Source: Thermanaerovibrio velox DSM 12556 (GTDB lineage: Bacteria; Synergistota; Synergistia; Synergistales; Synergistaceae). Taken from it: a stretch of DNA of 64,000 bases. Below are positions 1-64,000 of this stretch, piece after piece (position 1 is the stretch's first letter; every line of letters starts with the position of its first letter). The notes under the pieces are model-generated. The model was not told where the DNA came from, made no database searches, and worked only from the letters and a program-made list of their open reading frames with translations. Position numbers and translations under genes: made by a program. The DNA is taken from contig NZ_CM001377.1 of assembly GCF_000237825.1 (NCBI RefSeq), forward strand, positions 62,001 through 126,000, written 5' to 3'.

Positions 1-1
1 C

Positions 2-265
2 CAAACTTCTACTAAGTTGCTTGAATATCTAGCATTGGGTTTAAAGATTATAACTACGGACTATAAGTGGTTAAGGCTTTTTGAAAAAAATAATAAATGT
101 AATTTTTACAAGATAAGCGATAGAGATATAGATATTAACATAGAAGGGCTAAAAAGATATAATTTTGTTATTAATTTTGAGGCAGATAGATTTATATGGA
201 AAAATATAATACATAACTCTGGAATAGAACAAAAAATATTAAAGTTAATAAATGAAACATCCTGA
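2..265 (+). CDS. Glycosyltransferase, C-terminal fragment (runs off left edge)
   Basis: Only the last 87 residues are inside the window; the frame is open to base 2. The visible start reads QTSTKLLEYLALGLKIITTD. This is the nucleotide-sugar binding motif of GT-B (group 1) glycosyltransferases, usually of the form PTKLLEYLALGLPVI. The remainder is the usual short C-terminal helix region. Base composition is very AT-rich with many AAA/ATA codons, quite unlike every gene after position 350, so this is the end of a surface-glycan cluster of foreign-looking composition. Donor and acceptor sugars cannot be told. Confidence 0.7.
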   Translation, partial: QTSTKLLEYLALGLKIITTDYKWLRLFEKNNKCNFYKISDRDIDINIEGLKRYNFVINFEADRFIWKNIIHNSGIEQKILKLINETS

Positions 266-350
266 TTGGCGTGTAGATTTAATAAAAACGTATTAGGGAT
301 TGCATAAGCTTTAGTGTTTTAGCATATTTGTTCGTGAGGAGTGATGGCAA

Positions 351-1496
351 GTGGCTGACCCCAAAAGGATATACCTCTCCCCCCCGCACATGACCGGGGA
401 GGAGATGGCTTACGTGGAGGAGGCGTTTAAGACCAACTGGGTGGCCCCCCTAGGGCCCCACGTGGAGGCCTTCGAACGGGAGGTGGCTGATAAGGTGGGG
501 GTAAAGCACGCCCTGGCGCTCTCTTCCGGCACCGCGGGGATCCACCTGGGGCTTAAGTTCCTCGGGGTGGGATCTGGGGATCTGGTCTTGTGCTCCTCCC
601 TCACCTTTGCTGCTACCGCCAACCCCATAGTCTACCTTGGGGCCACCCCGGTTTTCATCGACTCCGACCCGGATACCTGGAACATCTCCATCCCAGCCCT
701 TGCTAGGGCGGTATCCTGGTGCTTGAGCAGCGGCATAAGGCCAAAGGCGGTCATAGCGGTGGATCTATACGGGCAGAGCGCAGACTACGATGAGATACTG
801 AGGATATGCGGGAAGCACGGGATCTACGTGCTGGAGGACGCGGCGGAGGCTCTGGGAGCCAACTACAAGGGCAGGATGTGCGGCTCCCTGGGTAATCTTG
901 GGGTGCTGTCCTTCAACGGCAACAAGATAATCACCACCGGCGGCGGAGGCATGCTGCTGTCCGATGATGAAGAAGCCATAGAGACCGCCCGGTTCTGGTC
1001 CACCCAGGCTAGGGATAAGGCCCCTTGGTACCAGCATAGCCAGGTGGGGTACAACTACAGGATGAGCAACGTGCTGGCTGGAATAGGCCGGGCCCAGCTT
1101 AAGGCTTTAGATGACCGGGTGGCCGCAAGACGGAGGGTCTTTGAACGCTATAGGGACGGTCTTTCTGGTTTGGAAGGCATATCCTTCATGCCCGAGGCAC
1201 CCTATGGACGGAGCAACCGATGGCTCACGGTGATATTGATAGACCCCTCGTCCGGCCGCACCCCCCTTATGGTCATGGATGCACTGGCGGAGAAGGACAT
1301 AGAGACCAGGCCCCTTTGGAAACCCATGCACCTGCAGCCGGTCTTCGAGGGCTGCCGCTACTTCCCCCACGAGGACGGTTTCAGCGTATCGGATCATTTG
1401 TTCCAGGTGGGGCTCTGCCTACCCTCCGGATCCAGCCTCACTGAGGAAGACCAGGAAAGGGTCATAAGCGCAGTGAAAGAGATCTGGATGGGCTGA
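351..1496 (+). CDS. DegT/DnrJ/EryC1/StrS-family PLP sugar aminotransferase (PglE-like)
   Basis: This 381-residue protein has normal length for the family that aminates 4-keto-6-deoxy nucleotide sugars. An N-terminal sugar-binding stretch (IYLSPPHMTGEE...NWVAPLGPHV, residues 7-38) is followed by the GTAGIHL cofactor region and the VLEDAAEALGA PLP-binding block. The internal-aldimine lysine is in FNGNKIITTGGGGML near residue 190. I chose GTG at 351 because AGGAG lies 9 bases upstream; an ATG at 343 is out of frame. With the PglF-, PglD-, PglC- and PglA-like neighbours, the likely reaction is 4-amination of UDP-4-keto-6-deoxy-GlcNAc on the way to a bacillosamine-type sugar. Which sugar is really made is inference. 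Confidence 0.88.
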   Translation: MADPKRIYLSPPHMTGEEMAYVEEAFKTNWVAPLGPHVEAFEREVADKVGVKHALALSSGTAGIHLGLKFLGVGSGDLVLCSSLTFAATANPIVYLGATPVFIDSDPDTWNISIPALARAVSWCLSSGIRPKAVIAVDLYGQSADYDEILRICGKHGIYVLEDAAEALGANYKGRMCGSLGNLGVLSFNGNKIITTGGGGMLLSDDEEAIETARFWSTQARDKAPWYQHSQVGYNYRMSNVLAGIGRAQLKALDDRVAARRRVFERYRDGLSGLEGISFMPEAPYGRSNRWLTVILIDPSSGRTPLMVMDALAEKDIETRPLWKPMHLQPVFEGCRYFPHEDGFSVSDHLFQVGLCLPSGSSLTEEDQERVISAVKEIWMG

Positions 1497-1501
1497 TCAT
1501 C

Positions 1502-2644
1502 GTGCCCCGCGAAATCCTGATCGTTACTACCGTGGCGTTAACCATAGAGTCATTCCTGATCCCCTACGCGGAGGAGCTTCGCCGCAGGGGATGGACCGTA
1601 TGCACCGCCGCCCAAGGGGCCATGAAATCCCCGACCATAAGAGATGCCTTTGACGCGGTCTTCGATGTGCCTTTCGCTAGGAACCCCCTGGCCATGCGCA
1701 ACCTAAGAGCGGGGTTCCTGATGCGGGGAATAACAAGATCCCGCAGTTTCTCTCTGATCCACGTACACACTCCGGTGGCCTCTTTCGTCACCAGGCTTGC
1801 GCTGGGCCCCATGAGGAACAGGGGTAGGGAGAAGGGCGTTAAGATCCTCTACACCGCCCATGGCTTCCACTTTCATCCCCATGGTAAGCCGGTGACCAAC
1901 TTCATTTTCGAAACCCTGGAGAGGGTGGGATCGCCGTTCACCGACGTCCTCTTCGTGATGAACCGTTATGACCTTGCCAGGGCTCGTGAGATGAGATTAG
2001 CTCCCCGGATAGAGTTCGTCCCCGGCGTGGGGGTGGACCTGTCTTTTTTCGATCCCCCCGCGGTGGGGGCTGATGAGGTGTCATGCCTGCTTGGGGAGCT
2101 TGGCATCCCAGGTGGGCTGCCTTATTTCGTTTACGTGGCAGAGTTCAACCCAGGCAAACGCCACTCGGACCTGGTGGAGGCCATGGGATTGGTCCGGCGG
2201 GACTGCTGCGTGGTCCTTGTGGGGGATGGCCGGTTGCGCTCCAATGTGGAGGCGATGGTGTCTCAAGCAGGGCTTGCTCACCGTTTTAGGTTTGCGGGCT
2301 TCAGGAGAAGGGAGGAAGTGAGGGCACTGCTTAAGGGTTCTTCCGGGCTGCTATTCCCGTCGAGCCGAGAGGGGCTGCCAAGATCGGTTATAGAGGCCAT
2401 GGCCATGGGCAAGCTGGTCATAGGGGCGGACTCCAGGGGCACGGTGGACCTTCTGGAGGAGGGCCGGGGATGGCTGTACCCAGTTGGAGATGTTCCAGAG
2501 CTTGCCCGTCTCATCGAGAGGGCCCTTGATGAACCCCGTGAGGCCCAGGAAGCCGGCGAGGCCGCCAGGGATTATGTGGTGCGGAACATGGACGTGAGGA
2601 AGCTTGTTAGTTCATATGCGGATCTCTGCGAGTCGTTGATCTGA
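1502..2644 (+). CDS. Group 4 glycosyltransferase (PglA/EpsD-like)
   Basis: The protein is 380 residues with GT-B architecture. The N-terminal domain carries HTPVASFVTRL and YTAHGFHFHPHGKP, typical of bacterial PglA/EpsD-type GT4 enzymes. The C-terminal domain has the conserved EX7E element in SSREGLPRSVIEAMAMGK. The GTG start lies five bases after the aminotransferase stop, so the two are co-transcribed. The PglA-like family adds the second sugar onto undecaprenyl-diphosphate-bacillosamine at the cytoplasmic face of the membrane. The gene ends convergently against the PglD-like gene. Sugar specificity cannot be read from sequence. Confidence 0.82.
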   Translation: MPREILIVTTVALTIESFLIPYAEELRRRGWTVCTAAQGAMKSPTIRDAFDAVFDVPFARNPLAMRNLRAGFLMRGITRSRSFSLIHVHTPVASFVTRLALGPMRNRGREKGVKILYTAHGFHFHPHGKPVTNFIFETLERVGSPFTDVLFVMNRYDLARAREMRLAPRIEFVPGVGVDLSFFDPPAVGADEVSCLLGELGIPGGLPYFVYVAEFNPGKRHSDLVEAMGLVRRDCCVVLVGDGRLRSNVEAMVSQAGLAHRFRFAGFRRREEVRALLKGSSGLLFPSSREGLPRSVIEAMAMGKLVIGADSRGTVDLLEEGRGWLYPVGDVPELARLIERALDEPREAQEAGEAARDYVVRNMDVRKLVSSYADLCESLI

Positions 2645-2693
2645 TTTTGATGACGCTTGGGATGTGTGGATGCCCAAGGCCCATTGGGCTCGC

Positions 2694-3335
2694 TCAAGGG
2701 GCTGCCTTGTGTATAGGCCTTGCGGGACAGCCGGCCACGACGGTTTGCTCTGCCACGTCCCGTATCACCGTGCTCCCTGCCCCTACGGTGCTCCAGGGAC
2801 CTATGGTCCTGCAGGGTATTACCGCGGAGCCTATGCCAACGAACGCCCCCTCTCCAATCCTTACGCCCCCCGCTAGGCTGCATCCTGGGGCTATGTGGGC
2901 GAAGTCCCCTATCACGCAGTCGTGGTCAACCTTGGCGCCGGTGTTGACTATGCAGTGGCGTCCTAGGCTTGAACCCGGTTGAACAACCGCTCCGGCAAAT
3001 ACGACGGTCCCTTCCCCTACCTCCACGGAGGGGTGAACGTAGGCGGTGGGGTGAACGGCCCTTATCCACTCCACGGAGAAGCCCTGTGACCTCAACCGTT
3101 CCTCGATATCCCTGCGGGCCTTGTTGTCTCCCACGGCTATCACGGCCTGGAAGGGTCTTCTTGGACTTAGGATATGCTCCGGGGCCCCAAAAACTCTGAT
3201 GCCCAGCACATCCTTCCCAAAAGAGGAGGGGTAATCATCCAGCACGCCCTCTGGGGTTAGCCCCATGTCAATCAGGGTGGATATGACCACTTTCCCGTGT
3301 CCCCCAGCTCCTATCACGTATAACGGCTTTCTCAC
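2694..3335 (-). CDS. PglD/NeuD-type sugar O/N-acyltransferase
   Basis: This 213-residue protein has an N-terminal Rossmann-like nucleotide-sugar binding part (YVIGAGGHGKVV, residues 6-17). A left-handed beta-helix of hexapeptide repeats follows (for example IVNTGAKVDHDCVIGDFAHIAPG). His in DHDCVIGD is the usual catalytic base of PglD. It ends with the trimer signature VVAGCPARPI. The family acetylates the 4-amino group of UDP-4-amino-sugars. Its ATG overlaps the PglC-like stop (ATGA), so the two are translationally coupled. Confidence 0.85.
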   Translation of the reverse strand: MRKPLYVIGAGGHGKVVISTLIDMGLTPEGVLDDYPSSFGKDVLGIRVFGAPEHILSPRRPFQAVIAVGDNKARRDIEERLRSQGFSVEWIRAVHPTAYVHPSVEVGEGTVVFAGAVVQPGSSLGRHCIVNTGAKVDHDCVIGDFAHIAPGCSLAGGVRIGEGAFVGIGSAVIPCRTIGPWSTVGAGSTVIRDVAEQTVVAGCPARPIHKAAP

Positions 3336-3946
3336 GTCTCATGCCCTCCCTTGAACTCATCAACGGTGGCCCGTCCTTGTTGGGATATCCCCTCCCGGCG
3401 GAGAACCTTCAAAAAGGTTAAAAGGATTATCTTGACATCCAAGATGAACGACATGTTGTCCACGTACCACACGTCCATCTCTAGCCGATCCTCCCATGAG
3501 ACGGCGTTCCTGCCGTTCACCTGGGCCCAGCCGGTTATGCCGGGGCGTACCTCGTGACGCCTCATCTGCCGCGGAGTGTAGAGGGGAAGGTATTTCATGA
3601 GAAGCGGCCTGGGGCCCACGATGCTCATATCCCCCTTGAGGACGTTAAACAGCTCCGGGAGCTCGTCGAGACTTGTGGACCTAAGGATCCTGCCGAAGCG
3701 GGTAAGCCGTTCCTCGTCGGGCAGGGGCTTGCCGCTCGCGTCGCAAAGGTACCGCATGGTCCTGAACTTGTACATCACGAACCGCTTGCCGTTAAGCCCT
3801 GGCCTTGCCTGTTTAAACAGGACCGGGCTTCCCAGTTTAACCCTTACTAGGATTGCGGTGATCAGCATCACGGGCCACAAAAGACAAATCCCCGCCGAGG
3901 CCAGGGCCACGTCCAGGATGCGCTTGAGGAAGCGCCGGTATATCAT
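3332..3946 (-). CDS. Initiating sugar-phosphate transferase (PglC-like)
   Basis: This 204-residue protein is the small monotopic phosphoglycosyltransferase type. It has an N-terminal re-entrant membrane helix (residues 11-35, ILDVALASAGICLLWPVMLI). The signature blocks follow: VLFKQARPGLNGK, MYKFRTM, and LDELPELFNVLKGDMSIVGPRP with the catalytic Asp-Glu pair. PglC-type enzymes move a phospho-sugar from UDP onto undecaprenyl phosphate, starting a lipid-linked glycan. The length fits PglC/PglB rather than the longer WbaP or PssY types. It lies between the PglD-like and PglF-like genes, which supports a diacetamido-sugar substrate. Confidence 0.88.
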   Translation of the reverse strand: MIYRRFLKRILDVALASAGICLLWPVMLITAILVRVKLGSPVLFKQARPGLNGKRFVMYKFRTMRYLCDASGKPLPDEERLTRFGRILRSTSLDELPELFNVLKGDMSIVGPRPLLMKYLPLYTPRQMRRHEVRPGITGWAQVNGRNAVSWEDRLEMDVWYVDNMSFILDVKIILLTFLKVLRREGISQQGRATVDEFKGGHET

Positions 3947-3960
3947 CCTTTTGACACCCC

Positions 3961-5802
3961 TTAGTTCGCCACCGTGCAGTTGGGTATCAGCTCCGCCATC
4001 ATGCGTCTTATGGCGATCCTATCTCCTTCCTCCGCGAGGGCCGCCAAGCGGTCTACCGCGTCGTCCAGGTGGTCTGGCACGTCGCAGCCTCGGGCGATGA
4101 AGATCTTGTTGTGGCGGGTGGCCTCGGTGTCCTCCTCGGAGGTTAGCAGTTCCTCGTACAGTTTCTCCCCCGGCCTTGCGCCGGTGAACCGGATCTCTAT
4201 GTCCCTCCCAGGTTCGAACCCGGACAGCCTTATCAAGTCCTTTGCCATGTCCAATATCCTGACTGGTTCTCCCATGTCCAGCACGAACACCGCCCCATTG
4301 AGCATCATGCCCCCCGCTTGAAGCACCAGCTGGGCCGCCTCGGGGATGGTCATGAAATACCTTATCATGTTGGGGTCCGTAACGGTGACGGGGCCGCCGT
4401 TGCGGATCTGTTCCTTAAACAGGGGTATTACGCTGCCGCGGCTGCCCAGCACGTTGCCGAAGCGGACCGACACGAAGCTCTTCCCTTCACCGGCTGACAT
4501 GGCACGGGACCTTACCACCATCTCCGCAAGGCGCTTGGAGGCCCCCATCACCGACGTGGGGTTGACCGCCTTGTCGGTGGAGATGTTGACCAGCACGTCG
4601 GTTTGGAACTCGAGGCACGCGTCCGCCACGTTTCGGGTGCCCAAGAGGTTGTTCAAAACCGCCTCCTCGGGACTTTGTTCCATCATGGGCACGTGCTTGT
4701 GCGCCGCCGCGTGGAAGACCACCGAGGGCTTGAACTCCCGGAATATGCTTCTGATCCGCGGCATCTGGCGCACATCCGCCACCAGGGTTTGAAAGCTTGG
4801 GGCATCGTTAAAGCGACGCAGCTCCCGTTCGAGGAGATAAAGGCTGTTCTCCCCTCGGCCCAGGAGCACCATGTGGCCGGGGTTGAAGCGCATCACCTGC
4901 CGCACCAGCTCGCTCCCTATGGAGCCCCCGGCGCCGGTTATGAGAACCGTGCGGCCCGTGAGGTAGCGTCCGATCTCCTCCAGATCCAGCTTCACCGGCT
5001 CTCGACGCAATAGATCCTCCACCTGCACGTCCCTTATGTAATCGATGGACAGCTTGCCCGACAGGATCTCCTCCAGGGAGGGTACGGTTCTGGCCTTCAC
5101 CTTGGCCTGCCGGGCCGCCTCGAATACCCGGCGAATCAGAGAGCCAGGGGCGGAGGGTATGGCGATTAGCACCTCCTGGGCGCCGACCTTCCGGACCGAC
5201 TGAGGCAGCTGATCCAAGGTTCCCACCACGGGGACGCCAGCGAAGGTCAAGCCCTGCTTTCTGGGGTCGTCGTCTAGGAACGCCGCGACGGTCATACGGC
5301 TTTGGGGGTTCCGCTGGATCTCCTTGGCCATGCTTACCCCGGCAGATCCGGCCCCCACTATAAGCACCGGCCTTGTCCCGTCCCCATGGTGGTTCTTTTC
5401 GTTCCGGATCCGGACCAGCATCCTGGCCCCTCCCAGGAAGATCAGCGAGAGGGCTCCGTCTATGAGCGGTATTCCCCGTGGAAGGGGCATGTTGGACGGC
5501 CCCGCAAGAAAGGACGCCGCGGAAGAGAGGACCGTAAAGGTGACGGAAAACCTTACGATGCAAAGGAGGTCCTGGGTGCTCGAATTTCTCCACGACTGGC
5601 GCCAAAGCCCGAACAACACCTCAAGCCCAGTCTTTAGTGCCAAGGAGATGAGGAGGTACGGCAAAAGGGATCCGGCGAAGGGGTGGGGAATGGGCAGGCC
5701 AAGCCGGATGGCGAACGCTGCCGCTGATGCCGCCAGCCCTATTACGAGATCCATGCATATCTTTCGAGCGTATATTAAGAGGTTTTCCCTGGTGAGCCCC
5801 AT
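3961..5802 (-). CDS. Membrane nucleotide-sugar 4,6-dehydratase (PglF/CapD-like)
   Basis: This 613-residue enzyme has four predicted membrane segments in the first ~125 residues. A first Rossmann module (VLIVGAGSAGVSMAKEI) and a second, catalytic SDR module (VLITGAGGSIGSELVRQ) follow. The active site shows STDKAVNPTSVMGASKR, the PglF/CapD pattern in which Tyr of the YxxxK motif is Met. The family dehydrates UDP-GlcNAc to UDP-4-keto-6-deoxy sugar, the substrate of the aminotransferase at 351-1496. Full length matches PglF. It is the first gene of the minus-strand pglF-C-D set. Confidence 0.9.
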   Translation of the reverse strand: MGLTRENLLIYARKICMDLVIGLAASAAAFAIRLGLPIPHPFAGSLLPYLLISLALKTGLEVLFGLWRQSWRNSSTQDLLCIVRFSVTFTVLSSAASFLAGPSNMPLPRGIPLIDGALSLIFLGGARMLVRIRNEKNHHGDGTRPVLIVGAGSAGVSMAKEIQRNPQSRMTVAAFLDDDPRKQGLTFAGVPVVGTLDQLPQSVRKVGAQEVLIAIPSAPGSLIRRVFEAARQAKVKARTVPSLEEILSGKLSIDYIRDVQVEDLLRREPVKLDLEEIGRYLTGRTVLITGAGGSIGSELVRQVMRFNPGHMVLLGRGENSLYLLERELRRFNDAPSFQTLVADVRQMPRIRSIFREFKPSVVFHAAAHKHVPMMEQSPEEAVLNNLLGTRNVADACLEFQTDVLVNISTDKAVNPTSVMGASKRLAEMVVRSRAMSAGEGKSFVSVRFGNVLGSRGSVIPLFKEQIRNGGPVTVTDPNMIRYFMTIPEAAQLVLQAGGMMLNGAVFVLDMGEPVRILDMAKDLIRLSGFEPGRDIEIRFTGARPGEKLYEELLTSEEDTEATRHNKIFIARGCDVPDHLDDAVDRLAALAEEGDRIAIRRMMAELIPNCTVAN

Positions 5803-5869
5803 GACGACCTCCTGGACATGCCGCTTTAACCTCCCTCGTTATGAGGTGGTGAACAAAGAACAAAGCAGC

Positions 5870-5900
5870 AAAAAAACAACGCCCCCTTTGGATGAGGGCG
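5870..5900 (-). terminator. Terminator of the cbiL-hem operon
   Basis: Read on the minus strand, CGCCCTC pairs with GGGGGCG across a 7-base loop (one G-U), followed directly by TTGTTTTTTT. It lies about 50 bases after the acyltransferase stop and before the pglF start. Confidence 0.6.
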
Positions 5901-5952
5901 AATACTATACTAACACAAAATACTGGTTTTATTTAGTTGCTCCTAATAGCCC

Positions 5953-6723
5953 CTATCCCTCGTAAAAACTCTGGTTCCTCAGCAGCTGCTCCGTGGGCAC
6001 CGGGCGCAGCAGCTTGGCGGGCACCCCCGCAACTATGACCCCCGCGGGCACGTCCCGGGTCACCACGCTGCCCGCCGCAACCAGCGCGTCCTCCCCTATC
6101 TGGACACCCGGCAGCAGCGTGGCGTTGCCCCCTATCCTGGCCCCCCTCAAGAGCGTGGGACCGCCGAAGTGCTTCTTCCTCTCCTCCGTGCGGCCCAGGA
6201 AGTTGTCGTTCGTAAACGTCACCTCCGGGGCTATGAAGCAGTAGTCCCCTATGGAGGAGAGGGCGGTGATGTAAGCCTCGGTCTCGATCTTTACCTTCTT
6301 GCCTATGGTCACCTTGTTCTCCACGGTCACGCCCCTTCCTATTACGGACATGTCGCCTATGGTGACGTCTTCCCGAATGCTCACCAGGTCACCGACGAAA
6401 ACGCACTGCTTTAGAACCGCCCCGCGGTATATGACGCAAAGGGCCCCTATGGTCACGTTCTCGCCTATTACAAGGGGAGGCAGCTCCTTGTCCGCCGTTG
6501 TGGTGGCGCTTATGGCGGAGGCGGAGGGCCTCTTCCCCAACACCGTGTTGGACCCCACCTTGGAGTTGGAGCCTATGCGCACCCCGCTGTGGATCACCAC
6601 GTTGTGACCGATCTCCACGTTTGACCCTATTAGCACGTCGTCCTCTATGACCACCCCTGTGCCTATCCTGGCGCTTGGGTCCACCTGGGCGTTCGGGTTT
6701 ATGTAGCGTCCCTCCATCCTCAT
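5953..6723 (-). CDS. Hexapeptide-repeat acyltransferase (WlbB/WbpD-like)
   Basis: The protein is about 256 residues and almost entirely left-handed beta-helix hexapeptide repeats (IGTGVVIEDDVLIGSNVEIG and many more). An ENVTIGALCVIYRG segment and a terminal VIVAGVPAKLLR trimer signature are present. The frame is open to 6804, but the ATG at 6723 overlaps the hemB stop (ATGA) and is followed by the first repeats, so I start there; ATG at 6717 is also possible. Relatives acetylate UDP-amino sugars. It is the last gene of the tetrapyrrole operon, next to the glycan genes, and has no obvious tie to corrin synthesis. Substrate unknown. Confidence 0.75.
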   Translation of the reverse strand: MRMEGRYINPNAQVDPSARIGTGVVIEDDVLIGSNVEIGHNVVIHSGVRIGSNSKVGSNTVLGKRPSASAISATTTADKELPPLVIGENVTIGALCVIYRGAVLKQCVFVGDLVSIREDVTIGDMSVIGRGVTVENKVTIGKKVKIETEAYITALSSIGDYCFIAPEVTFTNDNFLGRTEERKKHFGGPTLLRGARIGGNATLLPGVQIGEDALVAAGSVVTRDVPAGVIVAGVPAKLLRPVPTEQLLRNQSFYEG

Positions 6724-7709
6724 CCCCCCTGAACGGATATCTCCCGGGCCAGCTCCGTTGCCCCATAGGTTATTATCACCGAACATCCGGCTCTGCGGAC
6801 GCACTGGTGGTATTCGAGATAAGCGCTTTTATCCATGTGTCCCGCCCCAATGGCGTCCTTCAGCATGCAGTGCTCCCCGCTCACCACGTAGCCCCCTATG
6901 GGCAGCATGGTCCTATCCTTAAGGTCCCTTATTACGTCCAACGACGTTCCCGCGGGCTTAACTATCAGCAGGTCCGCACCCTCATCCTCATCCATCAGGG
7001 CGTCCCTCAAGGCCTCCAAGCGGTTGAAGTGGGGCAGCTGGTGGCTTTTCCTGTCCCCAAAGGAGGGGGCGCTCTGGGCGGCCTCCCGGAAGGGACCGTA
7101 GAAGGCGGAGGCGAACTTGGCGGCGTAGCTCCAGATGGCCACGTCCGGGAAACCATGGGATTCCAGGGCCTTCCGGACGGCGATTATACGTCCGTCCATC
7201 ATGTCCGACGGGGCCACCGCGTGGGCCCCCGCCCTGGCGTGGCTCAAAGCCACCGAGGCAAGCCGCTCAAGGGTCCCGTCGTTATGGATCACCCCGTCCC
7301 TGATCACCCCGCAGTGCCCGTGGGAGGTGTACTCGCAGAGGCACACGTCGCTCACCAGGTATGCCTCTGGATACCGAGACCTCATATCCTCCAAGGCCCG
7401 CTGGACCGGCTCCGATGGGTCGTCCGCGGAACTGCCCGTATCGTCCTTGTAAGAGGGTATGCCGAACAGCAGGAACGACCTAACCCCAGACTCCAGGGCC
7501 TCCTCCACCGGGCGCTGGACCATGTCGCAGCTCCAGCGAAAGACCCCTTCCATGGACTTCACGGGCTCCGAAACCCCGTTGCCTGGCACAAGGAAGAGGG
7601 GAAGCACCAGATTGCAGGGCCTTACGTCCGTCTCCCGGAGCATCTCCCTTATCACTGGGTTTATGCGGTTCCGCCGGGGACGGGATAGGGGGAATGGAGC
7701 TCCCATCAC
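6720..7709 (-). CDS. hemB: Delta-aminolevulinic acid dehydratase (porphobilinogen synthase)
   Basis: The protein is 329 residues, normal length. It condenses two 5-aminolevulinate to porphobilinogen. Both active-site lysines are visible, in YAAKFASAFYGPFREA and in LLIVKPAGTSLD. Three zinc-ligand cysteines sit in DVCLCEYTSHGHCG, so this is the zinc-dependent type. The start is GTG (7709) or the next codon ATG (7706); the GTG overlaps the hemL stop (GTGA), with GGGGTGA upstream. It follows hemL, hemD and hemC in one operon that starts with cbiL behind a B12 riboswitch. Confidence 0.95.
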   Translation of the reverse strand: MMGAPFPLSRPRRNRINPVIREMLRETDVRPCNLVLPLFLVPGNGVSEPVKSMEGVFRWSCDMVQRPVEEALESGVRSFLLFGIPSYKDDTGSSADDPSEPVQRALEDMRSRYPEAYLVSDVCLCEYTSHGHCGVIRDGVIHNDGTLERLASVALSHARAGAHAVAPSDMMDGRIIAVRKALESHGFPDVAIWSYAAKFASAFYGPFREAAQSAPSFGDRKSHQLPHFNRLEALRDALMDEDEGADLLIVKPAGTSLDVIRDLKDRTMLPIGGYVVSGEHCMLKDAIGAGHMDKSAYLEYHQCVRRAGCSVIITYGATELAREISVQGG

Positions 7710-8989
7710 ATGTCACCCCTTAGCTCGATGAACGCTTGCAGCAATTCCCGTACCGTGGCGTCTATGACCTGGTCATCGTGGGCAAGGGAGACGAAGAAGG
7801 TCTCGTAGGCGCTTGGCGGGAAGTAGAAGCCCCGGCTCAGCATGTGGTTGAAGAACCTGGGGTACAGATCCACCCGGGTGCCCTTGACACCCTCAAGGTC
7901 CTTGGGCATGGGGCCGAAGAACAGCCCCAGGGCGGACCCAAGACGGGATACCGATACGGTGATGCCCGCCCGATGGGCCGCATCGAGTATCCCCCGCTCC
8001 AGCGCCGCCCCCTTGGACTCCAGCTCCCGGTAGGACTCCGGGGTAAGACGTTCCAGGGTGGCTATACCGCAGGCCATGGCCACCGGGTTGCCCGAAAGGG
8101 TTCCCGCCTGGTAGACCGGTCCCTCCGGAGAAAGGCGGCTCATGACATCCTCCCTCCCTCCGAAGGCCCCAACCGGCATACCGCCCCCTATGATCTTCCC
8201 AAGGCAGGTGATGTCCGGTTCTATCCCCTCCAGGTTCTGAACTCCCCCCTCCGGCACCCTGAAACCGGTTATCACCTCGTCGAATATGAGCAGTGATCCG
8301 TGGCGGAGGGTTATATCCCTAAGACCCCTTAGGAATCCCTTCTCCGGCGGCACGAGCCCCATATTGCCCCCCCAGGGCTCCACTATCACCGCCGCTATGC
8401 GCTCACCGCAGGCCCGGAAAGCCGCCTCCACCTCCTCCAGGTGGTTGTAGCGGATCACCAGCGTGTCCGCCGCACATCCCCTGGTAACCCCTGGGGACGA
8501 TGGGGTGCCGAACGTCAGCGCCCCGCTGCCCGCGGAGACCAAAAGCGAATCCGAGTGCCCGTGGTAGCACCCCTCGAACTTGATTATGACGTCCCTTCCG
8601 GTAAAGCCCCTGGCCAGCCGTACCGCCCCCATCACCGCCTCGGTGCCGGAGGAGGTGAAGCGGAGCTTGCGGATGGACGGGAACTTATCCTTTATCATCT
8701 CCCCCAGCCGAGCCTCAAGGGGGGAGCATGCTCCGAAGGAGAGCCCCTCCTCCACCGCCCTGTGTACCGCATCTAAAACGTGCGGATCCCCATGCCCCAA
8801 TATCATGGGGCCCCAGCTGCAAACGTAGTCCACGTACGAATTATCCTCCACGTCAAAGAGCCGGCAGCCCTTGGCGGACTTGAAGAACACCGGTTCCCCC
8901 CCCACCGCGCGGAAGGCCCTCACGGGGCTGTTCACCCCCCCTACAAGGCACCTCTTCGCCCTTTCAAAGCACTCCTTGCTGCTCACCAT
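7706..8989 (-). CDS. hemL: Glutamate-1-semialdehyde 2,1-aminomutase
   Basis: The protein has 427 residues from ATG 8989 (MVSSKECFERAKRCLVGGV). The frame is open further upstream, but this start matches the family N-terminus, and GGAGGGG lies upstream. It is a PLP enzyme of the class-III aminotransferase fold. The PLP aspartate is in LIFDEVITGFRV, and the Schiff-base lysine is in CLGKIIGGGMPVGAFGG. YQAGTLSGNPVAMACG is the GSAM signature. It converts glutamate-1-semialdehyde to 5-aminolevulinate, the step after HemA, so this organism uses the C5 pathway. Confidence 0.95.
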   Translation of the reverse strand: MVSSKECFERAKRCLVGGVNSPVRAFRAVGGEPVFFKSAKGCRLFDVEDNSYVDYVCSWGPMILGHGDPHVLDAVHRAVEEGLSFGACSPLEARLGEMIKDKFPSIRKLRFTSSGTEAVMGAVRLARGFTGRDVIIKFEGCYHGHSDSLLVSAGSGALTFGTPSSPGVTRGCAADTLVIRYNHLEEVEAAFRACGERIAAVIVEPWGGNMGLVPPEKGFLRGLRDITLRHGSLLIFDEVITGFRVPEGGVQNLEGIEPDITCLGKIIGGGMPVGAFGGREDVMSRLSPEGPVYQAGTLSGNPVAMACGIATLERLTPESYRELESKGAALERGILDAAHRAGITVSVSRLGSALGLFFGPMPKDLEGVKGTRVDLYPRFFNHMLSRGFYFPPSAYETFFVSLAHDDQVIDATVRELLQAFIELRGDM

Positions 8990-9111
8990 AAAGCACCCAT
9001 CCCCCTCCTGAAACGCCTGAAATGCCCGCTTATTCCCCCGTCCCACCCAAGACGGGAGAGATGGCAACCGCCCCACAAGGGTTTAGCCCCCGCCACCGTG
9101 TCTCCCGGAGT

Positions 9112-10569
9112 CTAAGGGGATAGCAGGGACTTTAACGCATCCACCAAACCCTTAGAGTCCGGGGTTTTCATGGCCACCGCCCCTCCGAAAAGGTCCATAC
9201 ACGCCTTGGCACACTCATCCCCCCAGGCCACCGCCTTGGCCCTGCCAGGAAGGCCGCCCAAGCGCCTTGACCATTCCTCCGCCAGGGCGGCGGAGCCGAA
9301 CACCACCGCCTGGGGAGGGTGATCCTCCCAGTGCTCCCTTATGAGCCCCATCCATGGGATGTCCCGGGGTTTCATCTCGTAAATGGGGATCTCCACCGGG
9401 AGGCCCCGGGCCTCCGCAACCGCCTCCACCGGTATCCTGGAGCTTCGGCGGTTACGTAGGAAGAGCACCCTCTCCCCGGGACGGATCACACCACGAAGCA
9501 GCTCCCCCAGGGACTCGCTGTTGGGCCTTTGGGGCATCAGGTCCACCCCGATTCCCGTATCCTCCATGGCCGACGCGGTGCCAGGTCCTATGGCCACGGT
9601 GGAACAGCGGATATGCCTTAGGTCCTTTATGAGATCCTTCAAGACCCGGGGGCCCCGGGGACTGGTGAAGACCAGCCAATTCGCCTCCCGCAAGCCGGCT
9701 ATCACGTCCGCCTCCTGGACGGCGGTCTCCTCCTCAAGGAGGGGCAGGGTGAAGGCGTCGGCCCCAAGGCCCTCCAACTCCCTGGCGGTGGAGTAACCCT
9801 CGCCCATCGGACGGCAAACCGCCACCTGAAGCCCCTTAAGGGGCAAGGGGGCGGGCTTCAGCTCTAGATGGGCCGCCTCCCCCAACAGGATCACCGACGG
9901 ACTTGCGAGCCTACCAGCTTCCCCCATGCCGATGGCCCCCTCCAGGGTGGTCCTCTCGAGGCATCCCCTTCCCCAGCCACCCCAGGACAGGATCCCACAG
10001 GGGGTCTGGGGGCTTAGACCCAGGGATGTCAGAAGCCTCAGGTTCCTTACAAGGCTGGATGCGGACATGTAGAGCACCCTGGATCCCTTGAAGCTCGCGA
10101 TCCCCTCGAAATAGCCTTGAGGGTCCGTGGCATCCCCAAGCTTTCCCGTAACAAGGCATAGCCCGGAGGACACCCCCCGGTGCGTAAGGGGTATGCCTTC
10201 CGCCAGGAACCCCCCGAGGGCTGCGGTTATACCCGGGACCGCCCGCCACTCAAGTCCCGCCCGGTCCAGCGCCGCGGCTTCTTCGCCGCCTCGGCCGAAC
10301 ACGAAGGGGTCACCGCCTTTAAGACGGATCACCGTTTTAAACCGCCTTCCCAGATCCACCAGCAAACGGTTTATCTCCTCCTGCTCCATCCTGTGGTCCC
10401 CGCCCCGTTTGCCCGCCTCGATGAAGAGGGCCCCCTTGGGGGCCAGCAAAAGACAGTCCGGGTGGATGAGCCGGTCGTAAACCACCGCCTGGGCCCCTGA
10501 AAGTACCTGTAAGGCCTCCAGGGTGAGCCACCTGGGGGACCCGCATCCGGCTCCTACAAGCCATATCAA
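9112..10569 (-). CDS. cobA-hemD: Fused uroporphyrinogen-III C-methyltransferase (CobA) and uroporphyrinogen-III synthase (HemD)
   Basis: This 485-residue protein has two domains. Residues 1-~235 are the SUMT methyltransferase (RLKGGDPFVFGRGGEE, VPGITAALGG, PLTHRG). Residues ~245-485 are HemD (VFTSPRGPRVL, FLRNRRSS, VVFGSAALAEEW). It closes and then methylates uroporphyrinogen III at C2 and C7 to give precorrin-2. The frame is open to 10656; I start at TTG 10569, which overlaps the hemC stop (TTGA) with GAGGGGGT 9 bases upstream and places MIWLVGAG at the normal N-terminus. The SAM-loop reads GAGCGSPRWLT where the family usually has GAGPGDPELLT. This fusion is known in anaerobic Firmicutes and relatives. 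Confidence 0.9.
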   Translation of the reverse strand: MIWLVGAGCGSPRWLTLEALQVLSGAQAVVYDRLIHPDCLLLAPKGALFIEAGKRGGDHRMEQEEINRLLVDLGRRFKTVIRLKGGDPFVFGRGGEEAAALDRAGLEWRAVPGITAALGGFLAEGIPLTHRGVSSGLCLVTGKLGDATDPQGYFEGIASFKGSRVLYMSASSLVRNLRLLTSLGLSPQTPCGILSWGGWGRGCLERTTLEGAIGMGEAGRLASPSVILLGEAAHLELKPAPLPLKGLQVAVCRPMGEGYSTARELEGLGADAFTLPLLEEETAVQEADVIAGLREANWLVFTSPRGPRVLKDLIKDLRHIRCSTVAIGPGTASAMEDTGIGVDLMPQRPNSESLGELLRGVIRPGERVLFLRNRRSSRIPVEAVAEARGLPVEIPIYEMKPRDIPWMGLIREHWEDHPPQAVVFGSAALAEEWSRRLGGLPGRAKAVAWGDECAKACMDLFGGAVAMKTPDSKGLVDALKSLLSP

Positions 10570-11507
10570 GCCCCGCAAACCCCCTCTCTGGCGGACCTGT
10601 TCAAGGCCCCTTGAAGGATCTCCCTCGCCTCCGGGGAGTCCTTGAGCTTGAGCCACGCCCGCTGACCAAGCGCCGCCGCGTCGTCCTCCCCATCGACCTT
10701 GTCCCGCAGCTCCACCGCCGATGCGGACGATCCGTCGGGGGAGAGTATCTCCGCCTTGAATGACATGATATCCCCATCAAGCACCGCGGAGGCCGCAACC
10801 GGCACCGCGCATCCCATGCCAAAGGCCTTGAGGAACTGCCGCTCCGCCAGGACCTCAAGCCAACTGTCTCGGTCACCGAGGCGCCTTGCCTCGTGGAAAA
10901 GCTCAGATCCCTCCGGCGCCTCCAGGGCAATCGCCCCTTGAGCTGGAGATGTGACGAAGGGGAGATCCCTGTAGGGAACCCTTATGTCTAGCCGCTCTAG
11001 CCCCGCCTTCGCCAGCACTATGGCGTCGAAACGACCTTCCTGCAGCTTGCTCAGCCGGGACTGGATGTTGCCCCGGCAACATATGACCTTGAGGTCTCCT
11101 CTCAGCCGCAAGACCTGGGCGGTTCTCCTGAGGCTTGAGGTCCCAACCACCGATCCCTCCGGGAGCTCATCAAGGGACAGGCCCTCCAGGTTTATTAAAA
11201 CGTCCTCCCGGGAGCCCCTCTTAAGCACCGCTGCTATGGCCAGTCCCTTGGGCTGTTCCGACGGGACGTCCTTAAGGCTGTGTACCGCTCCATGGGCGTC
11301 CCCCAAGAGCAGCCGTTCCTCCAGGGCTTTCACGAACGCCCCAAAGCCGCCGAAACACGCCAGGTGCCGCCTACGGTCCCTATCCCCATGGGTGGCACAG
11401 GTTATGAGCTTCACCGAGTGGCCCGCCCCGGCGAGATGCCTTTTCCACATCTCCGCCTGGGCCATGGCAAGGGGGCTTGAGCGGGTGAGCAGGGTAAATC
11501 GACTCAT
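10566..11507 (-). CDS. hemC: Hydroxymethylbilane synthase (porphobilinogen deaminase)
   Basis: The protein has 313 residues, normal size. It polymerises four porphobilinogen into hydroxymethylbilane. The N-terminus LLTRSSPLAMAQAEMW matches the family. The dipyrromethane-cofactor cysteine is in FGMGCAVPVAA, and KDVPSEQPKGL and RRTAQVLRLRGDL are conserved substrate-binding loops. Its ATG overlaps the preceding dehydrogenase stop (ATGA), and its stop overlaps the cobA-hemD start. Confidence 0.95.
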   Translation of the reverse strand: MSRFTLLTRSSPLAMAQAEMWKRHLAGAGHSVKLITCATHGDRDRRRHLACFGGFGAFVKALEERLLLGDAHGAVHSLKDVPSEQPKGLAIAAVLKRGSREDVLINLEGLSLDELPEGSVVGTSSLRRTAQVLRLRGDLKVICCRGNIQSRLSKLQEGRFDAIVLAKAGLERLDIRVPYRDLPFVTSPAQGAIALEAPEGSELFHEARRLGDRDSWLEVLAERQFLKAFGMGCAVPVAASAVLDGDIMSFKAEILSPDGSSASAVELRDKVDGEDDAAALGQRAWLKLKDSPEAREILQGALNRSAREGVCGA

Positions 11508-11965
11508 CGCCTAAGCCTCTTCCCCTCCAGGAACGCCCGGATCAGGGACTTTAGCTTGGCCGCCCCCGAGGGGTCCATGCCGCCGCTGGATATCCCAACC
11601 CTGAAGTTCCCGTGGCTCCACTGGGCCGCCAGGGCGAAGTCCCCTAGCTCTGGCAGGGAACAGCAGCAAACAAGACACCCGGTGCCCTCCCTAAGCTCCA
11701 GCGCTAGCCTGGTCTCCTCCGGCGGAAGCGCCAGCACCGCGAACCTGAAACGCTCAAAGTCCTGACGCTGCACGGACCGTTCCTCCCCTGACACTATCCC
11801 CTTGGAGATCAGCCTGCGCATCTCGTCGCAGAAGCTCAAGGAAACCACCGTGACCGACGCACCCCCGTCCAGGAGGCTGCAGGTCTTCCTGTATCCCACG
11901 GGACCGGCTCCAACCACCAGCACCGGCTCGTCCCGCCTTAAGGCCACCATGGGGCCGAAGGTCAT
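11504..11965 (-). CDS. Precorrin-2 dehydrogenase (CysG N-domain / Met8 type)
   Basis: This short 153-residue protein has an NAD-binding start VLVVGAGPVGYRKTCSLLDGGASV (in part) typical of the CysG N-terminal domain. The later VCCCSLPELGDFALAAQW corresponds to the family's conserved DFxxPA/ASW region. It oxidises precorrin-2 to sirohydrochlorin, needed before cobalt insertion by CbiK. It lacks the extra C-terminal helical region of Met8, so a chelatase role is unlikely. GGGGGT lies six bases before ATG 11965; hemA ends 24 bases upstream. Confidence 0.85.
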   Translation of the reverse strand: MTFGPMVALRRDEPVLVVGAGPVGYRKTCSLLDGGASVTVVSLSFCDEMRRLISKGIVSGEERSVQRQDFERFRFAVLALPPEETRLALELREGTGCLVCCCSLPELGDFALAAQWSHGNFRVGISSGGMDPSGAAKLKSLIRAFLEGKRLRR

Positions 11966-11989
11966 GTGAATACCCCCAGTTTTCTACAG

Positions 11990-12859
11990 CTATGATAGTG
12001 ATATGACTCCATCACGGGCCCGGAGGGCGGGGAAACGCCCGGTCAGCTCCTCCCAAAGGGAGGTGCCCGCACCCTCCGCCGCTGCTTCAAGCCCCTGAAG
12101 CTCCTCCCGGTAGCCCCTAAGCCTTCGTCGGCTTATCCGGGCTATGTCTTCGATGCCCATGTACCTGTAACCTTCACCAGGAACCCCCTGGGGAGGGGAA
12201 CCCATGTCCACAACCCAGGTCCCGCTTCCCGCCAGATCCTCCTCAAACAGCACCGGCAGCGGGGAGGAGGTGCATAGAAAGACCCCTTGAAAGTCCCGGG
12301 CCCTGGACCTCAGGCTTTCCCAAGGGATGCACCGGAACCCCTCCGGCGGAGCGGAGGAACGGGAGGTGCATACCACCTCTGCCCCAAAGTAGGATAGCAC
12401 CTTGCAGGTCTCACGTCCCATCTCTCCCATCCCGGCCACCAGGCACGGCACACGGGGCCAATCGGGGTGCTCTTTGATTATGGACGACGCCAGGTACGGT
12501 ATCGACGGGGCCCTGCCTGGGTGAAGGGTGCTCCTTAAGCGGGAGGATATCCCGAAGGCCCTCTGGAAGAGCCTGTGAAGGATTGGCCCGCAGGATGGCC
12601 TGGAGGCCTCGTAACAGTCCTTGACCTGCCTTACTATATGGAACTCCCCGACCGCGAAGCTGTTGAGGCCGAGCATGGTCCTTATGAGTCTAAGCACCAC
12701 GCCCTCCTGGCGGGCAAGGACGACCCCCCCGGGCAGTCCTCCCAGGGAGTGTTCCCGAAGGACCCCGTAGAACTCGTCCCTCCAGCACGTCTTAACCCGT
12801 ACCCATTCCAGGGCGTCCGGGGGAAGCGAACGCGTTACCGCCAAGACGACGGGTGTCAT
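11990..12859 (-). CDS. hemA: Glutamyl-tRNA reductase, short form
   Basis: The protein is about 289 residues against ~420 for standard HemA. The catalytic cysteine region is kept but divergent (KTCWRDEFYGVL where STCNRTEVY is usual). The tRNA/NADPH core is clear: LNSFAVGEFHIVRQVKDCYEAS, SIPYLASSIIK, and Rossmann VAGMGEMGRETCKVLSYFGAEVV (in part). It stops soon after the IEDIARISRRR linker, so the C-terminal dimerisation domain is essentially missing. The ATG at 12859 overlaps the upstream gene's TGA; ATG at 12871 is also possible. The long frame continuing upstream to 13507 lies within the membrane-protein gene and is not real. It makes glutamate-1-semialdehyde for HemL. Confidence 0.85.
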   Translation of the reverse strand: MTPVVLAVTRSLPPDALEWVRVKTCWRDEFYGVLREHSLGGLPGGVVLARQEGVVLRLIRTMLGLNSFAVGEFHIVRQVKDCYEASRPSCGPILHRLFQRAFGISSRLRSTLHPGRAPSIPYLASSIIKEHPDWPRVPCLVAGMGEMGRETCKVLSYFGAEVVCTSRSSAPPEGFRCIPWESLRSRARDFQGVFLCTSSPLPVLFEEDLAGSGTWVVDMGSPPQGVPGEGYRYMGIEDIARISRRRLRGYREELQGLEAAAEGAGTSLWEELTGRFPALRARDGVISLS

Positions 12860-13776
12860 CGGTACCACCATAATCCCACCAGGGCCATGGAGAGGGCCTC
12901 GAAGAGCAAAAGGGTCCCCACGTGCCATATGGCCAGGGGGCGGAGCACCTCCGGCGGGAATATGCCCACCCAGTAGCCCATGTTCTGCCTTAAGACCCGG
13001 CTGAAGGTGCCTATGCAGTTCCCCGCCAGCAGGGCTAGGAGAGCCCCCTTTAGGGACAGCGCGCCGGAGGATAACGCCCCTTGGGCGGATGCCAGGGATG
13101 CGGAACTGTGCATCAGGGCGGAGGTCACCACCGCAAGGGCCGAGGGCGACACCTTGCCCTTCAGGGTCCCCAGCACCGCCGCCTCCAGGTGGGGCATGAG
13201 GAAGAACGTGAGGGCGAAGAAGCCCCAAGCCATGGGGAGGGAGCGCAAGGTGAGCCTTATTAAGCTGACCTCCTTCCCATGGGGATGTCCTTCGCAATTT
13301 GCCCCATGGCAGGAGTCCTGGGGCAAACCGAATGCGATGGGTTCCCCGGAGCCCCGGCGGAGGAGAAGAAGGAGACATAGGATGAAGCGGCAGGCGCTCC
13401 GGGTGATCAGCACTATGGAGTAGAGCAGTCCTAGGTTTCCCGCAAGCCCCACCGCCACCGGTGCGGTGGCGAGCCAGCGCTTTATGTAGGCCGGGAAGGC
13501 GAGGCACAGGGTCCCGAAGACCGCGTCATCCCGGGTTATGCGGCCCTCCCGGTGGGCGGAGGACAGGATGGCGGCCCCCAACCTGGGGCTGGCCACCGAA
13601 ACCGCCATGGCGGAGAGGGCGTGGCGGTTTATCCTGCATTTGGATAGAAGGTTGCGGATGGGACGGAAAACCGCGTCCGTGATCCTCAGCCTCACCAGCG
13701 CCTCCCCCGCCAGCGCCCCCGCAAGGATGCTGGCGGTGAGCCTGGCCTCCGCAAGGAGAAGCCCTTTTATCTCCAA
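12856..13776 (-). CDS. Polytopic membrane protein with Gate-like (nucleoside-recognition) fold and Cys/His loop
   Basis: I read 306 residues starting at TTG 13776, which overlaps the end of cbiL; no clean ribosome site is visible, so the start is uncertain. About 7-8 hydrophobic segments occur in two blocks (residues ~10-135 and ~175-305). Each block has small-residue helices like the nucleoside-recognition/Gate family (SAMAVSVASPRLGAAI, ALLALLAGNCIGTFS). The linker between them carries C156-H157-x3-C161-x2-H164-x-H166, a likely metal site. It lies between cbiL and hemA behind a cobalamin riboswitch, so a role in cobalt or corrinoid-precursor handling is a reasonable inference. No function is proven. 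Confidence 0.6.
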   Translation of the reverse strand: MEIKGLLLAEARLTASILAGALAGEALVRLRITDAVFRPIRNLLSKCRINRHALSAMAVSVASPRLGAAILSSAHREGRITRDDAVFGTLCLAFPAYIKRWLATAPVAVGLAGNLGLLYSIVLITRSACRFILCLLLLLRRGSGEPIAFGLPQDSCHGANCEGHPHGKEVSLIRLTLRSLPMAWGFFALTFFLMPHLEAAVLGTLKGKVSPSALAVVTSALMHSSASLASAQGALSSGALSLKGALLALLAGNCIGTFSRVLRQNMGYWVGIFPPEVLRPLAIWHVGTLLLFEALSMALVGLWWYR

Positions 13777-14453
13777 AGGAGCATCACCGCCAGGTAGTCG
13801 TCGGTGGGTTCCGCCGCCGCATCCCCCTCCACCGCGAACTCCCCCTCTAGCCCGACCCGATGGAGCCGGACGATCCGATCCCAAGGCCCGGAGGCGGAGA
13901 TGACTAGGGGGAGATTCTCCCCAAGGGCGGAGGGCTTGTATAGGGCGGCGCACTGGCAGGCCTTAAGGGCCTTGATGATCCCTTCGATGTCTTTAGAGCC
14001 CGGCACCACCGAGAACACCTGGTCCCTCATGGCGATGAAGCGGTTGAGCCTCGCCGCCGCGGCGGAGTGGGCGGATATGCCGGGGATCAGGCGCAGCTCC
14101 GTCTCCGTAATGGAGGACAGCTCCTGGTGGAGCACATGAACCGTGGCGTAAAGGGCGGAGTCCCCTATCACCGGCATCGCCGCGATCTTTGCCCCCTCCC
14201 AAAGGTCCTTGGAGGAGGTTAGGGACTCCCTTACGCCGGCCCTTAGCTCCTCGTCGGAGCCTGTCATGGGGAAGAGGATCGGTATGGTCTTAAGCCCCTT
14301 GATTAGGTCCCGGGCCATCTGTCCCGCCACGCTCACCCTTCCCTTGGCGGACACCGGCTCGAACACCGCCTGGGCCTTGCTCAGAACGTTAAGGGCCTTC
14401 AGGGTAACCAGCTCCTTGTCCCCCGGGCCCATGCCTACGCCGTAAAGTATCAA
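13767..14453 (-). CDS. cbiL: Cobalt-precorrin-2 C20-methyltransferase
   Basis: The protein has 228 residues from TTG 14453, which has GGAGGG seven bases upstream and gives MILYGVGMGPGDKELVTLKA, the normal tetrapyrrole-methylase start. Longer upstream reading is unlikely. CbiL features are VFEPVSAKGRVSVAG, FPMTGSDEELR, MPVIGDSALYATV and LIPGISAHSAAAARLN. It methylates C20 of cobalt-factor II using SAM. It is the first gene after the riboswitch at 14573-14723. Confidence 0.9.
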   Translation of the reverse strand: MILYGVGMGPGDKELVTLKALNVLSKAQAVFEPVSAKGRVSVAGQMARDLIKGLKTIPILFPMTGSDEELRAGVRESLTSSKDLWEGAKIAAMPVIGDSALYATVHVLHQELSSITETELRLIPGISAHSAAAARLNRFIAMRDQVFSVVPGSKDIEGIIKALKACQCAALYKPSALGENLPLVISASGPWDRIVRLHRVGLEGEFAVEGDAAAEPTDDYLAVMLLWR

Positions 14454-14572
14454 CCTGCATCCCTCCGTCCTTTTGTAGAGCGGAAGCGGAGGAGGAATGC
14501 CGCAAGTCCCCATGGTCACCGGTGAGCTAGGGGGCATTGCGCGGGGTCCCTCCCTCGAGGGCTTCCGCGGTA

Positions 14573-14723
14573 ACTTGGAGCCGTGGGGTATCCTGGCTTG
14601 CCTTCATCCTATCCCCGCCCCTTCCCAGGGGTCTAAGTCCCCCAGTGGTAACGGCGGTCTCGTCGGGCTCACAGTGGCGGGGCCGCGCCGGCTTCTCACC
14701 GGTCTTCCCCCAGGGCTCGAAGT
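14573..14723 (-). ncRNA. Cobalamin riboswitch 1 (ahead of cbiL-hem operon)
   Basis: On the minus strand the RNA shows the class hallmarks: GGTGAGAAGCCGGCGCGGCC, then CCCGCCACTGTGA, and the B12 box region GCAAGCCAGGATACC. P1 is formed by GGCTCGAAGT-type and ACTTGGAGCC-type arms at 14714-14723 and 14573-14582 with one mismatch. Downstream, GCGGAAGC (14561-14568) can pair with GCTTCCGC (14480-14487) just before the cbiL ribosome site. This suggests an expression platform acting on translation or through an alternative hairpin. Its effector is coenzyme B12 by family knowledge. Confidence 0.92.
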
Positions 14724-14755
14724 AGCGTTATCCTGTGCTATGCACCTGAAGATAG

Positions 14756-14784
14756 ATAATAGAACTCAAAACCCCATAAAACAA
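14756..14784 (-). promoter_or_regulatory. Sigma-70-type promoter for the cbiL-hem operon
   Basis: Minus strand: -35 TTGTTT (14784-14779), 17-base spacer, -10 TATTAT (14761-14756). The predicted start is about 25 bases before riboswitch P1, so the operon is transcribed separately from the upstream cbi operon. Confidence 0.6.
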
Positions 14785-14830
14785 GAAGACAGGGTTGCAT
14801 TACCAGGGGTTTATGGCTAAACCATGCGGC

Positions 14831-16246
14831 CTAATATCCTAATATCTTAAGCGTCTCCCGCACCCCTTCTTCCAGCGAAAGCCCGGGATCGTTAGGGGGG
14901 CAGAGGAGTAAGAGGGGTATGCCCAGCTCCCCGCAGGCCCTCAGCTTGTCCGTCACTCCGGAGGCATCTCCGCTGCCCTTGGCCCCCACCGCCTTGGCTC
15001 CGCAACCCTTGAGGATCCCAACCTCCCAGTCATAACCCATGGGCCCCCAGGAACATAGGATCTCCTTTGGGGTAAGCCCCGCCGCCTTGGCCGCCTCCAG
15101 GCTCTCCACCGTGGGAAGCAGCCGAGCCAATACATAACGGCCGCCGCCTTTGAGCACCGGAACCACGCGGGGAAGCCCCCGCACGCCGAAGGATAGGAAC
15201 ACCGTATCACCGGGGGCTGTGAGCTCCAAAAGCCCCTGGGCCATCTCCCCGTAAGACATAACCGGCACGGCCCCTTCGGGCACATCCACCGGACGGCTTA
15301 TCCTTATCAACGGTATCTTAAGTTCCTCCGCGGCGGTTCGGAAGTGGCGCCTTGCCTCCTCCGCAAAGGGGTGTGCGCAGTCCACCGCCGCCCTGAGACC
15401 CAGGGGGAGCAGCCGCCCCATGACCTCCGCCCAGTCGTCCGCGCTCCGGCGGCCCACCAGCGCAAAGGCCCCCGGGGGCACCACATGAAGCCCCGTGTCA
15501 AAGGCCACCGATACCGCCACCTTAAGCCCCAGGGAGATCAACCTCTCCGCCGCCTCCCTGCCCTCACCGGTGCCGCCCAGGATGAGCACGTCCACCCTTC
15601 CGATCCCGTCGAGGATGTCAACCCCCTCAAGACGCGATCCGTTCTCACCTGCGGCGGCGCAGCGGGGCGGCAATCCGCATCCCGTGGAGGCACCTCCGCT
15701 GCCTGGACGGACATTTATCTCGCTGGCGTAGCCCCGCATGTCCCTCCAAACCCCGTCCTTCCCCTTGGAACAGCACCCTCCGGGGAAGACGATCAAAGAC
15801 CTCATGTCCACCTGGTCCGATGAGAGCTCCTCCGCCGGGATCTCCGCCACCCTCTCACCGGGCCTTGATACGTCGCGGCACACCAGGGCCGTGCGACCCT
15901 GGAACACCCGACGCACCTCCCCGAGCTTGCCCTCCCTGTCCCGGGAGACCGGGTTGTACAGCGCCACGGAAAGCCCCGATTCCGATGCCCTCTCCATGGC
16001 CCTTGCCACCGATCCCCAATCCTGAAGGTAATCCGAAAGGGATATCATGCAAAGCCCGTTTGTGTAATAGGGCCCCAATGAGCAGGCCGCCCCTTGAGCG
16101 GCGGATACGCCTGGGAATATCCGGAAGGACGGGCTTCCCTTGCCCCCGTCCTCATCCCCCCCCTCCCGGAGCCCCCAGGCCGCGTGATGTGACGCCAGCG
16201 CCGCAAGCCCGAAGAGCACCGGGTCCCCGCCGCACACCAGCGCCAC
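14831..16246 (-). CDS. cbiJ: CbiH C-terminal half fused to precorrin-6A reductase CbiJ
   Basis: This 471-residue reading frame begins inside CbiH: VALVCGGDPVLFGLAAL is the conserved second block of precorrin-3B C17-methyltransferase. FPGVSAAQGAACSLG and ISLSDYL follow, to about residue 175. From ~residue 213 it is CbiJ (DVLILGGTGEGREAAERL, DCAHPFAEEARRHF, LLPTVESLEAAK), the NADH-dependent precorrin-6A/cobalt-precorrin-6A reductase. The CbiH N-terminus is in another frame ending at 16251. Deleting one G from the GGGG on the coding strand (16255-16258) joins them as one CbiG-CbiH-CbiJ reading frame. As it stands, the GTG at 16246 lies five bases after the TAG and could only give a headless CbiH. 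Confidence 0.85.
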   Translation of the reverse strand: MALVCGGDPVLFGLAALASHHAAWGLREGGDEDGGKGSPSFRIFPGVSAAQGAACSLGPYYTNGLCMISLSDYLQDWGSVARAMERASESGLSVALYNPVSRDREGKLGEVRRVFQGRTALVCRDVSRPGERVAEIPAEELSSDQVDMRSLIVFPGGCCSKGKDGVWRDMRGYASEINVRPGSGGASTGCGLPPRCAAAGENGSRLEGVDILDGIGRVDVLILGGTGEGREAAERLISLGLKVAVSVAFDTGLHVVPPGAFALVGRRSADDWAEVMGRLLPLGLRAAVDCAHPFAEEARRHFRTAAEELKIPLIRISRPVDVPEGAVPVMSYGEMAQGLLELTAPGDTVFLSFGVRGLPRVVPVLKGGGRYVLARLLPTVESLEAAKAAGLTPKEILCSWGPMGYDWEVGILKGCGAKAVGAKGSGDASGVTDKLRACGELGIPLLLLCPPNDPGLSLEEGVRETLKILGY

Positions 16247-16250
16247 CCGA

Positions 16251-17456
16251 CTAGCCCCTTTGGGCCAGCTCCACCGCCCTCTTGACCCTCGCCTCCTCCT
16301 CTCCCATGCGGTAGGACTCCACCAGCTTGACTTCTTGGAGGTGCTTGGGCAGCAGGTCCACGTAAAGGGAGTACCCCACGATCACGTCGCACTCCTCAAG
16401 CTCCCTCAAAGCCCCCAGGGTCATGTGGTCCAGGTGCCCGGGGCCTATTCCAACCACCCCAAGGCGGCCCTTGAAGCCTATGTCTTCGAGGGACAGCGCG
16501 GCGGTCACGCCGTTGTGCACCATCCTGCCCCCAAGGGGCCGTCCCATAAGGGCGCTGCAGGGCTCCGCCACCCCGGGAAGCCCCAGGTGTCGTTCCGCCG
16601 CGGAGGCCGTCAGCGTCATGCCCATGGAGGCGTCTCGGATCTCATCGGAGCCGAAGAAGCGAACCCCGCATCCTAAGTCTTTCGCCGCCCTTGCAAGCTC
16701 CTTGGAGCTTCTCTTGCCCTCCCATGTGCCGATCTCCAACAAGGCTTCCCTGAGGAAAGGCCCCTTCGGATGGGATTTGAGGGCCTCCAGGATCCCGTCC
16801 CTTATCTCCTCCCCCTTGGCGTCCCGCCTGAACCCAACCCCGGCGCAGATGCACCGGGGAACCAGGAGGATACCCGAAGGAGAGATATCCGTGAGATCCC
16901 TCACGGTGTAGAGGACCTGGGCGGCGGAGGGGTCTTCCACCGCCTCCGCCCCCTTGGGCAGGGGAGGGGAGGGGAGCAGCGGGTCCAGCCACCACCGAAG
17001 GGACCGGTGGGTGATAAGATGCCTTATGACGGAAGACAGGTTATCCCTGTTTAATACCTTCATCCCATGCCGCCTTGCCCATCGGTCGGGGGACATGATT
17101 CGGAGCCTGTCGGTGGACGTGGTGGGTATCCATGGAGCCCCCAGGGCCTCGGATACCAGAACCGCCAGGTCTGTGCCGCCTCCGAGGTGCCCCCCCGCCA
17201 CCAGGAACACCGATGAGAGGTCCTCGGTGACGCAGAGCACCGCCGGATCCTTGCCCTTGTCCTCCAATAGGCCCGACACGGCCCTCACCGCGATGGGGAG
17301 CGCCCCTACGAATAGAATGCCCTCCGCCCGGTCCCAAAGGGCCCTTGCGGCGTCTTTCGCCCCCGCGGAGGGGTCGAAGAGCTCAAAACCGGTGAGATTG
17401 GCCACCAGGGTTCCCCTCTCGGAAAGGGAGCCTGGGGCCACCACGAAGACCCTCAA
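16251..17456 (-). CDS. cbiG: Cobalt-precorrin-5A hydrolase CbiG fused to CbiH N-terminal part
   Basis: Of 401 residues, about the first 325 are CbiG, which opens the delta-lactone of cobalt-precorrin-5A (FVGALPIAVRAVSGLL, VAGGHLGGGTDLA, LVPRCICAGVGFRRD, CSALMGRPLGGRMVHNGVT). From ~332 a tetrapyrrole-methylase N-terminus starts (LGVVGIGPGHLDHMTLGALREL, in part; VIVGYSLYVDLL; SYRMGEEEARVKRAVELAQRG), which is CbiH. The frame then hits TAG at 16253-16251, and CbiH continues in the +1 frame. CbiG and CbiH fusions are known. The frame break sits at a GGGG run. Confidence 0.87.
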   Translation of the reverse strand: MRVFVVAPGSLSERGTLVANLTGFELFDPSAGAKDAARALWDRAEGILFVGALPIAVRAVSGLLEDKGKDPAVLCVTEDLSSVFLVAGGHLGGGTDLAVLVSEALGAPWIPTTSTDRLRIMSPDRWARRHGMKVLNRDNLSSVIRHLITHRSLRWWLDPLLPSPPLPKGAEAVEDPSAAQVLYTVRDLTDISPSGILLVPRCICAGVGFRRDAKGEEIRDGILEALKSHPKGPFLREALLEIGTWEGKRSSKELARAAKDLGCGVRFFGSDEIRDASMGMTLTASAAERHLGLPGVAEPCSALMGRPLGGRMVHNGVTAALSLEDIGFKGRLGVVGIGPGHLDHMTLGALRELEECDVIVGYSLYVDLLPKHLQEVKLVESYRMGEEEARVKRAVELAQRG

Positions 17457-18238
17457 CCCATGCCTCCTTCCGGCCCCTCGTCATGGGCCTTCCTGTACAT
17501 GTGGCTGAAGCGGGGATCGTACAGCAGGCTAGTCCCGGATTCTTCAACGCAGCGGCCTACTATGATCAGGGCCTGCCGGTTCACGTGCTCCGCCTTCATC
17601 CGCTGTCCCAGCTCGCGGAGTTTAGCGGTCCCAACCCTCTGATCCGGCCAGGTGGCCCGGTAGACCCAAGCCGCTGGGGTGTCCCCGGGAAGCCCCCCCT
17701 CCATGCAAAGCCTGGATATCTCATCCCCCATGTCGGATGACAGGAACAGGGCCAGCGTGGCTCCCGTGGAGGCGTAGACCCTAAGGTCCTCCTTGGAAGG
17801 CACTGGGGTCCTTCCGGGAAGACGGGTGCAAACTAAAGTCTGGGTGCCACCTGGAACCGTGTACTCTATGCCGAGCGCCGCGGCGGCCCCCTGCAGGCTG
17901 GATACCCCGGGCACGATCCGACACTCCACCCCGAGGGCTTTTAGCTCCCTTATCTGCTCCCCTATGGCCCCGTAGAGGCTTGGATCCCCCGTGTGGAGAC
18001 GCACCACGTTAAGGCCCTTAAGGGCCCGATCCGCCATCACCCGCACCTGCTCCGCAAGGGTCATCTTGGAGGAGTCCAGCACCTCACAGCCCTCGGGGCA
18101 GCGATGGAGAAGCTCCCGGTTGATGAGGCTCCCGGCGTAAACCACAAGATGAGCCTCCGACAGCAGGCGAAGTCCCTTGACGGTTATGAGATCCGGATCC
18201 CCCGGGCCGGCACCCACTATCCACACAAGCCCCTTCAA
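17453..18238 (-). CDS. cbiF: Cobalt-precorrin-4 C11-methyltransferase
   Basis: The protein is about 261 residues from TTG 18238, which overlaps the cbiET stop (TTGA) with GGGGGGAT upstream; an ATG at 18253 would add five residues. Family blocks are VWIVGAGPGDPDLITVKG, VVYAGSLINRELL, RLHTGDPSLYGAIGEQ and IVPGVSSLQGAAAALG. The CbiF-specific EYTVPGGTQTLVCTRLPGRT (in part) follows. It methylates C11 of cobalt-precorrin-4. Its stop overlaps the cbiG start (ATGAG). Confidence 0.93.
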   Translation of the reverse strand: MKGLVWIVGAGPGDPDLITVKGLRLLSEAHLVVYAGSLINRELLHRCPEGCEVLDSSKMTLAEQVRVMADRALKGLNVVRLHTGDPSLYGAIGEQIRELKALGVECRIVPGVSSLQGAAAALGIEYTVPGGTQTLVCTRLPGRTPVPSKEDLRVYASTGATLALFLSSDMGDEISRLCMEGGLPGDTPAAWVYRATWPDQRVGTAKLRELGQRMKAEHVNRQALIIVGRCVEESGTSLLYDPRFSHMYRKAHDEGPEGGMG

Positions 18239-19494
18239 ACCACATCCCCCCATACTATGTCCACCGGATTGCCCCCCTGTACCATCCATTCTCCACCAAG
18301 ACGTCGGCCCTCTCCGGGAAAGACCCGAAGGAACCCGGTCTTAAAACCCAGGGCCTCCAGCTCCTCCATGGCCTGTTGAAAGGACGAGAGCAGAAGACAG
18401 GGTATCACTATCCTTCCCCCAGGGGATAGAAGTCCCGCGGACCATCTTATTATCTCCTTGAGGTTCCCTCCATGCCCTCCAACCACCACCCGCTGGAAGG
18501 GCCCCTCCAGCTCAACCCCCCTGACCGGGGCCTCCCCGTGGATAAAGCGAACGGAACCCACGGGACACAGCCTCTCCGCGTTCCTGGAAGCGAGATCCAG
18601 GGCCTCCAGGTCCCGCTCGATGGAGAATATGCGACCTGGACCTGTAAGACGGCCCAAGTGACATGTGAGGGCCCCGGTTCCGCTTCCCACCTCCAGCACA
18701 TTAGAGCCGAATAGGGGCTCCAGGAGGGAGGAGACAAAACACCGCACCGGAAACTTGGTCATGGGTATCCGGTCCTTGCGCTCCAATTCCAGGTCCTCCA
18801 GGGGACGGCGCCGGACGTCCCATTCCTTCTCGCCGAAGAAACCGCCCCGGGGGGCCTCAAACCAGCCGATGCAAAGCCTGCCGGTGTAGGGGGAGTTGGC
18901 TAACTCCTCAAGGCTCCCGCTGAACAGCTGCTCCTTGGAGGACCCCAGGTCCCAGCCAAGCCATCCGCGGACCCCCTCCTTCAAAAGCTTGGAGAGCTGG
19001 CTAAGCTGGTCCCTTACGCCGCCGCCCTCTCCGAAAAGCACGGCGCACCTGTCCTTGTCCCAAATGGTTTGCCTTATGGCCCCCTCGGCCCCCTCAAGAG
19101 GACGGCCGTGCAGGGACACCACCGGAACGTTTGCCCAGCTCTCACCTATGCGGGATGCCATGATCTGGAGGCTTGACACGCCGGGGAAGAGACGAACCCT
19201 CCCGGGGAAGGAGGCCCCTATCCGCCGGGCTATGCTGAAGAAACCGGTGTCCCCGCTGACCAGCACCCCAAGGGGCTTTGGGGCCCCCTCCAACGCGGGT
19301 ATCAGCTCCTCCCCGCAGGGCAGCGGAAGCCGGAGCTGCCACTCCAGGGGGGGCAGGTGACCCGTCAACCTGGGGTCTCCCATCAGGGCCCCGCAGGACC
19401 TTATGAGGTCCCAGATCCTCTCCGGGACGTCCTGCGGGTTCCCGGAGCCCATGCCGAAGACGTTTATCTCCCTAAGCTCCTTCAGCTCGCTCAA
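18235..19494 (-). CDS. cbiET: Fused cobalt-precorrin-7 C5-methyltransferase (CbiE) and C15-methyltransferase/decarboxylase (CbiT)
   Basis: Residues 1-~205 are the CbiE tetrapyrrole methylase (NVFGMGSGNPQDVPERIW, LVSGDTGFFSIARRIG, LFPGVSSLQIMASRIG). Residues ~235-419 are CbiT, a class-I SAM methyltransferase (GSNVLEVGSGTGALTCHLG, FSIERDLEALDLASRNAERL). The fusion of 419 residues corresponds to CobL of aerobic organisms. It methylates C5 and C15 and decarboxylates the C12 acetate. ATG at 19494 is three bases after the cbiD stop. Confidence 0.93.
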   Translation of the reverse strand: MSELKELREINVFGMGSGNPQDVPERIWDLIRSCGALMGDPRLTGHLPPLEWQLRLPLPCGEELIPALEGAPKPLGVLVSGDTGFFSIARRIGASFPGRVRLFPGVSSLQIMASRIGESWANVPVVSLHGRPLEGAEGAIRQTIWDKDRCAVLFGEGGGVRDQLSQLSKLLKEGVRGWLGWDLGSSKEQLFSGSLEELANSPYTGRLCIGWFEAPRGGFFGEKEWDVRRRPLEDLELERKDRIPMTKFPVRCFVSSLLEPLFGSNVLEVGSGTGALTCHLGRLTGPGRIFSIERDLEALDLASRNAERLCPVGSVRFIHGEAPVRGVELEGPFQRVVVGGHGGNLKEIIRWSAGLLSPGGRIVIPCLLLSSFQQAMEELEALGFKTGFLRVFPGEGRRLGGEWMVQGGNPVDIVWGDVV

Positions 19495-19497
19495 AGC

Positions 19498-20580
19498 CTA
19501 AAGCCCCCTCATCGCCTCTATCATCTCCTCCAGCGGCCCAGAACGGGCCAGCTCTTGCCGGGGAAGAGAAAATGTAAGAACCGCCGCCTCCGCTCCGGAT
19601 AAGGCCTTTGCCCTGTCCCTGGCCCTGCGGCATAGCTCCTCCAGGGCCATCCTGCCTTGGATCGTGGCGGCCATTAAATTGGCCGCCTGGTCTGCGGTGT
19701 TGCACTCCATTATGCGGCGAATCCAAGACGAATTCATGCCGTGAAGGGCCCCGTAGGCGCACAGGGCCTCAAGGCGGCCGTCGCTCTTGGAGCTGTGGGT
19801 GTCCATCGAACCCGCCGCCACCTTAGCCATCTTACCCACCTGGGCGATGAAGATGAGCCCCCTGAACTTTAGCTTGGCACAGGCCTCCAGCGACTTGCCC
19901 ACGTAGTTGCTTACGTTAACGGTGAGACTCCCCGGAACCCCTAACGACGCGGCGAAGTCCCGTCCGTAGTTGCCCGGGGCAAGGCATACCAGATCAAAAC
20001 CCTCTGCCCGGATGACCGACAGCTCGGACCTTATGGTCTCCACAACCGCGTCCTCGCTCATGGGCCGTACGACCCCGGTGGTACCTAGGATGGATATGCC
20101 CCCCTCTATGCCCAGCTTGGGGTTGAAAGTCCCCTTCGCCAGCTCCTCACCCCTAGGCACCCATACCTCCACCTGGGCCCCTATGCCCCTTGGGAGGATC
20201 TCCAACAGGTTCTCCCTTATCATCCTTAAGGGGCCCGGGTTTATGGCCTTGGCCCCCACTGGAACGGGAAGCCCCGGCCGGGTCACGGTGCCCACCCCCG
20301 GACCTCCGTCCACGGTCACCCGGTCCCCCCGGTGAAGACGAACCTTGGCAGCCACCGCCGACAGGTGGGTCACGTCAGGGTCGTCGCCGGCGTCCTTGAA
20401 AACCCATCCCTGGGCACCCCCGGGGATCCGTTCACATCCTCCCAAGGGGATGGACAGCGTGCTACCGGAGGGCAGCTTGACCTTGACCCACGAGGAAGGC
20501 CTTCCAAGGAGCCAAAGAGCGGCCCCCATGGCCGCCGCCGTGGCGGCGCTACCGGTGGTGAACCCGCATCTTAGGGACAT
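19498..20580 (-). CDS. cbiD: Cobalt-precorrin-5B C1-methyltransferase
   Basis: The protein has 360 residues, normal length. It starts CGFTTGSAATAAAMGAALWL, the CbiD signature, followed by DDPDVTHLSAVAAKV, DGGPGVGTVTRPGLPVPVG and AINPGPLRMI. GTTGVVRPMSEDAVVETI is a second signature. It methylates C1 of the ring-contracted intermediate. Its ATG overlaps the upstream TGA by one base. Confidence 0.95.
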   Translation of the reverse strand: MSLRCGFTTGSAATAAAMGAALWLLGRPSSWVKVKLPSGSTLSIPLGGCERIPGGAQGWVFKDAGDDPDVTHLSAVAAKVRLHRGDRVTVDGGPGVGTVTRPGLPVPVGAKAINPGPLRMIRENLLEILPRGIGAQVEVWVPRGEELAKGTFNPKLGIEGGISILGTTGVVRPMSEDAVVETIRSELSVIRAEGFDLVCLAPGNYGRDFAASLGVPGSLTVNVSNYVGKSLEACAKLKFRGLIFIAQVGKMAKVAAGSMDTHSSKSDGRLEALCAYGALHGMNSSWIRRIMECNTADQAANLMAATIQGRMALEELCRRARDRAKALSGAEAAVLTFSLPRQELARSGPLEEMIEAMRGL

Positions 20581-21539
20581 CAGCGGACCTTCCTCCCAAG
20601 GGCCTCAAGGGACTTCAAGGCATCGTTAAGCCTTATCAGGGACGGACGAGATATGGCCCTCTCATCCACCTCAAACACGTTGCCGCGCTTAACCGCCTCC
20701 ATGGGGCGGAACCGGGGGTCCTCCAAGAACTCCTTGGCACCCCCGGGGTTCATGGGCCCCCGTTGCACCAGTATCACGTCCACCTTTTGGTTGATCAGAA
20801 GAAGCCTCTCCGGCCCGAACTGAGCCACCGCGCTCCCCTTGGAAGTGGGCTTTAGGTCCTCCGCCGCGGGGTTGAGCCCCGCGGCCTCCATGAGCCGGTG
20901 CGGCCAGCTCCCGGGGACGCAGGTGGTGATATCCCTGGAGTTTACCACCAGAAACGCCCCCTTGCGGGCCTTGTAGTTGCGCCTTCTGGCGTCCTCCAGG
21001 GTTCTAAGGGCCCCCTGGAGCTTCAAACGGGCCTCCCTCTCCCTGCCGGTTATCGTTCCAAGTCGGGTTACGTAGAGCTCGAGGCCGTCGAAGGACGGGG
21101 GATCCAGCACCACCACCGGAACGAAGGGTTCAAGGCGTTCGAGCAGTCCGGGCTGCATGGACAGCTGCAGAGACCTCATGAGCACCAAGTCCGGCTTGAG
21201 GCTCAGGATGCTCTCCGGATCGGGCCTTAGGGGAAGCCTTGGAACCCCCTTAAACAGCTCTCGGTCGTCCCCGTCCGCCACGCCCACGATGCGGCCTTTG
21301 AGCCCCAGGGCCAGCAGGTTCTCCGTGTGGGCAGGGTAGAGGGAGACTATCCTCGTCGGGGGGGATCCCAAGGTCACCCTTCTCCCCATGTCATCCACCA
21401 CGGATAACCGAGCTGCGTAGGCGGGTAGGGCCAAAAACACGAGGGATAGGACGAAGGAGGCGAGGAAAGGCGTTAAGAACTCCCTTCCCGTTGGGATCGG
21501 GCAGATCCCGGGGGAGTGGGATCGATCGCATCGGTACAT
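20580..21539 (-). CDS. BtuF/FecB-like periplasmic binding protein
   Basis: The protein is about 319 residues. A signal peptide (hydrophobic FLASFVLSLVFLALPAYA) is followed by a class-III periplasmic binding domain: SVVDDMGRRVTLGSPPTRIVSLYP (in part), ENLLALGLKGRIVGVADGD, and ILSLKPDLVLMRS. No lipobox cysteine is visible. The likely start is ATG 21539 (TTG 21542 just before); GGAAGGA lies upstream. It sits between cbiK and cbiD behind a B12 riboswitch, so cobalamin/cobinamide or a metal chelate is the likely ligand. No permease or ATPase of a BtuCD system is in the window. Confidence 0.8.
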   Translation of the reverse strand: MYRCDRSHSPGICPIPTGREFLTPFLASFVLSLVFLALPAYAARLSVVDDMGRRVTLGSPPTRIVSLYPAHTENLLALGLKGRIVGVADGDDRELFKGVPRLPLRPDPESILSLKPDLVLMRSLQLSMQPGLLERLEPFVPVVVLDPPSFDGLELYVTRLGTITGREREARLKLQGALRTLEDARRRNYKARKGAFLVVNSRDITTCVPGSWPHRLMEAAGLNPAAEDLKPTSKGSAVAQFGPERLLLINQKVDVILVQRGPMNPGGAKEFLEDPRFRPMEAVKRGNVFEVDERAISRPSLIRLNDALKSLEALGRKVR

Positions 21540-21647
21540 CAAGGGTCAACACTTCCTTCCAGAGGTTTGAGCGGTCCCTGGGGGCTGCTCAAAAAAGAGC
21601 CCCCGGGGGAGGCGGTCACCTCCTGCCTCAGGGGCCCCATGTCAGGA

Positions 21648-22556
21648 CTAGAAGCCCGCCTCCTCGGCGGCCTCCTTCAGGTGCTCCACCAGAAGGGCCC
21701 TTATCTCCGGGTTCTCCCCCAGACCCTTCAGGTGCGCCTCCGCCTTTATGCCCTCCTTGGAGAGCACGTTTATCCAAGAGTCCTCCTCGTCCCCCGCCAT
21801 GTCGTTGTGGGCGTGGTCCCCCGCCACCAGCATCAGGGGCGCCAGGATCGCCCGCTTGATACCCTTGCCCTTCAACTGGGAGATCACGTCCTCCAAGGAC
21901 GGTGTCCCCTCCACGGTGCCCACTACGAAGTTGGGGTGCTTCCGCTGGAGCACCGTTTGAAGCCTGGCGTAGGCCCCTTCCGCGGGATGGGGTGAACCGT
22001 GACCCATGAGGACCACTCCCCGCCGTGGGTCCTTGCCGAAGGCCCTGCCCAGGATGGCGGACACCCGCTCGTAGTCCTCGGGGGACCAAAGCAGCGGCTT
22101 GCTTAGGGCTATGCCCTCAAACCCGCTCTTGCTCCCGTGTTCCCTTAGGTAACGGAAGGCCCCCACCACCGCGGACAGGTCGTCATACTCCTCCCCGGGG
22201 ATCACGTGGGTTGACAGCACCGCCACGTTCGTGTAGCCCTCTTCATGGAGCTTGGCCAGGGAGGTAATAGGATCCAGGAAGACCTTCCCCTCCTTTGCCA
22301 ACTTGCGCATTATTATGCGGCTGGTGAAGGACAGCCGCACCTCTGTGCCGGGGAACGCGTCCTTCACGGACCGGAATACCGCGTCTATGGCCCTCTGTCC
22401 CTCCGGCATGGAGCTGCCGAAGGCCACCACCAGGACGGCGTTCTTCTTCTCCACCTTCTTCCCCTCCGATGCAAGGGCCCTTTGAGGGTGCGCAAAAGCC
22501 CCCATTAAGCTTAGAACAAGCGCAAGAACTGATATAAACTTCCTCATTTGACCCAT
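21648..22556 (-). CDS. cbiK: Sirohydrochlorin cobaltochelatase CbiK, exported form
   Basis: The protein has 302 residues. Residues 1-~31 form a signal peptide (MRKFISVLALVLSLMGAFA...RALA). The CbiK domain follows: NAVLVVAFGSSMPEGQRAID (in part), STHVIPGEEYDDL with the first conserved His, VLMGHGSPHPAEGAY, and the metal-site LMLVAGDHAHNDMAGDEEDSW. The chelatase puts Co2+ into sirohydrochlorin, first committed step of the anaerobic pathway. The start ATG 22556 has GGGAGG four bases upstream. A periplasmic CbiK (CbiK-P) is known in Desulfovibrio; here it is the only CbiK in the window. Confidence 0.92.
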   Translation of the reverse strand: MGQMRKFISVLALVLSLMGAFAHPQRALASEGKKVEKKNAVLVVAFGSSMPEGQRAIDAVFRSVKDAFPGTEVRLSFTSRIIMRKLAKEGKVFLDPITSLAKLHEEGYTNVAVLSTHVIPGEEYDDLSAVVGAFRYLREHGSKSGFEGIALSKPLLWSPEDYERVSAILGRAFGKDPRRGVVLMGHGSPHPAEGAYARLQTVLQRKHPNFVVGTVEGTPSLEDVISQLKGKGIKRAILAPLMLVAGDHAHNDMAGDEEDSWINVLSKEGIKAEAHLKGLGENPEIRALLVEHLKEAAEEAGF

Positions 22557-22666
22557 CGACCTCCCGAAGTAATAAAGTTATCTACACCGTTCCGGGCGCC
22601 GATAAGCGGTGCGGCGAAGCTTCTCCAAGGGGTCCTCTGACGAGCTACCCCTTTCCGATAGCAAGG

Positions 22667-23302
22667 TTAGAGTCTGTCCTCCCCTTCAAGGCAGAGCCGC
22701 ATTACGGCGTTGAACGCCGCGGCGCAGAGGTTGGATCCCCCCCTGGGGCCCCTTAGGGACACGCAGGGCACCCCGCTCTTGAGGAGGAGCTCCTTGCTCT
22801 CCGCGGCCCCCACGAAGCCCACCGGGAATGCCACCACGAAGAGGGGTTCGAATCCCTGTTCCACCAGCTCCAAGAGCCTGAAGAGCCCCGTGGGGGCGTT
22901 GCCGAAGGCGAAGACCCGGATGCCCATTTGAGATGCCCTGTCCACCGATGCCATGGCCCGGGTTATGCCCTCCCTGGCGCTGGCGGCGGAGGTGCACTCC
23001 TGGTGGATGAGGCATACGGGGTCCAGGTGGAGCTTGGAGAGCAGACTCCGGGAGAGCCCGGATCTTACCATGTCCACGTCGCAGAAGACCTTGGAGTCCT
23101 TGAGGGCTACCTTGGCATGTTCAAGCCAATCGGGGCTAGCGGAGACCAGGCTGCCCAGGGAGAAGTCCGCTCCGGCGTGAACCACTCGCTCCGCAATGGG
23201 CATCAAGGAGGGTTCTATGGAGTAGGATCCAAGAACCTGACGGATCAGGTACAGGCTCTTCCTCTCAATGGAGGCGGGGTTCCTGTCGTAGTTAAGAGGC
23301 AT
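22667..23302 (-). CDS. cbiC: Cobalt-precorrin-8 methylmutase
   Basis: The protein has 211 residues, normal for CbiC/CobH. The catalytic His is in RVVHAGADFSLG (family xxHTxAD). CDVDMVRSGL, FGNAPTGLFRLLELVEQG and GFVGAAESKELLLKSGVP are signatures. It moves the C11 methyl to C12, giving cobyrinic acid. It is the first gene after the second cobalamin riboswitch; GGGAGGG precedes ATG 23302. Confidence 0.94.
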   Translation of the reverse strand: MPLNYDRNPASIERKSLYLIRQVLGSYSIEPSLMPIAERVVHAGADFSLGSLVSASPDWLEHAKVALKDSKVFCDVDMVRSGLSRSLLSKLHLDPVCLIHQECTSAASAREGITRAMASVDRASQMGIRVFAFGNAPTGLFRLLELVEQGFEPLFVVAFPVGFVGAAESKELLLKSGVPCVSLRGPRGGSNLCAAAFNAVMRLCLEGEDRL

Positions 23303-23416
23303 TGCACTTTCCCTCCCTTCTTCGGGGGTCTCAACCCCTGAGGTTTAGCCCCGAGGGGTACAGAGGGAAGGCGTTCCCACCGGAGGCGCCCGCCCGCGCA
23401 GGCAACCTTCCCCATC

Positions 23417-23560
23417 ACCTCCGGCCGGTCTCCTGGCTTGCCTTCATCCTACCCCGCCCCTTCCCAGGGGTTTAAGCCCCCCAGTGGTAACGGCGGTCTC
23501 GTCGGGCTCACAGTGGCGGGGCCGCGCCGGAATCTCACCGGTCTTCCCGTTCACCGGAGG
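23417..23560 (-). ncRNA. Cobalamin riboswitch 2 (ahead of cbiC-cbiJ operon)
   Basis: On the minus strand P1 is CCGGAGGT-side/ACCTCCGG-side (23553-23560 with 23417-23424, perfect 8 bp). The class core follows: GGTGAGATTCCGGCGCGGCC, CCCGCCACTGTGA and the B12 box GCAAGCCAGGAGACC. The central ~110 bases differ from riboswitch 1 at only a handful of positions. Downstream to the cbiC start, TCGGGG/CCCCGA and neighbouring GC-rich arms can form the expression platform, but I cannot resolve it by eye. Confidence 0.93.
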
Positions 23561-23573
23561 TGTCAAACAAGAT

Positions 23574-23603
23574 TGTATAACCGTTACCCTAACGCCACGT
23601 CAA
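23574..23603 (-). promoter_or_regulatory. Promoter for the cbiC operon
   Basis: Minus strand: -35 TTGACG (23603-23598), 18-base spacer, -10 TATACA (23579-23574). The -35 lies inside the last codons of the ZIP gene. Predicted start is ~23567, a few bases before riboswitch P1. Confidence 0.55.
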
Positions 23604-24423
23604 GGATCATCATGCAGATGAAGCCAAGTATTACCCCCATTGTGGCCAGATCACCGTTGTCCTCCGACTGGGACTCCGGTATCACCTCCTCCACCACCAC
23701 GTATATCATGGCACCGGCGGCGAAGGACAGGGCGTAGGGCAGCCCCATCCGCATGGACTCCACCGAGAGGGCCCCTATGGCGGCGAAGATCGGCTCCACC
23801 ACCGCGGAGAGCTGGCCGAAGAAGAACGCCATGGACCTGGAGAACCCGGCGCTCCTCAGGGGCATGGATACCGCAAGCCCCTCCGGCAGGTTTTGAAGCC
23901 CTATGCCAAGGGTAAGCGCCAGAGCGCCGGAAAGGGTGGCGGAGCTCGAGAGTCCCGCGGCCCCGAAGGCCACCCCGAAGGCCAGTCCCTCCGGTATGTT
24001 GTGAAGGGTTATGGCCAGCACCAGGAGGGTGGTCTTCCTCAGATGGGACTTGATGCCCTCCGGCTGGCCCCCCTTGAGGGCCGGGTGAAGGTGGGGCAGA
24101 AGCAAGTCCAGAAGCCTTAAGAAGAGCGCTCCCCCCAGGAACCCCGCGGAGGGGGGAAGCCAAGGCGTGAGCCCAAGCTCTTGGGACATCTCTATGGCGG
24201 GGGACAGCAGGGACCAGAAACTGGCGGCTATCATGACCCCGCCGGAGAAGCCCAGCATGAAGTCCAGCATCTTCCTGGATGGGTTAGCCCCGATGAAGGC
24301 CATGGCGGCACCAATGGCTGTGAGCCCCCACGTGAGGGTCCCGCCCAAAAGGGCCTGAAGGGACGGGGAAAGGGACCTGAACCAATCAAGCCCGGAGCCT
24401 GTGAGGAGAGACCAGCTTCCCAT
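23584..24423 (-). CDS. ZIP-family metal transporter (ZupT/GufA-like)
   Basis: The protein is about 279 residues with eight predicted membrane helices. Two metal-site motifs of the ZIP family are present: LAITLHNIPEGLAFGVAFG and LGIGLQNLPEGLAVSMPL. The second has Gln where many have His. The variable loop has LLPHLHPALKGG. GufA-type ZIPs import Zn2+ and other divalent metals. I start at ATG 24423 with AGGTGAT just upstream; the frame is open far upstream only because of a frame break in the ZnuA-like gene. It overlaps or abuts that gene's true stop at 24429, so the two form a metal-uptake pair. Confidence 0.88.
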   Translation of the reverse strand: MGSWSLLTGSGLDWFRSLSPSLQALLGGTLTWGLTAIGAAMAFIGANPSRKMLDFMLGFSGGVMIAASFWSLLSPAIEMSQELGLTPWLPPSAGFLGGALFLRLLDLLLPHLHPALKGGQPEGIKSHLRKTTLLVLAITLHNIPEGLAFGVAFGAAGLSSSATLSGALALTLGIGLQNLPEGLAVSMPLRSAGFSRSMAFFFGQLSAVVEPIFAAIGALSVESMRMGLPYALSFAAGAMIYVVVEEVIPESQSEDNGDLATMGVILGFICMMILDVALG

Positions 24424-24428
24424 GGGGA

Positions 24429-25359
24429 TCACCTTGTTCTCATCGAGTCCGCGAAGGCCTTGGCGGTTTGGCGCATCATCTTGAACCAGTCCGCCTCCAG
24501 CGGATCCAGCTCCACCGGCTTCACCCCCAACATCGCTGCGGCCCCTTGAGCGGAGCGTCCGAACATGGAGGGCTGCACGAACATCACCCGTATCCCTAGG
24601 CTTTGAACCTTTGACCTCAGCTTTGACAGCTCCTTGGGCCGGGCCTCCATCCCCTCCGATTCCACCGCCAGGGGGATTACGCCCCCTCTCGGCGCAGAAG
24701 TAGTTCCAGGCGGGGTGATACGCCAGCACCGCCCGGCCCTTGAAGGGCCCCAGGAGGGCCGAGATCTCCTTGTCCAGCCGGTCCATCTCCCCGAGGAGCT
24801 TCGCCAGGTTGGCGTCGTAAAAAGACCCGTTGCTTGGATCCAGGGACTTTAGACCCTCCGCCATCGAGCGGGCCATGGCCCTTCCGTTGGACAGGGAGTT
24901 CCACACGTGGGGATCGAAGGATTCCCTATGCCCCGGCTTGTCACCCTTCCCTTCGTGAGCGTGGCCATGCCCTTCAAGCTTGGAGAACTTAAGCCGCATC
25001 ACCCTAACCCCATTGGCCCTCAGCTTGGGCAGAAGTGATTCCTCCAACGGCAGGCCGAGGTAGAAGATCACATCCGCCTCCGATACCGCCTTGGCGTGGC
25101 TTGGGCGCATCTCGAACGAATGGGGATCCGCCCCTTGGGGTATGAGGGTCACCACGTTGACCCGATCGCCCCCTATCCTCCTCGCCAGGTAGGACACCGG
25201 CTCAACGGGACACAGGACCGTAAGCCCTTTGACGCCCCCTTGAGCCCATGCGGGGCCCAAGGGAAGGACAAGGCCGACAAGCGGGGCAGAGAGGACCAAA
25301 GCCTGAAAAACAAGAGCAACGGAGATGAGCAGCAAACGGCGGTGCTTAACTTCCCTCAT
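24429..25359 (-). pseudogene. ZnuA-like metal-binding lipoprotein/periplasmic protein, frameshifted
   Basis: A signal peptide (LLLISVALVFQALVLSA...AWA) is followed by a cluster-A-I metal-binding protein. His ligands are in GADPHSFEMRP, FDPHVWNSL and AYHPAWNYF, plus a His-rich loop KLEGHGHAHEGKGDKPGH. After YFCAERG the frame breaks at a G5 run (complement of 24682-24686). The true C-terminus (VIPLAVESEGMEARPKELSK... to ADSMRTR) is in the +1 frame and ends at 24429. Removing one G restores the whole protein. Start ATG 25359 has AGGGTGAT and AAGG upstream. Likely ligand zinc or manganese. No ABC permease or ATPase follows; a ZIP gene does. The break may be a base-calling error. Confidence 0.8.
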
Positions 25360-25645
25360 CGCCTTATCACCCTCTCTTGAAAAACTATTTTTGATTTCGT
25401 CGCGGTTCATTATAACCCATCGTACCGTCCATAAAAAACGGCCGGGTGAATTTGGTGATACATGCCAAAATCTTTAGCGCTATCAAGCCCCACCGCAGCG
25501 GTGGGATTTGGTACAATCCGAGGGGATGGATTGCGAAGGTTCGTTGTCGCTCTTCGTGAGCGTTTTCATGAATTGGGTTCGGTGCCGGCGTGGGAGAAAG
25601 GTGCGGTGATGTCGCTTGAGGCCGAGGGTTGTAGGGGGATCCCGC

Positions 25646-26776
25646 ATGGCGGGTATGTTTAAAACGCTTAAGCTTTCCAAGCCCCTGTCCCTGGCGGCTG
25701 GGTTTGTGGCCATGTTCCTTTTAGTGCTCCTGGCCTTCAAGCTTTTGGGTCCCCGGGAGGCGGTGGTGGCCCTTTGGTTTGAGCATCAGGGGCCTGGGGC
25801 GTCTTTGTCCCGGGACGTACAGCAGTGTGCCCTCTTCGCGGTGGACTACTTCAACATAGCGGAGCGCGGCAGGGGGCTTAGGGTGAGGCCCTTGGTGGTG
25901 ACCGGGATGAGCGACCGGGAGGCGGTTGATGCCATCAAGAAGGCCAAGGCCTCGGTGGTGCTGGTGGGGGCCACGTCGGGTTTCGTGTCCAGGGTGCATC
26001 CCCTGCTGGAGAGGGAGGGGATCCCCGCCATAGCCACCAACGCAAACGCCCCGGCCCTGGCGGTGGAGGGGGACCTGTTGTTCCGCTATTCTGGCCCCTC
26101 TGGGGCGGTGGAGCTTGGGGAGATGGTGCGATCGCACCTCCCGGGTTTCAAGAGGTACTTGGCGGTGCTGGACTCGTCGAACCTGGTGTACACCAAGGGG
26201 CAGCTGGATGGCTTCTCCACCGGCCTTGGGATCCCGCCTAAAAAGACCCTCATGGGTTCCCCGGGGGACCTTTACGATGCCTTCCGGCTTGAGGTGGTAG
26301 CCGGCGGGTACGACGGATTCTACCTTGCCATGCCGGCGTACTACGCGGGGGTTTTCATGGAGATCGTGGGGAACCTGAAGGGCCCTGCGCCCTGTGCGGT
26401 GGCGGGTTGGGGGGTGTCGTCGGTCAGCGCCAGCCTGGCGGGGCCCGAGTCCCTTGGGTACTCGGTGGTGTTCTCCCCGGTTGAGCTGGACATGGGGCAT
26501 CCGTTCATGAGGTACCTTCAGGAGAGGATAGCGGGTCTTCCTCCGCTGCCCGCGGTGGACTCGGGATACGGGGCGGTGTCGATGGCGTTGGAGGCGGTCC
26601 TAGTGGGCCCCAAGGGCCAGGAGGGTGCCGCGGAGGCCCTCAAGGCCATGAAGACCGTTAAGACCCTTCGGGGGGAGTTCCCCGTTGACCGAGCGGGGGA
26701 TGCGGTGCTTCCCCTTTATCTGGTGAGGTACGATGGCTCCGCCTGGAGGAACATGGGGGAGGTGGGGGGCCGGTGA
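25646..26776 (+). CDS. Membrane-anchored type-1 periplasmic binding protein (LivJ/Peripla_BP_6-like)
   Basis: The protein has 376 residues from ATG 25646 (GGGGGAT upstream). One N-terminal membrane helix (LSLAAGFVAMFLLVLLAFKLL) comes first. The rest is an extracytoplasmic type-1 binding fold (VVALWFEHQGPGASLSRDVQQ in part, VVLVGATSGFVSRVHPLLERE in part, IPAIATNANAPALAV, GYDGFYLAMPAYYAGVF). Its stop overlaps the GTG start of the HD-GYP sensor gene. The pair probably works as ligand detector and signal output rather than as a transporter; no permease is nearby. Ligand unknown. Confidence 0.75.
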   Translation: MAGMFKTLKLSKPLSLAAGFVAMFLLVLLAFKLLGPREAVVALWFEHQGPGASLSRDVQQCALFAVDYFNIAERGRGLRVRPLVVTGMSDREAVDAIKKAKASVVLVGATSGFVSRVHPLLEREGIPAIATNANAPALAVEGDLLFRYSGPSGAVELGEMVRSHLPGFKRYLAVLDSSNLVYTKGQLDGFSTGLGIPPKKTLMGSPGDLYDAFRLEVVAGGYDGFYLAMPAYYAGVFMEIVGNLKGPAPCAVAGWGVSSVSASLAGPESLGYSVVFSPVELDMGHPFMRYLQERIAGLPPLPAVDSGYGAVSMALEAVLVGPKGQEGAAEALKAMKTVKTLRGEFPVDRAGDAVLPLYLVRYDGSAWRNMGEVGGR

Positions 26777-28936
26777 CGTCCTTCAAGAGGCTTTTCGTCC
26801 GGTGGTTTTGGTTCTTCGCCTCCCTGGGGGCCTTCATGCTGTTCCTTCAGGGGGCTTACCTCTTTAAATCCGTCCTGCGGGACCAGCAGAGGAACGCCTG
26901 GGACGCCACGGAGAACATGGCGTCGAACCTGGTGAGGTACTTGGACTCGGAGCTTGTGAAGGCCTCGTACATAGCCGCCGTGCCCTACAAGGCGGAGACC
27001 TACTTCCCGGAGGTGGAGCTGCTGGTTAGGATCCTGGAGGACCAGGTGGAGGAGTCCTTCCGGGGGAGCCTGCCCAATGGGATGCATTTAAGGGAGCTGG
27101 AGCGGCTCCGTGGTGTTTGGGAGGTGTCCGGCCTTTACAACCCGGACGGGCATCCCCAGTTCGTGACAGTCCGGGAGCTGGAGGGAAACGAGTACCTGGT
27201 GGGTATCAGGATGGACGAGAAGTCCTTGGGTTTTCACGGATCCTCGTTGGTGCTGCCGGTGCTGACGGGGGAGGACGGCAGGGTCATATGGGCGGAGAAT
27301 GGGCCCTTTGGAAGGCACTTCGCACTCCTGGGCTGGGTGGATCGGGAGATGTTGAACTGTTCGTCCTGGTCAAGGGGCAGGATAGACGACGGCAGGGCCT
27401 ACTGGGCCAAGTGCTTCAGGGTTCAGTCCATGAGGCTTCTTGTGGTGGTGCCCGAGGGGGAGATACTGGGAAGGGTGTTATCCGGCTCCGCGGTTCCAAT
27501 CGTCATGTCCTTCATGATGTTGGGCATCCTCTTCCTCTTTTACATGCTTTGGAGGAATCAGGTGATGCCGGACGTGAGGGACATCACGGACTTCTTCAAG
27601 AAGATGGAGAAGGACCTATCGGGGCTGAGGTGTCCTGAGGAGCTCTCGCAGGTGATAGACAACCTGTCCAAGGACGTTGAAAACCGCAAGTCCCGATGCC
27701 GCCTCGAGGAGCTCCATTCGGTGCTGTCGGGTCTTGGGGCTGCCATGCGGGTGCTGTGGTCCCAGCAGGAGGAGATAAACGCCTTTGGGGAAGAGGTGGC
27801 GGCCATGAACGCCTCCCTGGCGGAGTCCAACGACATCCTTCGTAAGCGGGAGCAGATATGGGGGCAGACGCTTCAGGTGGCCAAGCTGGTCCGCTCGGGC
27901 TACCAGGCCCCCGACGAGGTGGGGCGCATAGCGGACACCATACGGGAGATGCTGTCCGCCTTCGGGGTGGTGGTGGACCGCCTGGAGGGTGACACGCTGA
28001 TACCGGTGGCCTACAGCGGTTATGATGAGGGGCTTCCGCCGGAGCCGGTGAACATCCACTCGTCCCTCATAGGCCGGGCGGTGAAGGAGGGGCTCATATG
28101 GGCGGAGGACGTGAGGAAGGAACCGGGATACCTCACCCTCCACGAGGCGGTGGTGACCGAGGTGGCCATGGGGCTTTCCCACATGGGCCGTCCCGTTGGG
28201 GGGCTCACGGTGAGCTTCACCGAGAGGCGCAGGCGGGACGAAGTGATGCTGGAGACCTTGATCCCCGTGGCTTCCGTCCTGGCGGGGTTCCTTGATGCCA
28301 GCAAGTCCCGGCAGGAGATCAGGGAGTCCTACTATTACCTGTTACCTGGCCCAGAAGCTGCAGGAGATAACAGGCATATACCACAACGAGACGGAGGAGC
28401 ACCTAAGCCGCATAGGGGCCTATGTGACCCGAATATCCCGGGACCTTGGTAGGACCCATCAAGAGGTGGAGGACATGGGGATCTTCGCCAGGCTCCACGA
28501 CATAGGCAAGCTAAAGGTGCCCCATAACATCCTGTCCAAGCCGTCGGGGCTTACGGGGGACGAGTTCGAACTGGTCAAGCGCCATACCATTTGGGGGGCG
28601 GAGATAGTAGGCGATGCGGAGTGGCTAGCCATGGCCAGGAGGGTGTGCCTTACCCATCACGAGAAGTGGGACGGTTCCGGCTACCCCTTTGGGCTTTCGG
28701 GCCAGCAGATCCCCTGGGAGGGCCGGGTCATGGCGTTGGCGGACATATACGACGCCTTGCGGTCGAACCGATCCTACAAGAGGGGTTTTAGCCACGAGGA
28801 GGCGGTTAGGATCATATTGGTTGGAGACGGCAGGACCAGGCCGGAGCACTTCGCACCGGAGGTGCTGGAGTGGTTTAGGCAGAACCACGAGGTCATGGGC
28901 AGCATATTCGACCGCTTCAGGGACCGGGAGGAATGA
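26773..28936 (+). pseudogene. Membrane sensor HD-GYP c-di-GMP phosphodiesterase, frameshifted by a 7-bp duplication
   Basis: The first frame (26773-28452) has membrane helices at residues ~11-31 and ~241-262 flanking a ~200-residue extracytoplasmic sensor. A coiled segment and a GAF domain (residues ~365-500) follow. At 28335-28348 the heptamer TTACCTG occurs twice in tandem. The second copy throws the frame, and the HD-GYP domain continues in the +1 frame to 28936. It has the catalytic LHDIGK motif plus HHEKWDGSGYPFG. With one heptamer the protein would read RESYYYLAQKLQEITG and be ~719 residues. HD-GYP domains hydrolyse c-di-GMP. As given, the enzyme domain is separated from its sensor. Confidence 0.85.
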
Positions 28937-28984
28937 TGTAAAATCGAACCCCCGGAGGCGTTCCCGGGGGTGAACGGGAGGGTT

Positions 28985-29019
28985 GCGCCCGTGCCCCATG
29001 GAGTCGTGGGGCGTCGCGC
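28985..29019 (+). other. Hairpin in the 5' region of speE
   Basis: GCGC (28985) pairs with GCGC (29016) and GCCCCA (28993) with TGGGGC (29007), closing an 8-base loop. No U-tract follows. It may be a leader structure or the processed end of the preceding transcript. Confidence 0.3.
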
Positions 29020-29080
29020 TTTGCCTTCCCATTGGAGGACCCCAAGACAAAAAGACAAACCCCTTAAGGAGGTATACCCC

Positions 29081-29926
29081 ATGGAAGTTCGTCCCAAGAG
29101 GCTTAACGAGATGTGGCTCTTCGAGGAGCAGACCCACAACATGAAGCTCGGGCTTCGGATGACCCAGGTTCTACGGAACATAAAGTCCCAGTACCAGGAC
29201 CTTTTGGTGGTGGAGACCCCGGAGTACGGCAAGGCGATGGTCCTCGACGGGGCCATACAGGTCACCGAGCGGGATGAGTTCTGCTACCACGAGATGATGA
29301 GCCATCTGGCCCTCTGTTCCCATCCCAACCCGGAGAAGGTGCTCATAGTGGGCGGCGGCGACGGGGGCACCTTGAGGGAGGTGCTCCGCCACGACGCCGT
29401 GAAGGAGGCCTACCTGGTGGACATAGACGAGGAGGTCATAAGGGCAGCCAGGGACTTCTTCCCAACCCTGAGCTGTGCCATGGACGATCCCAGGGCCCGG
29501 GTGCTGCCCATGGACGCCCTCAAGTTCATAGAGGACAACAAGGAGACCTTTGACGTGGTCATAGTGGACAGCACGGACCCGGTGGAGTTCGCGGCGGGCC
29601 TTTTCGAGGCTCCCTTCTACGCCAACGTTCACCGGTCCCTTAGGGAGGACGGGTTCATAGTCTGTCAGACCGAGTCTCCCTTCTCGGACCCCCACGTGGT
29701 GACCGGGGCCTACGAGGCGCTCAAGCAGGTGTTCAAGGTGGTGAAGCTGGCGGTGGGCTTCATGCCCACCTATCCCACCGGGTTCTGGACCTACGGCATA
29801 GGCACCAAGGGTCTTGACCCGGCGGAGGTCCGGCGTCCCGCCCCGGAGGGCACCCGCTACTACTCCCACGACATTCACAGGGCCGCCTTCGTGCTGCCTC
29901 CGTTCCTCAAGGCCATGCTGGGGTAG
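29081..29926 (+). CDS. speE: Spermidine synthase (polyamine aminopropyltransferase)
   Basis: The protein has 281 residues from ATG 29081 with AAGGAGGT eight bases upstream; the open frame before it is not coding-like. Signatures: YQDLLVVETPEYGKAMVLDG (in part), GAIQVTERDEFCYHEMMSH, VLIVGGGDGGTLREVLRH, the catalytic-Asp region VVIVDSTDPV, and PTYPTGFWTYGIG. It transfers aminopropyl from decarboxylated SAM to putrescine. No speD is in the window. cbiA follows four bases after the stop. Confidence 0.94.
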   Translation: MEVRPKRLNEMWLFEEQTHNMKLGLRMTQVLRNIKSQYQDLLVVETPEYGKAMVLDGAIQVTERDEFCYHEMMSHLALCSHPNPEKVLIVGGGDGGTLREVLRHDAVKEAYLVDIDEEVIRAARDFFPTLSCAMDDPRARVLPMDALKFIEDNKETFDVVIVDSTDPVEFAAGLFEAPFYANVHRSLREDGFIVCQTESPFSDPHVVTGAYEALKQVFKVVKLAVGFMPTYPTGFWTYGIGTKGLDPAEVRRPAPEGTRYYSHDIHRAAFVLPPFLKAMLG

Positions 29927-29930
29927 CGCC

Positions 29931-31976
29931 GTGACCAGGGGGCTAGTGCTGGCCGCCCCCGGCAGCTCATCGGGGAAGACATCCTTGTGCGCCGCCCTGG
30001 CCTGGGCCATGAGCAGGAGGGGCGCCAACGTGCAGACCTTCAAGGTGGGGCCCGATTACATAGACCCCTCGTACCTTTCCGCCGCCTCGGGCCGGGAGTG
30101 TTGGAACTTGGACGGGTTCCTCACCCCCGGCCTTCTGCCTTGGGTATACAGGCACGCCTCCGAGGGGGCGGACATCGCCCTGGTGGAGGGGGTGATGGGG
30201 CTGTACGACGGTTTGAACCCCCAGGGGGACTTCTCCACCGCATGGGTTGCCAGGGAGCTGGGGTTGCCGGTGGTATTGGTGCTGGACTGTCTTAATTCCT
30301 CTCCCACCATGGGGGCCTTGGCCTGGGGGCTGGTGAACGCCCCGGGGGCCCCGGAGGTGAGGGGTATCATCCTTAACCGGGTGTCGGGCGCTTCCCACGG
30401 GGAGGCGGTGAGAAACTGGCTTCGTGCCTATCCACTGCCCCCGGTTCTTGGGGAGGTCCCGAGGATCGAAAAATCCCTTCCCTCCAGGCATCTTGGGCTG
30501 CGCCAGTCCTTTGAGGGGCCATACCTCATGGAGGCGGTTCGCCGGCTAGGGGAGGTTTTGGACGGGGGGTTGCTCCAGTCCCTCCACGCCCTGGCGGGGG
30601 AGCCCAAGGGTGGGCCGGTGAAGGAGCCCCTCTTGGAAGGGCCCCTGGGGCTAGGGAAGCGGGGATCCTTGCGGGTGGCTCTGGCAAAGGACCGGGCGTT
30701 CTCGTTCACCTATGCCAGTTCCTTGTACGCCCTTAGATCCATGGGGGCGGAGATAGTGCCCTTCAGCCCCATGGAGGAGGAGATACCGCAGGACGCGGCC
30801 GGTTTGGTGCTCCCCGGGGGCTATCCGGAGGAACACATGGACCGGCTTTCGTTGTCCCGCTTCATGAGATCCCTCCGATCCGCCCGGCAGGCGGGGATGC
30901 CCATATACGGCGAGTGCGGGGGGATGATGGTCCTTGGGGAGCGGATGAGCGATCCCGCGGGTCGCAGGGCCTCCATGGCGGGGCTTCTCAAGCTGGACTT
31001 CGGCTTTAAGCCCCGGCTTGACCGGTTCGGCTACGTGGAGTGCCGTCTTGAGAAGGACTGCCTCATCGGCTCCGCGGGGACCTCTTTCAGGGGGCACGAG
31101 TTCCACTACTCCTTCTGCGAGGGGCAGCAGGAGCCCCTCATGGAGGTCCGGAAGGCATCGGCCCCTCGATCCTGGCGGTGTGGGTACGGGGACATGGGAC
31201 TTTTCGCATCCTACGTCCACGTGGACATGCTGGGGGAGCCTCACCTGGCGGCCCGTTTCCTCGAGGCCTGCGCCTCCTGGAGTTCTTCCCCCGGAAGGGA
31301 GGTCAAGGGGGCCCGGCAAGCCGGGAGGTCAAAGCTCGGGGAGCCCGGAAGACCCAGGGGGCGGGCTTTGATGGTGCTGGGGGCTTCCAGCGACGCGGGC
31401 AAGAGCTTTCTTGCCACAGGACTTTGCCGGGTGTTCGCAAGGCGGGGGCGTCAAGGTGAACCCGTTCAAGGCCCAGAACATGGCGCTCAACGCCTTTTCA
31501 ACCCCCTGGGGAGAGATGGGGACTGCCCAGGCGGTGCAGGCGGAGGCGGCGGGGGTGGAGCCCTCGCCGCTGCACAACCCGGTTCTCTTAAAACCCATGG
31601 GGGACTCGGTGAGCCAGGTCATAGTGAAGGGGCAGGTGCTGGGGCACTGGTCCGCCGGGGAGTACCACCGGAGCCTTTCGGAGGAGCTATTCCCGCTGGC
31701 GGCGGAGGCCCTGGAGGAGCTCTTGTCCTGTTCGGACCTGGTGGTGATGGAGGGGGCGGGGAGCCCCGCGGAGATGAACTTGTACAGCCAGGACCTGGTG
31801 AACTTGAGGATGGCCCGGTTTGCCGGGGCCTTTGGCATCCTGGCGGCGGACATAGAGAGGGGGGGCGTGTTCGCGGCACTTTCCGGCACCTTGGACCTTT
31901 TGCATCCCATGGACAGGCCCATCGTGGGGGGGCTGGTGGTAAACCGCTTCAGAGGGGATGTATCGCTGTTCCATGA
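29931..31976 (+). CDS. cbiA: Cobyrinate a,c-diamide synthase CbiA, read-through into CbiP start
   Basis: From GTG 29931 about 450 residues are CbiA: P-loop VLAAPGSSSGKTSLCAAL, VGPDYIDPSYLSAASG, VEGVMGLYDG, and the glutaminase domain with Cys in YGECGGMMVLG and His in RGHEFHYSFCE. It amidates the a and c side chains of cobyrinate. After a ~30-residue linker the same frame enters CbiP (RALMVLGASSDAGKSFLATG in part), with no stop between. It then goes out of frame at the G5 run 31444-31448, and the tail to 31976 is meaningless Gly-rich translation. So CbiA is intact but attached to the broken CbiP frame. Whether the native protein is a CbiA-CbiP fusion is uncertain. Confidence 0.85.
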   Translation: MTRGLVLAAPGSSSGKTSLCAALAWAMSRRGANVQTFKVGPDYIDPSYLSAASGRECWNLDGFLTPGLLPWVYRHASEGADIALVEGVMGLYDGLNPQGDFSTAWVARELGLPVVLVLDCLNSSPTMGALAWGLVNAPGAPEVRGIILNRVSGASHGEAVRNWLRAYPLPPVLGEVPRIEKSLPSRHLGLRQSFEGPYLMEAVRRLGEVLDGGLLQSLHALAGEPKGGPVKEPLLEGPLGLGKRGSLRVALAKDRAFSFTYASSLYALRSMGAEIVPFSPMEEEIPQDAAGLVLPGGYPEEHMDRLSLSRFMRSLRSARQAGMPIYGECGGMMVLGERMSDPAGRRASMAGLLKLDFGFKPRLDRFGYVECRLEKDCLIGSAGTSFRGHEFHYSFCEGQQEPLMEVRKASAPRSWRCGYGDMGLFASYVHVDMLGEPHLAARFLEACASWSSSPGREVKGARQAGRSKLGEPGRPRGRALMVLGASSDAGKSFLATGLCRVFARRGRQGEPVQGPEHGAQRLFNPLGRDGDCPGGAGGGGGGGALAAAQPGSLKTHGGLGEPGHSEGAGAGALVRRGVPPEPFGGAIPAGGGGPGGALVLFGPGGDGGGGEPRGDELVQPGPGELEDGPVCRGLWHPGGGHREGGRVRGTFRHLGPFASHGQAHRGGAGGKPLQRGCIAVP

Positions 31977-32857
31977 GGGGGTTCGGTTCCTCGAGGACCG
32001 GACCGGAAGGCCCGTGCTCGGGGTGCTTCCGCTGATGCCGGGTCTTTCGATACCTGCGGAGGACAGTTTGAACCGCCGGGACTTCGGCGAAGGGGAGCTT
32101 AGGGTGGCGGTGATATCCCTGCCAAGGATGTCCAACTTCACGGACTTCGATGCCCTCGGGGAGGACCGGTGCAGGGTCACCTTCGTCTCCCACCCGGGGG
32201 AGATAAGGGGTGCGGATCTTGTGGTGATACCCGGCACCAAGTCCACGCTGGAGGACCTCCGCTGGCTCAAGGCCAGGGGTTTCCCCGGGGCTCTGGCGGA
32301 GGCTCTAGGGGGCGGCGCCGTGGTTTGGGGCATATGCGGGGGCTACCAGATGCTGGGGCTCTCCGTGGAGGACCCGTTTGGGGTTGAGGGGGGCGGGCTC
32401 CGAGGAGGGGCTTGGGCTTCTGCCGGTTAGGACCGTGTTCATGCGGTCCAAGGTGGCCCGTCCGGCCCGTGCCGTGGTGAACGGTGGTTTCTGGCTTGAT
32501 GAGATCAGGGGTGCGCAAGTTGGAGGCTATGAGATCCACGTGGGAGACACCGGGCTGGTGGATGATGGTGCTTCAGCCCCCTTCTCGATATTGGAGGGGA
32601 ACGGCCCAAGGCCGGACGGGGCGTTCGGCCTTGGGGGCCGGGTCTTCGGAAGCTATCTGCACGGCCTTGGGGACGATCCGTTGTTCCGCCGGGCCCTTTT
32701 AAACCACCTGAGGCGCCTTAGGGGGCTCCCGGAGCTGTCCGGCAAGGCCCTCAGCGGAAGGGCCATGAGGGAGAGGCGTTACGATGCCCTGGCGGATTTC
32801 CTGGAGGAGCGGCTTAGGCTTGACCTGGTGGAGGAGGCGGTGTTCCGGGATGGGTAA
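31372..32857 (+). pseudogene. cbiP: Adenosylcobyric acid synthase CbiP (CobQ), two frame breaks
   Basis: The P-loop start MVLGASSDAGKSFLATGLCR is in the cbiA frame. After ARRG the sequence continues one frame over as VKVNPFKAQNMALNAFSTPWG (in part), AGVEPSPLHNPVLLKP, VMEGAGSPAEMNL, VIPGTKSTLEDLRWL and the glutaminase Cys in VWGICGGYQMLG. A second break at the G6 run 32388-32393 shifts again, to GSEEGLGLLPVRTVF and the C-terminus with conserved His in FGSYLHGLGDD. Removing one G at each run gives a full-length CbiP of ~494 residues. It amidates the b, d, e and g side chains. All motifs are conserved, so decay is recent or the breaks are sequence errors. Confidence 0.85.
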
Positions 32858-33266
32858 GTCGAAGAGAGTGCCTCTGGTGGAGGCGGCGGGGGACATAAAC
32901 AGCCTTGGGGAAGCCCTGCGGTCCGCGGGGCTGAAGCTGGAAGGCGGGGAGGCCCAGAAGGTGGAGTCCCCATCGGAGTCTTCTGTGCCTTCTGGGCCTT
33001 CTCGAGAGGGGACACCGAAATCCAAGGCAAAGCCCAGGTCCGCGTCCCTTTCGATCCGTAGGAAGGGGCTTGGGGGGCACCAGTGCACCGCGGTCTTGGT
33101 GAAGGGCCTTTCGGCGGAGGAGCTGGGCGGGCTTTGCAAGTCCCTAAAGACCGCCTTGGGCTGCGGCGCCCGGGTGGAGGAGGGGGAGGTTTTAGTCCAA
33201 GGGGATCAGCGGGAACGCCTTAAGGCGGTGCTCTCCCGCATGGGTTTCCGGGTAACGGGGGGATGA
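32850..33266 (+). CDS. SUI1/eIF1-like translation factor (YciH family)
   Basis: The protein has 138 residues from ATG 32850, overlapping the cbiP stop by a few bases. The first ~65 residues are a charged, probably disordered leader. The SUI1 domain follows (IRRKGLGGHQCTAVLVKGLS in part, LCKSLKTALGCGARVEEGEV in part, LVQGDQRERLKAVLSRMGF). Bacterial YciH proteins are small eIF1 homologues with a reported role in initiation fidelity. Position between cbiP and dapF shows no obvious pathway link. Confidence 0.85.
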   Translation: MGKSKRVPLVEAAGDINSLGEALRSAGLKLEGGEAQKVESPSESSVPSGPSREGTPKSKAKPRSASLSIRRKGLGGHQCTAVLVKGLSAEELGGLCKSLKTALGCGARVEEGEVLVQGDQRERLKAVLSRMGFRVTGG

Positions 33267-33269
33267 GCG

Positions 33270-34118
33270 GTGGAGGGTTTGAGGTTTGTGGAGTTCTTCA
33301 AGGTCCACGGCAACGGGAACGACTTCGTGTTCGTTGACGACCTTGGAGGCAGGGTGAGTTCCCTTGTTGCCCCGTCGGAGCTTGCGGTTAAGGTGTGCCA
33401 CCGCCGGAAGGGGATAGGGGCGGACGGGGTGCTTCTGCTGCAGGACGGAGACGGGGAAGTTCAGTTCAGGATGAGGATATTCAACTCCGACGGCACCGAG
33501 GCGGACATGTGCGGCAACGGGGCCCGGTGCTTCGCCAGGATGTTGGATCGCCTTGGGCTGGAGGACCCTAAGATGAGGTTCCTCGCCGGTGTCGGGGTGG
33601 TGGAGGCCCAGGTTGATGGGTCTTTGGTGTCCCTCAAGATGGGATTCTGTCCCTTCGGGGATGGGGCTTTCTTCGGGGTCCCCGAGAGCGGCGAGGGGGT
33701 TCCTGACGGGGTGGTTATGTCCTACCTGCACGTGGGGGTGCCTCACGCGGTGCTCTTCGCCCGAAGCTGGGACATTGGGGAGGAGGAGCTTAAGGTCCTT
33801 GGAAGGCGTTACCGGCACGACGGCAGGTTCCCCAGGGGGGCTAACGTTACCTTCCTGATGCCCCTAGGCGGGGTTGACGGTTCGGGGGGGTTCTTCGCCC
33901 GCACCTATGAGCGGGGGGTGGAGGACTTGACGCTTTCATGCGGCACCGGGGCCTGCGCTTGCGCCGCGGCGCTTTTGCGCATGGGGTTTGGAAGCCCCGT
34001 TAGGATAGAGTCCCCCGGGGGGTTCAACGTGGTTGAGGTGGAGGCGGAACCCCATGGGGCCCGGTACGTGTTGACGGGCCCCGCGGAGGTGTCTGCCCGG
34101 GGGGTTTTTTACCTCTAG
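33270..34118 (+). CDS. dapF: Diaminopimelate epimerase
   Basis: The protein has 282 residues from GTG 33270, with GGGGGGAT upstream. Both active-site cysteines are present: NSDGTEADMCGNGARCFA and LSCGTGACACAAAL. The N-terminal HGNGNDFVFVDD is the family signature. It interconverts LL- and meso-diaminopimelate for lysine and peptidoglycan. It closes the speE-cbiA-cbiP-sui1-dapF gene run and ends convergently with the K+ channel gene. Confidence 0.95.
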   Translation: MEGLRFVEFFKVHGNGNDFVFVDDLGGRVSSLVAPSELAVKVCHRRKGIGADGVLLLQDGDGEVQFRMRIFNSDGTEADMCGNGARCFARMLDRLGLEDPKMRFLAGVGVVEAQVDGSLVSLKMGFCPFGDGAFFGVPESGEGVPDGVVMSYLHVGVPHAVLFARSWDIGEEELKVLGRRYRHDGRFPRGANVTFLMPLGGVDGSGGFFARTYERGVEDLTLSCGTGACACAAALLRMGFGSPVRIESPGGFNVVEVEAEPHGARYVLTGPAEVSARGVFYL

Positions 34119-34122
34119 GGAT

Positions 34123-35136
34123 CTATACCTGGCCGGTGAGAAGCCGCCGCAGGTCCTTCATGTGGTCCTTGAGGCACAGCACCAGGAGTTCGTCTCCCCC
34201 GTCCAGGACGTAGTCCCCCGGGGGGTTGTAGCGGGTGACCGTGTCCCTGCGGATGGCAAGGACCAGAACGTCGAGGGATCGCCTTAGGTCCGCCTGGGCC
34301 AAGGTCATCCCCACCACGGGGCTGTCGTCTGATATGACGACCTTGTCGAACTCAAGGTTTAGGCGCCTGGTGGTGTGGATCAGATCCTGCATGGCCTCTG
34401 CGGCCTTAGGCCTTGTGGCCACGTTGGCCATGGTGTGGGCTCCCGCCACCAAGGGGTTTATGACCTTGTCCGCCCCCGCCCTGTAGAGGGCGGAGGAGGA
34501 CTGGTTGTCGTTGGCCCTGGCTATTATCCGGAGGTTCTTGTTCAGCGCCCGGGCGCACAGCACCACGTAGACGTTGTCCGGGTCGCTGCTCAGGGTGGCT
34601 ATCAGCCCCTTGGCCCTGGTTATGCCCGCCTCCTCCAGGGCCCGTTCCTCCGTGGCGTTGCGGTTGAGCACCAGCCAGCCCCCCTCCACCGCGCTGATCA
34701 CCGAGTTCTCGTCCCGCTCCAGCGCCACGAAGGGGATGCCCTCTTCGAAGAACTGCTCCGCCACCTGGCTCCCCACCCGTCCGAGCCCGCAGATTATCCA
34801 GTGGTCCTTGACGTTGCTGAGCATCCTGTTCCGCCTCCTGCCGAGAAGGGTGAGCATCTGGTCCTCTATGAAGAACCGGGTTATCTCCCCGATTGAATAG
34901 GCCATGACCCCGAAGCCAACTATTATGAGGAATACGAGGAAGATCTTGCTGCCCCATGTCAGGTTGGGGGGTGCCTCGAACCCCACGGTGGCCAGGGTGG
35001 TAACGGTGTAGAACGCCGAGTCCACCCAGGATAGCCCCATCTCGAAGTGCATGACCGCCATGCCTGTGCATATGAGAGACAGCAGGGTAAGCCCTATCAC
35101 TGCTATCCGCCGTTTCCCGGTGCATCGGTGGTCCAC
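34123..35136 (-). CDS. Two-helix potassium channel with RCK (TrkA-N/TrkA-C) domains
   Basis: The protein has 337 residues from GTG 35136 (GGGGAGG nine bases upstream). The first helix (IAVIGLTLLSLICTGMAVM), a pore loop and the second helix (IFLVFLIIVGFGVMAYSIG) come first. A Rossmann RCK domain (WIICGLGRVGSQVAEQFFEE in part) and a TrkA-C-like end follow, as in MthK-type channels. The selectivity filter reads TTLATVGFEAPP: instead of TVGYG or TVGFG, the second glycine is absent. Ion selectivity is therefore uncertain. It is divergent from the exonuclease gene. Confidence 0.82.
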   Translation of the reverse strand: MDHRCTGKRRIAVIGLTLLSLICTGMAVMHFEMGLSWVDSAFYTVTTLATVGFEAPPNLTWGSKIFLVFLIIVGFGVMAYSIGEITRFFIEDQMLTLLGRRRNRMLSNVKDHWIICGLGRVGSQVAEQFFEEGIPFVALERDENSVISAVEGGWLVLNRNATEERALEEAGITRAKGLIATLSSDPDNVYVVLCARALNKNLRIIARANDNQSSSALYRAGADKVINPLVAGAHTMANVATRPKAAEAMQDLIHTTRRLNLEFDKVVISDDSPVVGMTLAQADLRRSLDVLVLAIRRDTVTRYNPPGDYVLDGGDELLVLCLKDHMKDLRRLLTGQV

Positions 35137-35216
35137 TCTGCAGCCCTCCCCTTTGCTTTCCCCTGGAAAATAAAATAGTATGATGTGACGGGAGATTCCT
35201 GGCTGGGGGGATATGA

Positions 35217-36011
35217 TTGTCAATTTTCAAGGTGATAACGTTCAATGTCAATTCGCTCAAGGCCAGGTATGAGGTGGTGTCCCTTCTTATGGGGAGGGAG
35301 AGGCCCCACGTGCTTTGCCTTCAGGAGACCAAGGTGCAGGACCGGGACTTCCCGGAGGATTTATTTTCGTCCAACGGTTACCGGGTCTTTTACCGGGGCA
35401 TGAAGTCCTACAACGGGGTGGCCGTTGCGGTGCTGGAGGACCTTGGGGAGGTGGAGGGGCATTTCTTCGGGTTCCCCGGCGGTGGGGAGGAGACCGATGA
35501 TGCCAGGCTTGCGGTGGTAAGGGTGGGTGGTATCTGGGTGGTCAACTGCTACGTGCCCCAGGGCAAGGAGGTTGAGCACCCGGACTACCTGTACAAGCTG
35601 CGGTTCTTGCAGCGCCTTAGGGATCTTGTTGGGGAGCTCAAGGTAGGAGGCGCGGAGGTCCTGGTGGTGGGGGATCTCAACGTGGCCCCCGCTCCTCTTG
35701 ACGTGACCCATCCGGAGAACAAGGTTAACCACGTGTGTTTTCATCAGGACGTTCGCCGGGCCTTTGAGGAGCTGTTATCGGTGGGGCTGAGGGACCTTTT
35801 CCGTCTTCACAGGCCTGGTGAGGGGGAGTTCAGCTTCTGGGACTACCGGGTGAAGGGTGCGCTGGAGAGGAACATAGGTTGGAGGATAGACCACATATTG
35901 GGCACCGGGGGTCTTGCGGAGAGGTCCTTGGATGCGGTGGTTCTTAGGGAGTATCGGGCCATGGAGAGGCCGTCGGACCACGGCCCCGTGATGGGGGTGT
36001 TCAAGGGTTGA
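35217..36011 (+). CDS. Exonuclease III / AP endonuclease (ExoA type)
   Basis: The protein has 264 residues from TTG 35217, with GGGGGGAT upstream. EEP-family catalytic blocks: ITFNVNSLKAR, LCLQETKVQD (metal Glu), VVNCYVPQGKE, VVGDLNVAPAPLD, FSFWDYRVKG, WRIDHILGT, and final SDHGPV. It cleaves DNA at abasic sites and removes 3' blocks in base-excision repair. Its stop overlaps the TTG start of the next gene (TTGA). Confidence 0.93.
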   Translation: MSIFKVITFNVNSLKARYEVVSLLMGRERPHVLCLQETKVQDRDFPEDLFSSNGYRVFYRGMKSYNGVAVAVLEDLGEVEGHFFGFPGGGEETDDARLAVVRVGGIWVVNCYVPQGKEVEHPDYLYKLRFLQRLRDLVGELKVGGAEVLVVGDLNVAPAPLDVTHPENKVNHVCFHQDVRRAFEELLSVGLRDLFRLHRPGEGEFSFWDYRVKGALERNIGWRIDHILGTGGLAERSLDAVVLREYRAMERPSDHGPVMGVFKG

Positions 36012-36886
36012 GGAAGGCCTTTGCGTCGCTCCGGGGAACGGTTGGGGAGTGGATTCAGGGTTGGATACTGCCCGACGGGGAGGCCTTGGTGAGCCTTGCG
36101 GTGGAGTGGCGTGGGAGGGTGACCGTGGAAGAGGGGAGAAGTCCCCGAGCCCTTCCCCCCAAGGCCCACAGGGCGCTTAAGCTGGCCCGGGAGTCCTTTG
36201 GGCTTGACGGGGCGGTGTCGGTGGAGGTGGAGAACCCCTTGAGGCCCGCGTTGGGGCTTGGTACCTCCACCATGGACGTTGGCGGGGTGCTGGCGTCCTG
36301 TGCGGTTCTTAAGGGGGTGGACCTGGGGGAGGAGGAGCTTTTCCGGCTGTGTTGTTCCGTAGAGCCCTCGGACGGCACCATGTTCCGGGGGCTTGCGCTG
36401 GTGGACCACATAAGGGGTAGGCTTATCGAGCGGCTTCCGGAGCCGCCGGACATGTGGTTAGCGGCGATGCTCCCGTACAGGACGTTGGACACCGAGGTTT
36501 ACCGGAAGGACCGGGGGCTGATGAAGGCGGTGAGGGATCGGTCCCAGAGGCATGTTAAGGCCTACCAGGTGTTGAAGCGGGGCCTTGTGGAGGGGAACTG
36601 CCGCAAGGTGGCCGCGGCGGCCACCATGTCCGCCATAATTCAGCAGGCCATAATGCCGAGGGAGGAGTGGCCCCTGCTGCTTGGGGCCTGCAGGGAGTTC
36701 AAGGGGATAGGCTTGGCGGTGGCCCATTCGGGTACTGCGAGCGCGGTGATATTCAAGGATCTTAAGGGAGCCGAGGCCTGCAGGGAGTTTCTGGCTAAGC
36801 GGTGGGACCTGGGCGAGGTTAGGACCGTTAAGGCTTGCGGAGGAGGCGTTGAGGTTGGAGACTGTGGTGGTGAACCCAAGGATTAA
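36008..36886 (+). CDS. GHMP-family kinase, PduX-like (L-threonine kinase)
   Basis: The protein has 292 residues from TTG 36008. GHMP motif 2 is visible as ALGLGTSTMDVGGVLASCAV (in part), motif 3 as KGIGLAVAHSGTASAVIF. The N-terminal GTVGEWIQGWILPDGEALVS (in part) resembles PduX and related small-molecule kinases. PduX makes L-threonine-O-3-phosphate, precursor of the aminopropanol linker of cobalamin. That fits the many corrin genes here, but this gene is not in a cbi operon. A different GHMP substrate is possible. Confidence 0.72.
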   Translation: MRKAFASLRGTVGEWIQGWILPDGEALVSLAVEWRGRVTVEEGRSPRALPPKAHRALKLARESFGLDGAVSVEVENPLRPALGLGTSTMDVGGVLASCAVLKGVDLGEEELFRLCCSVEPSDGTMFRGLALVDHIRGRLIERLPEPPDMWLAAMLPYRTLDTEVYRKDRGLMKAVRDRSQRHVKAYQVLKRGLVEGNCRKVAAAATMSAIIQQAIMPREEWPLLLGACREFKGIGLAVAHSGTASAVIFKDLKGAEACREFLAKRWDLGEVRTVKACGGGVEVGDCGGEPKD

Positions 36887-37313
36887 GCGGGTGCCCCTTT
36901 TGATGATGGTGCTTTTGTCGGTGGTTACGATGGGGATATACCCCGCCTATTGGGTGTATTCCCGGCGTGATGCCTTCAACCAGATGGGCAGCGCCCATGT
37001 GGGGGACGTCCTGGGCACGGTTCCTCTGATACTTGGTTTCGTATCTTTGGGCTTTTCCTTCAAGAGCGCCATAAGCCCCATCTGGGGGAGCATGGCTGGG
37101 GGGCTTGCGTCTTTGGTTGGGGCGGTGATGATGATATTGGCCTGTTTCAGGTACCGGGAGAACCTCAGGTTCTACGTCAAGATCCGGGATGCGAGTCCCT
37201 TGGCGGCGGAATCGGTGGCCCGGTCGTGGTTTATGACGCTAATATTTGGGGCTTTGTACCTGCAGTATCACGTGAACCGCCTTTTGGACGCGGGTCTTTT
37301 GGATCCCAAGTGA
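36855..37313 (+). CDS. Small membrane protein, DUF4234-like
   Basis: The protein is about 152 residues. TTG 36855 is eight bases after AGGAGG; TTG 36849 and GTGs further on are alternatives. It has four predicted membrane segments (LLMMVLLSVVTMGIYPAYWVY in part; VPLILGFVSLGFSF; LASLVGAVMMILACF; SWFMTLIFGALYLQY). The short GIYPAYWVYSRRDAFNQ motif and C-terminal LQYHVNRLLD are the DUF4234 pattern. Function unknown. It overlaps the kinase gene and is followed by a strong terminator. Confidence 0.65.
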   Translation: METVVVNPRIKRVPLLMMVLLSVVTMGIYPAYWVYSRRDAFNQMGSAHVGDVLGTVPLILGFVSLGFSFKSAISPIWGSMAGGLASLVGAVMMILACFRYRENLRFYVKIRDASPLAAESVARSWFMTLIFGALYLQYHVNRLLDAGLLDPK

Positions 37314-37380
37314 TGGGGCGATGGGAGCTGGGAACTGTAAGTTGTAAACTGCAAATAGGCTGATGCGCTCATGCTGAGGG

Positions 37381-37409
37381 GCCGCGGGCCGTGTAGCCCG
37401 CGGCTTTTT
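37381..37409 (+). terminator. Rho-independent terminator after the kinase/DUF4234 genes
   Basis: GCCGCGGGC (37381-37389) pairs perfectly with GCCCGCGGC (37396-37404) around a six-base loop, followed by TTTTT on the plus strand. Confidence 0.85.
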
Positions 37410-37431
37410 AAGTAAGAGATCGTGTGAAGGC

Positions 37432-38274
37432 TTACTGTGCCATGGAGGTCTTGATGTTGGCCATTTTTGTGTTCACCTTTCGGAAGTAGGCCACCGAGGA
37501 TCCGCCGTAGTATCGGGCCAGGGCTTTTGGTATGGAGCCGTAGGCTTTGACGTACCGGGAGAGCAAAAGGCATCCCGCCGCGACCCCCTTCTCGGGGTCC
37601 ATCATATCCTCTTTGGACTCTATGCCGTTGGCCTGCAGGAGGTCCGTGTGAACCCGCCACATGACCTGCATGATCCCCATGGCCCCCTTGGGGCTCTTGG
37701 CGGAGGGATTGAAGTGGCTCTCCGTGTGGGCCACCGCGGCGGACAGGTGAACCGGTATGCCGTACTTGGCGCTGTAGTACACCAGGGCGGTCCCCACGCG
37801 CCAGGCGGTCTTAGGGGACACCTTTGGGTTTGTTCCACGGATGTAGCGCACCACCGCGGCGACGGTCTTTTGGTCCTCGCTGGAGAAGTCCTTGAGCCTG
37901 TTGAGAGTTGAGGTGGGGTGTTTTATCCCCCAAAGCGCCAGGTCCTTCGTGTTGAGCCCCATGAGGCGAAGGGTTTCGGTTATTGACGGGTGGAAGGAAG
38001 CGGGGGCTGCCTCCAGGGTTACCATGGGTGCCCCTTGCTCGGTGGTGCACTCCTCGGGGCTTGTGCTGTCACATGCGGTGTTTAAGATGTCCTGTTCCTT
38101 GGCGTTCGAAGATGTCTTTGGGGACCCCTCTTTCCCGACCTCGGATACCACGAAGCCGGTTTTTTGGCCGTTTGTAAGGTCCTCCGCGAACCCCGGCGGA
38201 GCTAAGGCGATCACCGAGGCAACCAGGGCCAGGCAAAGTAGCCCCGCTGCCTGCCAAGTTCGTCCTAGTTTCAT
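37432..38274 (-). CDS. Secreted lytic transglycosylase (SLT fold)
   Basis: The protein has 280 residues. The signal peptide (GLLCLALVASVIALAPPGFA) is followed by ~130 residues of linker and helical region. The SLT catalytic domain then follows (YGIPVHLSAAVAHTESHFNP). The catalytic Glu is in HTESHFNPSA, with GAMGIMQVM and ALARYYGG as the other family blocks. It cleaves peptidoglycan glycan strands in the periplasm. ATG 38274 follows AAAGGAGG. It has its own promoter. Confidence 0.88.
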   Translation of the reverse strand: MKLGRTWQAAGLLCLALVASVIALAPPGFAEDLTNGQKTGFVVSEVGKEGSPKTSSNAKEQDILNTACDSTSPEECTTEQGAPMVTLEAAPASFHPSITETLRLMGLNTKDLALWGIKHPTSTLNRLKDFSSEDQKTVAAVVRYIRGTNPKVSPKTAWRVGTALVYYSAKYGIPVHLSAAVAHTESHFNPSAKSPKGAMGIMQVMWRVHTDLLQANGIESKEDMMDPEKGVAAGCLLLSRYVKAYGSIPKALARYYGGSSVAYFRKVNTKMANIKTSMAQ

Positions 38275-38349
38275 CAGGGATAGTCCTCCTTTTGTTTTTG
38301 ATTAGTCTATGTTTTCAGCCCATTTATCACCTCCCCGTAAGATGGGGGT

Positions 38350-38377
38350 ATTATAACCAAACCGGTTGGTGGGGCAA
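38350..38377 (-). promoter_or_regulatory. Promoter of the lytic transglycosylase gene
   Basis: Minus strand: -35 TTGCCC (38377-38372), 16-base spacer, perfect -10 TATAAT (38355-38350). The spacer holds ACCAA-ACCGG-TTGGT (complement view), an inverted repeat that could be an operator. Confidence 0.65.
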
Positions 38378-38418
38378 CTTTTGTTCTATAAAATTAAAAA
38401 CCGCCGGGTGTTTTAACC

Positions 38419-38468
38419 AAAAAACAATGCCACGGCCAACTTTCAGAATACAATAAGTCAGCCGTGGC
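38419..38468 (-). terminator. Terminator after phoR
   Basis: Minus strand: GCCACGGC (38468-38461) pairs perfectly with GCCGTGGC (38436-38429) across a ~24-base AT-rich loop, followed by ATTGTTTTTT. The rest of 38275-38501 is AT-rich and holds the transglycosylase promoter. Confidence 0.65.
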
Positions 38469-38501
38469 TTCTGTTAGTAATTACTGATTTTAATGCTAAT
38501 T

Positions 38502-40250
38502 TTATTTACTTTTAGGGAGCTCCATCAGGAATTTTGAACCCTCCCCGGGGCGGGAGCTGTTTAGCCTCACGTCTCCTCCATTTGCCCTTAGGATGCCCCT
38601 GGCTATGGCGAGCCCAAGACCGTAGCCCCCCTGGGACTGCCTCGCCCGGTGAAACTCCCCCCGCCGGAAACGCTGGAACACCGTCTCCTCCATGCCCTCC
38701 GGTATGCCAGGGCCGTTGTCCTCCACCGCCAGGGCCCAACGGTCTCCCATGTCCTGAAGCCTCACGGTAACCACGCCGCCCTCGCGGCCTTGGAACTTTT
38801 GTGCCGTGTACTTCACCGCGTTCTCAAGGAGGTTCCGCACCGCGGTGACCACATCCCTTCCGCACCGAACCGGCGCGGACGTGGGAAGCTCCATGCGGAC
38901 TTCCACCGAAGGGGCTTCGGGCATCAAGGACACCTGCTCCGCCGCCTCCCGCACCAGATGGACCAGGTCCAGCTCCTCCACAGGGCCCGCTGATCCCCCT
39001 TCACACCTTGCCAGCATCAGCAGACGGTCCACCATGTCGCTGAGCCGCTCCTGCTGTTCCAGTATCCGTTTGACGAACCGCTGGTCTTCCTCGGAGGCCC
39101 CCTGGAGCAGCAGCTCCGCCGCACCCCTTATGGCGGTAAGAGGGGTTTGAAACTCGTGCCCCACGTCCGCCACGAAGTTCCGCAAGGTCTCCTCCAGCTT
39201 CACCCGCTCGCTTATGTCCTGGGCGGTGAGAACCGCTAGATCCCCCGCAGAAGCCCCCCGCACCAAGTAGGATGTATCCTTCGAACCATCCTGAACCGTA
39301 ACAGTGGACTCCACCGACCGGGCACCTTTAAGGAGCGCCTCCCCAAGCTCTATCACCTCCGGGTGCCTTATGACCCCCTCCATGGGAAGTCCCTGGCAGT
39401 TTAAGGCCCTCACCAGCCTCTCCATGGCGGAGTTGCAGTATATGGCCCTCCGGTCCGTGCCAAGGAGCAGGACCCCCACGGGCATGGTCTCCACAAGACC
39501 CCTTAGGTTCCCCCTCTCCCTCCTCAACTCCTCCATGGTCCTGTTGAGCCGCCGATACATCCGCTTGAGGCTCAGGGACAGCCGCCGTATCTCCGCCGGC
39601 CCCCCGGAGGGGAACTCCGGCTCCTCTCCGGCGTCCGCCGCGTCGGCCCCTTTCGCTATGGCCAGTATCGGATCGGTCAAACGCCTCATCCACCACGCCC
39701 CTATGACCATCGCAAGCCCAAAGGAGATGGCGAAGGACAGCCAAAGACGCCTCCGGAGCGACGATAGAGCCCCGTAGAAGATGTCCTTCCTCATGGACAC
39801 CCTTATCACCATGGGAGTCGCCCCGTCCAGCCGCCTTGCCTCGTAAAGGTACTCTGCACCGGTGGTGTCGCTCCGCCTTACCGCGTAGCCCTCCCCTAGT
39901 TCGAAAGCCTTGCGGATCTCCGGCCTCAACAGGTGGTTCTCCATCTTGGATACCATATCCCTGGGGACCTCGGTGTCCAGCAAGACCGTGCCGTTCCGGT
40001 CCACAAGGGTGACCCTCACCTCCGCCTTGCCGGCCCAGGCCCGCAGGGGAGCGTCCAGAGCCTTCGGGTCATCGCCGAAAGCCCGCACCGCAACCTCCGC
40101 CGCCCCCGTGAGGTTCGACAGCTGGTGCCTCACGTACTCCTCCAGGTATCCCCAGGTATCCCCAAGCACCAAAATCCAAGAAAGCCCCAGGAACGCCGCC
40201 AGAGGAAGGACCATCAGCAGCGCCGCCTGCCCCTTTATGCTCTTGAACAT
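38502..40250 (-). CDS. phoR: Phosphate-regulon sensor histidine kinase PhoR
   Basis: The protein has 582 residues. Membrane helices at ~8-30 and ~165-190 flank a periplasmic sensor. A HAMP segment and a PAS domain (GLVETMPVGVLLLGTDRRAI in part) follow. The HisKA box FVADVGHEFQTPLTAIRG (phospho-His; usual HELKTPL is HEFQTPL) and the ATPase (LLENAVKYTAQ, VEDNGPGIPEG) complete it. It senses phosphate status through Pst/PhoU and phosphorylates PhoB. It is the last gene of the pst-pho operon. Confidence 0.9.
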   Translation of the reverse strand: MFKSIKGQAALLMVLPLAAFLGLSWILVLGDTWGYLEEYVRHQLSNLTGAAEVAVRAFGDDPKALDAPLRAWAGKAEVRVTLVDRNGTVLLDTEVPRDMVSKMENHLLRPEIRKAFELGEGYAVRRSDTTGAEYLYEARRLDGATPMVIRVSMRKDIFYGALSSLRRRLWLSFAISFGLAMVIGAWWMRRLTDPILAIAKGADAADAGEEPEFPSGGPAEIRRLSLSLKRMYRRLNRTMEELRRERGNLRGLVETMPVGVLLLGTDRRAIYCNSAMERLVRALNCQGLPMEGVIRHPEVIELGEALLKGARSVESTVTVQDGSKDTSYLVRGASAGDLAVLTAQDISERVKLEETLRNFVADVGHEFQTPLTAIRGAAELLLQGASEEDQRFVKRILEQQERLSDMVDRLLMLARCEGGSAGPVEELDLVHLVREAAEQVSLMPEAPSVEVRMELPTSAPVRCGRDVVTAVRNLLENAVKYTAQKFQGREGGVVTVRLQDMGDRWALAVEDNGPGIPEGMEETVFQRFRRGEFHRARQSQGGYGLGLAIARGILRANGGDVRLNSSRPGEGSKFLMELPKSK

Positions 40251-40254
40251 CCCG

Positions 40255-40941
40255 CTAGCCCTCCGTCATCCTGTATCCCCTGCCCCGGACGGTGCGGACC
40301 GTTACCCCTGCCCTTGCCTCCGAGAGCTTCTTCCGGAGCCTGAAGACGTGAACGTCCACGGTCCTGCTGTCACCCCCCAGGTGCCCCCATACCTTGGCTA
40401 GCACCTCCTCCTTGGTGACAAGACGACCCTGCCCCTTGATCAGCACCTCCAAGAGCCGCTGCTCCGTGGGGGATAGGTCCAGGGGTTCTCCCCGTACCAG
40501 GGTCTCTCCACCCTCTTCCACGGACAGATCCCCCATGATGCTCACCCTCGAGGACGATGCCTCCGCCGATTGATGCCGCTTGAGACGGGACCTGACCCGG
40601 GCCATGAGCTCCGGAATGGAGAATGGCTTGCGCACGTAATCGTCCGCCCCCGCCTCCAGCCCCGCCACCGCGTCCCTCTCGTCCCGCCTGGCGGTGAGCA
40701 TTATCACCGGGATTTCCTTCCCGTTCCGGTCCTCCCGGATCCTGCGGCAAACCTCCCATCCGTCCATCTTCGGCAACATCACGTCCAGGATGATCAGATC
40801 CGGAAGGGCCGACAACGCCTTATCCAGCGCCTCATCCCCATCCCGAGCCCAGAGCACCCGGTAACCTTGCCTGCGAAGGGCCTCCGAAAGCACCTCCGCT
40901 ATGCTCTCCTCGTCCTCCACCACGAGAATCCTAAAGCTCAT
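40255..40941 (-). CDS. phoB: Phosphate-regulon response regulator PhoB
   Basis: The protein has 228 residues. The receiver domain has the acidic pair (VVEDEES), phospho-Asp in LIILDVMLPKMDGWE and Lys in VRKPFS. A C-terminal OmpR-type winged helix (EQRLLEVLIKGQGRLVTKEE in part, RTVDVHVFRLRKKL, VRTVRGRGYRM) follows. Its ATG overlaps the phoU stop. It probably activates pstS through the TTWACA repeats at 45187-45203. Confidence 0.93.
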   Translation of the reverse strand: MSFRILVVEDEESIAEVLSEALRRQGYRVLWARDGDEALDKALSALPDLIILDVMLPKMDGWEVCRRIREDRNGKEIPVIMLTARRDERDAVAGLEAGADDYVRKPFSIPELMARVRSRLKRHQSAEASSSRVSIMGDLSVEEGGETLVRGEPLDLSPTEQRLLEVLIKGQGRLVTKEEVLAKVWGHLGGDSRTVDVHVFRLRKKLSEARAGVTVRTVRGRGYRMTEG

Positions 40942-41633
40942 CGGACACCTCCTATGGGACGCCGGAACTGGGAGGCCTTAAGTCGCTTCCCGGTGCTCAT
41001 GAACAGTATGTGCTCCCCAAGGTTCGTGGCGTGATCCCCCGCCCTCTCCAGCACCCTCGCCACCTCCGCCAGGGAGGTGGCCTGAGATATGGTCGAAGGC
41101 CTCTCCAACATTATGGCCAAAAGCTCCCTCACCACCTGGCTCTGCAGGTCGTCCACCTGATCGTCTAAGGCGCAGAGCTCCTTCGCCAGCTCCTCGTCCC
41201 GGTTGAGAAAAGCCCTTATCGCCATGTCCACCATGGAGCAGACCAGATCCCCCATCCTCGGTATGTCCAGGAGGGGCTTTATCGGCTCCTGATCTGACAT
41301 CTGAAGGGCCCTCTTGGCCACGCTCACCCCAAGATCCGCTATCCTCTCCAGATCAACGGTCATGTGGATGGCGCAGGACATGGTCCTAAGGTCCGCCCCA
41401 AGGGGCTGGTAGCGGGCGATGAACTCAAGACACGAGCTGTCAAGCCAAGAGGCCAGCTCATCGCTCCGGTCGTCATCCTCCAGGACCTTCCGGGCCATCT
41501 CCTGGTCCCTGTGCTGAAGAGCCCTCACACCCCCCCTCACCGATGACTCCGCCATGGCCCCCAACTTCATTATGGCGGACCTTATTATCTCCAGCTCGTC
41601 GTCCATGTGCTTCCTTGTGCTCGTCGAGTTCAC
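40938..41633 (-). CDS. phoU: Phosphate transport regulator PhoU
   Basis: The protein has 231 residues, all-helical with two PhoU repeats (LMIRYQPLGADLRTMSCAIHM-like: RYQPLGADLRTMSCAI, DLERIADLGVSVAKRA; and second repeat VLERAGDHATNLGEHILF). The (E/D)xxRxxD metal motifs are present in both repeats. It couples the Pst transporter to PhoR. It is encoded between pstB and phoB. Confidence 0.93.
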   Translation of the reverse strand: MNSTSTRKHMDDELEIIRSAIMKLGAMAESSVRGGVRALQHRDQEMARKVLEDDDRSDELASWLDSSCLEFIARYQPLGADLRTMSCAIHMTVDLERIADLGVSVAKRALQMSDQEPIKPLLDIPRMGDLVCSMVDMAIRAFLNRDEELAKELCALDDQVDDLQSQVVRELLAIMLERPSTISQATSLAEVARVLERAGDHATNLGEHILFMSTGKRLKASQFRRPIGGVR

Positions 41634-41648
41634 CAGGGGTCCCCCTTC

Positions 41649-42452
41649 CTAGCCAAACCGTCCGGTTATGTAGTCCTCTGTCCTTGGGTCCTTGGGGGAT
41701 GTGAAGATCTCCCTGGTGGGACCTTCCTCCACCAGCTCCCCCATCAGGAAGAAGGCGGTCCTGTCGGACACCCGGGCGGCCTGCTGCATGTTGTGGGTGA
41801 CTATCACAACAGTGTACCTCTCCTTCAGCTCCCTTACCAACTCCTCGATCTTGGCGGTCCCAAGGGGATCCAGGGCGGACGTGGGCTCGTCCATCAACAG
41901 CACCTCCGGTTCCACCGCTATGGCCCTGGCTATGCAAAGCCGCTGCTGCTGACCCCCAGACAGGGCCAGGGCGGAGGAGTCCAGCTTGTCCCTCACCTCG
42001 TCCCAAAGGGCCGCCCCCCGGAGGCTCCTCTCAACTATCTCGTCCAGCTTCCTGCGGTCCCTTATGCCGTGCAGCCTGGGACCGTAGGTCACGTTCTCCC
42101 ATATGGAGAAGGGGAAGGGATTGGGACGCTGGAACACCATCCCCACCCTGCGCCTGAGACCTATAACGTCAACCCACGGAGCGTATATGTCATCCCCGTC
42201 TAGGAGAATCCTGCCCTCCACCTTTACCCCCGCTATGAAGTCGTTCATCCGGTTGATGCACCTCAGGAACGTGCTCTTCCCGCAGCCCGAGGGTCCTATG
42301 AGGGCGGTCACCGACCTGGGGGGTATCTTTAGGTTTATGTCCCTAATGGCGGCCCGCCCCTCCTCATAATATAGGGACAGCTCCTGTGCCTCCAGCTTGG
42401 GGGCCTCCATATGATCCGCCGGGGCCCCATGCCCGTCCTGTCCTTGGGTCAT
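41649..42452 (-). CDS. pstB: Phosphate ABC transporter ATP-binding protein
   Basis: The protein has 267 residues from ATG 42452, which overlaps the pstA stop (ATGA); the frame is open 11 codons further but those are inside pstA. Walker A is [20 protein letters not shown] (in part), the ABC signature [14 protein letters not shown], and Walker [15 protein letters not shown]. The [17 protein letters not shown]-type Q-loop is typical of PstB. Confidence 0.95.
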
Positions 42453-43309
42453 ACCTGGTTCCTCCTCCTCAATTGACTCCGCCACACCGTACCGGTCAGG
42501 GAGAATATAAGCACCACCCCTATGAGCACCAGGGCGGTCCCGTACTGTATCGGCCTTGTGGCATCTATGTTGGTCCCCGCAGTGGCCAGCACGTAAACGT
42601 GATATGGAAGCGCCATCACCGACTCAAAGGGACTCTTGGCGAAGTCGGGGGTGAAGAACACCGCCCCGGTGAAGATTATCGGTGCCGTCTCCCCCGCCAC
42701 CCTGCCAAGCCCCAGTATCGCCCCGGTTATTATGGAGGGCATGGCGGATGGAAGGACCACCTTCCTTATGGTCTGCCACCTGGTGGCCCCCATGGCGAAC
42801 GACGCGTCCCGAAAGTCCTTCGGCACGTTCATCAGCGCGGTCTCCGCGGCGCTTACCACCACCGGCAGCACCAGACAAGCCAGGGTCATGGAGGCGGTGA
42901 GCATGTTGGTCCCAAGCCTTAAGAAAACGCAGAAGAACGAAAGACCGAATAGACCAAACACCACCGACGGCACCCCCGCCAGACTCCTTATGGCAAGCCT
43001 CAAAGCGGAGGCCCAAAAACCCTTGGGGGAGTACTCGTTGAGGTACACCGCGGTGGCTACCCCCACGGGAAGGGCCATCAGCATGGAAAGCCCCATGAGC
43101 TGCACGGTCCCCACCAGGGGCGTGGCAATACCCCCTTCGGTCATGCCGCTCCGGGGCTTCTCGGTTATGAACTCCCAGCTCAGGGCGGAGTGGCCGTTCT
43201 TCCACAGGAACGCCACTATAAAACCCATGACACCTATGGCCCCTATCATCATGAGCCAGAGCACCAGGGAGCTCATGCGGTCCTTTAGGATCCTCGAAAA
43301 ATGATTCAA
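42449..43309 (-). CDS. pstA: Phosphate ABC transporter permease
   Basis: The protein has 286 residues and six predicted membrane helices. The EAA-like cytoplasmic loop reads [40 protein letters not shown] (in part) and FGLFGLSFF are PstA-typical. The start overlaps the pstC stop. Confidence 0.93.
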
Positions 43310-44175
43310 CCCCTGCGCCTCCCCTCAAGCCACAGGATGATGAAGTTTATCCCCATGGTGGCAAAAAGCAGTATCAACCCCATGAAAAAGAGGGCGTGAT
43401 AGTGGGGGGATCCAACCGGCGTCTCTCCCATTTCCGCCGCTATGGCGGAGGTCAAGGGCCTTACCGGGTCCGTTATTGACTCCGGTATTATGGCAGCACC
43501 CCCCGCCGCCATGAGAACCACCATGGTCTCCCCCAGGGCCCTCATGATCCCCAGAAGACAGGCCTGGGCTATCCCCCGCCAGGCATAGGGGACGCACACC
43601 TTGAATATGGTCTCATGACGGGTGGCCCCAAGGGCGTATGAGGCGTCCCTCACATCCTTGGGGACCGCCATGAGAGAGTCGTCCGTTAAGGACGCCACCG
43701 TCGGAAGTATCATCACCCCAAGCAGCATGGAGGCGTTCAGCATGTTAAGGCCGCTCAAAAGCTCGAGCCTCTCCTGCATCCATGGGGCTATCACCACCAT
43801 GCCCAGGAACCCCAATACCACGGATGGGAAGAACCCCAGGGCCTCCAGGAGGGGCTTGAACAACTCCCGGAGCTTGCCAGGACACACCATGGCGGTGAAT
43901 ATGCCAAGACCTACGCCAACCGGAAGGGCCATGAGGGCAGAAAGCCCCGTAACCCCAATGGAACCCGTGATCAGCGGCAGCATCCCGAAGGACGGCTCAT
44001 CCCTGGCGGGATACCAGAGCATGCCCAAGGCCATGTCTTTAAGTGTCGTATGGGCCAGGATGGGCAGGCTCTCCTTGAGCAAGAAGACCACTATGGACAG
44101 CATAACCGCTATGCCCGCCATGGCCACGGTCCCTATGGCCGCCCGGGGTACCCGGTCCCCCCTTATCTCCCCCAT
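43306..44175 (-). CDS. pstC: Phosphate ABC transporter permease
   Basis: The protein has 289 residues with six membrane helices. SFGMLPLITGSIGVTGLSAL, the LEALGFFPSVVLGFLGMVV loop, and MAVPKDVRDASYALGATRHE (EAA loop) are PstC features. It pairs with PstA to form the channel. Confidence 0.93.
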   Translation of the reverse strand: MGEIRGDRVPRAAIGTVAMAGIAVMLSIVVFLLKESLPILAHTTLKDMALGMLWYPARDEPSFGMLPLITGSIGVTGLSALMALPVGVGLGIFTAMVCPGKLRELFKPLLEALGFFPSVVLGFLGMVVIAPWMQERLELLSGLNMLNASMLLGVMILPTVASLTDDSLMAVPKDVRDASYALGATRHETIFKVCVPYAWRGIAQACLLGIMRALGETMVVLMAAGGAAIIPESITDPVRPLTSAIAAEMGETPVGSPHYHALFFMGLILLFATMGINFIILWLEGRRRG

Positions 44176-44210
44176 TTAAAGGTACCTCCTTACCGTCGCG
44201 CTCCTGAAAG

Positions 44211-44232
44211 AGGGGGGCCCTGAGGCCCCCCT
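44211..44232 (-). terminator. Intercistronic hairpin between pstS and pstC
   Basis: AGGGGGGCC and GGCCCCCCT pair perfectly (9 bp, 4-base loop), followed on the minus strand by CTTTC. A partial terminator or 3' stabiliser here would give more PstS than permease. Confidence 0.5.
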
Positions 44233-44287
44233 GGACAACTTGCGCTCGAACTTCCCCGACTCCGCAGGATCCCCAAGGCTCCTCAGC

Positions 44288-45106
44288 CTAGGGCTTAAGG
44301 GTTACGAAACCCTCCTTGGCCACGTACTTCTGCCCCTCCGGCCCCTTCATAAAGTCCAGGAACGCCTTAACCTCCCCGCTGGGCTCCCCGTTGGTGTACA
44401 TGTATAGCTTCCTGGCGGTGGGGAACTTCCCGTTCCGAGCGTTGGTGGGGGCCCCGTCAACACCGTTTATCTTGAGGGTCTTGACAACCCGGGTGTCCAC
44501 GTAGCCCAGCCCGTCGTACCCTATGGCCAGGGGGTTCTTCGCCACCGTCTGTATAACCGCCCCGGAGGACGCCACCACCAGGGCCCTGGGGGTCACCGGG
44601 GCCTTTCTCAGCACCTTCTCCTCCCAGACCTCATAGGTGCCGGAGCTGGTATCCCGGGTTATCACCACTATGGGCTTATCGGGACCGCCGACATCCTTCC
44701 AGTTCTTGATCTTGCCGGTGTAGATGTCCCTGAGCTGGTCCACCGTGAGGTCCGATATCGGGTTGGAGGGGTTGACTATGGGAACTATGCAGTCAAAGGC
44801 CACCACGTGCTCCACCGGATTGATCCCCTTGGACTTGGCCTTCTCAACCTCCTCCTTCTTCATCGCCCTGGAGGCGTTTGCTATGTGGGCTATGCCGTCT
44901 ATCAGCGCCTTTATGCCGTTGCCGCTGCCGCCTCCGGAGACGGAGATCTTAACCTCCGGATGGGCCTTCATGTACGCCTCCGCCGCGGACTGGGCAAAGG
45001 GAAGTACGGTTGTAGATCCGTTCATCACTATCTCCCCCGCCATGGCACTGCCGCATAGCCCCACAAGCAGGACAACCGAAGCCAAAGCCTTGCCTAAAAA
45101 CCTCAC
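44288..45106 (-). CDS. pstS: Phosphate-binding protein PstS
   Basis: The protein is about 272 residues from GTG 45106, nine bases after GGGAGG; ATG 45115 is an alternative. A signal peptide (LGKALASVVLLVGLCGSAMA) comes first. The mature protein has the phosphate-site blocks MNGSTTVLPFAQSAAEAYM, SVSGGGSGNGIKALIDG, IANASRAMKKEE and TRDTSSGTYEVWEE. It captures phosphate outside the inner membrane. It is the first gene of the pstSCAB-phoUBR operon. Confidence 0.93.
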   Translation of the reverse strand: MRFLGKALASVVLLVGLCGSAMAGEIVMNGSTTVLPFAQSAAEAYMKAHPEVKISVSGGGSGNGIKALIDGIAHIANASRAMKKEEVEKAKSKGINPVEHVVAFDCIVPIVNPSNPISDLTVDQLRDIYTGKIKNWKDVGGPDKPIVVITRDTSSGTYEVWEEKVLRKAPVTPRALVVASSGAVIQTVAKNPLAIGYDGLGYVDTRVVKTLKINGVDGAPTNARNGKFPTARKLYMYTNGEPSGEVKAFLDFMKGPEGQKYVAKEGFVTLKP

Positions 45107-45176
45107 GCGAATCATCCTCCCTCTTGGTCTTAACTTCCCTTGCCTCAAGATCCTACCCCCCCACGATTGGGACCGC

Positions 45177-45203
45177 CTTACAGTTGTGTTAAGGATTTGT
45201 AAA
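45177..45203 (-). promoter_or_regulatory. Candidate Pho box upstream of pstS
   Basis: Minus strand: TTTACA (45203-45198) and TTAACA (45192-45187) lie exactly 11 bases apart, with a further CTGTAAG at 45183-45177. Spaced TTWACA repeats are the PhoP/PhoB recognition pattern. The site is ~70-95 bases before the pstS start. Confidence 0.5.
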
Positions 45204-45385
45204 TTCCCCAGGATAGCCCGTTCCCCGGACCAGCTGGGGGCCAAAATCCCGTTTTTGTAACCTGCCCATATCGCTTGCGGTGGGTCAGGGCGTGTTCTTG
45301 TGGTGTTAGAATTAATATGGCTGGTGTTTCGGATGCACGGTTTATAGATAGTCATCAAGCGTTGCGGGGAGAGAGTGGATGAGAT

Positions 45386-47077
45386 ATGGAAAGGCTTCTC
45401 AAGGGAGCTATTGAAGCTTTAGGCGAACCCGTCGCCCTAGTGGACCCCTCCGGGAGGGTGGTCTTCGTTACCACCTCCCTGCAGAGGCTCATGGGCATTC
45501 CGGGGGACTCTTCGGAGGGCAGGATGTGCCAGGACCTCTTCGGAGATGACCTTTGCAGGGCCGCCCTTTGCCCCGTGCTATCAGGGGGAACCTCATGCCC
45601 CGCTTTTCAAGTGGGCTATCACAGCGGTTCCGTTGAGTGCCGGGGCATATTCGATCCCTTCGGTAAGTTCGAGGGGGTGCTGCTGTCCTTCAGCCGGAGG
45701 GACGCGGAGCTCCGAATGGCCCTTGGGGACTTGGCCTTTCAAAGGCGTCTTCTGTCCGCGGTGACCGATGACGACTCCACGGTCTTCGCCGTGTTGGACA
45801 GGTCCGGCCGGGTGGTTCACTGCAACGGCTTCGCCAGGGACCTGCTGCCAAGACAAGGCTCCCCGTTCATATGGGAGATGGTGTCCAAGGACCACGTCCA
45901 GGCCGTGAAAGACGCCTTGAGATCCGGGGGGGTCCTTCACGTTAAGGCCTTCAAGGGGGAGCAGCTCCGGCATCTGCTGCTGAAACTGGTCCTCTTGTCC
46001 GGGGGCAGGGAAAAGGAGTCGGTCCTCCTCATAGGGCACGACATCACCGACCTGGTGCTGGCAAGGCAGAACCTCGATGTGTTCCGCAGCGCCCTTGACC
46101 AGTTCGCCGAGTGGGTCTGCATAACCGACCCCTCCGGCACCATAACCTACGTGAACTCCGCCTTCGAGGAGATGTATGGTTACACCCTGAAGGAGGCTCT
46201 GGGCAAGAACCCAAGGATACTGAACCCAGGCCCTGAGGTCTATGAGGAGCACGGCATATCGAGGGAGGAGTACGAAGAGATCTTCCGTAGGCTGTGGCGG
46301 GATGTCTTGGACCCGGCGGTGGGGCGCTGGGAGGGAGAGGTTTTGAACCGCCGGAAGGACGGGTCCGTGATCTGGGTAAGGCTCATAGTGAGCGCCATAA
46401 GGGATGTGAACGGCGACATATCGGCGCTTCTAGCTATCCCGGTGGACTTGAGCGCCCTCAAGGACAAGGAGGAGCAGGTCCTCCTTGAGGCCTACAGGGC
46501 CATCATGCTCACCGCGGAGATGCGGGACGAGGAGACCGGGGAACACCTGATCCGCATAGGAAGCTACTGTCGGTTGCTCGCGGAGGCCATGGGAATGCCC
46601 GACAAGTTCTGCAAGGACATGGAGCTCTTCGCCCCCTTTCACGACATAGGCAAGGTGGGCATACCGGACAGCATACTCCTGGCCCCAAGGCGGCTTGACC
46701 CCGGGGAGTTCGAGCTAATGAAGACCCATACGGTCATGGGGTACAACATACTGAAGGACAAGAGGAGCCTGAGCGTGGCGGCGGAGATAGCCCTCTACCA
46801 TCACGAGCGATGGGACGGATCCGGCTATCCCTATGGGCTCAAGGAGACCGAGATCCCCCTTTCCGCCCGGATAACCGCCGTGGCGGACGTCTACGATGCC
46901 CTGAGGAGCCGGAGGCCCTATAAAGAACCGATGGATCACCAGCGGGTGGTGGACTACATCACCGCCAACTCGGGCGTCCATTTTGACCCGTCGGTGGTGC
47001 AGGCCTTTATGGACGTACACCTGGAGATGGACCAGGTGTTCGTCCTTAACGGCGGTTCCGTGGGAGATGCGACATGA
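45386..47077 (+). CDS. PAS-PAS-PAS-HD-GYP cyclic-di-GMP phosphodiesterase
   Basis: The protein has 563 residues and no membrane helix. Three PAS-like domains occupy residues ~5-110, ~115-225 and ~232-365; the last has DQFAEWVCITDPSGTITYVN (in part) and a PAC tail. The HD-GYP domain (~368-545) has FAPFHDIGKVGIPDSILLAP (in part), HHERWDGSGYPYGL and ITAVADVYDALRSRRPYKE. All HD-GYP metal and GYP residues are present, so it should degrade c-di-GMP. The first PAS has several Cys (CQDLFGDDLCRAALC) that could bind a metal or cluster. Divergent from pstS. Confidence 0.88.
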   Translation: MERLLKGAIEALGEPVALVDPSGRVVFVTTSLQRLMGIPGDSSEGRMCQDLFGDDLCRAALCPVLSGGTSCPAFQVGYHSGSVECRGIFDPFGKFEGVLLSFSRRDAELRMALGDLAFQRRLLSAVTDDDSTVFAVLDRSGRVVHCNGFARDLLPRQGSPFIWEMVSKDHVQAVKDALRSGGVLHVKAFKGEQLRHLLLKLVLLSGGREKESVLLIGHDITDLVLARQNLDVFRSALDQFAEWVCITDPSGTITYVNSAFEEMYGYTLKEALGKNPRILNPGPEVYEEHGISREEYEEIFRRLWRDVLDPAVGRWEGEVLNRRKDGSVIWVRLIVSAIRDVNGDISALLAIPVDLSALKDKEEQVLLEAYRAIMLTAEMRDEETGEHLIRIGSYCRLLAEAMGMPDKFCKDMELFAPFHDIGKVGIPDSILLAPRRLDPGEFELMKTHTVMGYNILKDKRSLSVAAEIALYHHERWDGSGYPYGLKETEIPLSARITAVADVYDALRSRRPYKEPMDHQRVVDYITANSGVHFDPSVVQAFMDVHLEMDQVFVLNGGSVGDAT

Positions 47078-47129
47078 TCGGCGGTTTGGCTGGCCTGTGA
47101 AGTAGGCCTCGAAGATTGGGGGTGCTGCC

Positions 47130-49118
47130 GTGGGTTTCCCGAACCTCAAGACCTTGATTAACGCACTTGGGAGGGCGCTGTCGCCGGAGGACGCCTGTTC
47201 GGCCCTGGCGGACTGGGCCGCCAGGGCTTTTAAGGACGGGAACCGATCGGTCTTTTTTTACGTCCCCTCCAGGTCGAATGACGGGATGCTCGTGGACGTG
47301 ACCGGCAGGGCGAGGAACCAGCGTTTCGTCCCCGCCATGGACGGCCCGGTGGGGCGGGCTTTCTCCCTCGGGGAGGTGCAGGTGGAAGGCTCCCCACAGG
47401 ACGGGGGTGTCACCCGCCTGGCCTGCCCCGTTAAGTGGCGGGGCCGGGTGATGGGGGTCCTTTGCGTCGTCGGCAGGCGGGGGGAGGATCTGGTTGATAA
47501 TCTGGATATGGTTATAAATGCATCTGACCTGGCAGCCCCTGTGATATGGGGATTGCTCGAGGCGGAGCGTAAGGAGGACCGGCTTAAGCTTGAGAGGGTT
47601 CGGAATGCGTCGCTGGAGGACCTGTCCTACAAGAGGGGGGCTCTCATAGCGCTTCTCACGCAGCTCGGGGACGAGGTAACCGTGGAGGGGTTGTTTGACC
47701 GGACGGTGGATGGGCTTGTGGCCATGGGTTATCAAGTGGCGTCCATAGTGTCCAGGGACCGGAGAGGAGCTCCCATAAGGTTCCGGAGGAACCGCGGCAG
47801 CTCTGTCTCGGCGGAGCAGGTGGATCCGTTGATCCAGGAGGGCCGTGGTTTGGTGGGAAGGGTGATGCGGTACCTTAGGCCCTATCTCTGCGAGGATTCC
47901 CTCATAGACCCGGTGGTGGTGAGGACCGAGGAGGACATCCGGTCCGAGCTTGGGGTTCCCATAATAGGTCCTGACGGTTATCCCTGGGGGATGCTGCGGG
48001 TGGGGAAGAGGCAGCCCAGGGCGCTGAGCGTGGAGGTTGACGGGGAGATCCTCAAGGCCCTGGGGCTATTCATAGCCATGAGGATAGAGAGAAGCGAGGT
48101 CGTAGACCGTCTAGAGAGGGAGCTCAACAGGAACAGGATGCTGCATCGGCTTGTGATGTCCTTGAGGGGGGCATCGTCGCTGGAGGAGATGGCGGATGTG
48201 GTGGTGCGGGAGCTCTCGGACTCCATGGGGTACGGGGTGGTGGAGTTCTTCAAGGTGGAAGAGGAAGGTCCCGTGGAGCTTGAGATATTGGCCTCCAGCG
48301 TGACCCCTAAGGAGCTGTTGGGGGAGAAGAGCCGGGAGATAAAGCGCAGGGGCGGGGGGTTGGTGTACCGGATCCTGAGGTCCCGGCGGATGACCAACCA
48401 TCGTTGGGTGGGCCCCGAGTCGGGACACCTGGCCTTGGTGGACGCGGGCACCAGGCATCAGCTGGACGTCCCGGTGTTCGCTATGGGTCAGATGAGGGGG
48501 GTTCTGCTTCTGGAGTCCCCGGATGAACCTTTCGATGGCTCCGACGAGGAGTTCTTCGAGGTCCTCTCGTGGCACCTGGGAGCCCTGCTTGAGGGGTTGG
48601 AGCACCTAAAGCTCCTGGAGCTCCAGAGCCTCAAGGACCCGTTGACGGGGCTTTGGAACCGCAAGTACCTGGACGCCCGGCTGGAGGAGGAGCTCACCCG
48701 CTCTGCCAGGTCCGGGCTTCCGGTCTGCGTGGCCATGGTGGACCTGAACAACTTCAAGGGGGTGAACGACACCTACGGGCACGAGACCGGGGATATGGTC
48801 CTAAGGGAGGTAGCCAGGGTGATCCGGGAGTCGGTCCGGTCCAGCGACGTGGTGGTCCGGTACGGGGGGGACGAGTTCGTGGTGTTCTCCCCCGGGGCAA
48901 GCCAGGCTGAGATGATGGGGCTTCTTGACCGGGTGAGCCGTGCCCTTTCGGGGATGATCCTCTGTTCCTGCGTGAGCGGGTTGTCCTTCGACTTCGGTGT
49001 GGTGTGCCTTGAGGCGGGTGAGTGCCTCATGTCCGCGGTGGCCCGGGCGGACGCGGAGATGTACAACCTAAGGCGCAGCCGAAGGCCCAATGGCGGATGT
49101 GACGACGGAAGGATGTAG
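47130..49118 (+). CDS. GAF-GAF-GAF-GGDEF diguanylate cyclase
   Basis: The protein has 662 residues from GTG 47130, soluble. Three GAF-like domains (about 10-150, 170-335, 345-490) are followed by GGDEF at ~495-655. DPLTGLWNRKYLD, VDLNNFKGVNDTYGHETGD and the active-site RYGGDEFVVF are intact. No RxxD inhibitory site (RxxD five residues before GGDEF) is seen: the sequence is SDVVVRYGGDEF preceded by RSS. It makes c-di-GMP and faces the PAS-HD-GYP gene directly upstream, so synthesis and breakdown are encoded side by side. Confidence 0.87.
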   Translation: MGFPNLKTLINALGRALSPEDACSALADWAARAFKDGNRSVFFYVPSRSNDGMLVDVTGRARNQRFVPAMDGPVGRAFSLGEVQVEGSPQDGGVTRLACPVKWRGRVMGVLCVVGRRGEDLVDNLDMVINASDLAAPVIWGLLEAERKEDRLKLERVRNASLEDLSYKRGALIALLTQLGDEVTVEGLFDRTVDGLVAMGYQVASIVSRDRRGAPIRFRRNRGSSVSAEQVDPLIQEGRGLVGRVMRYLRPYLCEDSLIDPVVVRTEEDIRSELGVPIIGPDGYPWGMLRVGKRQPRALSVEVDGEILKALGLFIAMRIERSEVVDRLERELNRNRMLHRLVMSLRGASSLEEMADVVVRELSDSMGYGVVEFFKVEEEGPVELEILASSVTPKELLGEKSREIKRRGGGLVYRILRSRRMTNHRWVGPESGHLALVDAGTRHQLDVPVFAMGQMRGVLLLESPDEPFDGSDEEFFEVLSWHLGALLEGLEHLKLLELQSLKDPLTGLWNRKYLDARLEEELTRSARSGLPVCVAMVDLNNFKGVNDTYGHETGDMVLREVARVIRESVRSSDVVVRYGGDEFVVFSPGASQAEMMGLLDRVSRALSGMILCSCVSGLSFDFGVVCLEAGECLMSAVARADAEMYNLRRSRRPNGGCDDGRM

Positions 49119-49120
49119 AT

Positions 49121-50170
49121 GTGATGAAGGCCCACGGGATTCTTTTGGCCGGAGGAGGGGGCACCAGGCTTTGGCCCCTGTCGCGGGGGGAGAACCCCAA
49201 GCAGTTCATGCCCCTTGGGGAGGGCCCGAGTCTCCTTGCGGATGCGTTCCGCCGGGCGTTGAGCCGGGTGCATCCCTCAAGGATGGTGGCGGTGACCTCG
49301 CAGGGCTTGGGGTGGAAGGTTAGATCCCACCTGCTGGAGACCCCGGGAGGGGAGCTCTGCCCCGTGATCGAGGAGCCTTGCAGGAGGAACACCCTGCCCG
49401 CCGTGTTGGCCGGTGTCCTGGCCCTTAGGGACAAGGGGGCCCGGGATGGGGACGTGGTCTTCGTCCTCCCCTGCGACCACGTGGTGGGAGACCAGTTGAT
49501 CCTGGCGGATGCCATGGACCAGGCGGCGGAGATAGCCCTCGCGGGGTACCTTGTGACATTTGGCGTGGAGCCCGGGCATCCGGAGACCGGTTACGGTTAT
49601 ATAAAGACAGGGGAACCGCTTAGGGGCCTTTCCGGGCATGCGGTGGAGCGGTTCGAGGAGAAGCCCCCTTTTGAGAGGGCCAAGGCCTTTCTGGAGGAGG
49701 GGGGATACCTTTGGAACAGCGGGATGTTCTGTTTCTCCCTTGGGACCTTCATGGAGCAGCTCGAGCTGGTGGCCCCATCCCTTTGGGGCCTTGCGGGGGC
49801 AGGCCTTGCGGGGCTTTTGAATGCCTACAAGGACGTGGAGCCCCTGTCTTTCGACAAGGGGCTCCTTGAGGGGTCCCATAGGGTGGCGGTGGTGCCCCTT
49901 AAGACCCCCTGGTCCGACGTGGGCAGCTGGGACTCGGTTTACCAGGTGACGCCTAAGGACCAGGAGGGCAACGCATCGAGAGGGTCTGCCCGTTTCGAGG
50001 GCTGCCGTGGGTGCCTTGCGGTGTCCTCCCGGAGGAGGCTTGTCCTCATGGGGCTTGAGGACGTGATGGTGGTGGACGGAGAAGACGCGGTGCTGGTCAT
50101 CCGCCGGGGGCTTTCCCAGCGGGTTGGGCAGGTGGCGGAGGAGGAGAAAGGGGAGAGAGCGCGTCCTTGA
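49121..50170 (+). CDS. Mannose-1-phosphate guanylyltransferase
   Basis: The protein has 349 residues from GTG 49121 (GGAAGGA seven bases before; ATG 49124 is the next codon). The nucleotidyltransferase start GILLAGGGGTRLWPLSRGENP (in part) and KQFMPL are GMP/ManC motifs. DVVFVLPCDHVV, GHPETGYGYIKTG, FEEKP and YLWNSGMFCF follow. It lacks the C-terminal phosphomannose isomerase domain of long ManC. It makes GDP-mannose for glycans or compatible solutes. Confidence 0.9.
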   Translation: MMKAHGILLAGGGGTRLWPLSRGENPKQFMPLGEGPSLLADAFRRALSRVHPSRMVAVTSQGLGWKVRSHLLETPGGELCPVIEEPCRRNTLPAVLAGVLALRDKGARDGDVVFVLPCDHVVGDQLILADAMDQAAEIALAGYLVTFGVEPGHPETGYGYIKTGEPLRGLSGHAVERFEEKPPFERAKAFLEEGGYLWNSGMFCFSLGTFMEQLELVAPSLWGLAGAGLAGLLNAYKDVEPLSFDKGLLEGSHRVAVVPLKTPWSDVGSWDSVYQVTPKDQEGNASRGSARFEGCRGCLAVSSRRRLVLMGLEDVMVVDGEDAVLVIRRGLSQRVGQVAEEEKGERARP

Positions 50171-50235
50171 TCCCATCGATCCCCAAAGGGGTTCTCCCCT
50201 GTGGGCGGCGAGCGGTTGCGGCGTCCATGAGATCG

Positions 50236-50269
50236 AACGAAGCCCCGGGGTTGTCCCCGGGGCTTCGTT
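50236..50269. terminator. Bidirectional terminator hairpin
   Basis: A perfect 15-bp stem (AACGAAGCCCCGGGG with its complement) and TTGT loop lie between two convergent genes, the guanylyltransferase (+) and pepF (-). The ends are AAC/GTT rather than a long U-tract. Confidence 0.7.
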
Positions 50270-50301
50270 GGTGCATCGGATCTCCTGATCCAGCGTGTCT
50301 G

Positions 50302-52161
50302 CTACCTGGCGTCCATCTCCTCCAGCTCCTTGAGCCTCCGGTCGAAGAGCCTTATGGCGTCCTCTATGGGTTTGGGAGAGCTCATGTCAACCCCCGCCTC
50401 CTTGAGGAGCTCTATGGGGTGCTTGGAGCCCCCCTTCTTAAGCATCTCAAGGTACCTGTCCCTGGCAGAGGGGTCTCCGGAGAGGACCGCGCTGCTCAAG
50501 GATATGGCGGCGGATATGCCGGTGGCGTACTGGAAAACGTAGAAGGGGCTGTAGAAATGGGGTATCCTAGCCCATTCCATCAGGAGCTTCGAATCCACGT
50601 GGAAGGCCTCCCCGTGGTAATCCCCGTTGAGCTTTTCCCACAGCTCCTTGAGCTCCTTGGGGGTCACCGGTTCCCCTTCCGCATGGCGGCGGTGGACCTC
50701 CCGCTCAAAGGAGGCGAACATGGTCTGCCTGTATAGGGTGCTCCTTATCTGATCCAGCTGGTAGTTTATAAGGTACCGCTTTTCGTTCGGGTCCTTGGCG
50801 TTCTTGATCAGGTGGTCCAGGAGGAGCATCTCGTTGAACGTGGAGGCCACCTCCGCCACGAAAATGCTGTAGTCGCTGGTGGGGTACGGCTGATTGAGGT
50901 TGCTGTAGTAGGTGTGCATGGAGTGCCCCATCTCGTGGGCCAAGGTGAACACGTCGTTCAGGGTGCCGTTGTAGTTCATGAGTATGTACGGGTGGGTGCC
51001 GTAGCTGCCCCAGGAGTAGGCCCCTCCCCGCTTGCCCTTGTTCTCCATCACGTCTATCCAGCCCTTCTCCATTCCCTCCCGGGCGATCCTTACGTACTCA
51101 TCCCCCAGGGGCTTTAGGGCTTCCAAGACCAAGGCCTTGGCCTCCTGCCAGGGGATGTCCGTCTTGGGTTCATCCGCCAGAGGCACGTGAAGGTCGTAGG
51201 GCTCTATCCGCTGGAGCTTGAGGGCCTTGGCCCGGAACTTCACGTACCGGTGAAGCGGCTCAAGACGGGACTCCACGGTCCTCACCAGGTTGTGGTAGAC
51301 CTCCTCCGGTATGGCATCGTCGTCCAGGGCCATGGCCAGGACCGACGGGTACTTTCGTGCCTTGGCCAAGAAAAGGCTTCCCTTGAGCATCCCGCCGAAG
51401 GTGGCCCCTAATGTGTTGGTGAACCTGCCGTAGGCGTCGTACAGGCTGTCGTACGCCTCCTTCCGCACCCGCCGGTCTTTGCTCCTTACGAACCGGTAGT
51501 AGCGCTCCTCCGACATCTCCGTTAGGTTCCCCTTTTCATCGGTTATGGGGGAGAACGTCATGTCCGCGTTGGTGAGCATGGAGAAGGCCTGATCCGGTGT
51601 CTCCAGGGCGTCCCCAGCCATCGCCAGGAGCTCTTCCTCCCTGGGGGAGAGCACGTGGGCCCTCTTCCGGGCTATCTCGGACAGGAAGAACCGGTGGTCC
51701 TTTAAGGATGGGTGTTCCATGAACTCCGATAGCCTCTTGGGGTCCATCTGGGTTATCTCCGGCACTATGAAGCTGCAGAGGGTCTCCAGCTCCGTGGACA
51801 GGGACGACACCCGATCCGCCAGGGCCTGACGCTTGGGGTCCGATGTGTCCTCATGGCTTCTCATCACCCCGTAGGCGTAGAGCTTGCCCATGGTTATGGC
51901 CAGCTGATCCTTGAGCTTCAGGCACTCCGCAAGCACCTCCGGCGATGAGCTGAGCCTTCCCTTGAAGCGCTCCACCTCCCCCATGCGGCCCTTGAGGGCC
52001 TTTAAGTCCCCCTCAAAGGCCCGTTCATTGGGGTATATGTCCTCCAGCCTCCACTTGAGCTCCACCGGCACGTCCTTCCTATCCGGAAGGCTCCCCGCCC
52101 CGGCGGAGCTGGAGAGGGTCGCTAAGAGCGCTGCGGTGATGACCACGGTCCTAGGGTTCAT
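50302..52161 (-). CDS. pepF: Oligoendopeptidase F-type M3 metallopeptidase, exported
   Basis: The protein has 619 residues. An N-terminal signal peptide (TVVITAALLATLSSSAGAGS) precedes the M3B fold. The zinc site is FTLAHEMGHSMHTYYS with HEMGH, and the third ligand Glu is in VAEVASTFNEMLL. VELKWRLEDIYPNERAF is the PepF N-terminal signature. Most PepF enzymes are cytosolic; this one looks periplasmic or secreted, fitting an organism living on peptides. ATG 52161 follows GGGGGAGATT. Confidence 0.9.
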   Translation of the reverse strand: MNPRTVVITAALLATLSSSAGAGSLPDRKDVPVELKWRLEDIYPNERAFEGDLKALKGRMGEVERFKGRLSSSPEVLAECLKLKDQLAITMGKLYAYGVMRSHEDTSDPKRQALADRVSSLSTELETLCSFIVPEITQMDPKRLSEFMEHPSLKDHRFFLSEIARKRAHVLSPREEELLAMAGDALETPDQAFSMLTNADMTFSPITDEKGNLTEMSEERYYRFVRSKDRRVRKEAYDSLYDAYGRFTNTLGATFGGMLKGSLFLAKARKYPSVLAMALDDDAIPEEVYHNLVRTVESRLEPLHRYVKFRAKALKLQRIEPYDLHVPLADEPKTDIPWQEAKALVLEALKPLGDEYVRIAREGMEKGWIDVMENKGKRGGAYSWGSYGTHPYILMNYNGTLNDVFTLAHEMGHSMHTYYSNLNQPYPTSDYSIFVAEVASTFNEMLLLDHLIKNAKDPNEKRYLINYQLDQIRSTLYRQTMFASFEREVHRRHAEGEPVTPKELKELWEKLNGDYHGEAFHVDSKLLMEWARIPHFYSPFYVFQYATGISAAISLSSAVLSGDPSARDRYLEMLKKGGSKHPIELLKEAGVDMSSPKPIEDAIRLFDRRLKELEEMDAR

Positions 52162-52365
52162 GACGTGAATCTCCCCCTTCCATTAAGGTTAAAATTCAAA
52201 AAAGCTTAAATCCCTTTGCACCTGGTTGAGTATGCCAAGGACTGGCCTGTAAGGCAACCCCTGAATCCGGCGTATGGGGTCCCTTGAAGTCCCGGGCCCT
52301 TTGGTGTTAGCCTGTCCGCAGGGTGCGAACCTTGGTGCACGATTACGGGCTGGGGGGTGGATAGG

Positions 52366-53139
52366 ATGGTGAAGTCCCTGCTTAGGGCCGTTTTGCTGGC
52401 CCAGTTCGTCCTGTTTTGTGTCACGGTTTGCCCTGGCATCGGCGCGGAGAGGGTCCTTGTGGCGGCGGCGGATCCTTGGCCTCCCTACTTCAACCCCCGA
52501 AGCCAAAGGCTTGGCATGGCGGCGGAGATCGTGAGGGAGGCCCTGAGGACCCAGGGGTATCGGGTGTCGTTTAAGGTCATGCCGTGGGATGCCGCCCAGC
52601 GGGCGGTTTACGAGGGCAAGGCGGACATGCTCATAGACGCCTGGTTCACCAAGGAGAGGCAGAAGAAGTACCTGGTGAGCTCCCCTTACGCCGTAAGCCG
52701 CATAGTCTTCTTCAAGAGGAAGGACAGTTCCTTCCAGTACCGGGGGCGGGAGAGCCTCACGGGGCTTAAGGTGGGGCTCGTCAAGGGATACTCCTACGAC
52801 GAGGAGTTCCTCTCCTGGGACAACTACCGGAGGGATTACGACGTGAGCTTCGTGCCCTTGGCGCTGAAGGTGGCGTCCCGAAAGCTGGACCTGGCCCTTA
52901 ACGACCGTCTGGTGGGGATGCTCGAGATCTCCGAGCGGGAGCCGTGGCTTTTGGAGGTCCTTGATACTGCGGAGACGCCCCTGCGGGAGGCCACCCTTCA
53001 CGTGATGGTCTCAAGGAACGTCAAGGACGGGGAAAAGATCCTGAAGGCCTTTGAGAAGGGGCTCTTGGAGATGAAGAGGAGCGGCCAGTACCGGAGGATA
53101 CTGGCCGCGTACGGGGCGGAGGACGGGGCGGTCAAATGA
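52366..53139 (+). CDS. Polar amino-acid-type periplasmic binding protein (SBP_bac_3)
   Basis: The protein is about 257 residues from ATG 52366 (GTG 52357 also possible). The signal peptide LLRAVLLAQFVLFCVTVCPG is followed by the class-II binding fold: VAAADPWPPYFNPRSQRLGM (in part), AAEIVREALRTQGY, WDAAQRAVYEGKADMLIDAW (in part), LTGLKVGLVKGYSYD. No permease or ATPase is adjacent, so it may feed a distant transporter or act as a sensor. The 200 bases before it (52162-52365) hold no gene; GCC-TGTAA-GGC and other short stems are visible but I recognise no RNA family. Confidence 0.75.
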   Translation: MVKSLLRAVLLAQFVLFCVTVCPGIGAERVLVAAADPWPPYFNPRSQRLGMAAEIVREALRTQGYRVSFKVMPWDAAQRAVYEGKADMLIDAWFTKERQKKYLVSSPYAVSRIVFFKRKDSSFQYRGRESLTGLKVGLVKGYSYDEEFLSWDNYRRDYDVSFVPLALKVASRKLDLALNDRLVGMLEISEREPWLLEVLDTAETPLREATLHVMVSRNVKDGEKILKAFEKGLLEMKRSGQYRRILAAYGAEDGAVK

Positions 53140-53150
53140 GTTTGCGGCCC

Positions 53151-54359
53151 CTAGAGCCTAAGCTCCCTCATGACGGTGTCGAGGTCCTTATCCCCCCGGC
53201 CGGAGAGGTTGACCAGGATCGCTTGGTCTTCGTTGAGGGTTGGGAGGAGCTTTAAGGCGTACGCCACCGCGTGGGAGCTCTCCAGGGCGGGTATTATGCC
53301 CTCGGTCCTGGATAGGGTGAGGAAGGCCTCCAGGGCCTCCCGGTCGGTCACGCTTTCGCAGCGGATCCTTCCCAGGTCCTTCAGGTGTGCCAGCTCGGGT
53401 CCCACGCCAGGGTAGTCCAGCCCGGAGGACACGCTGTGAACCTCCGCGGGGCTGCCGTCATGGTCGGTGAGCACGTAGGTCCTGAAGCCGTGGATCACCG
53501 CCTCCCGGCCTTTGAGCAGCGAGGCGGCGTGTTTATCCGTGTGGAGCCCCAGCCCCGCGGGCTCCACCGCCACGAGCTGCACCGACGGGTCGCCGAGAAA
53601 GCCGCTGAAGAGTCCCATGGCGTTGCTGCCTCCCCCCACGCAGGCTATGGCGTGGCTGGGAAGACAGCCCTCCACCTGGAGGAACTGCTCCCTTGCCTCT
53701 TCTCCTATGATCGACTGGAAGTGCCTCACCATGGTGGGGTATGGATGGGGGCCCACCACGGATCCCAATAGGTAAAACGCCCCGGGGTCCGACACGTAGC
53801 GGTCCAGGGCGGCGTCCACCGCCTCCTTGAGGGTGCCCGCCCCTTGGGAGACGCTCACCACCTGTGCCCCCAATGCCCTCATGCGGGCCACGTTCGGGGC
53901 CTGCTTCTTAACGTCCTGTTCCCCCATGAAGACCGTGCACTGAAGCCCCAAGAGGGCCGCCACGGTGGCGCAAGCGGTGCCGTGCATCCCCGCCCCGGTC
54001 TCGGCTATTATCCTGTCCTTGCCCATCCGCCTGGCCAGAAGCCCCTGACCCAGGGCGTTGTTTATCTTGTGGGCCCCCGTGTGGTTCAGGTCCTCCCGCT
54101 TGAGGTACATCCTGGCCCCCTTGGGGGACAGGCTGGACAGGTTCAAACACCGTGTTAGGGCGGAGGGACGCCCCACGTAGTGCCTTAGCAGCTCCCGGTA
54201 CTCCCTCTCAAACTCCGGATCCCCCAATGCCTCTTGGAACGCCCCTTCCAGCTCGGAAAGCCTCTCCGCCACCGCCGAGTCCACGAAGGCCCCGCCGTAA
54301 CGGCCGAAGTATCCGTCTCCCAAAACCCTCTTGCCCTCCGCCTGGCTCATCTGTCTCAT
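53151..54359 (-). CDS. trpB: Tryptophan synthase beta chain
   Basis: The protein has 402 residues, normal length. YFGRYGGAFVDSAV (TrpB1-type N-terminus), PLP lysine in LNHTGAHKINNALGQ, MGEQDVKKQAPNVARMRALG (in part), PTMVRHFQSIIGEEAREQ and CVGGGSNAMGLF are conserved. TrpB makes tryptophan from serine and indole. No trpA or other trp gene adjoins it. AGGAGGAAGG precedes the ATG. A Trp leader peptide and attenuator hairpins lie upstream, so it is regulated by tryptophan supply. Confidence 0.95.
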   Translation of the reverse strand: MRQMSQAEGKRVLGDGYFGRYGGAFVDSAVAERLSELEGAFQEALGDPEFEREYRELLRHYVGRPSALTRCLNLSSLSPKGARMYLKREDLNHTGAHKINNALGQGLLARRMGKDRIIAETGAGMHGTACATVAALLGLQCTVFMGEQDVKKQAPNVARMRALGAQVVSVSQGAGTLKEAVDAALDRYVSDPGAFYLLGSVVGPHPYPTMVRHFQSIIGEEAREQFLQVEGCLPSHAIACVGGGSNAMGLFSGFLGDPSVQLVAVEPAGLGLHTDKHAASLLKGREAVIHGFRTYVLTDHDGSPAEVHSVSSGLDYPGVGPELAHLKDLGRIRCESVTDREALEAFLTLSRTEGIIPALESSHAVAYALKLLPTLNEDQAILVNLSGRGDKDLDTVMRELRL

Positions 54360-54412
54360 CTTGCCTTCCTCCTCTCAAATGGCACTCACGTGCCGGGTTT
54401 CCGCGAAAGAGA

Positions 54413-54446
54413 GAGGGGCCGCCTGGATATACCAGCGCGGCCCCTC
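54413..54446 (-). other. Second leader hairpin of trpB
   Basis: Minus strand: GAGGGGCCGC pairs perfectly with GCGGCCCCTC (10 bp), with an inner CTGG/CCAG stem, followed by TCTCTTTCG. It may be a second, weak terminator or protect the trpB start region. Confidence 0.5.
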
Positions 54447-54472
54447 CTCGAAATAGCTTTCCCAAGTGGCTC

Positions 54473-54512
54473 AAAAGCGCGAGGGGGACCGCAGGATAGC
54501 CGCGGCCCCCCT
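54473..54512 (-). terminator. trp attenuator (terminator hairpin)
   Basis: Minus strand: AGGGGGGCCGC (54512-54502) pairs with GCGGTCCCCCT (54492-54482), 11 bp with one G-U and a 9-base loop. TTTT follows five bases later. It begins 42 bases after the leader-peptide stop. The Trp-codon segment can pair with the segment just behind it (GGCGGTGGCC with GGCCGCCGTC, two G-U), giving the usual 1:2 hairpin. A clear 2:3 antiterminator is not resolved by eye. Confidence 0.65.
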
Positions 54513-54553
54513 TTAAGGACTTGCTAGAGCAAAGCCCAAGGCGGACGGCGGCC

Positions 54554-54625
54554 TCAAGGCCACCGCCACCAAAGGGTGCTGTCGATATTGAGGAACGGTT
54601 TGAGAGAACTGTGCAATCTGATCAT
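54554..54625 (-). CDS. trpL: trp leader peptide (23 aa, WWRW)
   Basis: ATG 54625 opens a 23-codon frame, MIRLHSSLKPFLNIDSTLWW plus RWP, ending TGA at 54554. Three of the last five codons are TGG. The ATG coincides with the base expected as +1 of the promoter at 54632-54660, so the message would be leaderless, and indeed no ribosome site is present. Hairpins follow before trpB. Ribosome stalling on Trp codons would control attenuation, as known for trp operons of proteobacteria. Too short for ordinary gene calling. Confidence 0.75.
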   Translation of the reverse strand: MIRLHSSLKPFLNIDSTLWWRWP

Positions 54626-54631
54626 GGGGTG

Positions 54632-54660
54632 ATGATATGTGCCCCTTAAGGTCATGTCAA
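54632..54660 (-). promoter_or_regulatory. trpL-trpB promoter
   Basis: Minus strand: -35 TTGACA (54660-54655), exactly 17 bases, -10 TATCAT (54637-54632). The +1 position, seven bases past the -10, is the A of the trpL ATG at 54625. Confidence 0.8.
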
Positions 54661-54664
54661 GGGG

Positions 54665-55138
54665 TCACATCAGCACCTCCTTGTACCACGTGACGAAGGA
54701 CTCCCTGCAGGTCTTGAGGAAGTCCCTTATGCGGTCCCGGGTCACCCCGCCTTCCAGGTCTAGATCAAGCTCAAGGCAGGCTTGCTTCTTCTGGTCCATG
54801 TAGCTCCTGGAGTACCGGCGGTTCATGTTCCAATCGTTTATCCTCGCCATGGTGGCCTTGCTCTCCGCGAAGGCTATGTAGAACTCTATGCTGTTGTCGT
54901 TCGGGGTGAGCACCAGGGCGTTGTAGCCCTCCAGCTTCCATATGATGTCCCCGTCCTTGTCCAGGTCCGCGGAGTACCCGTCCTCCTTTAGGATCTTGAC
55001 CAGCTCCTTAGTGGTTATTCGGTTAACCACGCTGTCCTGGGCGTTGCCCCCTGCCAAGGCTATGTTAGGGGTAAGGACTGTGCCTGCGGAAACCAACAGC
55101 GCCAGGACCAAGATGAGCGGGTAACTGGTCTTTCTCAC
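54665..55138 (-). CDS. Secreted YbjN-domain protein
   Basis: The protein has 157 residues from GTG 55138 with AAGGGGTGAT upstream. The signal peptide (SYPLILVLALLVSAGTVL...ALA) is followed by a YbjN-type alpha/beta domain (LVKILKEDGYSADLDKDGDI, IWKLEGYNALVLTPNDNSIEF in part, INDWNMNRRYSRSYMDQ). YbjN proteins resemble type-III secretion chaperones in fold and have no settled function. The exported form is probably periplasmic. It ends just before the trpL promoter. The upstream 137-base gap has an extended -10 (TGATACAAT) near 55208-55216. Confidence 0.72.
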   Translation of the reverse strand: MRKTSYPLILVLALLVSAGTVLTPNIALAGGNAQDSVVNRITTKELVKILKEDGYSADLDKDGDIIWKLEGYNALVLTPNDNSIEFYIAFAESKATMARINDWNMNRRYSRSYMDQKKQACLELDLDLEGGVTRDRIRDFLKTCRESFVTWYKEVLM

Positions 55139-55275
55139 GGTGCATCACCCCTTACCGGCGGGGCCCCCTTTAGGGTATCGCCGAGTAGAATTGACTTCCT
55201 GTGCGAGATTGTATCACGTCATAGATTTTATTAGGAGTATAGTCCCAATATTCCGTGAGCCACAGAGGTTTGGTG

Positions 55276-56139
55276 TCAAGGGTTCCCCTGCATTATTTCC
55301 GTTATGTTCATGCTTATGTCCAGGGCGGTTGCCGAGTGGGTGAGGGATCCCACGGATATAACGTCCACCCCTGCCATGGCGGCCTGAAGGGCCCGCTGGA
55401 CCGTCATGTTCCCCGAGGCCTCTATGATCGCCCTGCCCTTGGCCAGCTTGACCGCCTGGGCCATCTCCTCGGGGCTCATGTTGTCCAGCATGATGATGTC
55501 CGCCCCGGAATTGAGGGCCTCCTCCACCTGCTGAAGGGTCTTGGTCTCCACCTCTATGGTCATGGTGTGGGGTATCCGTTCCCTCGCCATGCGGACCGCT
55601 TTCTCGATCCCCCCTGCCAGGGCTATGTGGTTGTCCTTAAGCATCACCCCGTCGGACAGGGAGAACCGGTGGTTCCGGCCTCCTCCGATGAGCACCGCCG
55701 CCTTGTCCAGGGTCCTGAGGCCCGGTGCGGTCTTTCGGGTGTCCGTTATGCGCACCGGGAAGCCCGAGAGGGCGTCTACGAAGCCCCTCACCGCGGTGGC
55801 TATGCCGCTCATCCGCTGGAGCAGGTTAAGCGCCGTTCGCTCCGCGGAAAGCATGGCCCCCCCGTCCCCTGTTATCTCCATCAGGTCCTCGCCGGGGGTG
55901 ACGGTGTCCCCGTCTTGCGCGAGGAAACGGATCTTCACGTCCCGGTCCAGGGTTGAGAATACCCGGGCGGCCACATCGAGCCCCGCCACCACCCCCTGGG
56001 CCTTGGCGGTGAGCCGCGCCCTTGCGGTCACCGGGCCGGTCACCACGCAGGCGGTGCTCACGTCCCCGTTGGGCATGTCCTCCATGAGGGCCTGCCGGAT
56101 TATCCTATCAACCTCAAACCAGTTGTAATGCGGTCTCAA
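55276..56139 (-). CDS. nadC: Nicotinate-nucleotide pyrophosphorylase (carboxylating)
   Basis: The protein is about 287 residues from TTG 56139, with AGGGGTGAT six bases upstream; the frame is open to 56172. Quinolinate-site residues: EDMPNGDVSTACVV, AERTALNLLQRMSGIAT, ITDTRKTAPGLRTLDKAAV (in part), GGGRNHRFSLSDGVMLKDNH (in part), VEVETKT-type IEVETKTLQQVEEAL and MLDNMSPEEM. It turns quinolinate into nicotinate mononucleotide. Last of the nadA-nadB-nadC operon. Confidence 0.94.
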   Translation of the reverse strand: MRPHYNWFEVDRIIRQALMEDMPNGDVSTACVVTGPVTARARLTAKAQGVVAGLDVAARVFSTLDRDVKIRFLAQDGDTVTPGEDLMEITGDGGAMLSAERTALNLLQRMSGIATAVRGFVDALSGFPVRITDTRKTAPGLRTLDKAAVLIGGGRNHRFSLSDGVMLKDNHIALAGGIEKAVRMARERIPHTMTIEVETKTLQQVEEALNSGADIIMLDNMSPEEMAQAVKLAKGRAIIEASGNMTVQRALQAAMAGVDVISVGSLTHSATALDISMNITEIMQGNP

Positions 56140-56146
56140 AGCCCAA

Positions 56147-57670
56147 TCACCCCTCAATCCAGTGGCTTCCAAGGGACGAGGGCCTACTCAGGGCCCCGTT
56201 CACCACCGAGAGGGCCACCTGGATCATGTTTATCACCTCGAAGTGGTCAATTGATGATAGGTCCGCCCCCCCCGCGGAGCTCAGCATCTCGCCCAGTTCC
56301 TCCCGGGCCTTGCGAAGCCCTTCGGCGGTGCGGATCACGAAGGCCCGTTCGGTCATGATCCGCCGTATCCTTTCCATGGCCTCCGTTGGATCCCATGGGA
56401 ACTCCGCGCCCCGGTGCCTGGGCTCCCCGGCGTAAGAGGGAAGTAGGCCAGGCCTTGGGGTGTCCGGTATCACCCGGGCTATCCGTTTGGCGAACACCAA
56501 GGCCTCCAGGAGGGAGTTGCTGGCCAGGCGGTTTGCCCCGTGGACCCCGGTCCTGGCGGCCTCCCCGCAGGCGTAGAGCCCTTCCACCGAGCTCCTGCCC
56601 CAAAGGTCCGTGGATATGCCACCCATCAGGTAGTGGGCCACGGGACGCACCGGTATCCAGTCCCTTGCTATGTCCAAACCCTCTTCCAGGCACCGGTGGT
56701 AGATGTTTGGGAACCGGGTCCTTAGGAAATCCCCTCCCAGGTGTGTAACGTCCAGGTACACGAAGGGGGAGTTGTGTTTAAGCATCTGCCGGGTCACCGC
56801 CCGGGCCACGATGTCCCGTGGGGCCAGGTCTTTTAGGGGGTGTTCGTCCCTCATGAAGGGTTCCCCCTTTGGGGAGCGCAGGATGCCCCCCTCTCCCCGC
56901 ACCGCCTCGGATATGAGGAAGCTCTGCTGGGAGGAGGGGGAGTAGAGCCCCGTGGGGTGGAACTGGACGAACTCCATGTCCAAGACGGAGGCCCCGGCCC
57001 TAATGGCCATGGCGATCCCGTCCCCGGAGGAGTAGCGCATGTTGGTGGTGCGCTCGTAGAGCCTGCCTATGCCGCCGGTGGCCACCACCAGGTGCCTGGC
57101 GAACAGGCACCTGGTGGCCCCCCCGAGCACGGCCAGCACCCCGGCGGATCCGAATTGGTCGGTTATTATGTCCACCGCGAAGGCGTTGTCGAAGAAGGTG
57201 AGGTTATCTCGCCCCCTCGCCGCCTTGGCCAGGGCTCGTACGATCTCCGCCCCTGTGGAGTCCTTGGTGTGGAGTATGCGGTTCTTGGAGTGTCCCCCCT
57301 CCCGGGTTAGCTTCAAGGACCCATCGGGGTTCCGGTCGAACTCCACCCCCAAGGCCATAAGGTCCTGGGCGATGTCTGGGCTTTCTTTGACCATGACCCT
57401 GACCGCTTCGGGGTCGTTGTGGCGGCATCCCGCCTCCAAGGTGTCCTCCACGTGGGACTCCTGGTCCTCAGGTCCCTGGCATATGGCTATGCCCCCTTGG
57501 GCTAGGCCGCTGTTGGTGTCCTTGGGCAGGGCGCTCATAACCACCGCGGTTTTCATGGAGTGGGGCAGGTTCAGGGCTGCGAAGAGCCCTCCAACCCCGG
57601 CTCCTATCACGATGACGTCGAAGCGGTTGTGGTCCGAGGGTTCCCCTGCGAAGGATGTGAGGTATCTCAA
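56147..57670 (-). CDS. nadB: L-aspartate oxidase
   Basis: The protein has 507 residues from TTG 57670 with GGAGGTGAT five bases upstream. FAD-binding DVIVIGAGVGGLFAALNLP, SGLAQGGIAICQGPED, REGGHSKNRILHTKDSTGAE (in part), EFVQFHPTGLY and the C-terminal ACGEAARTGVHGANRLASNS (in part) are NadB signatures. It oxidises aspartate to iminoaspartate; in anaerobes fumarate is a likely electron acceptor. It overlaps no other gene but abuts nadA. Confidence 0.94.
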   Translation of the reverse strand: MRYLTSFAGEPSDHNRFDVIVIGAGVGGLFAALNLPHSMKTAVVMSALPKDTNSGLAQGGIAICQGPEDQESHVEDTLEAGCRHNDPEAVRVMVKESPDIAQDLMALGVEFDRNPDGSLKLTREGGHSKNRILHTKDSTGAEIVRALAKAARGRDNLTFFDNAFAVDIITDQFGSAGVLAVLGGATRCLFARHLVVATGGIGRLYERTTNMRYSSGDGIAMAIRAGASVLDMEFVQFHPTGLYSPSSQQSFLISEAVRGEGGILRSPKGEPFMRDEHPLKDLAPRDIVARAVTRQMLKHNSPFVYLDVTHLGGDFLRTRFPNIYHRCLEEGLDIARDWIPVRPVAHYLMGGISTDLWGRSSVEGLYACGEAARTGVHGANRLASNSLLEALVFAKRIARVIPDTPRPGLLPSYAGEPRHRGAEFPWDPTEAMERIRRIMTERAFVIRTAEGLRKAREELGEMLSSAGGADLSSIDHFEVINMIQVALSVVNGALSRPSSLGSHWIEG

Positions 57671-57671
57671 T

Positions 57672-58583
57672 TTATATCACCTCCAGCATCCTCTCCAGCG
57701 AGGCCCTGGCACGGTCTATCGTGTCCCGGGGAAGGATGATCTCGTGGGTTTCCTCCTGCAGGGAGCGCAGGATGGAGTGGAGGGTGGTGCGCTTCATGTT
57801 GGGGCACACCGGGGCGGGGGAGATGGTGTAGAAGGTCTTGTGGGGGCATCGTTTTTTAAGCCCGTGCAGCATCCCCTCCTCGGTGCCCACTATGAACTCC
57901 GAGGTGCTCGAGGAGGCCGCGAAGTCCAACATCTGGGAGGTGCTGCCCACGAAGTGGGCCATCTTCACCACCTCCTCCTGGCACTCCGGGTGGGCCATGA
58001 AGAGGGCGGAGGGGTGCTCCGCCAGGGCGGAGAGGACCTGATCCGGGTCTATGCGCTCGTGGGTGGGGCAGAAGCCGTCCCAGGGGATTACGCGCACCTC
58101 CGGCACCGCCCGCTGGACGAAGCGGGCCAGGTTGCGGTCCGGGGCGAAGATAACCTCCTTTGAGTTAAGGGATCGCACCACCTTTGGGGCGTTGGAGGAG
58201 GTGCAGCATATGTGGCACTCCCCCTTGACCTCCGCAGAGGTGTTGACGTAGCAGACCACCGGCACGCCCGGGTGTTCGTCCTTCATGCGCCTTAGGTCCT
58301 CCGGTGTCACCATGTCCGCCATGGGGCACCCCGCCTGGGGTTCCGGCAGCAGGACCTTCTTGTCCGGCGAGAGGATCTTCGCGCTCTCCGCCATGAATTT
58401 GACGCCGCAGAACACGATCATTCGGTGATCCGTACCAGCGGCAGCGCGGCTCAGCTGGAAGGAGTCCCCCACCAGGTCCGCCACGTCCTGCACCTCCGGG
58501 ATCTGATAGTTGTGGGCCAGGATTACGGCCCCCTTCGCCTCCTTGAGGCGAAGGATCTCGGACCTTACTTCGTTGAGATCCAT
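57672..58583 (-). CDS. nadA: Quinolinate synthase A
   Basis: The protein has 303 residues. [4Fe-4S] ligands are candidates in VVCYVNTSAEVKGE, in HPECQEEVVKM and in PAPVCPNMKRTTL. AVILAHNYQIPEVQD, FCGVKFMAESAKIL, PDRNLARFV and GTEEGMLHGLKK are family blocks. It condenses iminoaspartate with dihydroxyacetone phosphate. GACCGGAGGAA precedes ATG 58583. First gene of the nad operon. Confidence 0.95.
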   Translation of the reverse strand: MDLNEVRSEILRLKEAKGAVILAHNYQIPEVQDVADLVGDSFQLSRAAAGTDHRMIVFCGVKFMAESAKILSPDKKVLLPEPQAGCPMADMVTPEDLRRMKDEHPGVPVVCYVNTSAEVKGECHICCTSSNAPKVVRSLNSKEVIFAPDRNLARFVQRAVPEVRVIPWDGFCPTHERIDPDQVLSALAEHPSALFMAHPECQEEVVKMAHFVGSTSQMLDFAASSSTSEFIVGTEEGMLHGLKKRCPHKTFYTISPAPVCPNMKRTTLHSILRSLQEETHEIILPRDTIDRARASLERMLEVI

Positions 58584-58665
58584 TTCCTCCGGTCTCCTTT
58601 TGGATTTTTTGAGTTTGAGGCTTTTGATCCCCCGCTGCCTTAGTTACAGCCCCGAGGAGATCGTG

Positions 58666-58682
58666 ATTTGCATTACAAATGC
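58666..58682. promoter_or_regulatory. Candidate operator upstream of nadA
   Basis: Two interleaved perfect inverted repeats: ATTTG-N5-CAAAT (58666-58680) and GCATT-N3-AATGC (58670-58682). They lie between nadA and the divergent alcohol dehydrogenase gene; a TATTAT on the minus strand at ~58703-58708 may be the nad -10. The regulator is unknown. Confidence 0.4.
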
Positions 58683-58860
58683 TTAAAAAAGGCCCATTTT
58701 TGCTACATAATAGCACACCCGGCGGGATTGTCGGATACCCCGAGGGCCTCCTTGGCGGGGTTGACATCTTAGAGAATCGGAGTAGAGTATGGCCCGAAGA
58801 GACAGTGAAAAAAAGACACAAACTTTACGATATCGTCAAAAAAGTTTGGAGGTGTCCGGA

Positions 58861-60087
58861 GTGTGGGAGAAGAACAACTCCATATACGACGTCAAGGAGA
58901 TAAGGACCAGGACCACCTGCTACCTGGGGGTGGGAGCCATAGACAAGGTGGATCCCATAATGGAGGCCCTGTCCGACATGGGGCACCGGAGGGTTTTGGT
59001 GGTGTCCGGCAGATCGTCCTACAGGACCTGCTGGGGCAAGGTGCTCAAGGCCTTTGAGAAGCACGGCGTTTCCTACGTGCACTACGACCGCATAACCCCT
59101 AATCCAACGGTGGACTCGGTGGATGAGGCGGCCCAGATGGCCCGGGAGTTCGGGGCCACCGCGGTGGTGGCCATAGGGGGAGGCAGCCCCATAGACTCCG
59201 CCAAGAGCGCCGCCATACTGATGGAGTACCCCGACAAGACCGCCAGGGACCTGTATGAGCTCAAGTTCAGCCCCAAGAAGGCCGCCCCGGTGGTGGCCAT
59301 CAACCTCACCCACGGGACCGGCACGGAGGTGGACCGTTTCGCGGTGGTGAGCATACCGGAGAAGGAGTACAAGCCCGCCATAGCCTACGACTGCATCTAT
59401 CCCCTGTTCGCCATCGACGATCCTTCCCTCATGACCGGGCTTCCGGAGGATCAGACCCGGTACGTGTCCGTCGATGCCCTAAACCACGTCATAGAGGCCT
59501 GCACCACCGTGGCGGCGAGCCCTTACTCCATCCTGCTGGCCAAGGAGACCGTGAGGCTCATCGCCAAGTACCTGCCTAAGGCCCTTCGGGATCCCAAGGA
59601 CCTGGAGGCCCGGTACTACCTGCTCTACGCCTCCATGATAGCCGGCGTGGCCTTTGACAACGGCCTTTTGCACTACACCCACGCCCTTGAGCATCCCCTG
59701 TCGGCGGTGAAGCCGGAGCTTCCCCACGGCCTTGGGCTTGCCATGATAGTCCCCGGGGTGGTCAAGAACATCTACCCCGCAAGGCCCGAGGTCTTGGCGG
59801 ACGTGCTGTCCCCGATAATCCCGGGCCTCGAGGGTACCCCCGAGGAGGCCTTGGGGGCCGCGGAGGCCTTGGAGGAGTGGCTGTTCTCCGTGGGCGTGAC
59901 CCAGAAGCTCTCCGACCAGGGCTTCGGTGAGGAGCACGTGTCCAAACTGGTGCACCTTGCCAAGACCACCCCGTCCCTTGACACCCTGCTGAGCCTCGCC
60001 CCGGTCACGGCCACGGACCAGGTCATAGAGGACATCTACAGGTGCTCCCTGAAACCCCTCAAGGCCTCCGCGGCCGTAAGGGGTTAG
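58861..60087 (+). CDS. Iron-containing alcohol dehydrogenase
   Basis: The protein has 408 residues from GTG 58861, six bases after GGAGGTG; the open frame before it (from 58789) is not coding-like. Group-III dehydrogenase blocks: GAIDKVDPIMEALSDMGHRR (in part), RITPNPTVDSVDEAAQM, AIGGGSPIDSAKSAAIL, LTHGTGTEVDRFAV. The metal histidines are in FDNGLLHYTHALEHPLSAVK (in part) and ELPHGLGLAMIVPGV. It reduces an aldehyde or ketone or the reverse with NAD(P)H; the substrate is unknown. TTGACA at 58761 with a TAGAGT 16 bases on may be its promoter. Confidence 0.88.
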   Translation: MWEKNNSIYDVKEIRTRTTCYLGVGAIDKVDPIMEALSDMGHRRVLVVSGRSSYRTCWGKVLKAFEKHGVSYVHYDRITPNPTVDSVDEAAQMAREFGATAVVAIGGGSPIDSAKSAAILMEYPDKTARDLYELKFSPKKAAPVVAINLTHGTGTEVDRFAVVSIPEKEYKPAIAYDCIYPLFAIDDPSLMTGLPEDQTRYVSVDALNHVIEACTTVAASPYSILLAKETVRLIAKYLPKALRDPKDLEARYYLLYASMIAGVAFDNGLLHYTHALEHPLSAVKPELPHGLGLAMIVPGVVKNIYPARPEVLADVLSPIIPGLEGTPEEALGAAEALEEWLFSVGVTQKLSDQGFGEEHVSKLVHLAKTTPSLDTLLSLAPVTATDQVIEDIYRCSLKPLKASAAVRG

Positions 60088-60125
60088 GCAACAAGCCCTA
60101 CAGCCCCTCGTCTCCTCCTTAAACG

Positions 60126-60158
60126 CCGTGGGGCACCGGGATCACCGGTGCCCCACGG
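60126..60158. terminator. Convergent terminator hairpin (alcohol dehydrogenase / fru operon)
   Basis: CCGTGGGGCACCGG pairs perfectly with CCGGTGCCCCACGG (14 bp, 5-base loop GATCA). Only TTCT follows on the plus strand. It lies between the two converging genes. Confidence 0.6.
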
Positions 60159-60193
60159 GCTTCTGGAGGGTCACATCTTCCCTTGTCCCAGCC

Positions 60194-61579
60194 CTAATCC
60201 CTCCGGGGCTTTAAAAACCCCAGCATTAGGGCCGTGAGCCCTGCCCCCAGGGCTATCGAGAGGGCGTACATCCCAAGGTTCCCCACCGCACCGGGTATGG
60301 GGAGCACGAAGATCCCCCCGTGAGGGGCCCGCAGGGTGCAGTGGAACCCCATGGACATGGCCCCCGCCAGGGCGGAACCCGCCACGATGGAGGGTATGAC
60401 CCTTATGGGGTCCGACGCTGCGAAGGGTATGGCTCCCTCGGTTATGAAGGATATGCCCAGCACCCCCGCCGCCTTGGCGGCCTCGCGCTCCTCCTCGGAG
60501 AACTTGCGGGGGAACGCCATGGAAGCCAGGGCTATCCCAAGCGGAGGGGTCATGCCCGCCGCCATAACCGCCGCCATGGGCTCGAAGGAACCGCTGCCCA
60601 AAAGCCCCACCGCGAAGGTGTAGGCCGCCTTGTTCACGGGGCCTCCCATGTCGAAGGCCATCATGGCCCCTAGCAGCAGCCCCAACACCGCCGCGTTGGA
60701 GGAGCTCATGCCATTTAACGCCCCGGTGGTGGCGTCCATGAGGGCCTTCACCGGGGTCCCCACCACGTAGAGCATGAGGAAACCGGTTATGAGGGAGGAG
60801 AGAAGGGGTATCACCAGCACCGGCATCAGCCCCTGCAGCCCCTTGGGCAGCCGTACCTTTTGGGATATGAACAGGGCGCTGTATCCCGCGATGAAGCCCG
60901 AGGCGATACCTCCAAGGAACCCGGAGCCTATCTGGCTTGCCAGCATGCCCCCTATGAACCCCGGGGCAAGGCCCGGCCGGTCCGCTATGGAGTAGGCCAT
61001 GTAGGCGGAGAGCACCGGCACCATGAGGGCGAAAGCGGCTCCCCCGCCGATCTTCATCAGCCCCCATGCCAAGGACCCCTCTTGTTCAAAGGCCTTTATG
61101 CCGAAGGCAAAGGACATGGCTATCGACAGCCCCCCCGCCACCACCAGGGGTATCATGTAGGAAACCCCGGTCATCAGGTGCTTGTAGACCCCCCTGCCGG
61201 AAGGACCCGCGGGTTTCTCCTTCTGGGCGGGAAAGCCGCTCTTCGCCTCCCCGACGGTCCCGGCGGCCTGATAGACCGGCTCCTGGAGCACCCGCTCTAT
61301 CAGGGATTTGGAGTCCTTTATGGCCTCCCCGGTGGACACCGACAGCACCCGCTTGCCCTGGAACCGGTCCTTCTCAACCTTGGTGTCCGCCGCTATGATC
61401 ACCCCGTCCGCAAGGGATATGTCCTCCTGGGTGAGCAGGTTGTCCGCCCCTCCGGCCCCCCGGGTCTCCACCTTTATCTCGTGTCCCATCTCCTTCGCCG
61501 CCAGCTTTAACGCCTCCGCCGCCATGTAGGTGTGGGCTATGCCGGTGGGGCAAGAGGTTACCGCCACTATCTTAGCCAT
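60194..61579 (-). CDS. PTS fructose-type EIIBC component
   Basis: The protein has 461 residues from ATG 61579, with AGGAGGTG seven bases upstream. The EIIB domain (~1-100) has the phospho-Cys in AVTSCPTGIAHTYMAAEAL. After a linker the ~9-helix EIIC follows (GVSYMIPLVVAGGLSIAMSF, DRPGLAPGFIGGMLA, GGPVNKAAYTFAVGLLGSG, GISFITEGAIPFAASDP). It imports fructose, phosphorylating it to fructose-1-phosphate, the FruK substrate. EIIA is a separate gene upstream. Confidence 0.92.
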   Translation of the reverse strand: MAKIVAVTSCPTGIAHTYMAAEALKLAAKEMGHEIKVETRGAGGADNLLTQEDISLADGVIIAADTKVEKDRFQGKRVLSVSTGEAIKDSKSLIERVLQEPVYQAAGTVGEAKSGFPAQKEKPAGPSGRGVYKHLMTGVSYMIPLVVAGGLSIAMSFAFGIKAFEQEGSLAWGLMKIGGGAAFALMVPVLSAYMAYSIADRPGLAPGFIGGMLASQIGSGFLGGIASGFIAGYSALFISQKVRLPKGLQGLMPVLVIPLLSSLITGFLMLYVVGTPVKALMDATTGALNGMSSSNAAVLGLLLGAMMAFDMGGPVNKAAYTFAVGLLGSGSFEPMAAVMAAGMTPPLGIALASMAFPRKFSEEEREAAKAAGVLGISFITEGAIPFAASDPIRVIPSIVAGSALAGAMSMGFHCTLRAPHGGIFVLPIPGAVGNLGMYALSIALGAGLTALMLGFLKPRRD

Positions 61580-61717
61580 GAAAGGCACCTCCTGTTCGTC
61601 TGTGGGTACCAAAACGCCGCTACGCCCTTCAACACTTGGGACCCGCGGCGGAACAACCCCTTAGGGAAAGTCAAATGCCTCCGGGGGCCTAAACTCCTCT
61701 GGAGCCCCAGGGTCCGC

Positions 61718-62179
61718 CTAGTCCAGCTGAGATTCCATCTCAACTATCAAACGGTGGGCCTCCTCGGGGGATGAGGCGGAAAGCAGCCCCTCTCGGAAGC
61801 GATCGTGCATCAGAAGCCTTGCTATGTTGGACAGGGCCTTGAGGTGCTCCCCGTGCTCCCCCTGGGGTACCGCGATGAGGAAGAATATCCTGGCCTTCGT
61901 GCCGTCCATGGAGCCCACCTCCACCCCCTCCCGGGTCCTCCCCATGGCAATCCCAGGCTGCGCCACGTGGGAGGACTTGGCGTGGGGTATTGCCACCCCG
62001 TGTCCCACCCCGGTGGTCCCTAAGGCCTCCCGGGACGCAACGTCCGCAAGGTAGCCCTGGAGGTCCGTGACTATCCCGTCCCTCAACAGGGTCTCCCCAA
62101 GACGTTCCAGGACCAGCTCCTTCCCGGTCTCCTCCAGGTCAAGCAGGATCCTTCCGGCAGTTAACAGCTCCCCAATCAT
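61718..62179 (-). CDS. PTS fructose-type EIIA component
   Basis: The protein has 153 residues. The phospho-His is in GVGHGVAIPHAKSSHV. ARIFFLIAVPQGEHGEHLKAL (in part) and LSNIARLLM are typical of the EIIA-Fru/Mtl fold. It carries phosphate from HPr to EIIB. Its start overlaps the fruK stop by four bases (ATGA). The 105-base gap to the EIIBC gene holds only that gene's ribosome site. Confidence 0.92.
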   Translation of the reverse strand: MIGELLTAGRILLDLEETGKELVLERLGETLLRDGIVTDLQGYLADVASREALGTTGVGHGVAIPHAKSSHVAQPGIAMGRTREGVEVGSMDGTKARIFFLIAVPQGEHGEHLKALSNIARLLMHDRFREGLLSASSPEEAHRLIVEMESQLD

Positions 62180-63117
62180 GCTTCCACCTCCGATATCTTT
62201 ATCCGTTTCACCAGCTCCGCGACCCTCTCCGGGTCCACCCTCGGGGGGTCCAGCTTGGTTATGGCGCAGATGGCGAAGGCGGCCCCCAGGGATGCCACCT
62301 CCCTTAAACTCATCCCCCGCTCCATCCCGAGCGCCATGGCGGCCACCATGGCATCCCCGGCACCCACGGTGGTGAGGGCCTCCACCTTGGGGGGCCTCAC
62401 GAGGAGAAGCTCCTCCGCGGAGAAGAACAAAGCCCCATCCGCCCCAAGAGACAGGGCCCCCATGATGATCCCCGCCTCCCGGAGGCTCACCGCCGCCTCA
62501 ACGATTCCCCCGGGCCCCTCCCGGAGCCTTAAAACCTCCGACAGCTCCCGCAGGTTGGGTTTGACCCCGTCCGGACGAGCCTCAATGGCCAGCCTCAAGG
62601 GCTCGCCGCTGGTGTCCACGATCACCTTCTTTCCCAGGGCCTTCGCGAAATCCACCAAACGGGCCCAGGTGTCCAGGGGACAACCGGGGGGCAGACTGCC
62701 GGACAAGACCACCACCTTGGCCCCGCTCTCCCTTACGGCGTCCTCCACGGATCCCATCATCCAGGGCCTCCAATTTAGCCCCGGGAGGTTGATGTCCGTT
62801 ACGATGCGGCTTCCAAGGTCGGAGATCTTTATGTTCTCCCTCACCCTGCCAGGGACCGGGGTGAAACATCCCCTTACCCCGCGCCTTCTAAGGGACTCCA
62901 GGAAGAACCCCAGGTCCTCCTCCCCGATGATCCCAAGGGCCCTCACGTTTCGATGCCCGTAGTCCCCGAGGAACGAGGCCACGTTTATGCCCTTCCCAGC
63001 GGCCCCCACGTGGTCCCCCTGGGCCCGGTTCACATCCCCCACCTTGAACCCCTCCAGGAACACGGTCCTGTCCTTCGCGGGGTTCAAGGTCACGGTGGCT
63101 ATCCCCATCTCTTCCAT
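62176..63117 (-). CDS. fruK: 1-phosphofructokinase
   Basis: The protein has 313 residues from ATG 63117, seven bases after GGAGG. PfkB-family blocks: TVTLNPAKDRTVFLEGF, the AAGKGINVASFLGDYGHRNV region (in part), LSGSLPPGCPLDTW, KPNLREL, and catalytic-Asp TVGAGDAMVAAMALG. It phosphorylates fructose-1-phosphate to the 1,6-bisphosphate. The start lies inside the fruR C-terminus, so translation is coupled. Confidence 0.93.
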   Translation of the reverse strand: MEEMGIATVTLNPAKDRTVFLEGFKVGDVNRAQGDHVGAAGKGINVASFLGDYGHRNVRALGIIGEEDLGFFLESLRRRGVRGCFTPVPGRVRENIKISDLGSRIVTDINLPGLNWRPWMMGSVEDAVRESGAKVVVLSGSLPPGCPLDTWARLVDFAKALGKKVIVDTSGEPLRLAIEARPDGVKPNLRELSEVLRLREGPGGIVEAAVSLREAGIIMGALSLGADGALFFSAEELLLVRPPKVEALTTVGAGDAMVAAMALGMERGMSLREVASLGAAFAICAITKLDPPRVDPERVAELVKRIKISEVEA

Positions 63118-63878
63118 GTCAAGTCCTCCGTCGCTTGGATCACCGGCACCAGCTCGGCGATGTCCTTTATGTCCTCATCCCGGGCACCCCAATCGGTTAT
63201 GAGCCCCGTGAGCTCATCAAGGGGGAACATGCGGCAGGCGGTCTGAACCCTCAGCTTCGTGTGGTCCGCCAACAGGTAAGAACGCCCCGCCGCCTTGAGC
63301 ATGAGGCGTTTGGTGTTAGCCTCCTCGTGGTTCGGGGTGCTGGCGCCGAAGGAGGGATCCACCCCGTTGGCCCCTATGAGGGCCACGTCGAACCTCAGGT
63401 TCTCAAGCCCCAAGTCCGCCAGGAACCCCACCAGCGACCGAGGCCCCTTCCTCATGATCCCCCCTATAACCCAGAGCTCCACCGCCGGGTCCGACATGAA
63501 GAGCTGCGCCACGTCCAGGGAGTTGGTGGCCACCGTCACCGGCCGACCTGCAAGGCCGCGGGCCGCCTGAAGGGTGGTGGTGCCGGAATCTATGAAAACC
63601 CGCTCCCCGTCCCGAACGAACTCCGCCGCCACCTTCCCTATGGCCCGCTTCTCCTCCAGGTTCCTTATGCGCTTCTCCTTGAAAGACAGCTCCGCCCCGT
63701 ATCCCGCGGGCAGCGCACCCCCGTGGGTCCGCCTTATGAGCCCCCGCTCCTCGAGCTCCCGGAGGTCCCGCCTCACCGTGGCCTCCGAGGCCCCTATCTC
63801 GCTTGCTATCCGGGCCACCGACGTGGTCCCCCGGTTCACCCGGGCCAGCACCGCCGCCCGGCGCTCCTCCGGAAGCAT
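63099..63878 (-). CDS. DeoR-family repressor of the fructose operon (FruR-like)
   Basis: The protein has 259 residues. The N-terminal DeoR helix-turn-helix (VARIASEIGASEATVRRDLREL in part, RTHGGAL) is followed by a sugar-phosphate sensing domain (FIDSGTTTLQAARGLAG, ANGVDPSFGASTPNHEEANT in part, DHTKL). It is the first gene of fruR-fruK-EIIA-EIIBC. DeoR members of this context usually repress until fructose-1-phosphate is bound. The palindrome at 63932-63953 over the promoter is its likely target. Confidence 0.88.
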   Translation of the reverse strand: MLPEERRAAVLARVNRGTTSVARIASEIGASEATVRRDLRELEERGLIRRTHGGALPAGYGAELSFKEKRIRNLEEKRAIGKVAAEFVRDGERVFIDSGTTTLQAARGLAGRPVTVATNSLDVAQLFMSDPAVELWVIGGIMRKGPRSLVGFLADLGLENLRFDVALIGANGVDPSFGASTPNHEEANTKRLMLKAAGRSYLLADHTKLRVQTACRMFPLDELTGLITDWGARDEDIKDIAELVPVIQATEDLTWKRWG

Positions 63879-63929
63879 GACACCGCCCCCTTGGTGATTG
63901 AATTTGATTGATGTTGAACGGTTTTGATT

Positions 63930-63957
63930 ATTTTATCCTCCCCGGAGGATAAATCAA
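63930..63957 (-). promoter_or_regulatory. fru operon promoter with overlapping palindromic operator
   Basis: Minus strand: -35 TTGATT (63957-63952), 16 bases, -10 TAAAAT (63935-63930). A perfect palindrome, TTTATCCTCC-CC-GGAGGATAAA (63932-63953), covers the spacer and part of both elements. TTTGATT copies at ~63903 and ~63924 lie 21 bases apart, two helical turns. Confidence 0.6.
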
Positions 63958-63977
63958 TAGGGGAGGAGGGGTTTTTT

Positions 63978-63997
63978 AAGGGGCCCCTGGGCCCCTT
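63978..63997. repeat. GC-rich palindrome at right edge
   Basis: AAGGGGCCC (63978-63986) and GGGCCCCTT (63989-63997) form a perfect 9-bp hairpin. T6 lies before it on the plus strand, not after it. It may end a transcript of a gene beyond the window. Confidence 0.4.
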
Positions 63998-64000
63998 ACT

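Follow-up and report, generated by a model that had tools for sequence, protein, structure and literature searches.

A divergent CbtX-like gene paired with cbiL in a riboswitch-headed operon of Thermanaerovibrio velox: a probable corrin-pathway transporter whose cargo may be a tetrapyrrole or cobalt

The cbiL-X-hemA operon

Within the window, a stretch of 64,000 nucleotides from Thermanaerovibrio velox DSM 12556, the open reading frame at 12856..13776 (-) is a real frame of 306 amino acids, beginning at a TTG codon and with its stop codon included in these coordinates. We call its product X, and use the same name for its family in the Synergistota. The TTG start overlaps the stop codon of cbiL (13767..14537 (-), likely real start the TTG at 14453), which encodes the precorrin-2/cobalt-factor II C20-methyltransferase, and hemA (11990..12853 (-)) follows close behind. 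A sequence-only reading of this DNA had placed the gene between cbiL and hemA, and profile matches of both neighbours bear this out. The operon is headed by a cobalamin riboswitch (RF00174, 79 bits) at 14566..14761 (-) ahead of cbiL; hence X, correctly placed by that reading in the first positions after a riboswitch, is the second gene of the operon and should be repressed by B12. HemA is short and divergent, at approximately 287 amino acids, and the glutamyl-tRNA reductase model was matched (E 2e-13) only over positions 84-262 of 416. Beyond hemA lie a sirC-like precorrin-2 dehydrogenase domain (11504..11965 (-), PF13241) and, at 9112..11507 (-), hemC and cobA-hemD, named by position and sequence, which are tetrapyrrole genes supplying sirohydrochlorin.

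A second cobalamin riboswitch, at 23406..23573 (-), heads a run of genes ordered cbiC-cbiK-SBP-cbiD and onwards. This includes cbiK (21648..22556 (-)), encoding a sirohydrochlorin cobaltochelatase with an N-terminal signal peptide and hence predicted to be periplasmic, and a BtuF/FecB-type periplasmic binding protein (20580..21542 (-), PF01497). Two coding regions in the window appear disrupted. CbiH seems to extend over two frames at 14831-17456 (-), with profile positions 2-69 ending the cbiG frame and 73-220 starting the cbiJ frame, as if through a frameshift near 16250. At 23584-25410 (-), a single frame of 608 amino acids matches ZnuA over residues 65-243, followed by a ZIP transporter (to 603); the ZnuA match ends after two-thirds of its profile, as if a frameshift had fused two genes, and the frame is possibly a metal-uptake pair just upstream of the second riboswitch. 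The sequence-only reading had seen no classical cobalt importer in the window, which holds insofar as neither the whole genome nor the genus has CbiM (PF01891), but must be qualified by this ZnuA-ZIP frame. Elsewhere in the genome, a cobalamin riboswitch (locus L002, 1501-1669 (+), 98 bits) stands directly 5' of an aconitase-family gene (1840-3168 (+)), which is an unusual target, and further riboswitches precede EutB (L003), a TonB-dependent receptor (L005) and a region whose genes include one for a binding protein (L006).

Spread, structure and relatives of X

Homologues of X were found in 93 of the 185 Synergistota genomes by protein search, with an equal count from a profile search, and each genome carries a single copy once split or partial matches are set aside. 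A search of plasmids with the protein returned none. Candidate gene fusions suggested by long open frames were rejected: the homologous part ends at a normal stop, and the residues added upstream resemble out-of-frame sequence of high G+C content. CbiD, a marker of corrin-ring synthesis, occurs in 110 of the 185 genomes and coincides with X in 85 (Fisher p 2.5e-20), although such tests ignore shared ancestry and their p-values therefore overstate independence. CbiK is present in 113 genomes, including 87 of the 93 that bear X, and several of the eight genomes with X but no CbiD are incomplete assemblies. A better argument than the p-values is the variety of gene orders around a constant cbiL-X pair. 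In 79 of the 93 loci, cbiL lies directly upstream on the same strand, overlapping X in 15, with gaps from -4 to 354 bp, while the surroundings may be hem genes, as in the window, or the recurrent order cbiK-btuC-btuD-btuF-cbiL-X-cbiC-cbiD, or a lone cbiL-X pair with a GGDEF gene behind it. Cobalamin riboswitches are also found in seven further X-bearing loci (L089, L090, L093, L097, L098, L101 and L105). The sequence-only reading had guessed at a cobalamin link and proposed checking for co-occurrence with cbi genes; the link is stronger than was guessed, and dedication of X to cobalamin synthesis is strongly supported. As to other neighbours, the gene for a GGDEF diguanylate cyclase follows cbiL-X in genus g37 (L108, 9634-10530 (+), and related loci), and in two genomes, G045 and G082, the GGDEF gene still adjoins cbiL but X is cleanly absent.

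An AlphaFold model of X, built from an alignment of 26 rows, has a mean pLDDT of 86.6 and shows a two-repeat layout, each repeat with about five helices (at 3-141 and 172-305), in agreement with the two helical blocks described previously. The linker between them (148-168) holds every cysteine and histidine of the supposed metal loop, is almost wholly below pLDDT 50 and is predicted to be disordered. The residues themselves, C156, H157, C161, H164 and H166 (codons 156-166, 13279..13311 (-)), are present as the sequence-only reading described them. However, the set is confined to the window protein among 63 distinct family members, its columns being variable or gapped elsewhere, and a homologue 74% identical to the window protein (L014) lacks all five. 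The loop is best regarded as a variable hinge between repeats, and the case for cobalt that had been built on it falls on the ground which that reading had itself named, namely want of conservation of these residues among homologues.

The conserved residues of X are instead basic. All 63 sequences have K or R at position 65, R100 (FPxYxxRW; 13477..13479 (-)), R or K at 130 (R itself in 97%), R260 and R263 (RxxR; 12988..12999 (-)), and R126 is kept in 92%; R126 and R130 (RSxxRF; 13387..13401 (-)) lie mid-helix, and in the model the arginines from R100 to R263 all sit in the middle parts of long helices. Five membrane-embedded arginines are kept across the family. No Cys, His, Met, Asp or Glu is invariant in the 63 sequences, nor is any Cys or Met conserved, the best-kept acidic residues and histidine being E10 (94%), D34 (D or E in 95%) and H223 (84%). 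Conserved metal-ligand residues were found neither in the membrane part nor in the Cys/His loop.

The relatives of X are remote. The window protein matched no Pfam family at E <= 10, leaving the cut-off of Gate (PF07670) unmet, and had no usable match in NCBIfam. A scan of genome contigs with the single protein returned no relatives, and with an alignment returned Synergistota only; a search of solved structures with the X profile returned nothing. The A1 profile did match proteins outside the Synergistota, with E 2.5e-30 in G207 and more weakly in G205 and G352. The G207 protein passes the Pfam Gate model (30.5 bits against a cut-off of 29.6), and its homologues, which we call family Y, occur in 33 of the 148 genomes of a second phylum. 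X and Y are homologous from end to end (hhalign 99.9%, E 3.8e-31) at approximately 20-22% identity. The earlier description of X as Gate-type therefore stands at the level of the superfamily, through the profile and the Gate-positive G207 protein, but not as a direct Pfam match. About ten Y loci adjoin cbiL, cbiC, cbiD or cbiK, the full loci having the order cbiC-cbiL-Y-cbiD-cbiET-cbiF, and in one (L281) a cobalamin riboswitch has Y as its first downstream gene. In a tree, the X sequences group on a long branch as a single, fully supported clade (100/100), and the cbi-linked Y sequences do not form one. Y shares R260, nearly invariant there, and R263, which is invariant. H100, E223 and H264 of Y correspond to R, H and Q in X, so that Y could hold a cation site and X less readily.

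Structural comparison gave a leading match that is not decisive. The best VIA-align partners of the X model were structures of concentrative nucleoside transporters (CNT), at Z 11.3 (8tzd) and 10.6 (5l2a) over 263-264 of 306 residues, in a method where helical bundles can reach Z 13 by chance, and a Foldseek search of the model against the PDB gave no match at E <= 0.001. Profile homology supports the assignment of X as a putative transporter of the Gate/CNT superfamily, and the fold does so weakly. CbtX (COG3366), described from delta-proteobacteria and archaea, is a hypothetical membrane protein whose gene clusters with cbiK and which was predicted in 2004 to be a cobalt carrier (PMC545781; PMC2667541). 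Judged by locus context and the published description, Y fits CbtX. Hence the idea of a new cobalt handler is only partly new, a Gate-superfamily protein beside cbiK having already been proposed as a cobalt transporter (PMC545781). Taken together, X is very probably a transporter dedicated to corrin-ring synthesis that belongs, as a divergent branch, to the CbtX-like Gate superfamily.

Cobalt insertion and the cargo of X

The route of cobalt to the corrin ring in bacteria without CbiMNQO is an old gap that has so far been filled by predictions, such as that for CbtX. What X might contribute depends in part on where cobalt is inserted. The window CbiK begins MGQMRKFISVLALVLSLMGAFAHPQRALASEG, by inspection a Sec-type signal peptide, and nearly all of the Synergistota CbiK N-termini that were read have one, as judged by hydrophobicity only; those without are in G005, G034, G080, G108 and G113. 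A periplasmic cobaltochelatase is already known in CbiK-P of D. vulgaris (PMC4063343). On plasmids of Calditerrivibrio, Sulfurospirillum and Ilyobacter (L197, L199, L200), CbiK, mostly with a signal peptide, is followed by permease, ATPase and binding-protein genes without X, and this association of CbiK with an ABC cassette across phyla hints at widespread periplasmic cobalt insertion.

The distribution of CbiM bears on the same question. X occurs in 19 of the 23 CbiD-positive Synergistota genomes that lack CbiM and in 66 of the 87 that have it, PF01891 not separating CbiM from NikM. The sequence-only reading had proposed checking whether homologues lack CbiMNQO; there is no anti-correlation, and X therefore does not appear to be a simple replacement for that system. 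The exclusion test is uninformative for the second phylum, since CbiM-family genes are almost ubiquitous there (118 of 148 genomes). Only two of the 40 CbiM-family loci scanned have a B12 riboswitch, those of G034 and G108, and in both genomes CbiK has no signal peptide. The loci scanned from genus g37 have no riboswitches at all, so its CbiM loci do not count and this part of the argument is uninformative. A NikK-like DUF4198 gene (by HMM in G034, by eye in the others) precedes the CbiM gene, and the operon heads resemble nickel systems. These observations support, without proving, the view that, where CbiK is exported, no B12-regulated importer of cobalt into the cytoplasm is needed. In G034, where CbiK is cytosolic, a cobalamin riboswitch heads a DUF4198-NikL-like-CbiM operon (L294, 423-2638 (+)), apparently a nickel-type ECF system recruited for cobalt.

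We slightly favour an anionic tetrapyrrole, sirohydrochlorin, carried for periplasmic cobalt insertion, over import of Co2+, because the arginines are kept, strict metal ligands are lacking and the signal-peptide CbiK is encoded next to a periplasmic-binding-protein importer. On this tentative reading, which we hold at rather less than even confidence, X is the Synergistota branch of the CbtX-like part of the Gate/CNT superfamily, made with CbiL from a B12-repressed operon, and would serve cobalt insertion by carrying an anionic tetrapyrrole; its substrate, direction and elevator mode of transport are all inferred. Sirohydrochlorin would be made in the cytoplasm by HemC, CobA-HemD and SirC. 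X would then carry it to the periplasm along a path lined by the conserved arginines, which would bind its carboxylates, and exported CbiK would insert Co2+ there. Insertion of cobalt outside would require export of sirohydrochlorin and re-entry of cobalt-sirohydrochlorin; X could do the first, and the BtuF-type binding protein with its ABC importer could do the second, delivering the product to CbiL. It is a more doubtful proposition, and on balance an unlikely one, that many diderm anaerobes insert cobalt outside the cytoplasm in this way, with export of sirohydrochlorin by X, metallation by periplasmic CbiK and return by a BtuCDF-like ABC importer. If true, it would account for B12 being made where no B12-regulated cobalt importer exists, and a Gate-type 'cobalt transporter' would be a tetrapyrrole exporter.

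Several observations count against such a shuttle. G034 keeps X, conserved residues included, yet has a CbiK that lacks a signal peptide and an operon that lacks an ABC importer. Conversely, CbiK is exported but X is absent in G045, G060, G082, G100, G101 and others, and other phyla combine signal-peptide CbiK and ABC cassettes without X. With exceptions both ways, strict coupling of X to exported CbiK was rejected, and X is neither necessary for the proposed shuttle nor exclusive to it. Elevators of the CNT fold usually carry small substrates, which counts against a tetrapyrrole cargo, and the histidines and glutamate of cbi-linked Y could be metal ligands.

The same residues of Y lend themselves to the main alternative, which was the view of the sequence-only reading and follows the published prediction for CbtX, namely that X imports Co2+, supplying CbiK and CbiL under B12 repression by the riboswitch. 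We regard this as only slightly less likely than the tetrapyrrole reading. It accords with the fit of Y to COG3366, predicted from clustering with cbiK (PMC545781), with cobalamin genes in a genus that has no CbiM, with the retention of X beside a cytosolic CbiK in G034, and with the gene for a CsoR/RcnR-type metal repressor that lies beside X in L101. (This gene, at 9724-10026 (-), is divergent and stands right after X in a locus of the cbiK-btuCDF-X type.) Set against it are the unconserved metal loop, the replacement of the Y ligand candidates by Arg, His and Gln in a protein with five arginines lining its helices, the lack of exclusion between X and CbiM among CbiD-positive genomes, and the consideration that an exported CbiK would not depend on cobalt in the cytoplasm.

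Import or export of a different B12-related compound, for instance cobinamide, a corrinoid or the nucleoside alpha-ribazole, through a nucleoside-transporter fold is unlikely. The leading place of CNT proteins in the fold comparison, the BtuCDF-like neighbours and the B12 riboswitch would suit it, but the loci that we read tie X to early ring genes (cbiK and cbiL) rather than to genes for the lower ligand, nearly all CbiD-less genomes are without X, and in one locus (L124, G164) X accompanies cbiK-sirC-hemC-cobA/hemD-hemB where no CbiD or CbiL was found. Very improbable is an accessory membrane protein without transport, for example an anchor channelling cobalt-sirohydrochlorin to CbiL, for while the almost invariant cbiL pairing with often overlapping frames would fit, full-length homology to the Gate/CNT transporter superfamily and the few X loci without an adjacent cbiL do not.

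X is a phylum-wide family, defined by sequence and nearly invariant in its pairing with cbiL, and a tetrapyrrole shuttle around a periplasmic chelatase provides a clear alternative to the label of cobalt importer. The tetrapyrrole and cobalt-import readings predict opposite outcomes for rescue by Co2+ and for the location of CbiK.

Comparison with known systems

Of the known systems, CbtX is the closest, in that X is homologous over its full length to Y, a B12-linked Gate family of approximately 320 amino acids with two repeats, encoded beside cbiL, cbiC, cbiD or cbiK. X differs from this CbtX-fitting family in its low identity to it, in forming a clade of its own and in the substitutions at positions 100, 223 and 264. 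The Gate family in Pfam, which takes in FeoB and other two-repeat membrane proteins, is connected to X through the linking family that passes its cut-off, whereas the window protein itself does not match. The predicted fold of X aligns with the CNT structures over most of its length, but at only 7-12% identity and at a Z below what helical bundles can reach by chance. CbiK-P of Desulfovibrio vulgaris resembles the window CbiK in combining a signal peptide with a CbiK match; as a soluble chelatase it is a partner of X rather than a relative. Finally, the CbiMNQO and NikMNQO systems of the ECF type are also membrane importers, found in cobalt and nickel regulons, but no homology to X was seen, and most of the CbiM loci examined are without a B12 riboswitch, whereas X lies in an operon that begins with one.

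Follow-up and report, generated by a model that had tools for sequence, protein, structure and literature searches.

A putative tryptophan leader-peptide attenuator with a probable leaderless start before the orphan trpB of Thermanaerovibrio velox

The orphan trpB locus and its upstream region

The window, the 64,000-nt stretch of the T. velox genome (a single contig of 1.88 Mb) that was analysed, carries a trpB gene whose neighbours encode a solute-binding protein, a YbjN-family protein and nadC, with nadB and nadA assigned by their sequences. The earlier note had described this trpB as an orphan, and indeed no trpA adjoins it; a complete trpEGDCFBA operon lies elsewhere in the same genome. 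That the orphan copy stands in for a broken operon trpB was considered and rejected, since the operon TrpB is an intact 394-aa frame. The "stop inside" the operon gene is an artefact of an alignment that extends upstream of the gene start.

Between the YbjN-family gene and trpB we found the features collected in Table 1. The promoter is the only promoter-like site in the 1.4 kb searched, where shuffled sequences gave 0.5 +/- 0.6 such sites, and its score of 10.8 on our own scale is, together with that of the congener G002, the highest in the trpB group. It is followed by a short frame which ends in LWWRWP at a TGA codon and in which TGG provides three of the last five codons; no Shine-Dalgarno (SD) sequence was found between the promoter and the leader ATG. 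A short ORF with clustered Trp codons thus stands upstream of a trp gene. The TTGACA-17-TATCAT promoter, the 23-codon frame with its terminal TGG codons and the hairpin containing the Trp codons had all been proposed in the earlier note and were confirmed on the minus strand, and the 1:2, 2:3 and 3:4 states that it had suggested folding can each be formed by the window RNA. Its 11-bp terminator with TTTT survived in part: the stem folds, with a length of 12-13 bp, and the TTTT begins 5 nt past the stem. A second strong hairpin further downstream (T2) had been overlooked.

Table 1. Features of the orphan trpB attenuator region and of the operon attenuator of the same genome
Feature	Position	Strand	Remarks
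YbjN-family gene (PF10722)	54665-55138	-	codirectional, upstream of leader
Promoter of orphan trpB attenuator	54632..54660	-	11/12 consensus matches
-35 TTGACA	54660-54655	-	17-nt spacer to -10
-10 TATCAT	54637-54632	-	ATG 54625 six nt downstream
Leader ORF MIRLHSSLKPFLNIDSTLWWRWP*, 23 codons	54554..54625	-	ATG at predicted +1, no SD
Trp codons TGG TGG CGG TGG (segment 1)	54560..54571	-	putative sensing codons
1:2 hairpin between Trp codons and segment 2	54540..54570	-	fold
2:3 antiterminator, segment 2 GGCCGCCGUCCGCCUU and segment 3 AGGGGGGCCGCGGC	54498..54553	-	fold and cognate preference
3:4 terminator T1, AGGGGGGCCGCGG-CTATC-CTGCGGTCCCCCT	54482..54512	-	fold; TTTT displaced by 5 nt
Second hairpin T2, GAGGAGGGGCCGCGCTGG-TATAT-CCAGGCGGCCCCTCTCTC, then TTTC	54409..54449	-	terminator-like, tandem with T1
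trpB SD AGGAGG	54368..54373	-	
Orphan trpB, 402 aa (PALP family PF00291)	53151..54359	-	ATG 54359; active-site motif ETGAGMHG
trpEGDCFBA operon attenuator (G000:C1), leader MLFLRLQNWWWRAP and stems	within about 379550-379800		

The 99 nt that run from the Trp codons through T1 have a fold of -62 kcal/mol (z = -6.2), which none of 200 shuffles equalled, and the 2:3 pairing reaches -34.1 kcal/mol in the window fold once segments 1 and 4 are left out. Neither T1 nor T2 was flagged by a terminator scan of the window region. The T1 U-score is 1.0 in the window copy versus a family median of 3.9, and T1 is followed there by 4 T in 9 nt versus a family median of 7 T in 9 nt, a median obtained from hairpins that were themselves picked for T content; the U-run behind T2 is likewise short. 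Canonical U-tracts follow T1 in the congeners G001 and G002. An intrinsic terminator with a U-tract before the gene is therefore seen in the family and is weak in the window copy, whose T1, judging from these tracts, is a weaker terminator than the copies in relatives.

Conservation and pairing of the elements in Synergistota

In the first 40 relatives examined, the orphan trpB genes that are ~58-77% identical to that of the window come after short frames with a WW, WWW or WWWW ending, behind which lie a hairpin and then one or two terminators. We built covariance models from the trpB and operon element sets (R1 and R2) and searched them in 188 Synergistota genomes. Of these, 58 had an R1 match and 124 an R2 match, the weak R2 matches necessarily including chance ones. 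The best matches yielded 112 elements whose leader has TGGTGG in frame; this step selects for TGGTGG, so that the in-frame W-runs seen in 112/112 retained elements reflect that choice. The genes behind these elements are orphan trpB, trpE, trpD, trpC and probable Trp transporters, and a Trp leader was present at 14/15 trpE loci examined. Both models keep the terminator stem with two-sided changes, and 104 of the 112 elements have two tandem terminator-like hairpins, hairpins having been chosen by stability and T content. A search of the element against Rfam 15 returned no family at the gathering score, its sub-threshold matches being unrelated families, and the Rfam searches gave no T-box riboswitch match upstream of trpB. 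The matches of a wider trpB protein scan belonged mostly to other phyla and were left out of the analysis.

We then compared the duplex formed by an element's own segments with duplexes formed with the segment of other genera, matched for composition and length. The 2:3 pairing showed a clear cognate preference in the trpB family (p=1.4e-6, 21 genera) and in the operon family (p=9.3e-10, 31 genera), and the 1:2 pairing a weaker one (p=0.022 and 9e-4, respectively), whereas the control pairings 2:5, 1:3 and 2:6 and the reversed partner showed none. These preferences and null controls match the prediction of mutually exclusive antiterminator and terminator pairing, and both 2:3 and 3:4, which exclude one another, are kept by pairing in relatives. 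The alignment of relatives that the earlier note had offered as a check accordingly came out in its favour, since in-frame runs of Trp codons, both pairings (1:2 and 2:3) and the terminator persist in many Synergistota genera.

These observations bear on the simplest alternative, that a TGG-bearing short frame happens to lie in a GC-rich intergenic region beside two ordinary terminators of the upstream gene. The region is indeed GC-rich, the genome holds 28 TGGTGGNGG-N6-TGA sites and TGGTGG-type strings are not rare, but dozens of genera have in-frame Trp runs and antiterminators at this same position ahead of trpB and trpE; coincidence is ruled out by this conservation, and we give it a negligible probability. 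Trp attenuation of the orphan trpB is, on these comparisons, very likely.

The tandem hairpins raised another possibility, a relay in which one signal switches both terminators through pairing of the T1 3' arm with the T2 5' arm. A 12-bp 4:5 duplex can form in the window (-22.0 kcal/mol), and in the first 29 elements partner swaps weakened the pairing, with 0/5000 permutations as good overall and 11/5000 in each family. With 105 elements and matched other-genus partners, however, the cognate 4:5 pairing was no better within families (p=0.39 and 0.16), and the pooled 4:5 value was p=0.02 while the 3:4 and 5:6 controls gave p<1e-5. Promising on the smaller set, coupling of the terminators by 4:5 pairing is unsupported on the larger one with matched controls, and we regard it as very unlikely.

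Several elements depart from the common form. The second hairpin is lost, leaving a single canonical terminator, in L168, L169, L171, L173 and L187 (G154, G011, G155, G008 and G005), which belong to one orphan-trpB clade. Trp attenuators of this kind also precede membrane-transporter-like genes, candidate Trp transporters judging by their sequences, in L249 (G027), L244 (G043), L246 (G044) and L152 (G062). Leaders ending in WRWWP stand before TrpB homologues ~30% identical to that of the window and TrpB2-like in L220 (G164) and L208 (G169); L224 (G019), with TGGCGGTGG, looks similar. In L237 (G182) and L239 (G187) operon-type leaders have TAT TAT TGG at the sensing position, possibly Tyr-Tyr-Trp in place of Trp-Trp-Trp, which might reflect either a changed sensed amino acid or a frame effect. 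Operon leaders of L136 (G028), L139 (G033) and L151 (G006) have no stop after the Trp codons and their frame crosses segment 2; the position of the leader stop is no fixed feature.

The start of the leader

In 20 of the 47 orphan-trpB leaders (~40%), distributed over 11 genera and 4 families, the -10 is followed at a distance of 6-8 nt by an open in-frame ATG; this holds for 0 of the 52 operon leaders, whose start mostly lies at 24-40 nt and usually has an SD. The best-scoring promoter of each element was used, and G037 and G056 were dropped from a raw count of 22 because a stop codon closes their frame; the Fisher p of about 3e-9 for trpB versus operon leaders was computed on 22/47 before these two exclusions and, like the other count tests, takes related genomes as independent. 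One of the 20, G021, rests on a weak promoter. No out-of-frame ATG occurred at 6-8 nt in the trpB group. Promoter architecture and spacing to the leader ATG in both congeners match those of the window, while the leader sequences have diverged (MITLRRSLNLILIDNNSLWWRWP in G002 and MIEHTMNRNGNFNHSSLFWWWRP in G001). On a TrpB tree, in which the rows of G029 and G038 are wrong-frame proteins to be disregarded, we counted ~9 switches between leaderless and SD-led leaders, at least 4 of them on well-supported branches. Leaderless spacing was not enriched among ordinary genes (1,270 candidate starts in 250 genes, 304 kb of genome); it is thus not a genome-wide habit, and we rejected that explanation of the trpB leader. 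In the literature, Synergistia are listed with the full AAAGGAGGUGA SD motif (PMC10783764).

The proposal of a leaderless leader in the earlier note is borne out comparatively by the 20/47 against 0/52 and by the identical spacing in both congeners, and leaderless translation of the trpB leader is likely in this genome. Transcription would begin on the A that opens the leader ATG, or one or two bases from it. A different reading is that the attenuator is real and its leader is not leaderless, its transcripts being started at a promoter further upstream or reaching it by read-through of the YbjN-family gene, with translation beginning at a weak-SD start or by re-initiation. From the end of the codirectional upstream gene it is 33 nt to the end of the -10 and ~40 nt to the leader ATG, and no terminator was found on the minus strand between it and the leader. 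This is set against a near-consensus promoter at the exact spacing to the ATG, against the 20 orphan-trpB leaders that share the spacing despite various upstream neighbours or none, and against the retention of an SD by SD-led relatives where leaderless-type leaders have none, so we consider such a leadered message unlikely. Read-through from the YbjN-family gene could nevertheless carry some message into the attenuator, and such a message would have no leaderless start. In G002, too, a similar frame lies upstream.

Eight genomes have a leaderless trpB leader together with a leadered operon element (G000, G002, G006, G029, G047, G055, G076 and G077), G000 being the present one. Like the trpB element, the operon attenuator of T. 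velox has a Trp leader, 1:2, 2:3 and 3:4 segments and a second hairpin; it differs in having 38 nt from the -10 to the ATG, an AAGGAGG SD and a distinct conserved sequence (GTCYGCCGCCAAG ... GGCCTTGGAGGYGGATCC). That the difference in start mode within one cell is itself selected is a tentative idea, rather unlikely in our estimation. Were it true, the leaderless leader might link the ribosome with RNA polymerase right from the first base, or might depend on another state of the initiation machinery, and the orphan trpB might obtain another Trp threshold or stress response than the operon. The eight genomes amount to a natural experiment, each combining one regulatory logic with both modes of initiation, which lets one ask directly what leaderless initiation changes in transcription-translation coupling.

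Proposed mechanism and relation to known attenuators

Taken together, a ribosome-mediated Trp attenuator of the orphan trpB, with its leader translated from a leaderless 5' end, is the reading we consider likely. When Trp-tRNA is scarce, the ribosome would stall at UGG UGG (CGG) UGG and cover segment 1, so that 2:3 would pair and RNA polymerase would read through to trpB. With plentiful Trp-tRNA the ribosome would reach the stop codon, 3:4 would form and transcription would end at T1, T2 probably serving as a fail-safe terminator a short way downstream. TrpB would then be made when Trp is short and could join indole and serine.

The trpL attenuators of E. coli and Salmonella operate by the same 1:2, 2:3 and 3:4 logic, segment 1 likewise holding the Trp codons. 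They belong to another phylum, have an SD-led leader and one terminator, and are accompanied by TrpR repression. Nearest in its start is the trpLE(G) attenuator (rnTrpL/peTrpL) of Sinorhizobium meliloti, which likewise has a leaderless Trp-codon leader peptide attenuating a trp gene; the trpL RNA starts with AUG, and its translation was shown by Ribo-seq (PMC7298713, PMC10117765). It differs in lying in Alphaproteobacteria, in controlling trpE(G) instead of an orphan trpB and in its 14-aa leader. The earlier note took it that Trp leaders described so far carry an SD, which is thus wrong in general, and of the novelty it claimed the part concerning Synergistota stands: leaderless Trp attenuation is new for this phylum and not in principle. 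Corynebacterium and Streptomyces share with the present element a Trp leader peptide, an antiterminator and a GC-rich terminator (PMC1262725), and differ in being Actinobacteria, in the single terminator described and in that no shared Rfam family was found. In Corynebacterium diphtheriae two trp operons, trpB2A among them, each have an attenuator of their own (PMC1262725). Leader peptides reported as leaderless in Streptomyces lividans include leuL, thrL and metL, with trpL not stated to be one of them (PMC8079986).

For a long time the only descriptions of leader-peptide attenuation came from Proteobacteria and Actinobacteria, with Firmicutes added later (PMC2965389). We found no earlier report of Trp attenuators in Synergistota in the open-access literature, which is weak evidence of absence. 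As far as searched, novelty lies in the lineage, in the tandem terminators and in a mode of initiation that differs by locus, and the Synergistota attenuators, with their conserved tandem terminator-like hairpins, have no Rfam entry. Leader-peptide attenuation is likely to be the general mode of Trp control in this phylum.

The congener G001 keeps the orphan trpB and its attenuator and has no detectable trpE, as do many other relatives, a combination that would fit use of outside indole. A TIGR02617-like protein, a potential tryptophanase and indole source, occurs in the genus far below the curated cut-off, and nothing was concluded from it. The orphan TrpB of the window and all 42 motif-covered orphan TrpB of Synergistota loci (e.g. 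L162, L188 and L215) have ETGAG-M-HG, versus ETGAG-Q-HG in the operon TrpB of the same genome. This loop lies near the substrate carboxylate in TrpB, and the M-for-Q motif may be the signature of a separate clade of stand-alone TrpB whose kinetics or substrate differ.
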